A stretch of 41,164 nucleotides of DNA. Origin: a virus. The position numbers were made by a program, and so were the translations under genes. Under the pieces are notes generated by a model. The model did not search any database. It saw only the letters and a list, made by a program, of their open reading frames with translations, and was not told the DNA's origin. This document shows, in pieces, positions 1 to 41,164 of this stretch; positions within the stretch are counted from its first letter, which is position 1; each line of letters starts with the position of its first letter. The DNA lies in the IMG/VR virus record IMGVR_UViG_3300045049_000170, positions 1-41,164 of that record, one strand, 5' to 3'.

Positions 1-135
1 TATGTTCAGTCCGTAGTCGAAATTGCTGCGACTCGTTCGCGCCGACAGGCACTGGAGGAGGCTGCCAAGGTGGCATGGAAATTCGGCGGCAATCGCCGTG
101 ATGTCGCGGCCGACGCCATCCGAGCCCTGACGTAG
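1..135 (+). CDS. C-terminal part of small phage protein (same gene as 40344-40607)
   Basis: The reading frame is open from base 1 and stops with TAG at 133-135, giving 44 residues. They match the last 44 residues of the complete gene at 40344-40607 except for one Ala/Val change. It is cut only because the contig begins inside the gene. Its stop lies 3 bp from the stop of the convergent holin gene. Function is unknown; the intact copy is described at 40344. Confidence 0.8.
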   Translation, partial: YVQSVVEIAATRSRRQALEEAAKVAWKFGGNRRDVAADAIRALT

Positions 136-138
136 CTC

Positions 139-669
139 CTACTTCGCTGTGGCCTGCTGAACGACTGCCTTCATCTCGTTGGCATGCTGGATGGTGCGCA
201 GTCCTGCATAGGCCCACGGAAGCGTGAGCAGAATCGACAGGATCGTGGTGTCGGGATGCTGGTTCATGAAAACGTAGGCACCCGCGCCGATCAGGCTGAG
301 CCATGACTGACCGGGTCGCGTCCAACGCACGAAGCGGTCATCGGCCTTATCGCCCGCACGGATTGTCTCCTGCGTTTCATGCTGCTCGGCCTGTTCATCC
401 TCGAACTGCAGTTGCGCCATCTTCTCGATATGCGCATTGATGTTCGCCTGCTCTTGGATGGCGAGTTCCTTCAGCTTCACCAAGGTTTCAGGGCTTTGTT
501 GGAAGGCGGCCATGGCTTGAGTTGGATCAGCGGTTCCTGTCGCCCCGGCTACCAGCTTCACGCCTAGCGCCATTGCCGCAGGAACGTTCCCTGTCAGGAG
601 GGAGCCGACCAGGGCAGCCCCCGTTCCTGCATTGGCCTTGAGCCAGTCGCCTACTGAATTCCAATCCAT
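139..669 (-). CDS. Holin of the 3TM / gene-transfer-agent type (allele 1)
   Basis: This 176-residue protein resembles the GTA-type 3TM holin family, which permeabilises the inner membrane at the end of infection. The N-terminus is Ala/Gly-rich and hydrophobic (residues ~12-45), a charged Gln/Glu-rich helix covers ~60-110, and the C-terminus has two hydrophobic stretches around an Asp-Thr-Thr turn (~120-160). The ATG at 669 overlaps the TGA of the upstream 28-residue membrane peptide (TGATG), so translation is coupled. It is the last gene of the lysis cassette behind an endolysin. Family assignment rests on motif memory and topology. A second allele of the same gene is at 40611-41141. Confidence 0.7.
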   Translation of the reverse strand: MDWNSVGDWLKANAGTGAALVGSLLTGNVPAAMALGVKLVAGATGTADPTQAMAAFQQSPETLVKLKELAIQEQANINAHIEKMAQLQFEDEQAEQHETQETIRAGDKADDRFVRWTRPGQSWLSLIGAGAYVFMNQHPDTTILSILLTLPWAYAGLRTIQHANEMKAVVQQATAK

Positions 670-755
670 CACATCTCCTTCATCGCCCAACGGCGCAGGA
701 CACACACCAGCACGTAGACCGCACCGACGAAACACAGGACTAGGAGGAGCTTCAT
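669..755 (-). CDS. 28-residue single-TM lysis-cassette peptide
   Basis: A short frame from ATG 755 to TGA 669-671 encodes a start (MKLLL), one hydrophobic span of about 18 residues and a basic tail (RRW...KEM). A good Shine-Dalgarno (GGAGG) lies upstream within the endolysin end. It overlaps the endolysin stop and the holin start by a few bases, as expected of a translationally coupled lysis operon. It could be a small holin or antiholin, or an inner-membrane spanin-like peptide. The function is inferred only from position and topology. Confidence 0.6.
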   Translation of the reverse strand: MKLLLVLCFVGAVYVLVCVLRRWAMKEM

Positions 756-1210
756 GCGAACTTCCCTCCTGCACGTTCGTAGGCATCTTCCAAAGACGCA
801 AGATCGTGCTCATGCTGGCCATACCCTGCGCCCGGGAAAGACGCCCAACGCGATGAGCACTTGCCGATCGCCACTGCGATGTGGCCGGTTTCGATGTCAT
901 CCAGTGCCCGGCATTCTTTGATCAACTGCACGGCCCATTTGTCCTGAGACTGCGGGCCAAAATCAGGAAGCGACAGTTGCAGTTTGTAGTGAGGCCAATA
1001 CCTGCCCATGAACTGATACCGGCCTGCGGCATCGGAGTTCATCGCATCGTTGTGGATTTGGGGGTGGGTTGCGTAGCTGTCGAACAGCAATGGTTTCCCG
1101 GGAGTCGAGCCCACCAGGACGTTGTAGCCGTTGTCGCTCATGGCCAGCATCGCAGGACCAATCTCGCTCCAGGCGATCATGTCCAAAAAGGCTTTGAGGT
1201 TCGGGCTCAT
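752..1210 (-). CDS. R: Endolysin, lambda R-type lytic transglycosylase
   Basis: This 152-residue protein cleaves the MurNAc-GlcNAc bond of peptidoglycan and releases progeny once the holin opens the membrane. It follows lambda R along its whole length: AFLDMIAWSE at the N-terminus with the catalytic Glu at residue 16, AGRYQFM in the middle, DF.PQSQD, then WASFPGAGYGQ.EH near the C-terminus. No signal peptide is visible, so it should depend on the holin. The ATG at 1210 overlaps the upstream TGA (ATGA). Length and motifs are normal, and function is assigned with high confidence. Confidence 0.93.
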   Translation of the reverse strand: MSPNLKAFLDMIAWSEIGPAMLAMSDNGYNVLVGSTPGKPLLFDSYATHPQIHNDAMNSDAAGRYQFMGRYWPHYKLQLSLPDFGPQSQDKWAVQLIKECRALDDIETGHIAVAIGKCSSRWASFPGAGYGQHEHDLASLEDAYERAGGKFA

Positions 1211-1494
1211 TTGTCCACCTTCCTATCCAACCCGTCATGCAATGCATGAAGTAGTTCCCGGTGACGGTCCTCACTTCGTCTTGCGTGCTCTTCCAGCTTG
1301 TCAAAGAGCTTCCCCATCACGTCCCGGTGCCGGTCTAGCTCTCGTGAATTGGCCTCCACGCTGTCCTTGCACTCCTTGCGGATGTCCTTGATCTGCTCTC
1401 TTTGCATGTTCCAGACGATTCCGCCTAGGGCTAGAACCCCGGCCCATACGTTTTCTAAGAGCTTTGTCCACAGGGACGGATCGGGGTCTTGCAT
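1207..1494 (-). CDS. Membrane-anchored coiled-coil protein at head of lysis cassette
   Basis: 95 residues. A hydrophobic segment at ~16-30 (VWAGVLALGGIVW) is followed by a long charged helix rich in Glu, Lys, Arg and His with heptad-like spacing. The ATG at 1494 is chosen because an AAAGGA ribosome site lies just upstream; upstream in-frame codons run into the terminator hairpin at 1523-1547. The TM-plus-coiled-coil layout immediately before endolysin and holin genes resembles an i-spanin (Rz-like) or antiholin, but no sequence family was recognised. Confidence 0.65.
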   Translation of the reverse strand: MQDPDPSLWTKLLENVWAGVLALGGIVWNMQREQIKDIRKECKDSVEANSRELDRHRDVMGKLFDKLEEHARRSEDRHRELLHALHDGLDRKVDK

Positions 1495-1522
1495 GGGTGT
1501 CCTTTCGCTTGGGGCAAAGAAA

Positions 1523-1547
1523 AAGGCCCGGGGGTTAGCCGGGCCTT
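1523..1547 (-). terminator. Intrinsic terminator between tail-fibre region and lysis cassette
   Basis: A 9-bp GC-rich stem (1523-1531 with 1539-1547, loop of 7) is followed on the minus strand by TTTTTCTTT. It would stop minus-strand transcription arriving antisense through the SGNH gene, or attenuate it before the lysis genes. A late antiterminator would be needed to read through. Confidence 0.75.
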
Positions 1548-1604
1548 GTGAATGAATCTGCAAGATTAAAGGTTGAAAAAGCCCACCTTGTGAGCTACCT
1601 TCGG

Positions 1605-2351
1605 ATGATGCGAAAACTTCTTATCCCTTTGGCGATAATCTTGACCGCTTGTGGGGGCGGTGGCAGCGGCGGTTCCGAGGCCGCTGCGAGCCCCGCCACT
1701 TCTGTCGTTACCGCTCCTGTCATCGTTGATTTGCGCGGTGACAGCACGCAAGCCGGGCTGGTGGATGACGGCACGGTAGGCAACCATCCGCCGAGCGCTA
1801 TTGCAGAACAAATCCTTCGCCAGCAAACCGGACGAAACATCACGCTTGTAAATAACGGGGTAGGCAGCCAGCGTCTTGAGCGTCTTTTGGATGGACGCCT
1901 CTGGGTCGATGGCCATCGGGAGCAAGGCCCAGTATGGTCCGAAGTGCTTGCCTCCGATCCGGCTTCCGTGATCGTCGTCAATCATGAGATCAACAACGCC
2001 ATTCGCAACCAGCTCACCCCTGTTTCCGTCTTCCAGGGCTATCTCGTTCAAGTCGTCCAACAAGCTCAGGCCGCAGGAAAAACGGTGGTGATCGAAACTC
2101 CTGTGCCCATCGTTTCCACCGGAACCGTAGGGGCTCTCTTCGATCAAGACCTGCAAGCCCAGCATGTCCAGATGATGCGCGATGTCGCTCGCTCTACCGG
2201 AGCCGGGCTGTGCGACATCTACGCGGCTTTCCAACAAGCCAATCGGGTGAATCTTCAAAACATGCCAGACGGCGTTCATCCCTCGGCCGTCGTTTATGAG
2301 GGTTTCATCGGGCCGCAACTCGCGACCTGTCTGCTCCCCTATGTTCACTAG
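1605..2351 (+). CDS. SGNH/GDSL-family hydrolase lipoprotein (moron candidate)
   Basis: 248 residues from ATG 1605 (or 1608). A signal sequence (MMRKLLIPLAIIL) ends in a lipobox LTAC, so Cys16 should be lipidated, followed by a Gly/Ser/Ala linker. The catalytic domain shows the SGNH blocks: LRGDS (Ser47), a Gly block near NNGVGS, an Asn in VVNHEINN, and DGVHPS near the C-terminus supplying Asp222 and His225. Such enzymes hydrolyse esters, often acetyl groups on surface glycans. It is encoded opposite to all late genes and its stop overlaps the tail-fibre stop in a shared CTAG. I infer a lysogenic-conversion gene acting in the host envelope. The substrate is unknown, and the lipoprotein signal argues against a virion component. 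Confidence 0.8.
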   Translation: MMRKLLIPLAIILTACGGGGSGGSEAAASPATSVVTAPVIVDLRGDSTQAGLVDDGTVGNHPPSAIAEQILRQQTGRNITLVNNGVGSQRLERLLDGRLWVDGHREQGPVWSEVLASDPASVIVVNHEINNAIRNQLTPVSVFQGYLVQVVQQAQAAGKTVVIETPVPIVSTGTVGALFDQDLQAQHVQMMRDVARSTGAGLCDIYAAFQQANRVNLQNMPDGVHPSAVVYEGFIGPQLATCLLPYVH

Positions 2352-3322
2352 GCCATTACACTACCGGTCAGGCCGGTAGAAGACGTGTTCGTGCCCTGCC
2401 ATGTGGTAGTACCGGAAGCTCCACTCAGCTCAAGCCACACATAGGAGTGATACCCAAGCTGGGCATAGTCTTCCAGCCTTGCAGTGACTTGCGCAACCGC
2501 GCCAGCCACAGGAATGTCAACACGGCCTAACAAGACACCTGTCGCACTGGTGGTAGTGGAGTCAAGGCCAATAGAGGTCACGATCGATACGTTAGCCCCA
2601 GTGTTGGTGGCGGCATGTCGCGCCTCGAAGCTCACGCCATCTTCGACCAGTCCACAGATGTAGTTCAGCTGGTTATTCGTGTTGTTGTTCACCTGCCGGG
2701 CCGTTGCGACCGTGTAGTTCCAGGTGGACGCGGTTTCGACCACTCTCATTTCACGACGCACGCGGTGGTAATAGTTCCAAAGCAGTCGCTGGCGCGCCGA
2801 GTCTTCTGTTGTAGTAGCTGTCAACGCATGGAACGTGCCGAGATAGCGGCGGGTGGCATCGCCTGATTTCACAAGCACCCCATCTTGATAAGTCAGGGCC
2901 GTCGCTCTTGCAGTAGTGCTCGTCCAGGCCAAGACTTCCAAGGTCGGAGTGCCCGAATTCGAATAGCAGAACACGTCATAGGGACGCCCTGCGGTCAGGC
3001 CGGAAAGCGCAAGGGAAAACTGAGACGAGCTGTAGACCTGCCAAACCGAGCCCGTATACAGGGCGATCTGGTTGCCCTTGTAGGGGCACGCATAGATGGT
3101 GCTAGCGGCAGTCTGATCCGATGTGGACACAGGCGCGCCGGACTGCAAAGTAAGCCGAAAGCCATTCGGGCTCACGTTCCCTACCCCGTCGCGCAGCATA
3201 GCGATGAACGACAGTGCATACCGAATCGCATCATCCAGAGCGGACGGCGGATCGGCTGTACCGTCAGGTCCGTTGCTGGAAGCCGTTTGGGATAGTCCGG
3301 CGAGGGTGGTGTTCACGCTCAT
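2348..3322 (-). CDS. Tail fibre / tail appendage protein
   Basis: 324 residues, rich in Ser, Thr and Gly with short beta-prone repeats, typical of receptor-binding appendages. The N-terminal part holds DDAIRYALSFIAMLRDG (~28-46), a helical segment like virion anchors; the rest is probably beta-structured. It is the last structural gene, set off by a terminator at 3342-3363 on its 5' side. No chaperone or catalytic motif was seen. Function is inferred from composition and position at the tail end of the late operon. Confidence 0.6.
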   Translation of the reverse strand: MSVNTTLAGLSQTASSNGPDGTADPPSALDDAIRYALSFIAMLRDGVGNVSPNGFRLTLQSGAPVSTSDQTAASTIYACPYKGNQIALYTGSVWQVYSSSQFSLALSGLTAGRPYDVFCYSNSGTPTLEVLAWTSTTARATALTYQDGVLVKSGDATRRYLGTFHALTATTTEDSARQRLLWNYYHRVRREMRVVETASTWNYTVATARQVNNNTNNQLNYICGLVEDGVSFEARHAATNTGANVSIVTSIGLDSTTTSATGVLLGRVDIPVAGAVAQVTARLEDYAQLGYHSYVWLELSGASGTTTWQGTNTSSTGLTGSVMA

Positions 3323-3341
3323 TGGGTGGCCTTAAAATGAA

Positions 3342-3363
3342 AAACCGCCTCGGTGGGCGGTTT
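3342..3363 (-). terminator. Intrinsic terminator upstream of the tail-fibre gene
   Basis: An 8-bp stem (3342-3349 with 3356-3363, loop TCGGTG) is followed on the minus strand by a T-rich run (TTTTTCATTTT). It separates the large internal-protein gene (ending at 3440) from the tail-fibre gene (starting at 3322). Confidence 0.75.
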
Positions 3364-3373
3364 AGGGGATAGC

Positions 3374-3460
3374 TTGAGATTCGATCCGATTTTTCTGGGC
3401 TGGATCGTCGCGCTTTGCATACTGTGGGTGATCGATTACCTACGGGGGCGGCGCAAGTAA
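3374..3460 (+). CDS. Possible 28-residue single-TM peptide on the plus strand
   Basis: A TTG-started frame encodes RFDPIFLGWIVALCILWVID followed by a basic tail (YLRGRRK), a classic short membrane peptide with a positive cytoplasmic end. A purine-rich AGGGG lies a few bases upstream. It occupies the only gap between the tail genes 3440 and 3322, and its last 20 bp overlap the minus-strand gene end. Start codon and expression are uncertain. The pattern of hydrophobic core plus basic tail is the only evidence. Confidence 0.35.
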   Translation: MRFDPIFLGWIVALCILWVIDYLRGRRK

Positions 3461-5590
3461 CCCTCCGGTGACTGCCACTCCTGGCAGAAGCAGTCCTTGT
3501 GCAAGGGGCTGTTTCTGTACGGGAGCAAGAAGTCCCGGCACGACGTTCTGAGCTTGACGGTTCTTGATGGCGATCTCGATGTTGGTCAGAGGCTTAGTGA
3601 TCGCCGCCTCGCCAAGCGGAATCTTGTTTAGAAACGCTTTCAGAGCGTCGTAGCCCTTGCCGAGCAACAGGGCCCCGCTGTTCGAGTTGTTCACCGCTGA
3701 ACCCACAGGCTGAACCTGCATGTAGCTGGCTACGCGGCCATTGGCTCGAAGCACGGCGAGTTCGTCCGGAGTAAAAAAGAGCGAGAGCTTCCTGTCGCCA
3801 ATCTGGTTCAAGGTTTTATTGAAGGCTGACTGGCTGAATTTCCCTACTTCGTCGGCCGCACCGTTGAGAGCTTTTTCTTTGAGGTGAGCCAAGATCGCAT
3901 TGCGAACATCAGCGACCGGTGCGTTTTGCGCGACGGCTTGTGCATCTTGAAGCGTTCCGCCAATCACAAACCGCTTGATGAAGTCGTCCGGTTGTGCGCC
4001 TCCTAGAGCGGCTTCGATCGGTCGAGCCGATTCCTGCCAGCCGAAACGCTGCGCAGCTGCGGCACGGGCGCGGTTCATTGCATCCAGTACGTCGTTCGCC
4101 TGACCCGTGGCATTCCTGACCACGGAGGCCTGCGCTGCGGTCAGCACACCAGGCCCGAGCGTCGGTAGGTTGACCGGCGTGTTGTCCAGCGCATTCCGCG
4201 CAATCGAAATCGCTGCGCGGACGTTCCCGTCAGTGGAATTTCTGGAGGCAGTGGCGAACATGGTCTTGAGCATGTCCACCGTTTGCGGAGTGAAGGGGGT
4301 ATTTCCGCTGGAGATCTGATTGAGGGTATCTCCCAGCTCTTTCGGCAGAAACGCCATGCGGTTTTCCCGCTGGAGTGCGCCGAAGATGTTATCGATGAAC
4401 GGCTTGCGATCCAGAGGAAGGTCACCTCCAGCAAGATTCCGAGCGTTCGAGTAGAGCTGGTTGACGCCCCCTGCAAGACGGGCGTCTTCCGAGTTGATGG
4501 CCCCGATGGCAGATTGACCCGCTAGGAACTGGTCGCCCTGCGCAGCTCCAGCCTCGTTCAGATTCGAGATGAGCTTTGCATTGTTTCTGTTCTGGATCAT
4601 CGGCAGCGTCTGCAAGGACGCGTCGGAGCTGTTCGCGCCGATCTTGGCGAGGTTCTGCTCTTTTGTGATCTGAACCGGATCGAGCGACACCATCCCCCGG
4701 GTAGGAGTAAGGCCCGTCATGCGGAAGTCAGCCAGCCTGCGCAGCGCTGCCGGGTCGAGTTCTTGGCCCGTATTCAACGCATTCGCCACGTCTTTACGCA
4801 AGGAATTCTGGGCCGCAGCGGGAATCTGGCTCCAATCGACACCAGCGCGTTGAAGCGCCACGCTGATTTGCTGATCGGTGGGCTTTGAAACGAGGCGCTT
4901 GGCTGCATCCATGACCGATTCTGCAGCTTGAGGAGCGAGGCCCCCAGCAACCCCGCCAATTACAGAGGCGATACCCTGCTCTAGGGGGTTGCCCCCGGCT
5001 TCTCGAGAAGCGCCGCCCAGCAAACCAGCGCCCGCAGCCGAAGTGAGTTGTTGAGGGACATTGCCCGCAAGGCCCGAGGCAATATCACCGACGATGCCCG
5101 GGATGGCAGCAGCTTTCGAGGCGAGACTCGCGCCGCCGGCCGATCCTGCAACTAGGCGCGTTGCATCACCGATGACCCGTTCGTTGGCGTTTTGGGGCTT
5201 GGGCAGACCGAGCCAGTCCGCGAAGTTGCTCGCGGCCACTCCAAGGGGAAGTGATTTAGGCGCAGGACGTTGCCCTGTGACCAACTGCGAAACGGTGGGA
5301 GCACGGTCAGGAAGGAGCTTGTCCGTGAAATAGCGAATGGGTTCCGTCACGACCTGCGCCGTATTGGCCAATCCTTCAAGTCCATAGCGGGCCGTCAGCC
5401 CAAGCTGCCGAGGGATATCGCCGATCCCTTGATTGATGGCTGTCCCAGCTTGCACGGACGCAAGTCCGCGTTCTGCTGGCGGGGCTGGCGTCGATGTCCC
5501 GATCAGCGAAAGCAGCGGGTCAGTGGGCGAGCTCGGTTGGGCTCCCGAAGCGCTCGACCCGTTCAAGACATCCAGCAGAGGATCAGCCAC
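3440..5590 (-). CDS. Large internal virion / DNA-ejection protein 1
   Basis: 716 residues, rich in Ala, Gly, Gln and Asn with long helical stretches and low-complexity N- and C-termini (Pro/Ser-rich ends). No lysozyme, protease or transmembrane signature was recognised. Size, composition and place between a second large protein (5591-7294) and the tail fibre fit the ejection proteins of short-tailed phages, which travel into the cell with the DNA. Its ATG at 5590 directly abuts the upstream gene's stop. Homology is not established. Confidence 0.6.
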   Translation of the reverse strand: MADPLLDVLNGSSASGAQPSSPTDPLLSLIGTSTPAPPAERGLASVQAGTAINQGIGDIPRQLGLTARYGLEGLANTAQVVTEPIRYFTDKLLPDRAPTVSQLVTGQRPAPKSLPLGVAASNFADWLGLPKPQNANERVIGDATRLVAGSAGGASLASKAAAIPGIVGDIASGLAGNVPQQLTSAAGAGLLGGASREAGGNPLEQGIASVIGGVAGGLAPQAAESVMDAAKRLVSKPTDQQISVALQRAGVDWSQIPAAAQNSLRKDVANALNTGQELDPAALRRLADFRMTGLTPTRGMVSLDPVQITKEQNLAKIGANSSDASLQTLPMIQNRNNAKLISNLNEAGAAQGDQFLAGQSAIGAINSEDARLAGGVNQLYSNARNLAGGDLPLDRKPFIDNIFGALQRENRMAFLPKELGDTLNQISSGNTPFTPQTVDMLKTMFATASRNSTDGNVRAAISIARNALDNTPVNLPTLGPGVLTAAQASVVRNATGQANDVLDAMNRARAAAAQRFGWQESARPIEAALGGAQPDDFIKRFVIGGTLQDAQAVAQNAPVADVRNAILAHLKEKALNGAADEVGKFSQSAFNKTLNQIGDRKLSLFFTPDELAVLRANGRVASYMQVQPVGSAVNNSNSGALLLGKGYDALKAFLNKIPLGEAAITKPLTNIEIAIKNRQAQNVVPGLLAPVQKQPLAQGLLLPGVAVTGGLLAPPP

Positions 5591-7294
5591 TTAGAGCCCC
5601 CCGATGTTTTTAAGAGCGGTGGCTTTCATCATGAGAGATGTGTACGCGCTCGGGTTGGTCCTTTTCAGGTTATCGACATAGGCTTGCTGCCGTGCCGGGT
5701 CCATCGTCTTAAGTTGGAAGAGAACTGGGTCGAAGTTATTTCGCCAAGTCCGCTCGAATTGATCCATGTTCGCCACATTTCCGCCCTGCTGGTCCTTCCA
5801 CGCCTGCGCGGCATTGGCTTTACCCTGAAGCGCAAGTTCCCCGGCTTTGCCCCATTCGGCCATTGCCTGAAGGGCTTGCGGGAACATCTTGCTATTGGGG
5901 TTGGCGCGTGTGAATGATTCCAGCTGTGCATCCGTTCCCGTACCTCCCGCCGCCTGCCACGCACGCTGAGCGTTCTGGTAGAGGAACTTGTTCAGCTCCT
6001 GGAAGCCCGAAACATCGTCCTTCCAATTGCCAGTCACGTTCTTGAGCAAAGGCGTGTTCGCGGCGAAGCCCTTCACCGCGTTGATCCACTCCTGACCGGG
6101 ACCCGTGGTGACCCCCTGTTTGGACAGGTTCAGGATGTTGTCGAAGACGTTGACTCGCGTTGGACTGTCGGAAGACTGGGTGATGAGCGAGTTGTAGCGA
6201 TCGGCGTTCGCGCCAGCGAGCTTTTCCTGAGATTTCTCGAAACCCGGCGCTTGAGCGGGAGTGATGACCGATTCGCTCCTAGGAAGCGATTGCTGCATGC
6301 GGATCGCTTCGCGGACATTCGCCTGATCTTGCGGAGGCAGCTTTGCAATCGCCGCCTCCAGACCAGGAGCGTTGAGGTCGAAGCCCGGGGTCAGGGACGC
6401 GCCGGCTTGCGGAGGAGGCAAGCTGCCCGTTGCTCGTTGAACGTCTTGAGCAACCGTGCTGAACTGCGGCTTGCCGTTCACATAAACTACGGAAGGCGTT
6501 GCTTGCGCCTTGCCGAAGGTCTTGGCTCGTTCGCCCAGCCCAATGGCAGCTTCTGCATTGCCGATCGGCTGATATTCGATGACATTTCCGTTCGCGTCGA
6601 ACCGAGGCATCGTGCCTTCGGGTACGTGCGGATTGAAGGCAACCACTTTCGACGGATCAAAGGGATCGCGAAGAATAGAGCCTGGCCGCGCATTCACCGG
6701 AGCTACGTAGTTCTGCTTGGCCAAGTTGCCTTGGATCATGGAACGCCCGATTGGCGAATTCGGATCGATCCCAGCGGCCATCAGCATCTTGGAGAAGTCT
6801 GTCGGCGAGTTGTAGCTCGTGACTGCTTTGGCAAGTTCAGCTGGCCCCCCCAGCGCGAGCGTCACGCCCGCTTGTGAGGCGGGCATCCCGAAGATATTCC
6901 CGCCGCCTGCCGATGCAGGGGCCGAGGAAGTCTGGCCACCTGTGGGAATTCCAAACGTACCGCTGCCCAATGATCCGCCAGGACTCGGCTCGATAGCAGG
7001 CTGGGACGGCGCTGCGGTAGCCGCCTGACCGGACAACGATCTGCCGATCATGTCATAGACCGGCTTGAGCGCTTCCCATTGTTGTTGCGCGCGCTGCAAC
7101 TCGATATTCCGAATCTGCAATTGTTGCGCGAGGTCCTGACGTTTGAGCTGATCGGTCTGCAGCTGTCGGTACGTGTCACCTGCTTGCGCAAGTCGTCCTG
7201 CAAGGTTCGTCGGCGTCAGAGAGGGAGCAGCGGCTGAGAGAAGGCCCAGCGCCTGCATCCCGTCATCAGTGTTGAACGCGTCGAGAAGTCCCAT
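5591..7294 (-). CDS. Large internal virion / DNA-ejection protein 2
   Basis: 567 residues from ATG 7294 (MGLLDAFNTDDG). This start is chosen because it follows the upstream stop at 7296 and because the sequence before it is Arg-rich out-of-frame translation of the neighbour. A Gln-rich coiled coil (~30-75) is followed by a Pro/Gly-rich middle and a helical C-terminal half. It pairs with the 716-residue protein as the two large cargo proteins expected in a podovirus head. No catalytic motif was seen. Confidence 0.6.
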   Translation of the reverse strand: MGLLDAFNTDDGMQALGLLSAAAPSLTPTNLAGRLAQAGDTYRQLQTDQLKRQDLAQQLQIRNIELQRAQQQWEALKPVYDMIGRSLSGQAATAAPSQPAIEPSPGGSLGSGTFGIPTGGQTSSAPASAGGGNIFGMPASQAGVTLALGGPAELAKAVTSYNSPTDFSKMLMAAGIDPNSPIGRSMIQGNLAKQNYVAPVNARPGSILRDPFDPSKVVAFNPHVPEGTMPRFDANGNVIEYQPIGNAEAAIGLGERAKTFGKAQATPSVVYVNGKPQFSTVAQDVQRATGSLPPPQAGASLTPGFDLNAPGLEAAIAKLPPQDQANVREAIRMQQSLPRSESVITPAQAPGFEKSQEKLAGANADRYNSLITQSSDSPTRVNVFDNILNLSKQGVTTGPGQEWINAVKGFAANTPLLKNVTGNWKDDVSGFQELNKFLYQNAQRAWQAAGGTGTDAQLESFTRANPNSKMFPQALQAMAEWGKAGELALQGKANAAQAWKDQQGGNVANMDQFERTWRNNFDPVLFQLKTMDPARQQAYVDNLKRTNPSAYTSLMMKATALKNIGGL

Positions 7295-7295
7295 T

Positions 7296-7778
7296 TCAGC
7301 CGCCCGGGTAGTCGTTGAAGTTGGTGGCGTAAGTTGACATCGCAGGCGCTGGAGTCGGAGCGGGCGTCGGCATCGGCGGTTTCGCAGCGGTGGCCAGACT
7401 TGTTCCGAGCAGCCCTGCAACGGGCTGGTAGGTCGAGGTCGGCATCGGCGCGAATCGATAAGGAGCCGGTTTAGCCAGAGGGTTCGAACGGTCGAAACCA
7501 CTTTGCGACATCTGCGTCAGAAGGCCGGGAATCATCCGGTTGATGTAGTCGTTCCCGTTCAGGAGGTTTGCATACGCTCCTTGTTGAAGGGCGTTGAACG
7601 GATTGTTCTGGTAGTACCCCTGCAGGTTCTGGCCGTAGTTCAGGTTCTGCGTGAGCCATGGAATCGCAGCGCTCCAAGGCTCCTTGCTAGCGGTCTGAGT
7701 AGCTCCTTGGGAGTCGCCGCCCATAAGCCCACCCGCCACAGCCCCGACAATGGGTCCGATTGCCGATGAAATGAACAT
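7296..7778 (-). CDS. Small internal/tail protein with N-terminal hydrophobic segment
   Basis: 160 residues. The N-terminus is a hydrophobic, Gly-rich stretch (MFISSAIGPIVGAVAGGLMGG) like those of small ejection proteins that insert in membranes. The middle is Asn/Gln/Tyr-rich and the C-terminus is a Pro/Ala repeat (PTPAPTPAPA). It lies directly upstream of the two large internal proteins, so I infer an ejection or tail role. No family was recognised. Confidence 0.55.
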   Translation of the reverse strand: MFISSAIGPIVGAVAGGLMGGDSQGATQTASKEPWSAAIPWLTQNLNYGQNLQGYYQNNPFNALQQGAYANLLNGNDYINRMIPGLLTQMSQSGFDRSNPLAKPAPYRFAPMPTSTYQPVAGLLGTSLATAAKPPMPTPAPTPAPAMSTYATNFNDYPGG

Positions 7779-7781
7779 GAT

Positions 7782-8207
7782 TTAGTCCTTGGGTTGCCGT
7801 GTTTGGAGAGAGCCGCTGTTCTCTACCGATTCGTCTTCAATCTCTTCGAACTCAGTGAGATCGGTTCGAACGATGGTCGTCCACATCGTGTCCGCATGGG
7901 CATGGGCCACTCGTTTACTTCCCGCACATGCAGGAAGGACGTGATAGCCCGTTAGCCTGAGAGCTCCGTCATCCGTCGCAATCGTCACGTCCCCACAAAC
8001 GATGTTGACGTGATCTTTTCGGTGAACTGCACCAATGAACGTCGTCCCGGCAGGGATCAATCCCGTCCGTGTGTAGATGCCACCATGAACCCCTTGATCC
8101 GGAGGGATCACCCGCTGGGGCAACTGGCGCATTTCCGCTTCAAGGCGCGCGACCTGATTCGCCCTTTCGCCTTGAAGTGAAAAGGTCCCGTTCAGGGTCA
8201 GTTCCAC
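7782..8207 (-). CDS. Cupin-like small phage structural protein
   Basis: 141 residues. The central part (roughly 38-110) reads as a single-stranded beta-helix or jelly roll: GVHGGIYTR, IPAGTTFIGAVHRKDHVNIV, then AHADTMWTTI near the end, with several His residues in cupin-like positions. This small family recurs among virion genes of short-tailed phages; a metal-binding or structural role is possible. The ATG at 8207 overlaps the previous stop. The fold is inferred from pattern, and no enzyme activity is claimed. Confidence 0.5.
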   Translation of the reverse strand: MELTLNGTFSLQGERANQVARLEAEMRQLPQRVIPPDQGVHGGIYTRTGLIPAGTTFIGAVHRKDHVNIVCGDVTIATDDGALRLTGYHVLPACAGSKRVAHAHADTMWTTIVRTDLTEFEEIEDESVENSGSLQTRQPKD

Positions 8208-8839
8208 TACATCCCCGCTCTGTAAGGCGTGAACATGCCGTTGCTGTCATAGGAGCCACCGTATGCCGATCCTTGCCCCAGGCTGTAGCCGCCATCATTG
8301 ACCGAAGGAGCCGCCCCAAAAATCCTTGCCCCCAACTGGGCACCTCCCAGCGCGCCCATTAGCGGAGAGCCATTTGCCCTTGTAGTGCTGGTGGAAGTCC
8401 CATACCCTTGACCTATACCGTTGGCGATGTCCGCAAACCCCTGGTAGTAGTTCATCGGAGCGTTCTGGATGGTTGTCCCAAATCCCAGGTTCTGCTGGCT
8501 CGCCGTGTTCCCCAGATTCAGCAGATTCAGCCCGTTTTGAAACTGCTGCTGGTTCTGGTTGAACGTCGTGTCGTAGACGTTCTTGTTGAAGTTCAGGTCG
8601 TTCCAATAGTCCCCGTACCGCATGTCGTTGGCCTGACGACCCAGAGATGTCTGTAGTTGACGCTGGGCCTCCTGGTTCATCTGCTGAACACCGGAATTCC
8701 CGAAAGATCCGGAATTGACCATCGCATTGTTGAACGCGGGCTGGGTCGTGAGGTTGTAATTGCGTACCGTATCCCCCAACGCCGCATCGATCGATCCTTG
8801 GAGATAAGGATTCGCGCTGAACCCGAGGTTTTGTGCCAT
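8207..8839 (-). CDS. Gln/Asn-rich virion protein
   Basis: 210 residues from ATG 8839 (MAQNLGFSANPYLQ), taken because it falls right after the upstream stop at 8841. The first two thirds are strongly Gln/Asn-rich and helical; the C-terminus is Gly/Ser/Tyr-rich. Similar composition is seen in internal or tail-needle-region proteins of podoviruses. No definite family was recognised, so the virion role is an inference from the operon. Confidence 0.55.
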   Translation of the reverse strand: MAQNLGFSANPYLQGSIDAALGDTVRNYNLTTQPAFNNAMVNSGSFGNSGVQQMNQEAQRQLQTSLGRQANDMRYGDYWNDLNFNKNVYDTTFNQNQQQFQNGLNLLNLGNTASQQNLGFGTTIQNAPMNYYQGFADIANGIGQGYGTSTSTTRANGSPLMGALGGAQLGARIFGAAPSVNDGGYSLGQGSAYGGSYDSNGMFTPYRAGM

Positions 8840-8840
8840 G

Positions 8841-9161
8841 TCAGTTTCCTGTGAGGAATCGCTTTTGAACCCAGGTGCCGGGAGCGCCCCCTGAGACACA
8901 CGTCCATCCTTCAGTCACGTACTTGCTACCGGCCACGCCTTGTTCGGTGGGAGTGCTGTTTCGAATGAAATCGCCTTGCCGGTAGGTTCCTGTCGTCGGA
9001 GCTGAGGTGGCCGCGTTGTCGATCGCGCTGATCTGCCCATCAGCCAATGCGTTGAGCTTTTGGATGAGAGATCGAAGGATCATCTTCAGCGCGTAGTCCA
9101 GGGCCTTCGAATAAGGACTATCAGGATTGCGAGGAAGCTGGGCTTCGGGCGTGAGTCTCAT
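8841..9161 (-). CDS. Small tail-region protein with helical anchor
   Basis: 106 residues. The N-terminal half is a helix with a KALDYALKMILRSLIQKLNAL pattern similar in style to the anchor of the tail fibre at 2348-3322. The C-terminal half is a Gly/Thr-rich compact domain with paired Trp residues. The ATG overlaps the nozzle-like gene's stop at 9158. It may connect appendages to the tail tip. Function is unproven. Confidence 0.5.
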   Translation of the reverse strand: MRLTPEAQLPRNPDSPYSKALDYALKMILRSLIQKLNALADGQISAIDNAATSAPTTGTYRQGDFIRNSTPTEQGVAGSKYVTEGWTCVSGGAPGTWVQKRFLTGN

Positions 9162-10615
9162 CTGCCCCCCGACGGAATAAGCTTGATGTCGTAGCCCGTT
9201 TCTTTGTGGTCGCCGGTCATGTCGAACCGAACCCGATGAAACCGCCCCGACTGACGCAGGTCGAACTTCCCATCGTTGATGGCGTTCGTCGGTCCTGAGG
9301 TCAACGATTCACCCTCATTCATCTTGTAGAACCCAGACGCCATGGCAGTCGTTGGTTTGGATGTGAAGCGCACGCGCACCATGTCTACCGTCGAGACGGC
9401 GTAGTCGTCTCCCACATCACAGGTCGTGAAACTTGAAGATGAACTCGCCCCGTTCAGGGATACGAGTTGATGGTTCGTGTCGAAGTACGATGGGGCTTGC
9501 CCACCGGCCAGCCAATATTGCGAATCGACCGGAATGTTGGGTAAAGCGTTGATCGTGGAGGCATACGCATCCATCCCGTCGATCGTCACGCCGGGCGAGA
9601 TGTAGCTCAAAGGAGCTTCAACCGTCGTGTCTGCAATGCCCCACTTCCCGGACAAGTGATACACCACGCACGCATCGCACGCCCCGGAAGAACTCGTAGA
9701 GGGGTAGTACACCCGAACGAGTTTGTTCTGCTTGTCGTAGATAGCTTTGGTGCGGTAGCGATAGTTCGGGTTGGAGTTGTCCAGCCACCACTTGCGCAGA
9801 ATCCCCTCTCCTAACGGAGTGGGTCGGGTTCCATCGAATAGCCAGAAGCTGTCATTGCCCACCATGAAGTGAGCCCCGCCGACATCACACACAGCCTCTT
9901 GACCTGCCACCCCCGCTTCGCCGCCTGGGATCAGGTTCCATTGCCAAGTGACCGGAGAGCCTACAAAGGTGCCGAGATAGACGCCCTTGTTTTTGTATGC
10001 AACGACGTTATCACCGAGAGATAGAGCAGCCTGGATGGGCCCTTCCGTCGCGACCAACCGGCCCGTCGTGGCGGAAGTGGAAACCGAGGGCGTCCAGCTG
10101 GTCTGATCGGACTGTGCACAGCACCACCAGCGGTCGGGAGACGTTCCATACGTCCCGTCCACCGTGTTAAAGGCGATGACAAAATTGTTCGAGGCCGAGA
10201 CGACGATCTTCGCTTTCGGCGCTCCGCTGATATCTGCAAATGCTCCAGAAGCAGAGGATTGGATCGTGTCAGCCAGGTTCGCTGCAATCGTCGTGTCGCC
10301 GAACTGGCAGAACGACCACCGGGTGTCAGGACCGCCGTTGTAATTCCCGCCCACCGCTCGGGTGCGGTCGGTCCAACTCGTCCCAGAGAGTTCGTACAAC
10401 TTCGTGGTGGTGCCCGCAAATACACGTCGAGTACCGCTGAGCTGCGTTGCCACCACAGCACCGATGCATGCTCCCGCCAGTGCCGCAGCCGTGGTGTTGA
10501 CAGCCGAGGGAGCGCCTTTGAACCCTGCTTCGAAGGGAATGACGTTCGAACATGCCGTGAAGATTCCCTGCGTGCAAGGATCGGTGTCCGGAGCAAATCC
10601 TTGAATCGGGGTCAT
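9158..10615 (-). CDS. Tail hub / nozzle-like beta-propeller protein
   Basis: 485 residues from ATG 10615 (MTPIQGFAPDTDP); the codon follows a GGTG-rich ribosome site and overlaps the adaptor gene's end. The body has repeated beta-strand blocks with Trp/Phe at regular spacing (SGTSWTDRT, DTRWSFCQFGD, DSFWLFDG, SGKWGIADT), as in the propeller-containing tail nozzles of podoviruses. It lies directly downstream of the head-tail adaptor, the expected position. Identification is by architecture and synteny. Confidence 0.65.
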   Translation of the reverse strand: MTPIQGFAPDTDPCTQGIFTACSNVIPFEAGFKGAPSAVNTTAAALAGACIGAVVATQLSGTRRVFAGTTTKLYELSGTSWTDRTRAVGGNYNGGPDTRWSFCQFGDTTIAANLADTIQSSASGAFADISGAPKAKIVVSASNNFVIAFNTVDGTYGTSPDRWWCCAQSDQTSWTPSVSTSATTGRLVATEGPIQAALSLGDNVVAYKNKGVYLGTFVGSPVTWQWNLIPGGEAGVAGQEAVCDVGGAHFMVGNDSFWLFDGTRPTPLGEGILRKWWLDNSNPNYRYRTKAIYDKQNKLVRVYYPSTSSSGACDACVVYHLSGKWGIADTTVEAPLSYISPGVTIDGMDAYASTINALPNIPVDSQYWLAGGQAPSYFDTNHQLVSLNGASSSSSFTTCDVGDDYAVSTVDMVRVRFTSKPTTAMASGFYKMNEGESLTSGPTNAINDGKFDLRQSGRFHRVRFDMTGDHKETGYDIKLIPSGGR

Positions 10616-11220
10616 CGCACCTTCACCCGCATCGTGGATCCACTGAACCAATCCACGCTGTTAATCCCCTCCAGGGCTTCTTTGTAAAGGGCCTGGAACA
10701 TCGGAAGACGGTCGTCCTTCAGGAGGAACGGTTGGGCCGCGCACAGACTTCCCCACAGATAGGCATCGGGCCATGCGGTCAGGAGCCAGTTGGTCTGGTT
10801 GCTGTTCGACAGGGCCGGGATTTTTTGAAAGTACGCCAGTTCCAGCGAATACACCGCATCCGGGATCGGTGCCAATTCAATGTTCCCGGCGATCACGCTG
10901 AAAGCAATTGGTTGACCTGTCTGGTTGCTGTTGTAGTCGGCCGCCAATTCGTCAGGTGACAGGTATTTGAGGACTACGTTCGAGCTGCTAAGAATCTGCA
11001 GCCGCTTCATCTCCAGCATGTCGGTCGGAAGAGCCACAGTAGAAGTCGAAGCCACGCTAGACAGCGTCGTCTTGACCTCCATGGCGCGAATGTTGTCCAG
11101 GTCTTTATTGAGCTTGGACTCCGCAAGCGTGATGAAGTCGGGAATGGAAGCTGTGAGGTCGGAGCGATTGAGCCATGTACCGATCGCGGTTTGTAGATCG
11201 GCGTAGGTCTGGATCGCCAT
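10612..11220 (-). CDS. Head-tail adaptor (SU10-adaptor-like)
   Basis: 202 residues from ATG 11220, preceded by a strong purine-rich site (GGGGAGGGTG); this ATG overlaps the TGA of the gene before it (TGATG). The N-terminal helical pattern TYADLQTAIGTWLNRSDL..IPDFITLAESKLNKDL is typical of podoviral adaptor proteins that ring the portal. The C-terminal part includes YKEALEGI. Position between head completion genes and the nozzle supports this. Confidence 0.75.
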   Translation of the reverse strand: MAIQTYADLQTAIGTWLNRSDLTASIPDFITLAESKLNKDLDNIRAMEVKTTLSSVASTSTVALPTDMLEMKRLQILSSSNVVLKYLSPDELAADYNSNQTGQPIAFSVIAGNIELAPIPDAVYSLELAYFQKIPALSNSNQTNWLLTAWPDAYLWGSLCAAQPFLLKDDRLPMFQALYKEALEGINSVDWFSGSTMRVKVR

Positions 11221-11528
11221 CACACCCTCCCCGGCCAAATCCGGAAGTCACGCAGGTCCGGGTCGTTGCACATCGCTTTGATGTGCGCCGGGTTCTGCAT
11301 GAATTCCTGGAAAGTAATCCCGTTGACGTTGCAATACGCCTCGATGGCGTAGTCAGGGAGCTTGGCGGCGTGCTTGAAGTCAGAACTTCCAAAGTCACCT
11401 GCTTTGTGTTTGGCCTGGGCGAACTCGCGAATTGGCATGCAGTCCTGAACAGTTCCCGTAATGAGGTTGCCGTCCTCAATGGCGAAGACCCCCTGCTTTC
11501 CAGGGGCCAGGTCGATGACCGTCTTCAT
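11220..11528 (-). CDS. Conserved small head/tail protein
   Basis: 102 residues, mixed alpha/beta with GITFQEFMQNPAHIKAMCNDPDLRDFRIWPGRV at the C-terminus (shown here only as a landmark near residue 70-102). Proteins of this kind sit between capsid accessory genes and the adaptor in SU10/BPP-1-like podoviruses. No enzymatic motif was seen. Start and stop both overlap neighbours, so it is translationally coupled. Confidence 0.55.
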   Translation of the reverse strand: MKTVIDLAPGKQGVFAIEDGNLITGTVQDCMPIREFAQAKHKAGDFGSSDFKHAAKLPDYAIEAYCNVNGITFQEFMQNPAHIKAMCNDPDLRDFRIWPGRV

Positions 11529-11842
11529 TACATGTTGTCCAGAGGAACGACGTTGACCTTGCCTGCAGCCGAATCCTGGATTGCGGCGATCTTCGTGACG
11601 CCGCCCGGGATGTGGAGGATCACCGCATCGGCTGGTTGAATGAGCATGTCATTCGTGGTTGCCGTAGCAGCCGCAGTACCCAGCTTCACATACGCCGCTG
11701 CGGTGGAGGACACACGGACGTAGCGAGGGGGGTTGCCATCCGATGAAGTGGGGATCGTGGCCGATGCAGAGGTGCCGCTGGTCGTGATGGTCACGCCAAC
11801 CGAGTTGACCGCTATTGGACCGCCCTGATAGGTCTGGGACAT
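11528..11842 (-). CDS. Small beta-rich capsid accessory protein
   Basis: 104 residues, almost entirely Thr/Ser/Ala/Val with alternating beta-strand pattern, as in small head-decoration or head-fibre proteins. It begins just after an intrinsic terminator hairpin (11882-11902). Role inferred from composition and from its place two genes after the major capsid protein. Confidence 0.5.
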   Translation of the reverse strand: MSQTYQGGPIAVNSVGVTITTSGTSASATIPTSSDGNPPRYVRVSSTAAAYVKLGTAAATATTNDMLIQPADAVILHIPGGVTKIAAIQDSAAGKVNVVPLDNM

Positions 11843-11881
11843 GATTTCTCCGGCGCTTCGCAGCGTTGAGAGGAAAAGAGA

Positions 11882-11902
11882 AAAGCCCCGATTAGGGGCT
11901 TT
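11882..11902 (-). terminator. Intrinsic terminator in capsid accessory region
   Basis: An 8-bp stem (11882-11889 with 11895-11902, loop GATTA) with the minus-strand tail TTTCTCTTTTCC. It lies between the genes at 11906-12325 and 11528-11842. Confidence 0.75.
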
Positions 11903-11905
11903 GGG

Positions 11906-12325
11906 TTACAGCACGCGGTAGGTGATATCGACGCTGATCGTCCCGCCTGTCGAAGCAGTGCCCGTTTCCGTGTAGGTGCACGAGATGCTTTGACTAGACG
12001 TAGACGGAGCCCAGCCAGCGGTAGCAGCTTGCGAGAAGTTGCCAATGGCCGATTTCACGTCCTGGGCAGCGCTGAATGTGGTGTTGGAACCACCCGCCGT
12101 ACCCACGGAAACCGTCGCGGTCGTACCGGCGTTGGAGACAACCGGAACGTGAACATGGATCGCGATGATTTGAGCATTGGCAGGGAGAGTCCCCACCGTC
12201 ACGGTATTGGTCGCGCCACGAGCGACGTTCCAACCCAAAGACATGACCACCGAGCCCACGGAACTCGATGCTTCGTCCTTGAAGTACAGACCGCCAGTTG
12301 CGCTTTGAACAAGCGTATAAGCCAT
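11906..12325 (-). CDS. Capsid decoration-like protein
   Basis: 139 residues, beta-rich (Thr, Ser, Gly, Ala, Val), following the major capsid gene and bracketed by two terminators (12343-12367 and 11882-11902). The pattern of alternating hydrophobics and the ITYRVL end resembles head-stabilising proteins. No named family was recognised with certainty. The two terminators suggest its dosage is set separately from the genes on each side. Confidence 0.5.
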   Translation of the reverse strand: MAYTLVQSATGGLYFKDEASSSVGSVVMSLGWNVARGATNTVTVGTLPANAQIIAIHVHVPVVSNAGTTATVSVGTAGGSNTTFSAAQDVKSAIGNFSQAATAGWAPSTSSQSISCTYTETGTASTGGTISVDITYRVL

Positions 12326-12342
12326 GATGTGTTCCTTGTGGA

Positions 12343-12367
12343 ATAAAGAAAGGCCCCGAAGGGCCCC
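12343..12367 (-). terminator. Intrinsic terminator after the major capsid gene
   Basis: A GC stem (12352-12356 with 12361-12365, loop CGAA) followed on the minus strand by CTTTCTTTATTCC, directly after the capsid gene's stop. Terminators immediately after capsid genes are common in phages and raise capsid-to-downstream ratios. Confidence 0.7.
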
Positions 12368-12376
12368 TCATCTGGC

Positions 12377-13300
12377 TTAGGCGATGTCGTAGACCGCGCC
12401 GTGCGCCTTGGGAGCTCGGCATTCGAGCGTCCACTCGCAGATCAGCTCACGCTTTTCGCTGTCGCCCGTCTTGGCCAGTTCCACGGTCTGGAACGGACGC
12501 AGATAGGCCACAGCCAGCTTGTCCGACTGGAGGATGAACACGTCGCGGGTGCGGCTGAAGCGGTTCGGCACCGCCTTGAGTTCGCCGAAATCCGACACGT
12601 ACACATCGACCGAGGCGTAGAGCTTAGCGTCTTCGCTCTTGTCGAAGCGAGTCGCGTTACCAGTGAACGAGGAGAACGTCTGCTTGGCAGCCGGGCCCAT
12701 CATCACCGTGTCCGGCTCGCCACCGGCCGTGTAGACAAGCTGGAGAACGGATTTGAGCTGCGACTCCACAAACGCACGGGTCGTGCCGTCCGTCGTGCCC
12801 GTGTTGCCCGTATAGGAGGCCAGGGTCGTGTCCGAGGCTTTGGAGGTGTTGTCCACCACCCAGCCCAGAAGACCACGGGATTGACGCGGAGACGTGGCAA
12901 GCACCTGGTTTTGGGTCAGGCCCAATTCCATGTCGCGCTTGAGTTCCAGGGACGCCAGCGAGACTTGATAGCCCAGTTCGTCCTTGCGGCCGGCCGGATT
13001 CATGGCTTGCTGGGTGCCCGAGACGATCACGGTCTTCGTGCTGATCTGCGTGCGGTTGTTCAGACGGGTCGTGGGGGTGACCGTCTTCGCCGTCGCATCG
13101 TCGCCTTCGGCCTGGGCGTTGGACGCTGCAGCCGCGAGGTCTTGGGTTTGCCACTCGTGCAGGGTGTTCGTGGCCTTCGACTTGGAGGCCATCGACAACA
13201 CGGGAGTCGTGGTCGGGGAGATGCGATATATCACATCGGTAAGGTCTTCACGATTGCCGATGGCGCTCGTGGTGAGGTAAGTACCGCTGGGTGCGGACAT
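12377..13300 (-). CDS. Major capsid protein (DUF5309 / SU10-type HK97 fold)
   Basis: 307 residues. The opening (NREDLTDVIYRISPTTTPVLS) and the later segments EWQTQDL, QISTKTVIVSGTQ and SRGLLGWVVDN are characteristic of the DUF5309/SU10 major capsid family, an HK97-fold shell protein. The C-terminal region has KLYASVDVYVSDFG and the ending RAPKAHGAVYDIA. It lies between the scaffold gene and a strong terminator. No protease gene is visible, in line with scaffold-dependent assembly. Confidence 0.85.
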   Translation of the reverse strand: MSAPSGTYLTTSAIGNREDLTDVIYRISPTTTPVLSMASKSKATNTLHEWQTQDLAAAASNAQAEGDDATAKTVTPTTRLNNRTQISTKTVIVSGTQQAMNPAGRKDELGYQVSLASLELKRDMELGLTQNQVLATSPRQSRGLLGWVVDNTSKASDTTLASYTGNTGTTDGTTRAFVESQLKSVLQLVYTAGGEPDTVMMGPAAKQTFSSFTGNATRFDKSEDAKLYASVDVYVSDFGELKAVPNRFSRTRDVFILQSDKLAVAYLRPFQTVELAKTGDSEKRELICEWTLECRAPKAHGAVYDIA

Positions 13301-13339
13301 GATTCGTTCCTTTCAGCGTCTCGCGACGTTAGAAATGGG

Positions 13340-14302
13340 TCAAAGGAGATTGGCGAAAACGCGCGCGGCGTCTTCGACCTTGCCCGACTTCTGCAACTGC
13401 TTCATCGCAGCAGTGCGTCCGTCGAGCGCACTGGATTCACCACCGCCAGGGCGTTCCACCTTTTGGGGTAGAGCCTGCACCTTCTTGGCAGCGGCTGATG
13501 CCTTGGACATCATCTGGTCGTACAGCATCGCCTTGCGAGCGAGGATGACGGCGCGATGGTCCGAAATGCTGTTCAGAGCGTTCTCATCGAATCCCTCTTT
13601 CGCGAGGTACTCTTTGATCTGCGCGGATTCGGCCTTCGCCTTCGATTCGTCCTTCCAGTCGGGGAGCTTGGCGAGAAGTTCTTCCCGCTGCGTCCGAATG
13701 AAGGCTTTCATCTGCTCGGCCTGTTCGGCCTGGTGGCGCGCATGTAGCTGCTGCTGCTCGTTGGCAATCTGATTCAGCCGGGCTTGCCTTGCATTCACAA
13801 GGTGCTGCTGCTTCAGATATTCAACCGGGTCAGTCTCAAGCAGCTTCTGCCAGTCGATCTGCGATTGCTCTTGCAGTTGAGCGGCCAGTAATGCCCCGGC
13901 TTCTTGAAGCTTTTGGGCGTATTGCTGTCGCTCTTCTCGTGCCTTGGTGGCTTCGGCTTCAGCGGCTTTGCGCTGCTCCGCAACCTCCATGGTCTTCTTG
14001 GTGTAGTCAGACTGACGCAGTCCGTTCTTGTAGTAGTCCGCTAGTTCCGCCTTCGTCAGCTCTACAGTCTTGCCATCGACTTCGATGGTGACTTTGTCTG
14101 CTTCGGGGGTGGCTTCTTCTACCGTCTCGGGCTTTTCAGCCTTAACTTTCGCCTCAACCTTTTCTGGTTCAGCCGGTTCCGCTTTCGCGGGCTCCTTGGG
14201 TTCTTGGTTTTCCTGCTCCGCTTGCGGCTCAAGGATGTTCGCAAACAGGCTGGCTGCTTGAGTGGTGTCAAGCGCACTGGATTCCGTCGCCGGATTGTCC
14301 AT
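13340..14302 (-). CDS. Capsid scaffolding protein
   Basis: 320 residues, highly charged (Glu, Lys, Gln, Ala) with a low-complexity acidic N-terminus (~25-75) and extended coiled coil (~100-220), ending in a short basic/helical C-terminus. This is the usual composition for an internal scaffold that templates the shell and leaves before DNA packaging. Location immediately upstream of the major capsid gene supports it. Confidence 0.75.
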   Translation of the reverse strand: MDNPATESSALDTTQAASLFANILEPQAEQENQEPKEPAKAEPAEPEKVEAKVKAEKPETVEEATPEADKVTIEVDGKTVELTKAELADYYKNGLRQSDYTKKTMEVAEQRKAAEAEATKAREERQQYAQKLQEAGALLAAQLQEQSQIDWQKLLETDPVEYLKQQHLVNARQARLNQIANEQQQLHARHQAEQAEQMKAFIRTQREELLAKLPDWKDESKAKAESAQIKEYLAKEGFDENALNSISDHRAVILARKAMLYDQMMSKASAAAKKVQALPQKVERPGGGESSALDGRTAAMKQLQKSGKVEDAARVFANLL

Positions 14303-14428
14303 TTCGTTCCTTTCGGGGTCGCATCACTGCGATGCCCTGCTCCGTTGAAGGCCCAGCGGGCTTCACCAGCGGGGAGCTTTCCGCTAGTTATCTTGTCTTT
14401 CTCACCAAAAAACTCGGCTCGCCCAACA

Positions 14429-14734
14429 TCATTCGTTGAAGAAGGCCGATTTCGCGTCTCTCGCGCGCTCGGCGAGCGAGCGCTTGTGTTCCAGCTCCAG
14501 CTTCGCCAGCTTGCCCGTCTCCAGCGTTGACTGGATCGTTGCTTTGACCTTCCCCAGCAGGGTCAGTGACAGGTGAAGTCGTTCCCGTTTTTCCAAATGC
14601 TCTTTCGAGGCGGGGATGTTTCGCCATGATTCGATCAAGTCCTTTTCAATGAGGTCGAAAGCCAGAATGAACTGCTCGTTCTCCAAGACCTCACGAGCGC
14701 GATCTCCGTTGTAAAGGCGTTCTTCGAGGGTCAT
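14429..14734 (-). CDS. Small helical protein between portal and scaffold
   Basis: 101 residues, almost wholly helical and charged (FDLIEKDLIESWRNIP, KREREL-type heptads). The ATG at 14734 overlaps the portal's stop (ATGA). The 126 bases after it, up to the scaffold start at 14302, hold no gene. Proteins of this size and place are often small assembly factors; no family was recognised. Confidence 0.6.
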   Translation of the reverse strand: MTLEERLYNGDRAREVLENEQFILAFDLIEKDLIESWRNIPASKEHLEKRERLHLSLTLLGKVKATIQSTLETGKLAKLELEHKRSLAERARDAKSAFFNE

Positions 14735-17064
14735 TCGCTAGCCTGGTCGGGTTGAGCCTTGTTCGCAGCGCTGATCTGAGCGGCTTGCAAGGTAGTTCCT
14801 GCCGTGGTTTCGGCCACTTCGATCTTGGCCGCGTTGTTCATGTGCGCGATCAAGAGGTCTACCGTGTTCTGCAGCTGCGCGAGTCTTTCATCAGCGGCGA
14901 TGCGCTGCGCTTCGAGTTGGGCCTCCAGCATGGCTTGCTGTTGCGCCCTTTGAGCTTCCAGATGGTTTTGGAGAGCGTTCTGTTGCGCCTGCACTTCCTG
15001 CAAGTGAGCCTGAAGGGTTGCATCCAACTGAGCTTGATGCGCCCTGCCCTCGGCATCGGCCATGATCTTTTGCTGGTCCGTCTGGGCCTTGATCTGGGCT
15101 TTGCCTTGTTCGATCTGCAGTTGTCCCTGTACCTTGGCCTGCATCTCCTGGGCGGCAGGATTTGGAGGCGGATTGTTCGGGTCGGGTTTCGTGAAGAACT
15201 TGTCTCCGTTCTTGAACCCGACGTTCTTGGCGAACTCGATCGCGCAGTTATAGATGTTTTCCGGGGTCGCGATGCCGATCGCCAAACCCTTTCCCTGGAG
15301 TTCTGTCAGCGTCATCAGGTGTGCGGCTCGTTGGTCCTTGTCACCCATCCCCAGCCCTACTGAAATGCTCACATCGAACTGGTTTCTCCATTCCCTGGGG
15401 TCCATCGACACCCACTGACCGGCGATCTTCAACTCTGCATGTCTGTCCTGGTACTGACAAACCAGCTTGAGCATCATGCGGAACAGGTCGACAAACCCTT
15501 CCGCGAAGTTTCTGGCGATCAGGTCCAGACGCATATCGGCTTTGTTGGCCACGATACGCGTCTTGGTCGCTGTCTCGCTGTCGTTCAGGGCTGTGGGGTC
15601 ATTGCCCTGGCTGTTTCTGCTCCAGCCGGTGGAATCTTCCAGTCGTTGATGTCCATACTCCAAAAGTCCCATCGCTTCGGAAATATTGCCCTTGCCTTGG
15701 TCCAGGCGACCGACGGCTTCGCGGTTCTTTGCGCGGACCACGCCACCAGGGCGAGAAGTCAGCAGATCGTCTAGGTTGACCTGCCCCTCGACGGCGACAT
15801 ACCGACCATTGACCTCCAAGTAGAGGTTGTCGCGGATCGCACGCTCGACCGCCGTGTTGGCAAGTTGTTGTTCCATGGCCAAGTCCGCGATCGACAGGCC
15901 GAAGAACTTGTGCGGCATGGGGACCGGGCAGATGGACACAAAGGGGATGATGTCCACTACTTCGTTGTCCAGAATCTGATTTCCGGCCCGAGTGACTTTC
16001 CTCAATTCGGCAATGCCGTCACCGTCATAGTCACAGCGCAGATAGCATTCCGTGACCCAGACAATCCGTTGGGATTCGTCAGTGTTCTCAGCCCCGATGT
16101 TCAGATACGCCTGTTCATCGTCGTAGCCCAAACGCTCTACGCGTTCCATGTTCAGGGCTACCGCCGCATCGTCTCCTTCGATCGCATCGACGTTCTTGTA
16201 ACCCATCGAGCGAAGTTCCGACAGGGTTCGAGCGAACCGATGCCCCACGAACGGAGAGGACTGGATGTCCATCTTCGCTTTACGAGAAATCAGGAATTCC
16301 TCGGGAGGAACGTTCTCAATGCAGACTTTTCCACCCTTTTTAGTCCGCTTGCACACCACGTCATACAGGAGCGCAGGAGGCGTCTGCACGATGGCCTGCA
16401 TATGAGCCTGAATTTGTCCAATCGCAGCCGCTGCCTGTTGATTTCCTTGCTGGGCAGCGTTCAGGGCTTGGTCTAGCTGCTGTTGAAGTTGCTGGAGAGC
16501 TTGCTTTCTCTGCTCCGCATCCTCTTCGTCGGGATAGGAGTTCTGCTCCGTGATCTCCAGCTCTTTGTCATCGGCCAGCTGGGCCAATTCAATCGGATCT
16601 AGGCCCTGATATTCCTCGCGCGTTTCCTCGTTGCGCGTGTCCCACCAGACTTTCAGGATGCCCCGCTTTTGAAGGAGAGCGTCCTTGAACCAGGTGTAGC
16701 AAATCTGATGGCCGTTGTTCTTCTTGAAGAACAGGTGATTCAGATAGTCGGTGCACTGTTGCGCTTTTTGTTCGTCACCCGGCTTGGTGGGCTCGAACTC
16801 CACCACGATGTCCCCACCCGTGAACTTCACCATCAATTGAGGCAGCATCGCCTCGATGGTGTTTCGAACGTCAGTGGAGACGACCTGCGACCGGCCTTCG
16901 ATCTCGGGGGGTGCAAGATCGCCCTTCGGCAGTCCGAGGTAGTAGTACTCGGCGCGGCGGCGTTGTTCTGCCAGCTTCCCGCCGTAATACCCGACCGAGT
17001 TGCGAAGCTCGCTGTCTGTCAGCGCCTTCAGCCGGTCATCGGTCATTGGGGTCGGTTTGGTCAT
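14731..17064 (-). CDS. Portal protein (long, SU10/P22-like)
   Basis: 777 residues. It forms the dodecameric DNA gate at one capsid vertex. Recognisable landmarks: an N-terminal wing with RRRAEYYYLGLPKGDL (~36-50), VVSTDVRNTIEAMLPQL (~62-78), the clip/stem region with DGIAELRKVT (~350), and WSRNSQGNDPTALNDSETAT (~480). From about residue 630 the C-terminus is a very long Gln/Ala-rich coiled coil, typical of portals with a barrel. Length is at the upper end for short-tailed phages. Genes on both sides fit. Confidence 0.85.
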   Translation of the reverse strand: MTKPTPMTDDRLKALTDSELRNSVGYYGGKLAEQRRRAEYYYLGLPKGDLAPPEIEGRSQVVSTDVRNTIEAMLPQLMVKFTGGDIVVEFEPTKPGDEQKAQQCTDYLNHLFFKKNNGHQICYTWFKDALLQKRGILKVWWDTRNEETREEYQGLDPIELAQLADDKELEITEQNSYPDEEDAEQRKQALQQLQQQLDQALNAAQQGNQQAAAAIGQIQAHMQAIVQTPPALLYDVVCKRTKKGGKVCIENVPPEEFLISRKAKMDIQSSPFVGHRFARTLSELRSMGYKNVDAIEGDDAAVALNMERVERLGYDDEQAYLNIGAENTDESQRIVWVTECYLRCDYDGDGIAELRKVTRAGNQILDNEVVDIIPFVSICPVPMPHKFFGLSIADLAMEQQLANTAVERAIRDNLYLEVNGRYVAVEGQVNLDDLLTSRPGGVVRAKNREAVGRLDQGKGNISEAMGLLEYGHQRLEDSTGWSRNSQGNDPTALNDSETATKTRIVANKADMRLDLIARNFAEGFVDLFRMMLKLVCQYQDRHAELKIAGQWVSMDPREWRNQFDVSISVGLGMGDKDQRAAHLMTLTELQGKGLAIGIATPENIYNCAIEFAKNVGFKNGDKFFTKPDPNNPPPNPAAQEMQAKVQGQLQIEQGKAQIKAQTDQQKIMADAEGRAHQAQLDATLQAHLQEVQAQQNALQNHLEAQRAQQQAMLEAQLEAQRIAADERLAQLQNTVDLLIAHMNNAAKIEVAETTAGTTLQAAQISAANKAQPDQASE

Positions 17065-17092
17065 GGGCGCTTCTCAGCGTTTCCAGTTCGAT

Positions 17093-17239
17093 TCAGGGCG
17101 ACTGCGGCTCCGGAGGAACTTCGGCTTGGGTTTCGTAGGCGTCCCACTCCGTGTCGGAGATGCGTCTGATCTCCACGAATGGATAGCCTCGTTGTTCTTC
17201 CGCTTCCCGCGCTTGCTCCAAAGAGGTGAATTGCTGCAT
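17093..17239 (-). CDS. 48-residue acidic protein upstream of portal
   Basis: A short frame from ATG 17239 to TGA 17093-17095 encodes MQQFTSLEQAREAEEQRG and an acidic, Pro-ending C-terminus (PPEPQSP). It fills the gap between the head-fibre-like gene (ends at 17241) and the portal (starts at 17064), and a longer Arg-rich frame overlapping it is an out-of-frame shadow. Codon content matches neighbours. Function is unknown. Confidence 0.55.
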   Translation of the reverse strand: MQQFTSLEQAREAEEQRGYPFVEIRRISDTEWDAYETQAEVPPEPQSP

Positions 17240-17240
17240 G

Positions 17241-18119
17241 TCAACCTGCCTCGTGGATGATGGTCAGTTCTTGAGCGCCGACCGTGTCGGTGGTCCCACT
17301 GGATTTGACAGTCATCGTCAACCAAATCGCGTTCGAAGAGATGTCCGATAGACCGGTAGTTGCAGCTGCAATCACCCCAGTAGACCCAGAGCTGTAGCTG
17401 CCGAAGTTCGTACCATTCATGCCCATCTTCTGCATCGACGTGTTGCTCAGAACTCGAACGCCAAATAGGACGCCAGAGGTAACGTTCGTCGTAGACGCGA
17501 TGCTTAGCGCAGACAGTCCGGTAATCGCAGTGTCGGAAACCGTTCCAGTTGTCCCAACCCGCAGCGACACTTGTATGCTATCTGTCGTACCGCTTTTGTT
17601 GGCAGACATGCGGATGTAGATAAGGTCGCCAGACTGGATCGCGCCAGCTGGAACCTGAATCTGCGCCAGGATCGTCTCCGTATTCGCAATCCCACTGACC
17701 GCACCTCCCATTCGCTTGAGGACGGTCTGGCCACTCATGGGTAGCCAACGAGTTCCATTGCTCCAGACTTTCGTGCCGTTCGCGCCCCAGTCCGACGCAA
17801 AGGCTTCAGCGCCTGTGTTGTTCGCAGCCGAAGGAAGAGCCGCATACGTGAACGAGCCGAGATAGGCAGACGCAGCGGCTTGTCTCGTACCAGCACTCAC
17901 GTCGTAATAGACGCCCCGCTGAACGCTCGTGAGCTTGACGCTGGCTCCAGCCGTGAAAGGGCCGAACGAACGAGTTCCAGAGAACTCCAGAACCGTCGTT
18001 CCGGCAGGATTCTCATAACGCACCCACCCATTGGGACACTGCACTGTAAGAATCTCGCCAGGAGAGACAGAGAACGTCGCATTGCTGCCGTCAGCAATGG
18101 TGGAAACAGTAGCTGTCAT
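17241..18119 (-). CDS. Head fibre / decoration protein
   Basis: 292 residues. The N-terminal ~75 residues form a compact beta domain (VSPGEILTVQCPNGWVRYEN ...), the middle contains GTKVWSNGTRWLPM, as in phage fibre shafts, and the C-terminal ~160 residues are a Ser/Thr/Gly-rich beta domain resembling head- or tail-fibre tips. Its place between terminase and portal suggests a capsid-bound fibre rather than a tail fibre. Inference only. Confidence 0.5.
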   Translation of the reverse strand: MTATVSTIADGSNATFSVSPGEILTVQCPNGWVRYENPAGTTVLEFSGTRSFGPFTAGASVKLTSVQRGVYYDVSAGTRQAAASAYLGSFTYAALPSAANNTGAEAFASDWGANGTKVWSNGTRWLPMSGQTVLKRMGGAVSGIANTETILAQIQVPAGAIQSGDLIYIRMSANKSGTTDSIQVSLRVGTTGTVSDTAITGLSALSIASTTNVTSGVLFGVRVLSNTSMQKMGMNGTNFGSYSSGSTGVIAAATTGLSDISSNAIWLTMTVKSSGTTDTVGAQELTIIHEAG

Positions 18120-18129
18120 ATGGACCTTT

Positions 18130-19527
18130 TCAGGCTGTGTGAAGCCTTGGGTAGTTCAGTGGCTTGTTCATCATTCCGGGCATCCCCAGCTCAGCGAACG
18201 TCAGCAGCCATGCATCGGCACGGTTCGGGCTCTTGACCCCACGCGCCTTTAGTTCGTCTTTGCGCTCGACCTGGATCAAGCCGTTGGACAGAATCTTGTA
18301 TGTCGGGGTGGTCAGCTCGCCGATGGTCTCGTCGTCATCAGCCAACTTGCAATCCTTGGCCTGGAGCCATTCACGGCCCTTCCACCACAGCTCATCACGC
18401 AGCCGGTTGAATTGCCGGTCAGCCCCGTCGTTGATTGCCTCGGCTTCCGCGACGTTCACGCCTACAGCGGGAAGGCCCAGTTCTTTCAACCGATCACAGA
18501 CCCCAGCTCCAATGCCGATCACATCTACGTTGATGGCCATCGGTCGATCTTTGAGCGGCGTCGCATCCCATTCGGCCTTGACGATGCCCACCGTCTGCAT
18601 CGTGTCCTTGCCGAACCACTCTCGAATCCGCTCTAGCTGGTGATTGCCCTTGCGCTTGGCCAGCGCAGATGAATCGTCACCGAACCGAGCCACGTCCACA
18701 CCCCAAACGACCGGCGCGGAAGAATTGACTTCGACATCTCGAACCTTGGCCGCTTCACACAACTCAAGCGGGATCACCCCATCGGGAGCAGTGACGAAAT
18801 CACCCTTTACCCGAACCTTGAACACAGGCGATTGGCGTCCGTACTTCTTCTCCATGTTGGAGATGTACTCGCGGGATACCCTCGGGCTTTTCTCTCCATC
18901 CCAATGCAGTGCAGCCCAAGCTCCTCGCATCTTGTGATGCGAGTCGAAGAAATAGCCGCTTTGCCTGGTCGGGTTGGCCGCCATCACGACGTAGGCCCCG
19001 TCAGTGGAAAGTGCACCTTCCGCCACCTCAAAGACGTTGTCCGCAACGCCCGAGGCTTCGTCGATCAAGAACAAGATGTAGTCGGCATGAAAGCCCTGCA
19101 ATGCCTCAGGACGTTCAGGTCGGCTGGTTCGCGCGACCGCAAACCCTTCATTGGGGGCCTGTTTCAGTCGATACGCACCATTGGACCATTCGAACTCCGA
19201 CCCCAGCGCCGGCAAGCGGCCACACATGATCCGGTGCCACTTCGCGATCTCGGCCCACAGCACATCCTCTAGCTGGTGGCTCGTTGGAGCTGTAGCCGGA
19301 ACCTTGGCGGGAAAGTAGCAAGCCAAGAACCACAGAACACACCACGCCATAAAGGTGCTCTTGCCCGTTCCGTGCCCCGATCGGATCGAAACACGCCGCC
19401 TTTCAACGAGAGCCCTAGATCCATCCCACTGTTGCTCGGTCGGCTCGGCTCCTAATACCTCTTGAGCAAAGAGGCATGGGCCGCCCTCACGCCACCGGAG
19501 AATTGCCTCTTGCGTTGGCGACAGCAT
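18130..19527 (-). CDS. terL: Terminase large subunit
   Basis: 465 residues; the ATP-driven packaging motor and nuclease. Walker A is SGHGTGKST (~50-58), Walker B with catalytic Glu is ILFLIDEA (~151-158), and a coupling motif VMAANPTR follows (~181-188). The RNase-H-like nuclease has acidic residues in WGVDVARFGDD (~275-285), NVDVIGIGAG (~333-342) and SPNRADAW near residue 443. Its start overlaps the small terminase gene by about 40 bp. Circular permutation of the contig would suit headful packaging, but cos cannot be excluded. Confidence 0.93.
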   Translation of the reverse strand: MLSPTQEAILRWREGGPCLFAQEVLGAEPTEQQWDGSRALVERRRVSIRSGHGTGKSTFMAWCVLWFLACYFPAKVPATAPTSHQLEDVLWAEIAKWHRIMCGRLPALGSEFEWSNGAYRLKQAPNEGFAVARTSRPERPEALQGFHADYILFLIDEASGVADNVFEVAEGALSTDGAYVVMAANPTRQSGYFFDSHHKMRGAWAALHWDGEKSPRVSREYISNMEKKYGRQSPVFKVRVKGDFVTAPDGVIPLELCEAAKVRDVEVNSSAPVVWGVDVARFGDDSSALAKRKGNHQLERIREWFGKDTMQTVGIVKAEWDATPLKDRPMAINVDVIGIGAGVCDRLKELGLPAVGVNVAEAEAINDGADRQFNRLRDELWWKGREWLQAKDCKLADDDETIGELTTPTYKILSNGLIQVERKDELKARGVKSPNRADAWLLTFAELGMPGMMNKPLNYPRLHTA

Positions 19528-19810
19528 TCAATGCAGCCAGTTCTTCGTGAAGAGGCTTGACCTTCACCGTTGCATCGATCTCGGATCGAGACAGCTTCGG
19601 CGCGCCATACTCAGCGAGCTTGGCCAACAGATCGAGAGCTTTGGCCGGATCAGGCTTCGCATCGCCATTTCCGTCGGCTACCTGTTGAAGCCATCGATCG
19701 ACCTTGGAGGCGTTCTTCTCCAGAAGGTGGGTGATGGTCTGGCGGAACTCAGTTGTCGCCTTGTTGGGCGTTCCAGGCTTCCTGCCGCCCGTTTTGACGC
19801 CTTTAGCCAT
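19487..19810 (-). CDS. terS: Terminase small subunit
   Basis: 107 residues. The N-terminus GGRKPGTPNKATTEFRQ is the basic DNA-binding start seen in many small terminases (DUF5681-like), followed by helices that would oligomerise. It recognises packaging sites and loads the large subunit. It is the first gene of the late operon and overlaps terL. Assignment rests on the motif and on its position. Confidence 0.75.
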   Translation of the reverse strand: MAKGVKTGGRKPGTPNKATTEFRQTITHLLEKNASKVDRWLQQVADGNGDAKPDPAKALDLLAKLAEYGAPKLSRSEIDATVKVKPLHEELAALNAVANARGNSPVA

Positions 19811-20200
19811 GAGGGCGTCTACTCGCGTCTATTTTTGACATGATTCGGGTGCCTTTCAGCGTGTCCGAGAAGATGAATAGGCGCATCGGATTTACCCGAA
19901 GGCTGCGCCAGGACCGTTCACGCCCCTCCTGATGCCGGTGGCGTAGCCGGTGAAGTTCCCTGCCATTTACCCGTGACAGGCCGCAACAGGTTTGCGGTAG
20001 AAGCGGGGGTTAATGAATGCCGGGCGACGAGAGGAACAGGGGGAATATCGGGTGGATATGCTCTCGTGCCCGGGCAAACTGATTCGGTGGCCGGTGCTGA
20101 TCTCCGGCTTCGGCGTGATGACAGACCTTTGCGCTGATCCCTGCGTGGTGCCTCCACCCTCCGCAAGGATGATCGACTTGATGCGACGTTCGCGCTCGAT
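19811..20200 (-). other. Untranslated late leader between late promoter and terS
   Basis: About 390 bases without a convincing gene. It contains a perfect hairpin CCGCAA-CAGGT-TTGCGG at 19981-19997 and two copies of TTTACCCG about 75 bp apart (near 19890 and 19966). An 80-codon frame (19967-20209) starts inside the -10 box of the late promoter and is not favoured. The stretch is where a Q-utilisation element or packaging site would be expected. Confidence 0.45.
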
Positions 20201-20207
20201 GGCGCGC

Positions 20208-20236
20208 ATTGTAAATTATCTTTACGCAACATGCAA
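20208..20236 (-). promoter_or_regulatory. Putative late promoter
   Basis: On the minus strand TTGCAT (20236-20231), a 17-bp spacer and TACAAT (20213-20208) form a sigma70-type promoter. The same TTGCAT -35 is used by the plus-strand early promoter at 30859. The spacer carries an inverted pair GTAAA...TTTAC (20211-20225). It overlaps the end of the Q-like gene and precedes the long leader, as in lambdoid late promoters. Confidence 0.55.
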
Positions 20237-20605
20237 GCGGTTTTTTAGCATCGACCTTCCGTCTTTCACCAGGCGAGCGAGCGCTTCAGCCGTCACCCCC
20301 AGCTCGCGTCTGGCCTTCATTGGGCTCGTTCGCCACACATAGCTCCAGCGCAGGGCATATGCATGCGGGGCTGGAAGCTTACGAACGGCATGCTCGATCT
20401 TCGTGCCATCGGCGTAGTCCGGCTCCGGCCGGAGTTCTGGCGCGTGCCACTGTCGCCCGTTCGGCCTGCCCATGCGCCAGATACGAGCTATAGGCCCTCC
20501 GACTTCCTTGTGATACTGGACGCAAAGGGCCCAGTTCATTAACTTATCGTGGATGGCGAAGTGCTGAGGCTCGACCTCGAAGAAATCGATGAAATCCCGC
20601 TTCAA
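20222..20605 (-). CDS. Q-like late regulator (sigma-region-4-like)
   Basis: 127 residues from a TTG at 20605 with GGAGG just upstream; the TTGA overlaps the preceding TGA. The C-terminal part (YALRWSYVWRTSPMKARRELGVTAEALARLVKDGRSML, about 80-120, landmark shortened) has the helix-turn-helix style of ArpU/RinA/Q-type regulators of late transcription. Gene order nin region - this gene - late promoter - terminase is that of lambda Q. The N-terminal half is unfamiliar. Function is inferred from position and HTH pattern. Confidence 0.6.
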   Translation of the reverse strand: MKRDFIDFFEVEPQHFAIHDKLMNWALCVQYHKEVGGPIARIWRMGRPNGRQWHAPELRPEPDYADGTKIEHAVRKLPAPHAYALRWSYVWRTSPMKARRELGVTAEALARLVKDGRSMLKNRLHVA

Positions 20606-20817
20606 TCAGTCCTCCTGCCCAACATCTGCCCGAGCATGAAATGCAAGCCTTCGGCCATTTCAAGACTTCGAATCGTGATTGCCCCGTTTGGCTGGCCGTT
20701 GGTCTTCATGCAGATATACACCCAGTCGGAGCCTGAGCCCTTACGGACGCTCAGGATGTCGGAGTCTGGCCCCATTGCCATTGAATAGTGACTCGCTTCC
20801 CAGTCTCTTCGATTCAT
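20602..20817 (-). CDS. Small conserved hypothetical protein
   Basis: 71 residues from ATG 20817 with a clear AGGAGG site. A beta-rich core (DWVYICMKTNGQPNGAITI) with a helical C-terminus; no cysteine cluster or HTH. It overlaps the Q-like gene's TTG start, so the two are translationally coupled. Function unknown. Confidence 0.55.
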   Translation of the reverse strand: MNRRDWEASHYSMAMGPDSDILSVRKGSGSDWVYICMKTNGQPNGAITIRSLEMAEGLHFMLGQMLGRRTD

Positions 20818-20856
20818 GCGTCCTCCTGCCTAGCCTGCTCAATTGCCAGAGTGGCC

Positions 20857-21069
20857 TCACTCAACGACCGCGATGCCTTGGCCCGGAGCTTCGATGGTCA
20901 ATCGCAGCTCCTCGCTCAGATCTCGGATGGCGTGAGCCAGTGCAAGTGCCACCACGTCCCGACAGGTACAGTTTTCGCCCTCGAACCCCTCGACAGTGAT
21001 ACCGATCCCCGCGTCATATGTCACCCTGCCGAATTTGGTCAGGCGGCTCGTTTCAGCATCAAGGCTCAT
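20857..21069 (-). CDS. Small hypothetical protein
   Basis: 70 residues from ATG 21069 with an AAGGAGAG site. It has a beta hairpin (RVTYDAGIGITVEGF) then a helix (ALALAHAIRDLSEELRLTIEA). No recognised family. It belongs to the run of small nin-region genes downstream of NinG. Confidence 0.5.
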   Translation of the reverse strand: MSLDAETSRLTKFGRVTYDAGIGITVEGFEGENCTCRDVVALALAHAIRDLSEELRLTIEAPGQGIAVVE

Positions 21070-21079
21070 TCACTCTCTC

Positions 21080-21316
21080 CTATTGCGCCGTCAGGGGTGG
21101 CGCGGACCCGGAATCTGCGCGGCAATCCCAGTAGCTGACAACTTGCGTTCCATACCACCGCTCTTCGACCATCCGAGTACACGTCTTACCGGCTCCGCTC
21201 ATGGTTTCGATCCGCGTGGGGTGGGCCGCAGTGATGTCCATCATTCCCCATGACCATAGAACGACCAGAGCACAGCCAAATAACGCGATCGCAGAGAACT
21301 TCAGCGCATTCATCAT
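21080..21316 (-). CDS. Small membrane-anchored protein
   Basis: 78 residues from the ATGATG pair at 21316/21313 with GGAGAAAG upstream. A hydrophobic N-terminal helix (SAIALFGCALVVLWSW) acts as a signal anchor, followed by a short domain with two Cys residues (C-T-R-M and D-C-R-A) that could form a disulfide outside the membrane. Function unknown; a superinfection or envelope role is possible but unproven. Confidence 0.5.
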   Translation of the reverse strand: MMNALKFSAIALFGCALVVLWSWGMMDITAAHPTRIETMSGAGKTCTRMVEERWYGTQVVSYWDCRADSGSAPPLTAQ

Positions 21317-21498
21317 CTTTCTCCTTTGCAAGCAATCAACGTAGCCCTCCAAGCCCTATCAGCATCAAATGCCTCACGGCTCCAGACTTCCGCAGGGAGT
21401 TCGGGCAGAGGTTCTTGGCGGGTCATGTCGTCCGAATAGATCAGGACTTCACCCTCCCATATCTCATAGGTTTCGCAGTTGGCTAGTAGAGGGATCAT
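21313..21498 (-). CDS. Small hypothetical protein
   Basis: 61 residues, acidic, starting at an ATGA overlap with the NinG stop (21495-21498). It shows EIWEGEVLIYSDDMTRQEPLPELP and a helical end. No family recognised. Coupled expression with NinG is likely. Confidence 0.5.
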   Translation of the reverse strand: MIPLLANCETYEIWEGEVLIYSDDMTRQEPLPELPAEVWSREAFDADRAWRATLIACKGER

Positions 21499-22061
21499 GT
21501 AGCCTCCATTGCTTCACGCGCTGCCCGAAGCTCTTTTGTCAGGCGGCGGTATTTGTCTCTGATTTCGATCAATTCTTCCCGTTGCCACTTGTGAACACGG
21601 TTTTCGTTTTCCAAGGCTTCAACCGCCACCAGGCCGATTCGCTGAATGAGCCCCACTCGGTAATCGACTGCGCGGCCCGCCCCATAACGATTGCATTGCT
21701 TGCGCTGCGCGTGCGCGTTGGCTTCGTTGAACCGAAGATGGGGGGCAGAACCGACGCTGCGATAGTGGCCGCAGTCGTATGCGCCGCCGACATCTCCCTC
21801 ACCAAGAGGGCGACCGCAACAGATACATGGCTTTTGCGCATCCCGCAGCCTCACAAATTGATTGAACGCCGCTTGGGCTTCCTTGGTTAGATCGGGAATC
21901 GTCTTCAGAGCTGCTTTCCTAGCCCTCAGCTCCCTCTTGCCCTGCGCCTTTTGAGCGCGAACCAATCTCCCGGCACATGTCGGGCTGCAGACTTTCTGCC
22001 CCATCCTCAAAGGGATGAAGCTCTTTCCACAGGGTTCGTAGGCGCAGATGCGGGGTTTCAC
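21495..22061 (-). CDS. ninG: NinG/Rap-like recombination protein
   Basis: 188 residues from GTG 22061. The N-terminal zinc-finger-like region has C7-x4-C, CSPTC (~8-30), a charged helix, then the NinG core CICCGR...GGAYDCGHYRS (~80-100) and HAQRKQCNRYGAG, with conserved Cys/His of a Holliday-junction nuclease fold. In lambda this protein acts with Red recombination on branched DNA. It lies in a nin-like region with NinB. Confidence 0.85.
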   Translation of the reverse strand: MKPRICAYEPCGKSFIPLRMGQKVCSPTCAGRLVRAQKAQGKRELRARKAALKTIPDLTKEAQAAFNQFVRLRDAQKPCICCGRPLGEGDVGGAYDCGHYRSVGSAPHLRFNEANAHAQRKQCNRYGAGRAVDYRVGLIQRIGLVAVEALENENRVHKWQREELIEIRDKYRRLTKELRAAREAMEAT

Positions 22062-22063
22062 GA

Positions 22064-22327
22064 TCAGCGAGCGTTGATCGCCAGATTCCAGAGCGCTTCG
22101 TCGGCGATGTGCGGGAGTTCTTCGGGCAGCGACTTGATCAGCGCTTCGAGCTGGTCGGCCTCACGGCGCAGCCGGTGAACACGGTCACGCAGCAGGCTTT
22201 TCGCGCCTTGCCGGCACGCACCGGAAATCTGGCCTTGCGCAGCGGCCATGTTGCAGCCTTCGGTGCCGCTGGGGTTGAAGCTCAGACCCACGGCTTTCTC
22301 GCCGTAGGTTTGTTCACGTTCGTCCAT
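22064..22327 (-). CDS. Acb2/Tad1-hairpin-like small protein (candidate anti-CBASS)
   Basis: 87 residues. The N-terminal GEKAVGLSFNPSG (~9-21) is what I associate with the Acb2/Tad1 hairpin-domain family, phage proteins that sequester cyclic nucleotides made by CBASS or Thoeris. Beyond this motif the sequence diverges: a Gly/Ala/Gln stretch and a long charged hairpin (LLRDRVHRLRREADQLEALIKSLPEEL) ending in ADEALWNLA. The family assignment rests on one motif; nucleotide binding is not shown. A GAAAGGA site precedes the ATG. Confidence 0.5.
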   Translation of the reverse strand: MDEREQTYGEKAVGLSFNPSGTEGCNMAAAQGQISGACRQGAKSLLRDRVHRLRREADQLEALIKSLPEELPHIADEALWNLAINAR

Positions 22328-22342
22328 CTTTCTTCCTTTCGG

Positions 22343-22525
22343 TTATTCAGCGGAGCCGCCGCTGCGCGGATATAAGAAGCTGATCTTGCTGTACTCCAGC
22401 CACCAATCGTCATAGGCAGCCTTCGGTGTGTATCCAATGCCGCGAGCGCGCGCAGCAATTGGGTTCGCGGTTCGAGACTGACCGCAGTACCAAAGTCCCA
22501 TGAATTTGCGAAGGCGCGGCTTCAT
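22343..22525 (-). CDS. Small Trp/Tyr-rich hypothetical protein
   Basis: 60 residues starting at an ATGA overlap with the NinB stop. Rich in aromatic residues (LWYCGQS, AYDDWWLEYSK). It resembles small phage proteins found beside NinB but no name could be attached. Function unknown. Confidence 0.5.
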   Translation of the reverse strand: MKPRLRKFMGLWYCGQSRTANPIAARARGIGYTPKAAYDDWWLEYSKISFLYPRSGGSAE

Positions 22526-22929
22526 GCTTCTTCCTTGAACATGACACCTCGCTCAGCACCGAAGGCTGAGATCAGCTCCATCAAATCGGACATCTCGCGC
22601 TTGGACATCTTGGAGGTGGAAAGCCCCAAGGCCACGAACCCCGTCCCCTCGATGTTCGGCACAACATCGAGCTTTCGCAGGGACGCCGAGAAGACATGCT
22701 TCCAGTCTTCCGGGCTCAAGCGCTTGCCGTACCAATCGACTTGCCGAGAGACTTCGGTGAGCATTGCCCACATCCTGTCGTTTTGTTCGAGAGAGCGGGT
22801 TTCTGGCTTTACCTCGACGCGCACACGATGGCCGGCGAACAGGAGAGACTTCGCCAGCGACCAAGCTTGCAGGATGGCTTGGTATCCCTGTTGGGGATTC
22901 CAGAGGGTGAGAGTCAGGCGCTCGCTCAT
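22522..22929 (-). CDS. ninB: NinB-like recombination protein
   Basis: 135 residues from ATG 22929 (MSERLTLTLWNP). The family signature is present: KSLLFAGHRVRVEVKPETRSLEQNDRMWAML (~25-57, landmarks only) followed by the RLSPEDWKHVFSASL block and STSKMSKREMSDLMELISAFGAERGV. NinB (Orf of lambda) loads recombinase onto SSB-coated DNA. Upstream in-frame residues were rejected as they overlap the preceding gene. Confidence 0.88.
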   Translation of the reverse strand: MSERLTLTLWNPQQGYQAILQAWSLAKSLLFAGHRVRVEVKPETRSLEQNDRMWAMLTEVSRQVDWYGKRLSPEDWKHVFSASLRKLDVVPNIEGTGFVALGLSTSKMSKREMSDLMELISAFGAERGVMFKEEA

Positions 22930-23291
22930 TGCGGCCCCTTCAATCCCAGCTTGTCCAGGCCCTTTGCTGTGAGCTTCATCTCGCAGACAAGAAGACCCTC
23001 GTTCAGCAGCGTCTTGACCGCGAACGAAACCGCATCCTCGTTCTTCAGCTTGCATTGTTTGGCAAGCTGGTGAGCGAGCCTCCAGAAGTCACGGCGATCC
23101 ATGCTTCCGTTCTGCAGCAGTCGAAGGAGTTGGCAGCGGTAGGACTTCTCGAATCGGGTTTGGCGAGCTTTGACAATTCGCGAGACAGGAGGAGCAGGCG
23201 GATCGACGGGTTCGCTTTCAGCGCGCATGTACGCCACCAATCCAGGTGGCATTGCCGACCTCGGATCAACAAGGCTGGTCCAATAGTTCAT
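22926..23291 (-). CDS. Helical DNA-binding-like hypothetical protein
   Basis: 121 residues. The N-terminus is Pro-rich; residues ~45-115 form helices with a winged-helix feel (RCQLLRLLQNGSMDRRDFWRLAHQLA, KTLLNEGLLVCEMKLTAKGLDKLGL). It sits between the replication-type gene and NinB. It may aid replication or recombination; no firm family. Confidence 0.5.
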   Translation of the reverse strand: MNYWTSLVDPRSAMPPGLVAYMRAESEPVDPPAPPVSRIVKARQTRFEKSYRCQLLRLLQNGSMDRRDFWRLAHQLAKQCKLKNEDAVSFAVKTLLNEGLLVCEMKLTAKGLDKLGLKGPQ

Positions 23292-23500
23292 GTGCGGTGA
23301 ACCTCCGTCGATCCCAGCGCGATTTCCTCTGCAGTGAAACCGGCTCTTTGCAGCTCCAGAACATCTTGCGGCTGATCACCGATCACATTCGCGTCGGTGA
23401 CGTTTTCGATGGTGTAGGCCCGACCAGCGATCAAATCGGCCAGATTCGGAATCGGCTTCTTGTGCGTGATCTCGATAGAAACGATGGTGATCATCATCAA
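23288..23500 (-). CDS. Small hypothetical protein
   Basis: 70 residues; a beta strand at the N-terminus (MMMITIVSIEITHKKP) and a helical C-terminus (DVLELQRAGFTAEEIAL). Start and stop overlap neighbours by 4 bp (ATGA type). No recognised family. Confidence 0.5.
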   Translation of the reverse strand: MMMITIVSIEITHKKPIPNLADLIAGRAYTIENVTDANVIGDQPQDVLELQRAGFTAEEIALGSTEVHRT

Positions 23501-24336
23501 TGCGCTCCTTGCTGGTGAGCGGCCATTACACGGGCTTTGTAGGCGCTGAACGAATCAGCTTGCCGGAAGCCGCGCGATTTCCATGCGCCCTCATCCCAGC
23601 GGCCAATGCCCAGTGCTTCGCCCCTCTCCTCGATGCCGGATTGGGTTTCGAACCACTCGACTTTCGGAGGAGCTTTCTCAGGTGGAAGCGCGGCCGAAAG
23701 CCATTCGATCGGCTGTGAAGGGCGAACCTTCAGGCAGGCGCGCAACTTGTCGATGACGGCTTCGTCGCCGTGTAGCTTGCGCAACCTCCCGATGAACGAG
23801 CGCGCATGCGCCTCTTTGCAGCCAGCTTCGACCAGGTATGGCACGCCATAGCCGAAGATGATCGCGTCAGGGGATAGGTCATCCTTCGGCGGTTTGCCGC
23901 CCGTTGCGTTAGCAACGGAATTAATCTGGCTTTGGCTTTGGATAGCTTTCGCGCTGGGTTCTCCTTGGGTTTCTTCTGGGTTTTCTGTAGAAACCGGCTG
24001 GGTTTCTTCTGGGTTTTGTTTCTTTGGCCTACCGCCCTTCTTGCCGTTCGCTCGGGCGGCTTCGATGAGCGGTCGAGCCTTGGCGATCACCTCTTCTGCC
24101 TTTGCTTGGACGTAGCCTTCCGGCGTTTGCTTCCAAAAGCGAGCGAGCACTGCATCCACATCTTCTCGGTCCGACTTGTTCATGGCGCGGCAGATGCTGT
24201 AGACCTCTTCCGGCGCAATGGGCAGTTCGGTCGAGTAGAAGTGATCGAGCAAGCGGTCATAGGCACCCATGCGAGACATGGACAAACCACCTGTCTTGGC
24301 AGTGATGTCTCCGATGAACCGCTTGTAGAAATTCAC
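23497..24336 (-). CDS. DUF1376/YdaU-like replication-associated protein
   Basis: 279 residues from GTG 24336 (NFYKRFIGDITAKTGGLS). The N-terminal ~90 residues are a DUF1376 domain: MGAYDRLLDHFYSTELPIAPEEVYSICRA and FWKQTPEGYVQAKAEE, as in lambdoid replication genes at the O position. A basic, low-complexity linker with near-repeats of NPEET follows, then a C-terminal helical domain with FIGRLRKLHGDEAVIDKL and WFETQSGIEERG. No helicase (DnaB/DnaC-type) gene follows it, so host helicase recruitment is likely. Start uncertain because GTG has only a weak ribosome site. Confidence 0.7.
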   Translation of the reverse strand: MNFYKRFIGDITAKTGGLSMSRMGAYDRLLDHFYSTELPIAPEEVYSICRAMNKSDREDVDAVLARFWKQTPEGYVQAKAEEVIAKARPLIEAARANGKKGGRPKKQNPEETQPVSTENPEETQGEPSAKAIQSQSQINSVANATGGKPPKDDLSPDAIIFGYGVPYLVEAGCKEAHARSFIGRLRKLHGDEAVIDKLRACLKVRPSQPIEWLSAALPPEKAPPKVEWFETQSGIEERGEALGIGRWDEGAWKSRGFRQADSFSAYKARVMAAHQQGAH

Positions 24337-24430
24337 GCGTGGCTCTTGTGTGGTGAAACTATGGGTAAGTTGGCTTATGTCCGACAAGACGACGGACCGA
24401 AGGCGCGCGACGATGTAGTTGCGTGGGAAT

Positions 24431-24565
24431 TCATTCCTCGCTTGCCTCGAAAGAAATGGGTTGCTCTTCGGGCGAGTCTTCTTCCAGCACCACGCGCGTG
24501 GGCCCGTCACCGACTTCAGTTCGCACGGTCCAGATCGTTTCGCCGTCGCGGATTTGGAAGGTCAT
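24431..24565 (-). CDS. 44-residue acidic hypothetical protein
   Basis: A short frame from ATG 24565 to TGA 24431 encodes MTFQIRDGETIWTVRTEVG and an acidic C-terminus (EEDSPEEQPISF). It overlaps the upstream gene's stop by 4 bp (ATGA type), which supports translation. The roughly 95 bases between its end and the replication-type gene carry no other gene. Function unknown. Confidence 0.5.
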   Translation of the reverse strand: MTFQIRDGETIWTVRTEVGDGPTRVVLEEDSPEEQPISFEASEE

Positions 24566-24894
24566 TGCACGAGCCCCCAGAGCTTGCCGCCGCTCGTCCC
24601 ATGCCCGTTCTTTCTCGGCAGGTCAGAGCGAAGGCAGACGATCAGCCCCTTGCGGGCAAGGTTACGGAAGACGGAGCCAAACGCCCTTCCGTCGTGCGGG
24701 ACCGCTCCCATGGCTTCGGCAAGGTCCGTCAGCACTTCCCCGCTGCAGTGACCCACGATGCGAAGGTGATTCAAGATCGCGGCTTCGGCCTTCTGGGCGA
24801 ATAAAGGGTCTTTACGAATCGCCTTCGCGGTACAGGCTTCAGAGGCTTGCTGGCCGGCTGCAATGGAGTCGAAGATGGAAACCTGAGCGCTCAT
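24562..24894 (-). CDS. Winged-helix-type small DNA-binding protein
   Basis: 110 residues. The helical N-terminus is followed by AEAAILNHLRIVGHCSGEVLTDL...GRAFGSVFRNLARKGLIV, with the spacing of a winged helix (recognition helix plus wing at LRSDLPRKNGHG). It may regulate the early operon or assist replication. Family not named. Confidence 0.55.
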   Translation of the reverse strand: MSAQVSIFDSIAAGQQASEACTAKAIRKDPLFAQKAEAAILNHLRIVGHCSGEVLTDLAEAMGAVPHDGRAFGSVFRNLARKGLIVCLRSDLPRKNGHGTSGGKLWGLVQ

Positions 24895-25088
24895 GCGAAC
24901 TCCTTCGTGAGCTTTTTGATTTCTCGTATTTCAATGTCTAGCATCACCAGCGTTCCAGCGATGCGCATCCAGATATGCGACGGGTCCGTAATCCAAGCAG
25001 CGAACCAACCCCACGGGAGGCCGATCAGCGCTCCGCACGTCACCCACAACACAGGAGCGTAGAGCTGTATTTCGATGATGCGAGTCAT
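24891..25088 (-). CDS. Small membrane protein
   Basis: 65 residues from ATG 25088 (MTRIIEIQLYAP). Two hydrophobic stretches (~9-30: APVLWVTCGALIGLPWGWF; ~40-55: AGTLVMLDIEI partly) suggest one or two membrane passes with a basic/acidic helical tail. The upstream in-frame residues belong to the overlapping neighbour. Function unknown. Confidence 0.5.
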   Translation of the reverse strand: MTRIIEIQLYAPVLWVTCGALIGLPWGWFAAWITDPSHIWMRIAGTLVMLDIEIREIKKLTKEFA

Positions 25089-25089
25089 C

Positions 25090-25407
25090 TCACATCTCCC
25101 GTACAGGAAGGGCGAGGATTTCTCGCTTGGGTTCCTTGGTGGAAGGAACTGGTTTCCATGAGAGGGTTTCGTCTTTGGCGTCGTCGCCAGGGTCGCGGAT
25201 TGGGCGAAGCTTTGAATCCTCCGCATATCCGATATGTCCCGGGTTGCATCGCATCCCCCATAGATCAGTAAGACGACTCAAAGCTTCGACGCACCAAACG
25301 CCCGGCTCACACCATTGGTCGATTCCGATGACGCGCACCAGACCTCCGACGTTTGTATCGACCCTCGACTCCACGATCACCGCCAGATCACCGGATTTGC
25401 AATTCAT
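25090..25407 (-). CDS. Hypothetical protein with SH3-like N-terminus
   Basis: 105 residues from ATG 25407 (MNCKSGDLAVIV). The sequence MNCKSGDLAVIVESRVDTNVG and VRVIGID with CEPGVWCVEAL has a small beta-barrel look common to phage proteins of this type. It overlaps the 25404 stop (ATGA). The C-terminal third is charged and Pro-containing. No known role. Confidence 0.55.
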   Translation of the reverse strand: MNCKSGDLAVIVESRVDTNVGGLVRVIGIDQWCEPGVWCVEALSRLTDLWGMRCNPGHIGYAEDSKLRPIRDPGDDAKDETLSWKPVPSTKEPKREILALPVREM

Positions 25408-25592
25408 TTGCGTCCCCTCGTGATGTCGTAAATCTTCGCGGGAGCGCGTCCGGTCTTGCGGCGCACTCGCGATGCCAATCCTTCTTTCGCCATTTGCTCC
25501 ACTGCCTCCTCGAAGGTGATGCCCCTCTGCTGCGCGACTTGCTCCACAAGCTGCCGCTCGCGCTCGCTCAGTGAGGTGTGTTCCGTGGCCAC
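25404..25592 (-). CDS. Small helical regulator-like protein
   Basis: 62 residues. LSERERQLVEQVAQQRGITFEEAVEQMAKEGLASRVRRKTGR (landmark shortened in use) has the compact basic helix pattern of small ribbon- or helix-type DNA-binding proteins such as YlcI/NinE-like. No definite family. It sits in the early minus-strand operon after the terminator at 25888. Confidence 0.55.
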   Translation of the reverse strand: MATEHTSLSERERQLVEQVAQQRGITFEEAVEQMAKEGLASRVRRKTGRAPAKIYDITRGRK

Positions 25593-25633
25593 CGCGTTTT
25601 TGCGTTACAGAAAAGTTCCGAAATAGCGCGGAC

Positions 25634-25861
25634 TCAGGTTCCGAAGAGCGCGGTTTGTGCATCTCGCGTTCCCGGAGCTGCTGCAGCAGACTGCGCCATA
25701 TGCGTCAACACCTCTTGCACCCGATCGAGAACCAGCTCGCGAATGAACGCGGCCTTTTCCTGGCCCGTGTAGTTGCACACTGCGTTCACGAGTTCTGCCT
25801 CGTTCTGGTTGAACGACAGGTTCACTCGATGGGATCGGATGAGTGCGGGATCGCCGTACAC
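25634..25861 (-). CDS. Ribbon-helix-helix/MobC-like small protein
   Basis: 75 residues from GTG 25861 with AAAGGA upstream. SHRVNLSFNQNEAELVNAVCNYTGQEKAAFIRELVLDRV (landmark) resembles a ribbon-helix-helix DNA-binding domain: a beta strand followed by two helices. It is the first gene after the tR1-like hairpin. A regulator is likely, target unknown. Confidence 0.55.
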   Translation of the reverse strand: MYGDPALIRSHRVNLSFNQNEAELVNAVCNYTGQEKAAFIRELVLDRVQEVLTHMAQSAAAAPGTRDAQTALFGT

Positions 25862-25887
25862 GTTGCGGTCCTTTCAGAGATAAAAGC

Positions 25888-25903
25888 GGCCGACGTATCG
25901 GCC
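25888..25903 (-). terminator. tR1-like hairpin after the Cro-like gene
   Basis: A perfect 6-bp stem GGCCGA-loop-TCGGCC followed on the minus strand by GCTTTTATC. It stands between the Cro/YdaS-like gene and the rest of the early minus operon, the position of lambda tR1. The stem is short, so termination may be partial. Confidence 0.5.
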
Positions 25904-25990
25904 AAAAGCAAGCCCTACCTGGAGGAGGTTGGAGACTTCACTGCGATGGGCGCAGTGGGGCTTGCTGGGGGGTTGGGTGAGGGGCATGCG

Positions 25991-26305
25991 TTATCCCCTC
26001 GCGGTTGTCTTGTGTTCGCTGTCGTTGGCGGCTTCGCCGATAACGGGAGCGCCCGGGAGCCCGCGCAGATCGGGCCAGATGCCCCACCATTTGTCGGGGA
26101 AGAATTCCCAGCAGGCAGGGTCAGCGCAGCACAGGTCATGCATCCGACGTACGAATCCCTCGGGCACGTCGCTGTTGCCTGCTAGCCAATGCTCGACATG
26201 CTGCCGCTTACAGCCAAAGCCGATCGCAGCCGCAAGCTTCGAGGCGCTGCCGTCAAATTTCGAGAGCGCCCTCCCGACGAGAATGGGGTGAAAGTCGTAT
26301 CTCAT
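25991..26305 (-). CDS. Cro/YdaS-like transcription regulator
   Basis: 104 residues from ATG 26305 (MRYDFHPILVGRALSKFDG). GSASKLAAAIGFGCKRQHVEHWLAGNSDVPEGFVRRMHDLC is a YdaS/Cro-type helix-turn-helix (about residues 17-60). The rest is a Trp/Pro-rich tail. It is the first gene of the minus early operon, with promoter and operators in the 70 bp that separate it from the divergent repressor gene. The predicted start site lies only about 14 bases upstream of the ATG, so the leader is nearly absent. Role: lytic-side regulator by analogy with Cro. Confidence 0.72.
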   Translation of the reverse strand: MRYDFHPILVGRALSKFDGSASKLAAAIGFGCKRQHVEHWLAGNSDVPEGFVRRMHDLCCADPACWEFFPDKWWGIWPDLRGLPGAPVIGEAANDSEHKTTARG

Positions 26306-26310
26306 GAGTC

Positions 26311-26372
26311 GCAAACTTGTTTGCAGAATACTCGCAAACTTGTTAGCGCGCAAGAGGTGCAAAATCTTTTGC
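26311..26372. promoter_or_regulatory. Left operator cluster O1-O2-O3 (lambda OR-like)
   Basis: Three 14-bp palindromes: GCAAACTTGTTTGC (26311-26324), GCAAACTTGTTAGC (26334-26347) and GCAAAATCTTTTGC (26359-26372), with centres about 23 and 25 bp apart. O3 ends 2 bp before the repressor ATG. Identical or near-identical sites recur at 30837 and 30869. This is a shared repressor operator set. Confidence 0.85.
26325..26353 (-). promoter_or_regulatory. Minus-strand early promoter (PR analogue)
   Basis: TTGCGC (26353-26348), a 17-bp spacer that contains operator O2, and TATTCT (26330-26325). O1 lies just downstream of the -10. Binding at O1/O2 would block this promoter. Same architecture as the promoter at 30859-30887. 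Confidence 0.65.
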
Positions 26373-26374
26373 GG

Positions 26375-26821
26375 ATGAAAACCCTAGGCGACCAAGCCAA
26401 GGCGTTTCGAGGAGCGAAGGGGTGGTCAACTCGGCAACTGGCCGAGGCGGTAGGAACGAGCCGTCAGAACATCGAATCTCTCGAAGCCAATGGCAATCGA
26501 ATACCAAAGTACCTAGGCAAGCTCGCTGCCGTGATGGGTACAACTGCTGACGACATGCTTGCGGACGCAGGCTTAGCGCCTAGGCGCGCGAAAACGGGAA
26601 AAACCAGCGCAGCTCCGCCTTCAGGTCCATTGGCGGAGCGACTGCGAGAGGAACGCGAACTCGATCCCTATGAGTTGATCGAGCGCGGATTGGCGGCGTT
26701 GTTGATCGTCAGCCATGCGAAAGACAGAATCATGGAAAGCGTTCGCGAAGCCGCCGAAGTCGCTGCGGCCACACAAAAGGCTTGGGACGAACACTTGTTG
26801 CGACAGGGCATCAAGAAGTGA
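26375..26821 (+). CDS. CI-like XRE repressor
   Basis: 148 residues from ATG 26375 (MKTLGDQAKAFRGAKGW). Residues ~7-60 form an XRE helix-turn-helix: WSTRQLAEAVGTSRQNIESLEANG, then IPKYLGKLAAVMGTTADDML. The C-terminal part is helical and charged, without a LexA/Ser-Lys protease domain, so RecA-induced self-cleavage is not expected. The operators in front of it match the sites at 30.85 kb. Upstream in-frame residues run through the operators and were rejected as the start. The true start is also supported by the operator spacing. Probable maintenance repressor of both early promoters. Confidence 0.78.
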   Translation: MKTLGDQAKAFRGAKGWSTRQLAEAVGTSRQNIESLEANGNRIPKYLGKLAAVMGTTADDMLADAGLAPRRAKTGKTSAAPPSGPLAERLREERELDPYELIERGLAALLIVSHAKDRIMESVREAAEVAAATQKAWDEHLLRQGIKK

Positions 26822-27060
26822 GCCGCCCCGCGCGGATCGCGGGAGATATTAGCGGAGGTATGTAGGTGACAAACCCGCGCGGCGATGAATTTACAAATGT
26901 AAATTGAGTTGTTGCTCTGCAGCAGCGCGGGGCCGAAGTAGGCGAGCGGCTACTGGCACGTCCTTTATGGATGTGCTTCAATTGCCCGACAACAAACGGG
27001 GGAGCGTTCGAGCGCCGGTCTCAGGTTAGCGTCCCGTCCTACAGTTGCAGGACCGGGTGT
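26822..27060 (+). other. Hairpin-rich intergenic region after the repressor
   Basis: About 240 bases without a clear gene. It contains CCCGCG-CGGAT-CGCGGG directly after the repressor stop, an 18-bp perfect palindrome AATTTACAAATGTAAATT (26888-26905), GCACGTCC-TTTAT-GGATGTGC near 26956, AGTAG...CTACT near 26938-26955, and two mutually exclusive stems that both use AGGACCGG (27049-27056): CCGGTCT at 27015 or CCCGTCCT at 27032. A regulatory leader or small RNA upstream of the membrane-protein gene is possible. Confidence 0.4.
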
Positions 27061-27114
27061 TTCGCATACTGATCCGTGCTGGTCCACTCCGCCGGTCTAC
27101 CAGAAAGGGTGGAG

Positions 27115-27225
27115 GTGACCGATTGGAAGCACAGTGCGTTTCGCCCACCAGAGCCGATGCCTCCGGCCCCGAAGCCGCCCCCGGCATCCGCTCCGAAATC
27201 CGCACCGGCTCCCAAGTCGAAGTAG
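27115..27225 (+). CDS. 36-residue Pro-rich peptide
   Basis: A GTG-started frame (27115) with AAAGG about 8 bases upstream encodes TDWKHSAFRPPEP and then an Ala/Pro/Lys/Ser low-complexity run, ending TAG at 27223. The next gene begins 18 bp later. Low complexity and the lack of a known family leave this as a plausible but uncertain gene. Confidence 0.35.
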   Translation: MTDWKHSAFRPPEPMPPAPKPPPASAPKSAPAPKSK

Positions 27226-27242
27226 CACAGAGGACGAAAGCC

Positions 27243-27782
27243 ATGGCCGCACAGTTCGATCAACTCGAAGCCAAGCCAGGAAGCCAAGAAGTGCTTATGG
27301 CGGAAGTTCGCTACGCCATCGTCTTCGGCGAAATGAATGAACTGTTCTTCGGCCGCTTACACCGGCTACTCCTTGCAGTGGTGATCTTTGCAGGGATCAT
27401 CGCCGCGTCGGGCGGTTTGGGCACATTGATAGCGAAAGAGGCAGCCGCTGCCGGTGTGACGTGGCTCGCTCCACTGTCGTTTTGGTCGCTCCTATTGGCG
27501 GCTATTGCAGAGGCGCTGCGTCGGGCATTCGCCTTTGATAAGCGCGAAGCGAAGTTCCGCAAGGCCAAAGAGGAGTTTCAAGACCTCGAAGGTAAGGGAT
27601 GGTCTATGGCACAAGGGACGCTTCAGAAGGAAATCGCAAAGCTGCGCAAGAATGCGCCTTCAGGCGGTTCCTGGCTTGCGTCTTCGGCGTTCAATCGCGC
27701 TTGCGAGGAACTCGGTCACCCCGAGCGCCATCGCCGCGTTGCCCCACACGTTCAGTTTCTTCAGCACGCGCTGGCTAGCTAG
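27243..27782 (+). CDS. Two-TM membrane protein, exclusion/SLATT-like topology
   Basis: 179 residues from ATG 27243 (MAAQFDQLEAKPGSQE), chosen because a ribosome-like AGGA is upstream and the preceding in-frame residues are part of the Pro-rich peptide shadow. Two hydrophobic helices (~38-60: LLLAVVIFAGIIAASGGLG; ~70-92) are followed by a long helical cytoplasmic tail containing AFAFDKREAKFRKAKEEF. This two-TM-plus-helix layout is that of SLATT or Rex-type effectors. It lies between the repressor and a strong terminator, where lambda carries rexAB. Exclusion or abortive-infection role is inferred from position and topology. Confidence 0.6.
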   Translation: MAAQFDQLEAKPGSQEVLMAEVRYAIVFGEMNELFFGRLHRLLLAVVIFAGIIAASGGLGTLIAKEAAAAGVTWLAPLSFWSLLLAAIAEALRRAFAFDKREAKFRKAKEEFQDLEGKGWSMAQGTLQKEIAKLRKNAPSGGSWLASSAFNRACEELGHPERHRRVAPHVQFLQHALAS

Positions 27783-27810
27783 CCGCGCCGCGCACATCGC
27801 ACTGAAATCG

Positions 27811-27836
27811 CCGGCCCTAGCGGCCGGTTTTCTTTT
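27811..27836 (+). terminator. Strong plus-strand intrinsic terminator after the membrane gene
   Basis: CCGGCC-CTAGC-GGCCGG stem (27811-27816 with 27822-27827) followed by TTTTCTTTTGTTC. It ends the repressor/membrane-protein transcript. A small minus-strand gene (27817-27945) ends inside it. Confidence 0.8.
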
Positions 27837-27945
27837 GTTCGGGTTCTTTCGGCTCGGGCTTCGGCTTGTGCGGCTTTGGCGGGGTGTTGAGCATCCGCCG
27901 GAGCACGTCTTCCTCTGTGGGGCGCTTTGCTGGTTTCGAGGCCAT
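27817..27945 (-). CDS. 42-residue Lys/Pro-rich peptide
   Basis: A minus-strand frame from ATG 27945 to TAG 27817 encodes MASKPAKRPTEEDVLRRML followed by NTPPKPHKPKPEPKEPE and a basic end. Short phage proteins with an LNTPPKPHK core recur near lysogeny regions, but function is unknown. No good ribosome site was seen, so it may be leaderless. Its stop lies in the terminator stem of the opposite strand. Confidence 0.5.
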   Translation of the reverse strand: MASKPAKRPTEEDVLRRMLNTPPKPHKPKPEPKEPEQKKTGR

Positions 27946-27960
27946 GGGGTCAGTGTAGCG

Positions 27961-28062
27961 AGATACCCGATTCGGCCGCATGGTATTTGTACACGTAACG
28001 CCGTTACGGCTACATTACGGATTCGAAAGGTACTCGTAACGGTCTTACCGATTTGGGTATCT
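27961..28062. promoter_or_regulatory. Operator array upstream of the winged-helix gene
   Basis: CGTAACG-C-CGTTACG is a perfect 15-bp palindrome at 27994-28008; more copies of the core are at 28013-28019 (CATTACG) and 28035-28041 (CGTAACG). Inverted repeats AGATACCC (27961-27968) and GGGTATCT (28055-28062) bracket the set. This differs from the GCAAACTTGTTTGC operators, so a second DNA-binding protein, probably the gene at 28081 itself, is implied. Confidence 0.55.
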
Positions 28063-28080
28063 TGAATACGGAGAAGCGTA

Positions 28081-28902
28081 ATGGCCGAAATATCCGCAGT
28101 GTCACCGCCGTCGCCGGACCCCAAAGCTGGCAAGTCGCGCCCCAAGTCTGAAACGGGGTTTCCGTACTACGACCTCGACAAGTGCATCGAAGCTGTCAAG
28201 GTGCTCCACACGCAAGGTGGCGGGCGCTGCAGTCGCGCTCAGTTCGCCACCCTCCTCGGCTACTCAGGGGTAAAGAACGGCGGCTTCCTTACGCGCATTT
28301 CGGCCTGCAAGATGTACGGCTTGGTGGACGAAACCCCTGCGGGTGTGACGCTCACCGACCGGGCCAAGAAGATCATTGCCCCGGTTCGTCCGTCTGACGC
28401 CGCCCAAGCGAAACTCGATGCGTTCATGACGGTCGATCTCTTCCGCCAAGTGTTTGACGACTTCGACGGGCACACACTCCCCGCTGAAGTTGGGCTTCAG
28501 AACTTGGTGGCCACGAAGTACGGCGTCGTGCCGAATCAGGTCAAGCCTGCGGTCCGCAACCTTCTTGAGTCCGCCGAGACAGCAGGGCTATTCGCGCTTA
28601 CGGGTGGCCGCACGAAGATGGTCCGGCCGATCCTGAATGATGTAGGGCCGCCCGTGCCTGAAAAGGAGGCCACGAAGCACGAAGAGCCAAAGGACAAAGG
28701 TGAGTCTCCCGCAGCAAAGAGTGGCGGCGGCGGGGGCGCCGGCGGTGGTGACGACGAGGGCATCCATCCCGCGTTCGCGGCGCTGCTGCGCACGTTTCCG
28801 CCAGCTGCGACCGTTGTCGGCCCCAAGCGCCGCGCCGCGTTGATCGACGCGTTCCGTTCGACGCTGAACGTTATCTACCCCGAGCCGGAGGATTTGGCAT
28901 GA
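28081..28902 (+). CDS. Winged-helix DNA-binding protein with disordered linker
   Basis: 273 residues. The N-terminal domain (~25-110) has repeated winged-helix elements: CIEAVKVLHTQGGGRCSRAQFATLLGYSG, then SACKMYGLVDETPAGVTLTDRAKKII. The C-terminal part includes a second helical domain (FRQVFDDFDGHTLPAEVG, NLLESAETAGLFALTGGRTKMV) and a Gly/Ala/Glu-rich linker (~200-230). Family name not recalled with certainty; it resembles the DUF5343-type regulators. It is flanked by its own operator array. Role: lysogeny-side regulator or partition-like factor, unproven. Confidence 0.6.
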   Translation: MAEISAVSPPSPDPKAGKSRPKSETGFPYYDLDKCIEAVKVLHTQGGGRCSRAQFATLLGYSGVKNGGFLTRISACKMYGLVDETPAGVTLTDRAKKIIAPVRPSDAAQAKLDAFMTVDLFRQVFDDFDGHTLPAEVGLQNLVATKYGVVPNQVKPAVRNLLESAETAGLFALTGGRTKMVRPILNDVGPPVPEKEATKHEEPKDKGESPAAKSGGGGGAGGGDDEGIHPAFAALLRTFPPAATVVGPKRRAALIDAFRSTLNVIYPEPEDLA

Positions 28903-29151
28903 GGAGATGATGCAGCGGACGGGGTGAGTGCCGCGTAACCCCGCCCCCAATAGCGAGGCCCCCGACGGTCCAGACTTTGCAGGGACGAACCGAGGGAGGC
29001 CGAGTGGCGCGTTAACGCAGTTTCGTGTGGGGTACGCAGGTTGCCGCCAGCGGGCTTTCCATCCTCAGGCGTCGGGCTCGACTCCCGAGTACTCCACCAT
29101 TTCTTGTGACACCGATTTTAGTCGCAGCGCAGTAATCGCGCTAGAACGCTT
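28903..29151. other. Gap between winged-helix gene and transposase gene
   Basis: About 250 bases. It contains a short GC-rich hairpin near 28918-28942 (CGGGG...CCCCG) and the tRNA-like element at 29029-29099. No open reading frame of more than a few codons is convincing. No terminal inverted repeat matching the other side of the transposase was found. Confidence 0.5.
29029..29099 (+). ncRNA. tRNA-like element with encoded CCA
   Basis: GGGGTAC (29029-29035) pairs with GTACTCC (29089-29095, one G-U), followed by discriminator A and CCA (29096-29099); the pairing extends 2 bp further outside. A T-arm-like hairpin TCGGG-CTCGACT-CCCGA (29072-29088) stacks directly on it. Between them a loop CTTTCCA with a 4/5-bp stem could be an anticodon arm (anticodon TTC), with a 5-nt variable region. 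No D-arm fits. A degenerate tRNA or tRNA mimic is possible; it is not a standard tRNA. Confidence 0.4.
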
Positions 29152-30114
29152 TCAAGCGAAGGACGCGGTCGTGTCGCGACTAGTTCCGCGATAGGTCAGC
29201 CGCTTACCGGCGATGCCCTTGAGGGCCGCATCGGCGCGGGCAACGTCGGAGAAGCCTTGCGATTGGCGATAGTTCCAGCGAAAGTCGAACTCATTGCAGT
29301 AGCGCTGCAGGTGCTTTTCGCTCACAGCGTGGAACGTGCCTGTCAGACCGCGCTTGAGGATCGCAAAGGACGATTCGACCGTGTTGGAGTGGACCTCACC
29401 ACGCGCGTACTCGCCCTTCTTGTGGTTCGTTGTGCCGTGGGCCGCGAACTGCTGGCCGATCTTCTTGTAGTAGGACGCTTCGTCGGTCATCAGGCGAGCC
29501 GACTGCGCCACTTGCGTCTTGAGGATCGGGCCGAGGGTCACAGCGTTCACGTTGGCGACGTGATAGGAGCGCTTATCGCCGTCACGCTCGACGAGTGAGA
29601 CGATCTTCATCTTGTCGGCGTGGCCGCGACGAACGCCAGCGGGATAGCGAATGCCCTCCTCGTCGGTCTTCACGCCCCAGAACGTTTCGTCGGCTTCAAC
29701 GATGCCGGAGGAGCCGGGGCCGCCCAACAGCGTGGAGGATTCGGCCGTCATCGCCTCGCGGATGCGGTGCGCCATGAACCAGGCGGTCTTGTAGGTCACG
29801 CCCAGCATGCGCTCCAGCTGCTTGGCGCTAATGCCCTTCTTGCTGGCGCACATCAGGTGCACGGCTTGGAGCCAAACGTTCAAGGCGATCTTGGAGCGCT
29901 CGAAAACCGTACCCACCGTGACCGTGAACTGCTCGCGGCAGGAACCGCACTTGTACACGCCGGGACGGTGGGCCTTGCCTTCCAACTTGTAGGCATGGCC
30001 GATCACGCCGCAGTGGGGGCAGATAGCTCCATTGGGCCAGCGCAGCGCTTCGAGGTATTCGCGGGCCTTCTCGGCGTCCGTGAAGTGAGGCTGGTTCAGG
30101 ATTGCTTGGCCCAT
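29152..30114 (-). CDS. IS1595-family transposase-like protein
   Basis: 320 residues. An N-terminal zinc ribbon (CPHC at 32-35 and CGSC at 56-59) is followed by an HTH-like region (SAKQLERMLGVTYKTAWFMAHRIREAM) and the DDE-type core: VEADETF (Asp142), LMTDEASYY (Asp211), HSNTVESSFAILKRGL (Asn244/Glu247), ending with FHAVSEKHLQRY. These match Zn_Tnp_IS1595 and DDE_Tnp_IS1595. Full length and intact. I find no terminal inverted repeats or target duplications at the edges and it has its own promoter and flanking terminators, so it looks like a captured gene rather than an IS copy. Confidence 0.85.
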   Translation of the reverse strand: MGQAILNQPHFTDAEKAREYLEALRWPNGAICPHCGVIGHAYKLEGKAHRPGVYKCGSCREQFTVTVGTVFERSKIALNVWLQAVHLMCASKKGISAKQLERMLGVTYKTAWFMAHRIREAMTAESSTLLGGPGSSGIVEADETFWGVKTDEEGIRYPAGVRRGHADKMKIVSLVERDGDKRSYHVANVNAVTLGPILKTQVAQSARLMTDEASYYKKIGQQFAAHGTTNHKKGEYARGEVHSNTVESSFAILKRGLTGTFHAVSEKHLQRYCNEFDFRWNYRQSQGFSDVARADAALKGIAGKRLTYRGTSRDTTASFA

Positions 30115-30123
30115 TGCGGTTCT

Positions 30124-30167
30124 CCGACTGATGGGAATCAGTGTAATACTTCAGTCGGGTTTGTCAA
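30124..30167 (-). promoter_or_regulatory. Promoter of transposase gene inside a palindrome
   Basis: TTGACA (30167-30162, perfect consensus -35), 16-bp spacer, TACACT (30145-30140). An 8-bp inverted repeat CCGACTGA / TCAGTCGG (30124-30131 and 30151-30158) flanks the -10, and ACTGAT / ATCAGT (30127-30132 and 30137-30142) nests inside it. A DNA-binding protein, perhaps the transposase itself, likely controls this promoter. Confidence 0.65.
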
Positions 30168-30182
30168 GTACCTACTTCCGCA

Positions 30183-30208
30183 AGAAAAAGGCCCCTCTAG
30201 GGGGCCTT
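30183..30208 (-). terminator. Intrinsic terminator between XRE gene and transposase promoter
   Basis: An 8-bp stem (30088+100 style positions 30188-30195 with 30201-30208, loop TCTAG) followed on the minus strand by TTTTTCTTG. It should stop transcripts coming from the XRE gene at 30424-30720 before they reach the transposase promoter, so the transposase gene is controlled alone. Confidence 0.75.
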
Positions 30209-30402
30209 GACTGACGCCCGGGCTAGCTTGGAATCGCCTATCCGGGCCGCTGCCGCTGTCTCTCAAGCCGCAGACTCAAGCCGGCTTTCGCCGGAGACAA
30301 AGTGACTTTACCACTTCAGATCATCCCTTGTCACGCTAGGTCATCGCCTATCATCGCCCCCCCCAGCGCTCCGGCCGCTTTCTCTCCCATGAGCCGGATT
30401 TC
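30209..30402. other. Gene-poor stretch with hairpins between two terminators
   Basis: Nearly 200 bases with no convincing frame. Hairpins: GCCCGG...CCGGGC near 30216-30246, CCGGC-TTTC-GCCGG near 30281-30295. TCGCCTATC occurs twice (near 30233 and 30352). On the plus strand it ends in a strong terminator at 30403-30425, so a plus-strand transcript crossing it (from upstream of the transposase, or a small RNA) would be stopped there. Confidence 0.4.
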
Positions 30403-30425
30403 AGCCACCTGCGGGTGGCTTTTTT
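30403..30425 (+). terminator. Plus-strand intrinsic terminator with no plus-strand gene ahead
   Basis: AGCCACC-TGCG-GGTGGCT stem (30403-30409 with 30414-30420) followed by TTTTT at 30421-30425. The nearest upstream plus-strand gene ends at 28902. It partly overlaps the stop of the minus-strand XRE gene, so it protects that gene from antisense readthrough, or ends an unannotated plus-strand RNA. Confidence 0.8.
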
Positions 30426-30720
30426 ACAGACCTGCGGGCCAGTCCGCCTGTGACGCCTCGTGCTCGCGGAAGATGTCCTCCAGCAGTCTTCCTCCGATCG
30501 GCGTTGAGCTGATCCCGAGCAATAGCCAGTCGGTCGATTTGCCATAGAGGATTGCCAGGTCCACCAGCTCATCGAGCGTGAGCGGGCTTCCCCGTTCCCA
30601 CGCCGACACTGACTGGCGACTCCTCCCCAGATCGTGTGCCACTTCAGCCTGGGTGAGCTTGGCCGCGCGCCGCGCTAGCCGCAAACGCTCGCCGATCTCG
30701 ATCCATTTCTTTGGGCTCAC
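30424..30720 (-). CDS. Second XRE-family regulator
   Basis: 98 residues from GTG 30720 (SPKKWIEIGERLRLARRAAKLTQ). The XRE helix-turn-helix spans ~10-66: KLTQAEVAHDLGRSRQSVSAWERGSPLTLDELVDLAILYGKSTDWLLLG (landmark). The C-terminal ~25 residues are acidic and short. It lies divergent to the plus-strand early operon with the operators at 30837/30869 on its 5' side. A palindrome CAGGCT-TACGTC-AGCCTG (30740-30757) sits just upstream of the start. Either this or the 26375 protein, or both, occupy the shared operators. Confidence 0.75.
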   Translation of the reverse strand: MSPKKWIEIGERLRLARRAAKLTQAEVAHDLGRSRQSVSAWERGSPLTLDELVDLAILYGKSTDWLLLGISSTPIGGRLLEDIFREHEASQADWPAGL

Positions 30721-30836
30721 CAGCCAGAGTTTGCCGCTACAGGCTTACGTCAGCCTGTGGCTGCGCAAGTGTGACTGGCGTTTGTCGCCGCGCCACGCAC
30801 GCGGTGACAGTCGAGCTACGTACTTACCCTAATTTA

Positions 30837-30887
30837 GCAAAGTTCTTTGCCCGCCCTCTTGCATTTCGGCAAACTTGTTTGCATACT
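30837..30887 (+). promoter_or_regulatory. Right operators and plus-strand early promoter (OL/PL analogue)
   Basis: Operators GCAAAGTTCTTTGC (30837-30850) and GCAAACTTGTTTGC (30869-30882); the second is identical to O1 at 26311. Promoter: TTGCAT (30859-30864), 17-bp spacer containing the second operator, CATACT (30882-30887). The first gene starts 40-50 bases later with GGAGAGGAG. The match in layout with the 26.33-kb promoter is close. Confidence 0.8.
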
Positions 30888-30937
30888 CTCTCCATCCCCA
30901 CCCCATCGGGGAGCCAACCTTAAAGGAGAGGAGAGAG

Positions 30938-31420
30938 ATGAGCGACAACCACTTCCTCTACTACGCCGCGAGGCTGCAGGACGCAGGAGTGCGCCATCTG
31001 AGCATCACTCTTGACGTAGACCACAAAGGCTTTCGCGTGATGCATGTCGTGCCGCGCGTTGCCTTCAATGCCAGCACGGCTTCGGCTGTGTATGCGGAGC
31101 GCTCATTTCAACTGACCGGCATCGACCCAGAGCTGCAGCAGATCGAGGATGACTTGGTCTACGGCGAAGGCGGCGTGACACCAGAACGTGTCGCCGCGGC
31201 CATTCGTGAGAACCCTGTCTACGCCCCGGACCTTACCGAGTTCGCCGAACGCTGGAAGGCAAACGACCTGGACGACGCAATCGCTCAGGAAATGGAGCGC
31301 GAGCCGACAGCCGAAGAACTTGCCGCCGCCGAAGTGACCCATGAGCGCCTGATGCAGTTCGTCAAAGGGCTGCAGCGCGGGCTCGATGGCAAGCGTGGTC
31401 GCGAAGTATCTCGCAGGTAA
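30938..31420 (+). CDS. First gene of plus-strand early operon, unknown
   Basis: 160 residues from ATG 30938 with AAGGAGAGGAGAG upstream. Acidic; N-terminus HFLYYAARLQDAGVRHLSITLDVD, later ERVAAAIRENPVYAPDLTEFAERW and a basic end (KGLQRGLDGKRGRE). No family recognised. In lambda this position is occupied by N, but no arginine-rich RNA-binding N-terminus is visible here. The stop TAA lies inside the first hairpin of the structured RNA region. Confidence 0.6.
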   Translation: MSDNHFLYYAARLQDAGVRHLSITLDVDHKGFRVMHVVPRVAFNASTASAVYAERSFQLTGIDPELQQIEDDLVYGEGGVTPERVAAAIRENPVYAPDLTEFAERWKANDLDDAIAQEMEREPTAEELAAAEVTHERLMQFVKGLQRGLDGKRGREVSRR

Positions 31421-31616
31421 CCACCCTCCCTGCCCCGCAGAGCCGGGGTAGTCGAGTGGTTATTTCCTGATGAACAAGTTTTTGGAGAGAGCAGATAGGT
31501 GGATCGGCGTGGAAAGCAGACACGCGACGTTAGGCGAGCCCGAGGACGCTCGGCACGTTGATCTCTAGAAGCGGTTCTAGCCCCAGTAGCGCGGGGCATC
31601 CACCTACCTGCTCTTT
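31418..31616 (+). ncRNA. Structured RNA: hairpin plus multi-branched domain
   Basis: Domain 1: TAACCAC (31418-31424) pairs with GTGGTTA (31456-31462) around an inner CCCCG-CAGAGC-CGGGG hairpin. Domain 2: a 16-bp closing stem (31489-31504 with 31598-31613, one mismatch, extendable to 31486/31616) encloses four back-to-back helices: 507-511/521-525, 526-530/555-559 with inner CCGAG-GACG-CTCGG (540-553), CTAGAA-GCGG-TTCTAG (565-580) and GCCCC...GGGGC (580-597); offsets are from 31000. No coding frame crosses it. It lies in the leader after the first early gene, where antitermination or regulatory RNAs are found. Confidence 0.6.
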
Positions 31617-31655
31617 GTATTGATTCCCGACATTCACCACGGAGAGAACACCGGA

Positions 31656-31700
31656 ATGAAACCCGATCCCACTCCCACCCTGGAAGAACTGCAGGCATGA
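31656..31700 (+). CDS. 14-residue leader peptide
   Basis: MKPDPTPTLEELQA, TGA at 31698-31700, with CGGAGAG upstream of its ATG. Its stop overlaps the next gene's ATG (ATGA), so it may couple translation of the 31697 gene to reading of the structured leader. Its shortness makes it a modest call. Confidence 0.4.
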   Translation: MKPDPTPTLEELQA

Positions 31701-31921
31701 GAACCGCAATCGTGAACTACCGGGGCATCGAGCTTGAGTGTGATTTCGAGTTCGATCCTCCCGAAGCAAGGGATTCGGATCACCCTGGATTTCCTGCGGA
31801 GGCCCATCTCGATTCCTGCCGTCACAAGGGTGAGGACATCACTGAAATGCTCACGGGAAGCCAAATCGATGAGATCGAAGTGAAGTTGGCTGAAGAGATG
31901 GAAGAAAGGATGGGTGTATGA
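31697..31921 (+). CDS. Small acidic hypothetical protein
   Basis: 74 residues; N-terminal beta hairpin (AIVNYRGIELECDFEFDPPE), C-terminal acidic helix (IDEIEVKLAEEMEERM). The first part resembles phage proteins with a compact N-terminal domain, no function assigned. ATGA overlaps at both ends couple it to its neighbours. Confidence 0.55.
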   Translation: MRTAIVNYRGIELECDFEFDPPEARDSDHPGFPAEAHLDSCRHKGEDITEMLTGSQIDEIEVKLAEEMEERMGV

Positions 31922-32211
31922 ATTCGAATCACACTGCCGCCCCGTGGGCTTGGAGCGAAATCGACCCCGAGGATAAAGATTGGGGGGCTTGCGAGATCGT
32001 CGCCGGACGTGAACTTGTCTGCACTCATGTCATCGGGGTGGATAACGCGAAGCGCATCGTTCAATGCGTCAATGTGCATGATGATCTTGTGGACGCTCTG
32101 CGCGAGGCTGACATCGCTTTGGAAGCCGCGCCTGACAGCATGACGAAGCAGATAGCGCGCCTAAAGATTCGATCCGCCATCTATAAAGCACGCGAGGTGC
32201 GGCATGACTGA
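31918..32211 (+). CDS. Phage accessory protein, paralogue of 32204 product
   Basis: 97 residues. The stretch NAKRIVQCVNVHDDLVDALREADIALEAAPD is closely related to NAEYIVQCVNAHDELVEVLRAAATSLET in the next gene (landmarks only). Family: small early phage proteins with the Ala-Pro-Trp / HTPGPW-type start. Function unknown. Confidence 0.6.
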   Translation: MNSNHTAAPWAWSEIDPEDKDWGACEIVAGRELVCTHVIGVDNAKRIVQCVNVHDDLVDALREADIALEAAPDSMTKQIARLKIRSAIYKAREVRHD

Positions 32212-32626
32212 CGTGAAGCACACGCCAGGGCCGTGGGAAGCCGCAGGGCATTGCGTGCGCACAGCATTTGCGCACGGCGATCCGGAGCAGCGCGGATGGC
32301 TCATAGCCGAATGTGCGATCGGCTCAATGCCCGGCTCTGCGAACGCCGAGTACATCGTCCAGTGTGTCAACGCGCACGACGAGCTGGTAGAGGTGCTGCG
32401 CGCTGCCGCGACTTCGCTGGAAACCATTTCGACGCTGAGCGGGCGCTACAGCTACGGCGATCCACCAATTCGGACCCACATGGACACGTTCATGGATGTG
32501 CGCGCCTTCGCAACGAGCCGCGCCAAGGTTGCGCGAGACGCGCTTGCCAAGGTGACCGGCATTCCCGACCAAGGCACCGGCTTCCTCCCGAAGAAGCTGG
32601 AACAGATGGGGAGCAAGAAGAAGTGA
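32204..32626 (+). CDS. HTPGPW-family phage accessory protein
   Basis: 140 residues. N-terminus HTPGPWEAAGHCVRTAF, mid-region NAEYIVQCVNAHDELVEVLRAA, C-terminal extension with TGIPDQGTGFLPKKL. Members of this family (Ead/Ea22-like region proteins) are common in early operons of temperate phages but have no agreed role. It overlaps the preceding paralogue by 8 bp. Confidence 0.6.
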   Translation: MTDVKHTPGPWEAAGHCVRTAFAHGDPEQRGWLIAECAIGSMPGSANAEYIVQCVNAHDELVEVLRAAATSLETISTLSGRYSYGDPPIRTHMDTFMDVRAFATSRAKVARDALAKVTGIPDQGTGFLPKKLEQMGSKKK

Positions 32627-32778
32627 TCCGCGCTCTCATCCGCTTCGCTCGCCTGTTTCCTCGTGAGCTGAATCGCTTGCATCTCCAATGGGCAAGAGCA
32701 CATCTGACGAAGCACAACCCCAGTCATCCCGATCTGCCGTATGTGCTGTCTCAACTCGCCAAGCTGGAGCCGAAATGA
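32623..32778 (+). CDS. 51-residue basic helical protein
   Basis: From GTG 32623, overlapping the previous stop. IRALIRFARLFPRELNRLHLQWARAHLTKHNPSHPDLPYVLSQLAKL (landmark) is a helical, basic short protein. It resembles small accessory proteins in other phages; the stop overlaps the next ATG. Confidence 0.5.
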   Translation: MIRALIRFARLFPRELNRLHLQWARAHLTKHNPSHPDLPYVLSQLAKLEPK

Positions 32779-32915
32779 ACACCAATGCCGATCTCGACAC
32801 CGAAGACGAGCCCTTGATCGATCCCATCAAAACGATGCGCTGGTCCGACATCGCATGGGCTCTTGCCATTGGCATTTGTGTGGCGGCGATTGTCGTTCCG
32901 GTGATGGTGAAGTGA
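32775..32915 (+). CDS. 46-residue single-TM protein
   Basis: Acidic N-terminus (MNTNADLDTEDEPLIDP) and one C-terminal membrane helix (WALAIGICVAAIVVPVMV). A tail-anchored small membrane protein of the early operon. Role unknown. Confidence 0.55.
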   Translation: MNTNADLDTEDEPLIDPIKTMRWSDIAWALAIGICVAAIVVPVMVK

Positions 32916-32916
32916 C

Positions 32917-33087
32917 ATGGAGCTGCATCAATGCCCAGAGTGCAACGGAACAGGGCTTTTCGATTTCAGTGGATTCGGCCACTGCGACGCTTGTGAAAAC
33001 TGCGGCGGAACCGGCTGGCTCGATGAACACGGCGAGCCTCTGTACCTGGAGCCCGAAGTGAAGGAATTGACCAATGAAAACAAGTGA
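32917..33087 (+). CDS. DnaJ-type zinc-ribbon small protein
   Basis: 56 residues from ATG 32917. Two CxxC pairs of CXXCXGXG style: CPECNGTGLFDF and CENCGGTGWLDE. Resembles the zinc centre of DnaJ or small phage zinc ribbons. It overlaps the Erf gene start by about 14 bp. Probable metal-binding accessory protein. Confidence 0.6.
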   Translation: MELHQCPECNGTGLFDFSGFGHCDACENCGGTGWLDEHGEPLYLEPEVKELTNENK

Positions 33088-33736
33088 CAGCCAAGCCAAC
33101 TTGATTGCGGCCCTTCTTGCCGCTCAGGGCGAGTTTCCTCCGGTCGAAAAGACCAAGGAGGGGCAAGCGGGAAACCGGAAGTTCAAGTACGCGCCGCTGG
33201 AAAGCATCAAGGCGCTGTGTGATCCAGTCCTGCGCAAGCACGGGCTGATCGTCACGCAAGGCGCTGACGGTCACGTTCTGGAAACGCGCCTGGAGCACAC
33301 ATCCGGGGAATGGCGCGAAACCCGCATGCCTATGAACGAGGTCCATTCCAGCGATCAAGCCTACGGCATCGAGTTCTCTTACAAACGTCGATACAGCTAT
33401 CAAGCCATCATCGGGATCGTCACTGAAGAGGATGTTGACGGGAACGCCCGCAAGCGCGGCGAAAAGCCCGTCGATGCCAACAACATCCATGCCTTGAAAC
33501 ACGCAGTCAGAGACGGGATTGGCGAAGACCTCCCCGAAGACTGGAAGACGTACCTGCGCGATCTTGCTGACGACTGCACGGCATTCGTGAAGCAAGGGAA
33601 GGTGCAAGCCGCCTATGAGGCCATCCAAGAGGCGCAGCTGGAGGCGGACCAGCATACCTACATGTTCAATCACATGGACGCGCCGATCCGTTCCGCTCTG
33701 AAGAAGTACGGCGATTCACTCAAGGAGGCAGCGTGA
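33074..33736 (+). CDS. erf: Erf-family single-strand annealing recombinase
   Basis: 220 residues. The Erf domain occupies ~1-160: GQAGNRKFKYAPLESIKALCDPVLRKHGLIVTQ, GIEFSYKRRYSYQAIIGIV, and a conserved acidic middle with DVDGNARKRGE (short landmarks). It promotes annealing of complementary strands and helps circularise the genome after entry. Without a nearby exonuclease gene it may use host nucleases. Paired with an SSB-like gene just downstream. Confidence 0.85.
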   Translation: MKTSDSQANLIAALLAAQGEFPPVEKTKEGQAGNRKFKYAPLESIKALCDPVLRKHGLIVTQGADGHVLETRLEHTSGEWRETRMPMNEVHSSDQAYGIEFSYKRRYSYQAIIGIVTEEDVDGNARKRGEKPVDANNIHALKHAVRDGIGEDLPEDWKTYLRDLADDCTAFVKQGKVQAAYEAIQEAQLEADQHTYMFNHMDAPIRSALKKYGDSLKEAA

Positions 33737-33999
33737 GCTACACCCCCAAAGAAGGCTCCGGGGCCTTGTTCAAAAACGACAAGGGCGACAACCCTGCGCG
33801 TCCTGACTATCGCGGTGATGTGATGGTCGGCGGCGTCCTCTACGAACTGTCGGCATGGATCAAGCCGCTTCCCAGCGATTCCTCGAAGCGGTTTATGAGC
33901 ATCAGCGCGAAGCCGAAGGAGCAGCGCGGCCAACAACGCGCACAACGCCCAGCACCGCCGCCTCGCCGTCACTCGTCTTACGACGATGGTCCTCTCTGA
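33733..33999 (+). CDS. SSB-like / small OB-type protein
   Basis: 88 residues from GTG 33733 overlapping the Erf stop. GALFKNDKGDNPARPDYRGDVMVGGVLYELSAWIKP (landmark) has the beta pattern of short DUF736/SSB-like proteins; the C-terminus is Arg/Gln/Pro-rich and ends in acidic DDGPL like SSB tails. Likely protects single strands for Erf. Confidence 0.5.
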   Translation: MSYTPKEGSGALFKNDKGDNPARPDYRGDVMVGGVLYELSAWIKPLPSDSSKRFMSISAKPKEQRGQQRAQRPAPPPRRHSSYDDGPL

Positions 34000-34015
34000 T
34001 TCGGAGTCTCACCCC

Positions 34016-34396
34016 ATGACCGACCAGCAAAGAGCATCTGAGCGGCAAGAGGCGCGCAAGTACCTTGAAGCAAGCCCCATCAATTGGTGGGCTGTGCGCG
34101 ACGAGGAGGTCAAGTTCAGTCCCGACGGCGACGAGGTATGGCTTGTCGGGAACGCTGCCTTTATTCATGGGTGGCAAGCCGCCCGCGCCTCATCCCCGGC
34201 ACCGCAGCCCGGTTCGCGCCGCCCGGAAGGTGATTGGGTGGGCGACCGTGAGCTCATCGAGGACTCTTGGCGCGACGACTTCTGGGGCTGGGGCCCGCAC
34301 CGCAACGGCAAGAACATGCTCGGCAAGTTGTGGATGGAAATCCGCTCCGAACTTCGTGCCGCCCTCTCTCCATCTTCACAGGAGCATACGAAATGA
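34016..34396 (+). CDS. Accessory protein, unknown
   Basis: 126 residues from ATG 34016. Charged N-terminus (TDQQRASERQEARKYLEASPINWWAV), central WLVGNAAFIHGWQAAR, later WRDDFWGWGPHRNGKNMLGKLWMEIRSEL (landmarks only). Trp-rich and typical of short phage accessory genes. Ends in an ATGA overlap with the next gene. Confidence 0.5.
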   Translation: MTDQQRASERQEARKYLEASPINWWAVRDEEVKFSPDGDEVWLVGNAAFIHGWQAARASSPAPQPGSRRPEGDWVGDRELIEDSWRDDFWGWGPHRNGKNMLGKLWMEIRSELRAALSPSSQEHTK

Positions 34397-34677
34397 CGCT
34401 GGAAGAAATGTTCGCGCAATGCGAAGAAGACTACCTCGACTTCGCTGCATTCACCAACCCGCCGAGCGAGCGCGCCGATCTGGCGGCGTTCATCCTTCTG
34501 GACAAGCTCCAGCCGGGCGGCGGCGACATCATCGAAGCATCGGAGCACGACGAGTTCTTTCTCTCGATCGACTGCGCAGAGCTGGAGAAAGTTATCACGC
34601 TCGATGACGTTCGCAATCTGCGTCGCTGCGGTGTGATGTATAGCGAGGAGTACCAATGCCTAAGCATGTTCTCGTGA
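34393..34677 (+). CDS. Accessory protein, acidic
   Basis: 94 residues from ATG 34393 (MTLEEMFAQCEEDYLDFAAF). A compact helical-beta protein with ASEHDEFFLSIDCAEL. The start is preceded by a CTCTCCATCTTCACAGGAGC module also seen before 34706. No known family. Confidence 0.5.
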   Translation: MTLEEMFAQCEEDYLDFAAFTNPPSERADLAAFILLDKLQPGGGDIIEASEHDEFFLSIDCAELEKVITLDDVRNLRRCGVMYSEEYQCLSMFS

Positions 34678-34705
34678 GCTCTCCATCTTCACCAGGGGCG
34701 CAGAC

Positions 34706-35044
34706 ATGAGTGAAGTCCTCGTGACCATCACGCGAAGCGCGAGAGTTCCATCCGATCCGGCGCGTTGCGTCAATTGGGCGTATCGCACGAACATGCCGAA
34801 GGATCAAAACTTTCGGTGCGAGCAGCTACGCGACGAAACCGTCCACCTCAGTGACCGAGATGCTCAGTCAAGTGGGCTTGGCGTGTCAGGCGGCTCGATT
34901 CTTTCGTTCTCGTGCGCGTTGTTCAACGTCGGCTTGCGCCACCAATACGGACATGGCGTGCTGAAGTGCGCCGAGTGCAAACAAGCCTCTGGCATGAACT
35001 CTGGGGCGCAGACGAATGATGGCTCGGGAGGTGAGACGCGATGA
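34706..35044 (+). CDS. Accessory protein with Cys motif
   Basis: 112 residues; MSEVLVTITRSARVPSDPA then a Cys pair (LKCAECKQAS) near the C-terminus. The last 20 residues come from a repeated sequence shared with 35230-35247 and nearby sites. Function unknown. Confidence 0.45.
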   Translation: MSEVLVTITRSARVPSDPARCVNWAYRTNMPKDQNFRCEQLRDETVHLSDRDAQSSGLGVSGGSILSFSCALFNVGLRHQYGHGVLKCAECKQASGMNSGAQTNDGSGGETR

Positions 35045-35247
35045 GCAACTTTCAAGAATGGCTCTTCCGCTTGTGCGTTCGTTCGGCGCTGCATGCGATT
35101 CCGTACACGGCTCGCATGTTCGCTGTCATCCGTCAGGAAGCGATGAAGTTCTATCCTGAGGACAACGCCTACGGCATCGATTCATACCTCAAGGAAGCAA
35201 TGAGCTACAGCGATCCGCCACCCTCGGTTCCTCTGGCATGAACTCTG
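34986..35247 (+). repeat. 18-bp repeated junction CCTCTGGCATGAACTCTG
   Basis: Exact copies at 34986-35003 and 35230-35247, partial third near 35268 (GGGCATGAACTCGG) and a relative GGCGTGAACTC near 35581. They lie at gene ends/starts. A second module CTCTCCATCTTCAC occurs at 34366 and 34678, and GGGGCGCAGAC at 34696 and 35002. Together these are repeated junctions between small gene cassettes. Confidence 0.65.
35041..35241 (+). CDS. Accessory protein, helical
   Basis: 66 residues from ATG 35041 (overlapping TGA). SNFQEWLFRLCVRSALHAIPYTARMFAV, then ASYLKEAMSYSD-like C-terminus. Slight amphipathic N-terminal helix. Unknown function. Confidence 0.45.
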   Translation: MSNFQEWLFRLCVRSALHAIPYTARMFAVIRQEAMKFYPEDNAYGIDSYLKEAMSYSDPPPSVPLA

Positions 35248-35295
35248 TCGCATCAGTCGGGGCGAAGGGCATGAACTCGGATGGAGGGAAGAGCA

Positions 35296-35613
35296 ATGGC
35301 GCATAGCGGACTTTCGGTGACGCTCGCACTGGCTGAGGCCGACCAGCGAGCCGCTATCACGATGCTGATCGAGGTCGCCCGCTCCGCATTCCACGCGGCT
35401 GATAACAGCGAAGACGACGGCGACCCGGAATGGATCAAGGTTGATCGCGCCAGTTTCGACGCGATGAGCGACGCGCTCGACAAGCTAGACACGCTTCCAG
35501 ACGACCAGCCCGGCTACGTCATGGGGCCCGCAGCGAAGGCTGAGTGGGCGCTGCGCGCGCTCTTCCCGACAGTGCCCGGTGGCGTGAACTCACCTGATGG
35601 AGCACAACGATGA
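35296..35613 (+). CDS. Accessory protein, acidic
   Basis: 105 residues from ATG 35296 (MAHSGLSVTLALAEAD). Acidic helical sequence with DEWIKVDRASFDAMSDALDKLD (approximate landmark). The start is placed after the junction repeat with GGAGGGAAG upstream. Ends in an ATGA overlap. Confidence 0.5.
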   Translation: MAHSGLSVTLALAEADQRAAITMLIEVARSAFHAADNSEDDGDPEWIKVDRASFDAMSDALDKLDTLPDDQPGYVMGPAAKAEWALRALFPTVPGGVNSPDGAQR

Positions 35614-36272
35614 GCGGACACGGCAATCAAGATTCCGACTACTTCTACAACCGCGTGGTGCGTGAGTGCTGCAACGAAGAGTGCGGCTGGAAGGGCCACA
35701 CGCGCCGGATGCTCGGCAACGTCGGGCCGCTCTGCCCTGACTGCGGCGAGGTCACGGAAGCCGCTTCTGGCGTGGATTCGTCTGTCGCCACTGTTTCGGG
35801 CCGCGTGTGGACCGAGGCTGAAATGCTCGCCGCGATCCGCAAGGTGGGCGGCATCGTGCACAGCGACGGCAACGTGTTCTTTACGAACTGGGGCCGGATG
35901 CTCGCGGCGGTCGATGAGCTGGCGAAAGTCGCCCGTGGCGTGGATGCGGCTCGCGGCCTGTCAGGCGAAGCGTGGTCCGCCGTCACGAAGCGATGCTTCG
36001 ATACGGGTGGCAATGCGGCGTGCGCCGACGTGTTGCTGTCGCGCTGCGCGCTCTGCCCGAACCGAAAGGACGCCTCTGGCGTGCAAGTCGGTTCACCGGA
36101 TGCACAACAGCAGCTTCTCAATGACATGGAATACCACATCCGTGAGGGCCTTGTCGCGACACCCGTCCTCATACGCGAATGGATCAAATTGCTGCGCACT
36201 GCTGGCGTGACAACGCCCCTAGGTCAAGGCAATTCGCATCACACGCCCATGGAATCCAAGGACCCGAAATGA
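35610..36272 (+). CDS. Accessory protein with zinc-binding Cys clusters
   Basis: 220 residues. Two Cys clusters at the N-terminus (CCNEECGWKG... CPDCG) suggest a zinc ribbon, a middle with WTEAEMLAAIRKVGGI..NWGRMLAAVDELAKV, and a CALC motif further on. It lies in the accessory run before the Lar-like gene. Function unknown. Confidence 0.5.
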   Translation: MSGHGNQDSDYFYNRVVRECCNEECGWKGHTRRMLGNVGPLCPDCGEVTEAASGVDSSVATVSGRVWTEAEMLAAIRKVGGIVHSDGNVFFTNWGRMLAAVDELAKVARGVDAARGLSGEAWSAVTKRCFDTGGNAACADVLLSRCALCPNRKDASGVQVGSPDAQQQLLNDMEYHIREGLVATPVLIREWIKLLRTAGVTTPLGQGNSHHTPMESKDPK

Positions 36273-36805
36273 CGACACACACTGATGATTCCCTCGGCAG
36301 CATTCCCGCCCTTCCGTGTCCGTTCTGCGGGTCGAGCGGCTTGCTTGAGACGTGCCCGGCCGAGAGCACGCAGAGGGAGCTTTTCTGGGTTGAATGCAAG
36401 GGAGACAACTGCGGCATTAGTGGCAGGATTCGCTATACCGCCAATGACGCTATCAACGCATGGAACCGCCGCCCTGCTCCAGCAGCAGCGGTGAGGATGC
36501 CCGATCAGCTCATTGAGAGCGTGCGTGGCCTGCTAGCTTGGTGGGACAACCCACACGTCGAACATGAAGCGTTCATTGTCGCCAATCTTGCGATGTGGAT
36601 AGACCGCATCCGCGCTGCAGTGGATGTTGGAGCAGCAGCGCCAGTAGGGGGAGAGGCGACGCTGAGCGATCGGGCGAAGTACTACGAAGAGTGCGCAGTC
36701 ATCGCGGAGAACACCATCGTCGCTGAATACGAGGGCGTGGATTGCTACGGCGACAAAGCTGCAGACGCCATCCGTCGCGCTGCAGGAGTCACCCGCCATG
36801 GCTGA
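36269..36805 (+). CDS. Lar-like restriction-alleviation protein with C-terminal extension
   Basis: 178 residues from ATG 36269. The N-terminal ~70 residues carry a Lar-type zinc motif: PCPFCGSSGL and WVECKGDNCGISGRIRYTANDAINAWNRR. Lar-family proteins modulate host restriction. The C-terminal ~110 residues (DQLIESVRGLLAWWDN, LSDRAKYYEECAVIAENTIVAEYEG) are not part of the usual short family and may be a second accessory domain. Anti-restriction function is inferred from the family. Confidence 0.6.
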   Translation: MTTHTDDSLGSIPALPCPFCGSSGLLETCPAESTQRELFWVECKGDNCGISGRIRYTANDAINAWNRRPAPAAAVRMPDQLIESVRGLLAWWDNPHVEHEAFIVANLAMWIDRIRAAVDVGAAAPVGGEATLSDRAKYYEECAVIAENTIVAEYEGVDCYGDKAADAIRRAAGVTRHG

Positions 36806-37085
36806 CACCGATCCGTTTCGGCCGCGCCCTGAACCGGCGCTGACCATCTACGAAGCGTTTCAAGCCGAGGCCAAGAAGCGCAAAGGCCGATCTCTCGATG
36901 AGTGGATCAAGGCCGAACGCGAAGCGGTCTGGCACGCTGCCGCCACGTACGCACAGCAACACGGCATGAGCGTGCCGACGATTGATGAAGTTGCGCGCGC
37001 CGAACGGTACGCCATGGGCTCCGTCGATTACGGAGCGAAGTGGGCCTACCAGGTCGAACGCTACATGAAGGAACGCCATGCCTGA
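36798..37085 (+). CDS. Accessory protein, helical
   Basis: 95 residues, N-terminus ADTDPFRPRPEPALTIYEAFQ, middle KRKGRSLDEWIKAEREAVWHAAATYAQQHG, overlapping the Lar-like gene by 8 bp. Probably an all-helical small phage protein. No role assigned. Confidence 0.5.
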   Translation: MADTDPFRPRPEPALTIYEAFQAEAKKRKGRSLDEWIKAEREAVWHAAATYAQQHGMSVPTIDEVARAERYAMGSVDYGAKWAYQVERYMKERHA

Positions 37086-37443
37086 CACCATCAGCATCGA
37101 GGCTTCGGATAGGGAACTTCTGGAGCTGGCGGCGAAGGCCGCAGGAATTCGGATCAAGTGGGACAAAGATGGTGAGTTGCGCTCGCCATTGCTACGAGAT
37201 GCCCTCGGCGACGTTCCTTGGAATCCGCTCACGGACGACGGGGATGCGCTGAGGCTGGCTGTGAAGTTGGGAATGAAGCTTCAAGTTCGTCGCGGCGTCG
37301 AAACCGAGGCGTCCTATGCCGACAAAAAGTACGGCGGCTGGAGCTGGGAGACAGAGGGCCATTCTGGCGATCCCATGGCCGCCACTCGCCGAGCCATCGT
37401 AAGAGCAGCGGCCAGCATCGGAGAGCAGCAATGCCGTACATAG
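37078..37443 (+). CDS. Accessory protein (DUF2591-like)
   Basis: 121 residues. LKWDKDGE-type strand, then [21 protein letters not shown] and [22 protein letters not shown], as in phage DUF2591-like proteins. It overlaps the HNH-like gene by about 13 bp. Function unknown. Confidence 0.55.
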
Positions 37444-37979
37444 CAGGAACACGCGGCGCGGTAGCCGAAGACCTCTCGGGCCGAGTGTTTTGCCGCTTGA
37501 CCGTTCTAAGACGTGACATGACGAGGAAGTCGCGCCCGCATTGGCTTTGCGAATGCGTGTGCGGCCAACATACAACTGTTGCCTCATGCGAACTAAAGAG
37601 CGGGAAGACAAAGAGCTGCGGCTGCCGGGATAGCCAGCGGAAGCGCACGGCCACGGTCACACACGGCCTCAGTAGGACGCCGACTTATGTCACATGGTGC
37701 TCAATGCTCGCGCGCTGTAGCAACCCCAAGTTGCGCTCATACCCGTACTACGGCGGCCGTGGCATTAAGGTGTGCGAGCGTTGGGAGACGTTCGAAAACT
37801 TCCTCGCTGACATGGGTACGCGTCCTTCTGGACGCTCTATCGATCGCATCGACGTGAATGGAAATTACGAGCCTGGCAATTGCCGCTGGGCAACGGCATC
37901 AGAACAACGTCGCAATCAACGTCCTAGAGCAGCCGCAGAAATAGCCCGTCAGGCTTCGGATCGTGGAGGTGAGAGATGA
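37431..37979 (+). CDS. HNH/AP2-like phage protein
   Basis: 182 residues. N-terminus with [14 protein letters not shown], a Cys cluster (CECVCGQH...SCGC), then [28 protein letters not shown] and [24 protein letters not shown]. This is a widespread phage and mobile-element family with HNH-like/AP2-like DNA-binding blocks. It may be a homing-type endonuclease or a regulator; the catalytic triad is not proven. Confidence 0.6.
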
Positions 37980-38143
37980 GCGACATCAGGTCCGAAGTAA
38001 TCGAGCGCCTACGTGCATGCGCTGACGATCCCATGTGGGCCGACCACGCCGAGGTCAGTAAGGCGACCCTGCGCGCAGCGATAGCGCTTCTGGAGCTCGG
38101 CGATCCCGAGAGTGATCCGAAGGGAAACAAAAATGCGAGTTGA
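37976..38143 (+). CDS. 55-residue helical protein
   Basis: ATG 37976 overlaps the HNH-like stop. [43 protein letters not shown] is a short helical sequence (landmark). Ends overlapping the XRE gene start by 11 bp. Function unknown. Confidence 0.5.
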
Positions 38144-38441
38144 AGCCACGTTGCCGCCTCTGGTCGAACCGCCAAGGGTGAAGGCCCCCGAGGTTGATCT
38201 GACATGCGGCGCTGGTGCTGAGCTGAAGCGCGTGCGCGAAGCCCTGCGCATCTCGCAAAAGGAAGTGGCTGACGCGGTTGGCTTGGAGCGGACCAGCATC
38301 ACGAACATTGAGCGTGGAAGACAGAAGCTGTCGCTCGTCACGTTCAAGGCCATCGCTGACGCGCTCGGGATGGAAATCGTCATCCATCTCAAACCGAAGG
38401 CTGTTGCCGCGTCAGACGCTATTCCTGGGAGTGAGAGATGA
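38133..38441 (+). CDS. XRE-family HTH protein 3
   Basis: 102 residues from ATG 38133. HTH at ~27-85: GAELKRVREALRISQKEVADAVGLERTSITNIERGRQKLSLVTFKAIADALGMEI (landmark). Short N-terminal Pro-rich lead. Likely regulator of the distal early operon, possibly of the integrase. The protein is not the operator-binding repressor by position. Confidence 0.7.
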   Translation: MRVEATLPPLVEPPRVKAPEVDLTCGAGAELKRVREALRISQKEVADAVGLERTSITNIERGRQKLSLVTFKAIADALGMEIVIHLKPKAVAASDAIPGSER

Positions 38442-38674
38442 GCGCTGACCGCGGCAAGTGGTGGGTGTTCCGCCTCCCGCAGTGGCTGGAGTGCATGGCT
38501 CGACGCAAGCACACGCTGGTTCACGTCGAGAACATCTACGGCGACGAAATTCTTCTGCTCGGCTGCCGCTCGATCTGGAAGTGCTCGCACTGCGGCTTCC
38601 ACTTCCGCAAGCCGAACCTCGCGGCTGAGAGCGTTCCGTTCGCCACCCCATCAGAAGTGATGCCGGAGAAGTAA
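38438..38674 (+). CDS. Small zinc-ribbon-like protein
   Basis: 78 residues; WLECMARRKHTLVHV and WKCSHCGFHFRKPN suggest a zinc-binding CxxC. Common beside phage integrases. Starts at an ATGA overlap and ends 0 bases before GTG 38675. Unknown role. Confidence 0.55.
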   Translation: MSADRGKWWVFRLPQWLECMARRKHTLVHVENIYGDEILLLGCRSIWKCSHCGFHFRKPNLAAESVPFATPSEVMPEK

Positions 38675-38911
38675 GTGAGTGACAGTATTACGCTCTCACC
38701 CGACGAATTGGAAGCCCTGACAGGCTACACCCAAGCCACGAAGGTATTGCGGGTTTTGCACTCTCGCGGGTTCCTGCGCGCTTTCATCAACCGAAAGGGT
38801 GAAGTGGTCTTGGAGCGAAGCCACTACGAAGCCGTGACGAGGTCAAAGATGGAAGATGCCGTTACTGGCTCTCGCAAGGCCGCTAACTTGAGCTTCCTGC
38901 GTGCAGCATGA
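38675..38911 (+). CDS. DUF4224 / excisionase-like protein
   Basis: 78 residues from GTG 38675. The sequence ITLSPDELEALTGYTQATKVLRVLHSRGFLRAFINRKGEVVLERSHYEAV is the DUF4224 winged-helix-like pattern (landmark) seen just upstream of phage integrases. It probably directs excision. It overlaps the integrase start (ATGA). Confidence 0.65.
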   Translation: MSDSITLSPDELEALTGYTQATKVLRVLHSRGFLRAFINRKGEVVLERSHYEAVTRSKMEDAVTGSRKAANLSFLRAA

Positions 38912-40002
38912 TCCGACGCCGCGCCAAGCCTGACGGTCTTCCTTTCCGCGTCTACGAGCGGTTTGGAGTGCGCACGTACTCGATCGGGTACAAGATGCGG
39001 TCGGGGAAGTGGTCCTATCGCTATGAGTGCGCTGTCGATGATGCGCAGAAGATTCAAGAGCTACGGCGCAAGGCGATTCTGGAATCAGCCAACATCAAAG
39101 AGGATCGGCCTATCGGCGGGTTCTCAGGTTTGATTGATGCGTGGTTCGAGTGGCAGGGCGATTTACCCGAAGGCGACAAGCGCAAGCGCAAACCCTCCAC
39201 CATCGCGGAGAACAAGCGCGAGGCGGCGAATCTGAAGAAGGCGTGGGGGCACTTCGAAGTCAATGAGATCACACGCACCATGGGGTACGAATACCTCGAT
39301 GCTTGCGCCAAGGCTCGGCCCGAGAAGGGCAACAAGGAGATGGCCTTGGCTCGCCTCATTCTGGAGTTCGGCATCCGCAAGGGCGTTCTTTCGGAGAACC
39401 CGCTGAATCGGCTGACGAAGAACAAGACGGCGAAGGCTCGGCGAAGGGTCACTGCCGAGGAATTGGCTCTGACCGTAGAGGTCGGGCGAAAGATGAAGGG
39501 GGCGCCTCTCATCGTGGCCTTGGGTCTAAAAACCGCGTGGCTCTGTGTGCGTCGCTCCGTGGAGGTTCGTGCGATCCAGCGTCAGGCGATTCGAGAAGAC
39601 GGCATCCTCTGGCACGATGGGAAAGACCCAACGAAGCCCGCAATCCTCATCGAGTGGAGCGACGAGCTGCGCGCCACGATCACAGAAGCGCTAGAAATAA
39701 AACGCAGCAAGGTCGCTGGGACCATGTACGTCTTCGGCAATCTCCGACACGGATCAAGGTACACCAAGGGCGGATGGAAATCCGTGTTGGACGACCTGAT
39801 GACCGAATGCGTCAAAGTCGCCAAAGAGCGCAAGATGCCGTTCCGCAAGTTCAGCCTGCAGGACTGCCGTCCTATGGGAGTGTCCGACAAGCTGGAAAAG
39901 GGCCATCAGGACGTGCAAGATGCGACCTTGCATTCAGATGGGAAGATGGTTGCGCGGGTGTACGACCGGCGCGAATTCAAGCGGGCTAAGCCTGCTGCCT
40001 AG
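38908..40002 (+). CDS. int: Tyrosine-recombinase integrase
   Basis: 364 residues. Basic arm-binding N-terminus (~1-60), core-binding helical domain (~70-170), catalytic domain with Arg at CVRR (about 215), second Arg in SLQDCRPMG (321; the HxxR His is Gln here), KGHQD His333 and Tyr352 in VYDRR. Ends 0.15 kb before attP. Plausible partner of the att site in tRNA-Asp. The Gln at box II is unusual but occurs in some integrases. Confidence 0.88.
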   Translation: MIRRRAKPDGLPFRVYERFGVRTYSIGYKMRSGKWSYRYECAVDDAQKIQELRRKAILESANIKEDRPIGGFSGLIDAWFEWQGDLPEGDKRKRKPSTIAENKREAANLKKAWGHFEVNEITRTMGYEYLDACAKARPEKGNKEMALARLILEFGIRKGVLSENPLNRLTKNKTAKARRRVTAEELALTVEVGRKMKGAPLIVALGLKTAWLCVRRSVEVRAIQRQAIREDGILWHDGKDPTKPAILIEWSDELRATITEALEIKRSKVAGTMYVFGNLRHGSRYTKGGWKSVLDDLMTECVKVAKERKMPFRKFSLQDCRPMGVSDKLEKGHQDVQDATLHSDGKMVARVYDRREFKRAKPAA

Positions 40003-40090
40003 GAGAACACAATGTGCGAAGAAAATGCGATGGGTGGCATGGAATGCCCAGCTGGAAATTGCTGTCGCGAGGGCATCTGCCAGCGTGACA

Positions 40091-40307
40091 CATATTCCAA
40101 AGTCTGCTACCTGAATTCCAACGCTATGGAATCGGGAGCAAACTTTCAACACAGTGGCGGAGTGGACGGGACTCGAACCCGCGACCCCCGGCGTGACAGG
40201 CCGGTGGATGATCTCAGCATTGGCGCGGGTTTCAGCCTCTTTTCATATTCCAAAGATGGCCGATTTCCTGAGGAGTTTCCCTCTGACGCCAAAATAGCAT
40301 TCCAAAG
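40091..40307. other. attP: attP region with arm sites and tRNA-Asp core
   Basis: Core: 40155-40205 equals the 3' half of tRNA-Asp. Arm-type repeats of consensus ATTCCAAAG: CATATTCCAAAG at 40091-40102 and 40244-40255, GCATTCCAAAG at 40297-40307; degenerate GAATTCCAACG at 40113 and an inverted ATGGAAT near 40125. Arm repeats on both sides with an intact core mean the phage is in its circular attP form. Confidence 0.8.
40155..40205 (-). pseudogene. 3' half of tRNA-Asp(GTC)
   Basis: Reverse complement reads CCGGC-CTGTCAC-GCCGG (anticodon stem-loop, GTC), variable GGGTC, T-arm GCGGG-TTCGAGT-CCCGT... and acceptor CACTCCG-CCA. The 5' half is missing, so it is not a tRNA gene but the attachment identity block that would restore the host tRNA-Asp 3' end on integration. 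The E. coli tRNA-Asp(GTC) 3' half is almost the same. Confidence 0.85.
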
Positions 40308-40343
40308 AATTTCGGGTCGCCGCCCGGCTTTGAAGGAGTCGAT

Positions 40344-40607
40344 ATGACCAGCCCTACCCTAGAACTGCCGCCGCCGAATCTTCTGGAAGACCGGCAATTC
40401 GCCGAACGCGCGAACGCCTATCGAACAGCCGATGACGGGCAAATCAAGGATGCCTACGTTAGCCTTTGCCTTTATGTTCAGTCCGTAGTCGAAATTGCTG
40501 CGACTCGTTCGCGCCGACAGGCACTGGAGGAGGCTGCCAAGGTGGCATGGAAATTCGGCGGCAATCGCCGTGATGTCGTGGCCGACGCCATCCGAGCCCT
40601 GACGTAG
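40344..40607 (+). CDS. Small phage protein downstream of attP
   Basis: 87 residues, MTSPTLELPPPNLLEDRQFAERANAY, then ALEEAAKVAWKFGGNRRDVVADAIRAL. A helical short protein without known role; GAAGGAG precedes the ATG. It is repeated (partly) at the contig left end. Its stop lies 3 bp from the holin stop in convergent orientation. Confidence 0.6.
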   Translation: MTSPTLELPPPNLLEDRQFAERANAYRTADDGQIKDAYVSLCLYVQSVVEIAATRSRRQALEEAAKVAWKFGGNRRDVVADAIRALT

Positions 40608-41164
40608 CTCCTACTTCGCTGTGGCCTGCTGAACGACTGCCTTCATCTCGTTGGCATGCTGGATGGTGCGCAGCCCAGCGTAGGCCCAAGGAAGGGCGAG
40701 CAGGATCATCAGGATAGTGGTGTCCGGCTTCGCGTTCGCGAAGACATAGGCTCCTGCTCCCAGAAGGCTCACCCAGCTTTGGAGGGGGCGGGTCCATCGT
40801 ACCAGCCGATCATCGGCCTTGTCGCCAGCTCGGATCGTCTCCTGCGTCTCGTGCTGTTCGGCCTGCTCATCCTCAAACTGAAGCTGCGCCATCTTCTCGA
40901 TGTGCGAGTTGATGTTCGCCTGCTCCTGAATGGCGAGCTCGCGTAGCTTGACAACCGTTGCCGGGTCTTGCTGGAGGGCTTGCAGGGCCTGCAAGGGATC
41001 GGCCGTTCCGGTCGCACCAGCCACCAGCTTCACGCCGAGCGCCATTGCCGCAGGAACGTTCCCTGTCAGGAGGGAGCCGACCAGGGCAGCCCCCGTTCCT
41101 GCATTGGCCTTGAGCCAGTCGCCTACTGAATTCCAATCCATCACATCTCCTTCATCGCCCAACG
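40473..41164. repeat. Right copy of the contig-end overlap
   Basis: Direct copy of 1-692 with a diverged middle (40674-41037). The ends of the contig thus overlap by 692 bp, supporting a circular map of 40,472 bp. Confidence 0.9.
40611..41141 (-). CDS. Holin of the 3TM type (allele 2)
   Basis: 176 residues, the second allele of the 139-669 gene. N-terminus (first ~47 residues) is identical; the middle and C-terminal TM region differ at scattered positions (e.g. AAFQQSPETLVKLKEL versus QALQQDPATVVKLREL), mostly conservative, so both are functional-looking. The remaining bases 41142-41164 are the end of the 28-residue membrane peptide cut by the contig end. Confidence 0.7.
   Translation of the reverse strand: MDWNSVGDWLKANAGTGAALVGSLLTGNVPAAMALGVKLVAGATGTADPLQALQALQQDPATVVKLRELAIQEQANINSHIEKMAQLQFEDEQAEQHETQETIRAGDKADDRLVRWTRPLQSWVSLLGAGAYVFANAKPDTTILMILLALPWAYAGLRTIQHANEMKAVVQQATAK

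Follow-up and report, generated by a model that had tools for sequence, protein, structure and literature searches.

To our knowledge, RNA-only control of transcript elongation has been described in very few phages, namely as the put sites of phage HK022 and their relatives. HK022 put suppresses terminators without a phage protein and acts through the β' zinc-binding domain. Helices in early phage messages are also known as RNase III processing sites, for which T7 and the lambda N leader serve as models; the comparison with the early sites of T7 made below draws on general knowledge. In the early transcript of HK022, the putR site forms two stem-loops at a distance of ~270 nt from the transcription start (PMC9378689). 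The consensus of boxA is GYTCTTTAANA (PMC5725501). In phage O276, putR starts 25 nt after cro. HK022 putR likewise adjoins cro on its downstream side, and the structured gap of the phage described here lies directly after the first rightward gene.

The phage is temperate and podovirus-like. Its sequence is IMG/VR record IMGVR_UViG_3300045049_000170, all 41,164 bases of which constitute the window that was analysed. The features that define its overall layout are as follows.
12377-13300, leftward structural block: SU10-type capsid gene
14731-17064, leftward structural block: portal gene
38908-40002: integrase gene
~40152-40205, adjoining the integrase gene: 3' half of a tRNA-Asp-like sequence, in our reading the attachment core
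Judged from its sequence, the tRNA-Asp-like segment at 40152-40205 is probably the phage attachment site. An exact search for its core in 399 Pseudomonadota genomes gave no match. The portals of the nearest relatives in the collections are 55-68% identical to that of the window. An IS1595/ISXO2-type transposase gene (29152-30114, minus strand) adjoins the right-hand regulator gene, and transposases similar to it are carried by Burkholderiales genomes.

The early genes belong to a leftward and a rightward operon, which by analogy with lambda would be of the PR and PL type, respectively. The operator palindrome GCAAAnnnnTTTGC is present in four copies in the window, compared to 0.1 expected.
25991-26305, minus strand: first leftward early gene, in the cro position, 104 aa
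26311-26372, no strand: second operator pair, GCAAACTTGTTTGC at 26311 and GCAAAATCTTTTGC at 26359, between divergent regulator genes
26325-26353, minus strand: probable leftward early promoter, TTGCGC-17-TATTCT, overlapping an operator site
30837-30882, no strand: operator-like palindromes, GCAAAGTTCTTTGC at 30837 and GCAAACTTGTTTGC at 30869
30859-30887, plus strand: probable rightward early promoter, TTGCAT-17-CATACT, overlapping the operator at 30869
30938-31420, plus strand: first rightward early gene, 160 aa, with a strong ribosome site
31656-31700, plus strand: reading frame of 14 codons, sharing ATGA with the next gene
31697-31921, plus strand: next early gene, 74 aa
The operator palindrome is common to two distinct divergent regulator pairs (26311, 26359, 30837, and 30869), an unusual double immunity layout. 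Both promoters are probable assignments from the sequence, the rightward one by consensus inspection with a match at only 7 of 12 positions. The preliminary description had placed the structure behind gene 1 of a repressor-controlled early operon, and the overlap of the promoter with GCAAAnnnnTTTGC-type operators bears this out.

The leftward operon proceeds from the cro-position gene to genes for a primosomal protein, NinB, and NinG. The rightward operon contains the 160-aa gene, the 74-aa gene, and the genes for Erf, SSB, and integrase, and is tightly packed apart from the structured gap. The 104-aa protein in the cro position has no family match, and the 160-aa product of the first rightward gene matches nothing in Pfam or PHROG; protein searches with the latter and with Erf gave no relatives. 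The 74-aa early protein has a homologue with 46-48% identity in phage record G001.

The gap after the first rightward gene contains two strong helical elements, a 5' hairpin and a long closing helix that begins 25 nt past the end of the hairpin.
31421-31655, plus strand: untranslated gap, 235 nt, 3' of the first rightward early gene
31418-31462, plus strand: 5' hairpin, 45 nt, containing the first gene's stop codon
31470-31568, plus strand: ATG frame of 32 codons, overlapping the 5' half of the structure
31488-31504, plus strand: 5' arm of the closing helix, with one mismatch, at A31495
31505-31597, plus strand: enclosed segment, 93 nt, with four predicted helices of chance-level stability
31598-31614, plus strand: 3' arm of the closing helix, with mismatch base C31607
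31609-31620, plus strand: boxA-like TGCTCTTTGTAT, inside the closing helix and fully paired
The closing helix (31488-31504/31598-31614) had been described as 16 bp long, extendable, and with one mismatch; it is found in place and reaches 17 bp, with A31495/C31607 as its single mismatch, and encloses 93 nt. It is the top inverted repeat in the window among those with spacers of 40-310 nt, and 0.08 repeats equal to it are expected per window from dinucleotide shuffles. The 5' hairpin, previously noted as a separate unit, has a folding energy of -21.8 kcal/mol (z -3.96), and none of 300 shuffled sequences is as stable.

Thermodynamic folding, proposed in the preliminary description, gives -64.6 kcal/mol for the core of the element (31481-31622), compared to a mean of -47.1 for shuffled sequences (z -4.5, 0 of 200 shuffles as stable). 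Among 1,368 windows of 142 nt covering both strands, the core is the most over-stable on either strand, with the runner-up at z -3.9. The excess stability is confined to the two inverted repeats, that is, the 5' hairpin and the closing helix. The 93-nt interior has a z of -0.12 on the plus strand, where 139 of 300 shuffles are at least as stable, and of +0.21 on the minus strand. The four back-to-back helices reported for it are present in the plus-strand minimum-energy fold, the second of them missing from the centroid, but the multi-branched compactness attributed to them is not upheld. Since the interior folds at the level of its shuffles, four helices are typical of its composition, and a compact junction cannot be claimed.

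The polarity of the fold is ambiguous. The core folds equally well on the minus strand (z -4.9), and the ensemble is better defined there, with a mean pair probability of 0.94 versus 0.80 on the plus strand. The A-C mismatch of the closing helix becomes a G-U pair on the minus strand; together with the tighter minus-strand ensemble, this leaves the strand undecided as far as folding models go. The preliminary description had also stated that no coding frame covers the structure, which is nearly right, the exceptions being the 32-codon ATG frame and an antisense frame of 137 aa. The 32-codon frame at 31470-31568 has no good ribosome site and no tblastn relative and is, from its sequence, probably not a gene, while the antisense frame over the structure looks spurious.

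The position of the gap matches that of a nut- or put-type antitermination site, as had been suggested, but neither put nor consensus boxA is found in it. We located putL and putR in the HK022 record through their similarity to each other, checked them against the annotated copies, and built a covariance model (R2) from seven known put sequences. The model recovers a put site in a Pantoea phage outside the training set with 44.9 bits, and its controls range from 44.9 to 94.6 bits, whereas its best overlap with the gap region scores 1.8 bits. The identification of the element as put RNA was rejected on this absence of a match. Furthermore, put is ~70 nt long, conserved in sequence, and matched by a similar copy on the left transcript, whereas the element described here is ~200 nt long and lacks such a twin.

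The resemblance to lambda nut and to the boxA of rrn operons lies in the location in early leader RNA, transcribed from an operon under repressor control, and in the octamer TGCTCTTT at the 3' edge, which has a ~0.5% probability of occurring in the gap by chance. The octamer differs from them in being off consensus in its 3' half and fully paired, and it was rejected as a boxA because of this misfit and its inaccessibility. The longer TGCTCTTTGTAT at 31609 fits only the first half of the consensus. The site GCTCTTTGTAT has three mismatches to the consensus and an unpaired probability of ~0 over its core, and is not among the matches to consensus boxA with at most two mismatches. No N-like protein was recognised by profile search, N proteins being small and divergent.

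The closing helix was rejected as an intrinsic terminator, as it has a long loop and is followed by UUGUAUUG, a poor U tract. There is no intrinsic terminator match at 31600-31625 on the plus strand, and no standard intrinsic terminator is predicted on that strand from 31616 downstream. A search of Rfam, including its riboswitches, sRNAs, and ribozymes, gave nothing above threshold, the best sub-threshold E value being 2.3. The earlier remark that no known family came to mind agrees with the lack of matches to Rfam, HK022 put, and consensus boxA. The element belongs to the structured early-leader segments of phages, outside every named family tested.

A second structure mirrors this arrangement on the left.
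25870-25985, minus strand: leftward structure, directly 3' of the cro-position gene
Its first part is a branched hairpin that has UUUU and is closed by a helix of 9 bp; a second, terminator-like hairpin follows. The whole structure has a folding energy of -41.4 kcal/mol (z -5.2, 0 of 200 shuffles as stable). A terminator-like match at 25904-25887 on the minus strand is a hairpin that resembles a canonical terminator. The leftward structure is specific to the minus transcript, with a z of -3.65 versus -1.53 on the other strand. As significant structures follow the first gene in both operons, both occupy the place of nut, put, or immediate-early terminators in lambdoid phages. The pair resembles lambda tL1 and tR1 in that each early operon has its structure immediately past gene 1, and the left element contains U runs; the right element differs in its 93-nt branched loop and weak U tract. 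A put-like pairing of the left and right elements was rejected, because the alignment of their transcripts is not significant and they have no sequence in common.

Homologues of the element were not found by blastn of the region against phages and plasmids. Exact patterns in IMG/VR gave only chance matches, in coding or unrelated sequence. Both blastn and a single-sequence covariance model (R1) were empty when applied to portal relatives, in sets of 35 and 39 records and genomes. R1 also found nothing in 369 genomes, although a single-sequence model is weak and its empty result shows little. Blastn against two groups, with 343 and 374 genomes, yielded only a 24-nt chance match. Approximately 1,100 bacterial genomes from three taxon samples were searched in total. 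The element is a real but orphan feature.

Other structured segments occur in other records. In the portal relative G015 (IMGVR_UViG_2551306468_000008), a long untranslated structured leader lies past the early promoter (30150-30560; L068:11150-11560), and this prophage early leader contains a perfect boxA, CGCTCTTTAACA, at 30186. The sequence suggests that the G015 early operon is under Nus-type control and that at least one member of the portal lineage uses a Nus-type leader. G001, which has the nearest early gene (48% identity in the 74-aa protein), has a different leader that is structured too. The 13-mer GTTAGGCGAGCCC, common to the G001 leader and the gap, was dismissed as chance-like (BLAST E 0.027) and has no structural match. 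G001 also contains a 440-nt noncoding, strongly folded region (L054:6240-6680, z -3.2) upstream of an operator-controlled early promoter, and within it a long palindromic hairpin (6481-6561). In G006, a ~30-bp hairpin with a small branched tip (L076:9820-9990; -74.9 kcal/mol in 171 nt) is located directly upstream of a primosomal-protein homologue. Positions 17777-18164 of G018 (L072/L073) resemble a group I intron by eye.

The element most likely serves in cis to control either elongation or processing of the early transcript at the boundary between immediate-early and delayed-early genes. Of these two roles we favour elongation, to which we assign a probability of roughly 0.4. Under this hypothesis, the structured stretch between the cistrons of the rightward early mRNA would separate immediate-early gene 1 from the remainder of the operon, and the passage of RNA polymerase could be altered at it through attenuation, through pausing, or through antitermination of the nut and put kind. 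We infer that it acts in cis as a plus-strand RNA and that elongation is its target. The strongest argument for this is the symmetric placement in both repressor-controlled operons. On each side, operators are paired with promoters and a structure directly follows gene 1, as putR follows cro in HK022. In addition, a repeat of which 0.08 are expected per window falls within the 235-nt gap, the core ranks first in stability, the 5' hairpin is significant independently of it, and the early leader of the relative G015 is long, untranslated, structured, and equipped with the perfect boxA CGCTCTTTAACA. Elongation control is opposed by the lack of a homologue or covariation, of consensus boxA or put, and of a downstream plus-strand terminator that would need suppression. 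It is also opposed by the poor U tract, by the equally good folding of the minus strand, and by the lack of sequence common to the left and right elements, unlike in putL and putR.

The chief rival, which we regard as somewhat unlikely although the simple anatomy fits it equally well, is an RNase III processing or mRNA-stability site, whose helix would be cut or would protect ends and so split the message of gene 1 from that of the operon. A long, near-perfect duplex with an unremarkable interior, placed between two cistrons of an otherwise tight operon, is what such a site would look like; it needs no U run, and the early RNase III sites of T7 are likewise long intercistronic duplexes in early phage mRNA. 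For the gap element, such a cleavage role is putative. Furthermore, at 17 bp and with one mismatch the helix is short for a strong site, and the 5' hairpin is left unexplained. The better-defined minus-strand fold (0.94 versus 0.80), first in the genome scan, would instead suit a separate small RNA, released from or transcribed through the gap on either strand and acting in trans. A minus-strand RNA at this place would resemble lambda OOP in position. We consider such an RNA quite unlikely, as the minus strand has no promoter-like site in this region, and there is neither a terminator U run nor an Rfam relative.

The symmetry of the fold between strands, together with the confinement of all excess stability to two inverted repeats, is also compatible with a role at the DNA level, as a protein-binding or recombination site or as what is left of a small mobile element, without any function as RNA. 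This is very unlikely, given that neither the window nor the searched collections contain a second copy and that a terminal duplication was not seen. Chance folding of a G+C-rich spacer would account for an interior at shuffle level, and shuffled sequence would supply 0.08 repeats of the grade of the closing helix per window; with the closing helix and an independent 5' hairpin sharing one gap, and a core ranking first of 1,368 windows, it is highly improbable.

Under the elongation-control reading, the most specific form would be an RNA antiterminator or attenuator that needs no factor, belongs to a new sequence family, and acts in cis past gene 1 in a temperate podovirus, with a functional counterpart past gene 1 of the mirrored operon; we deem this quite improbable. 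If the structure is merely a processing site or a spacer, it would be an ordinary feature of early mRNA, here in a temperate phage that is uncharacterised. If such an antiterminator or attenuator is real, it would be a second, unrelated case of RNA-only control and would open a comparative study of how RNA modifies RNA polymerase.
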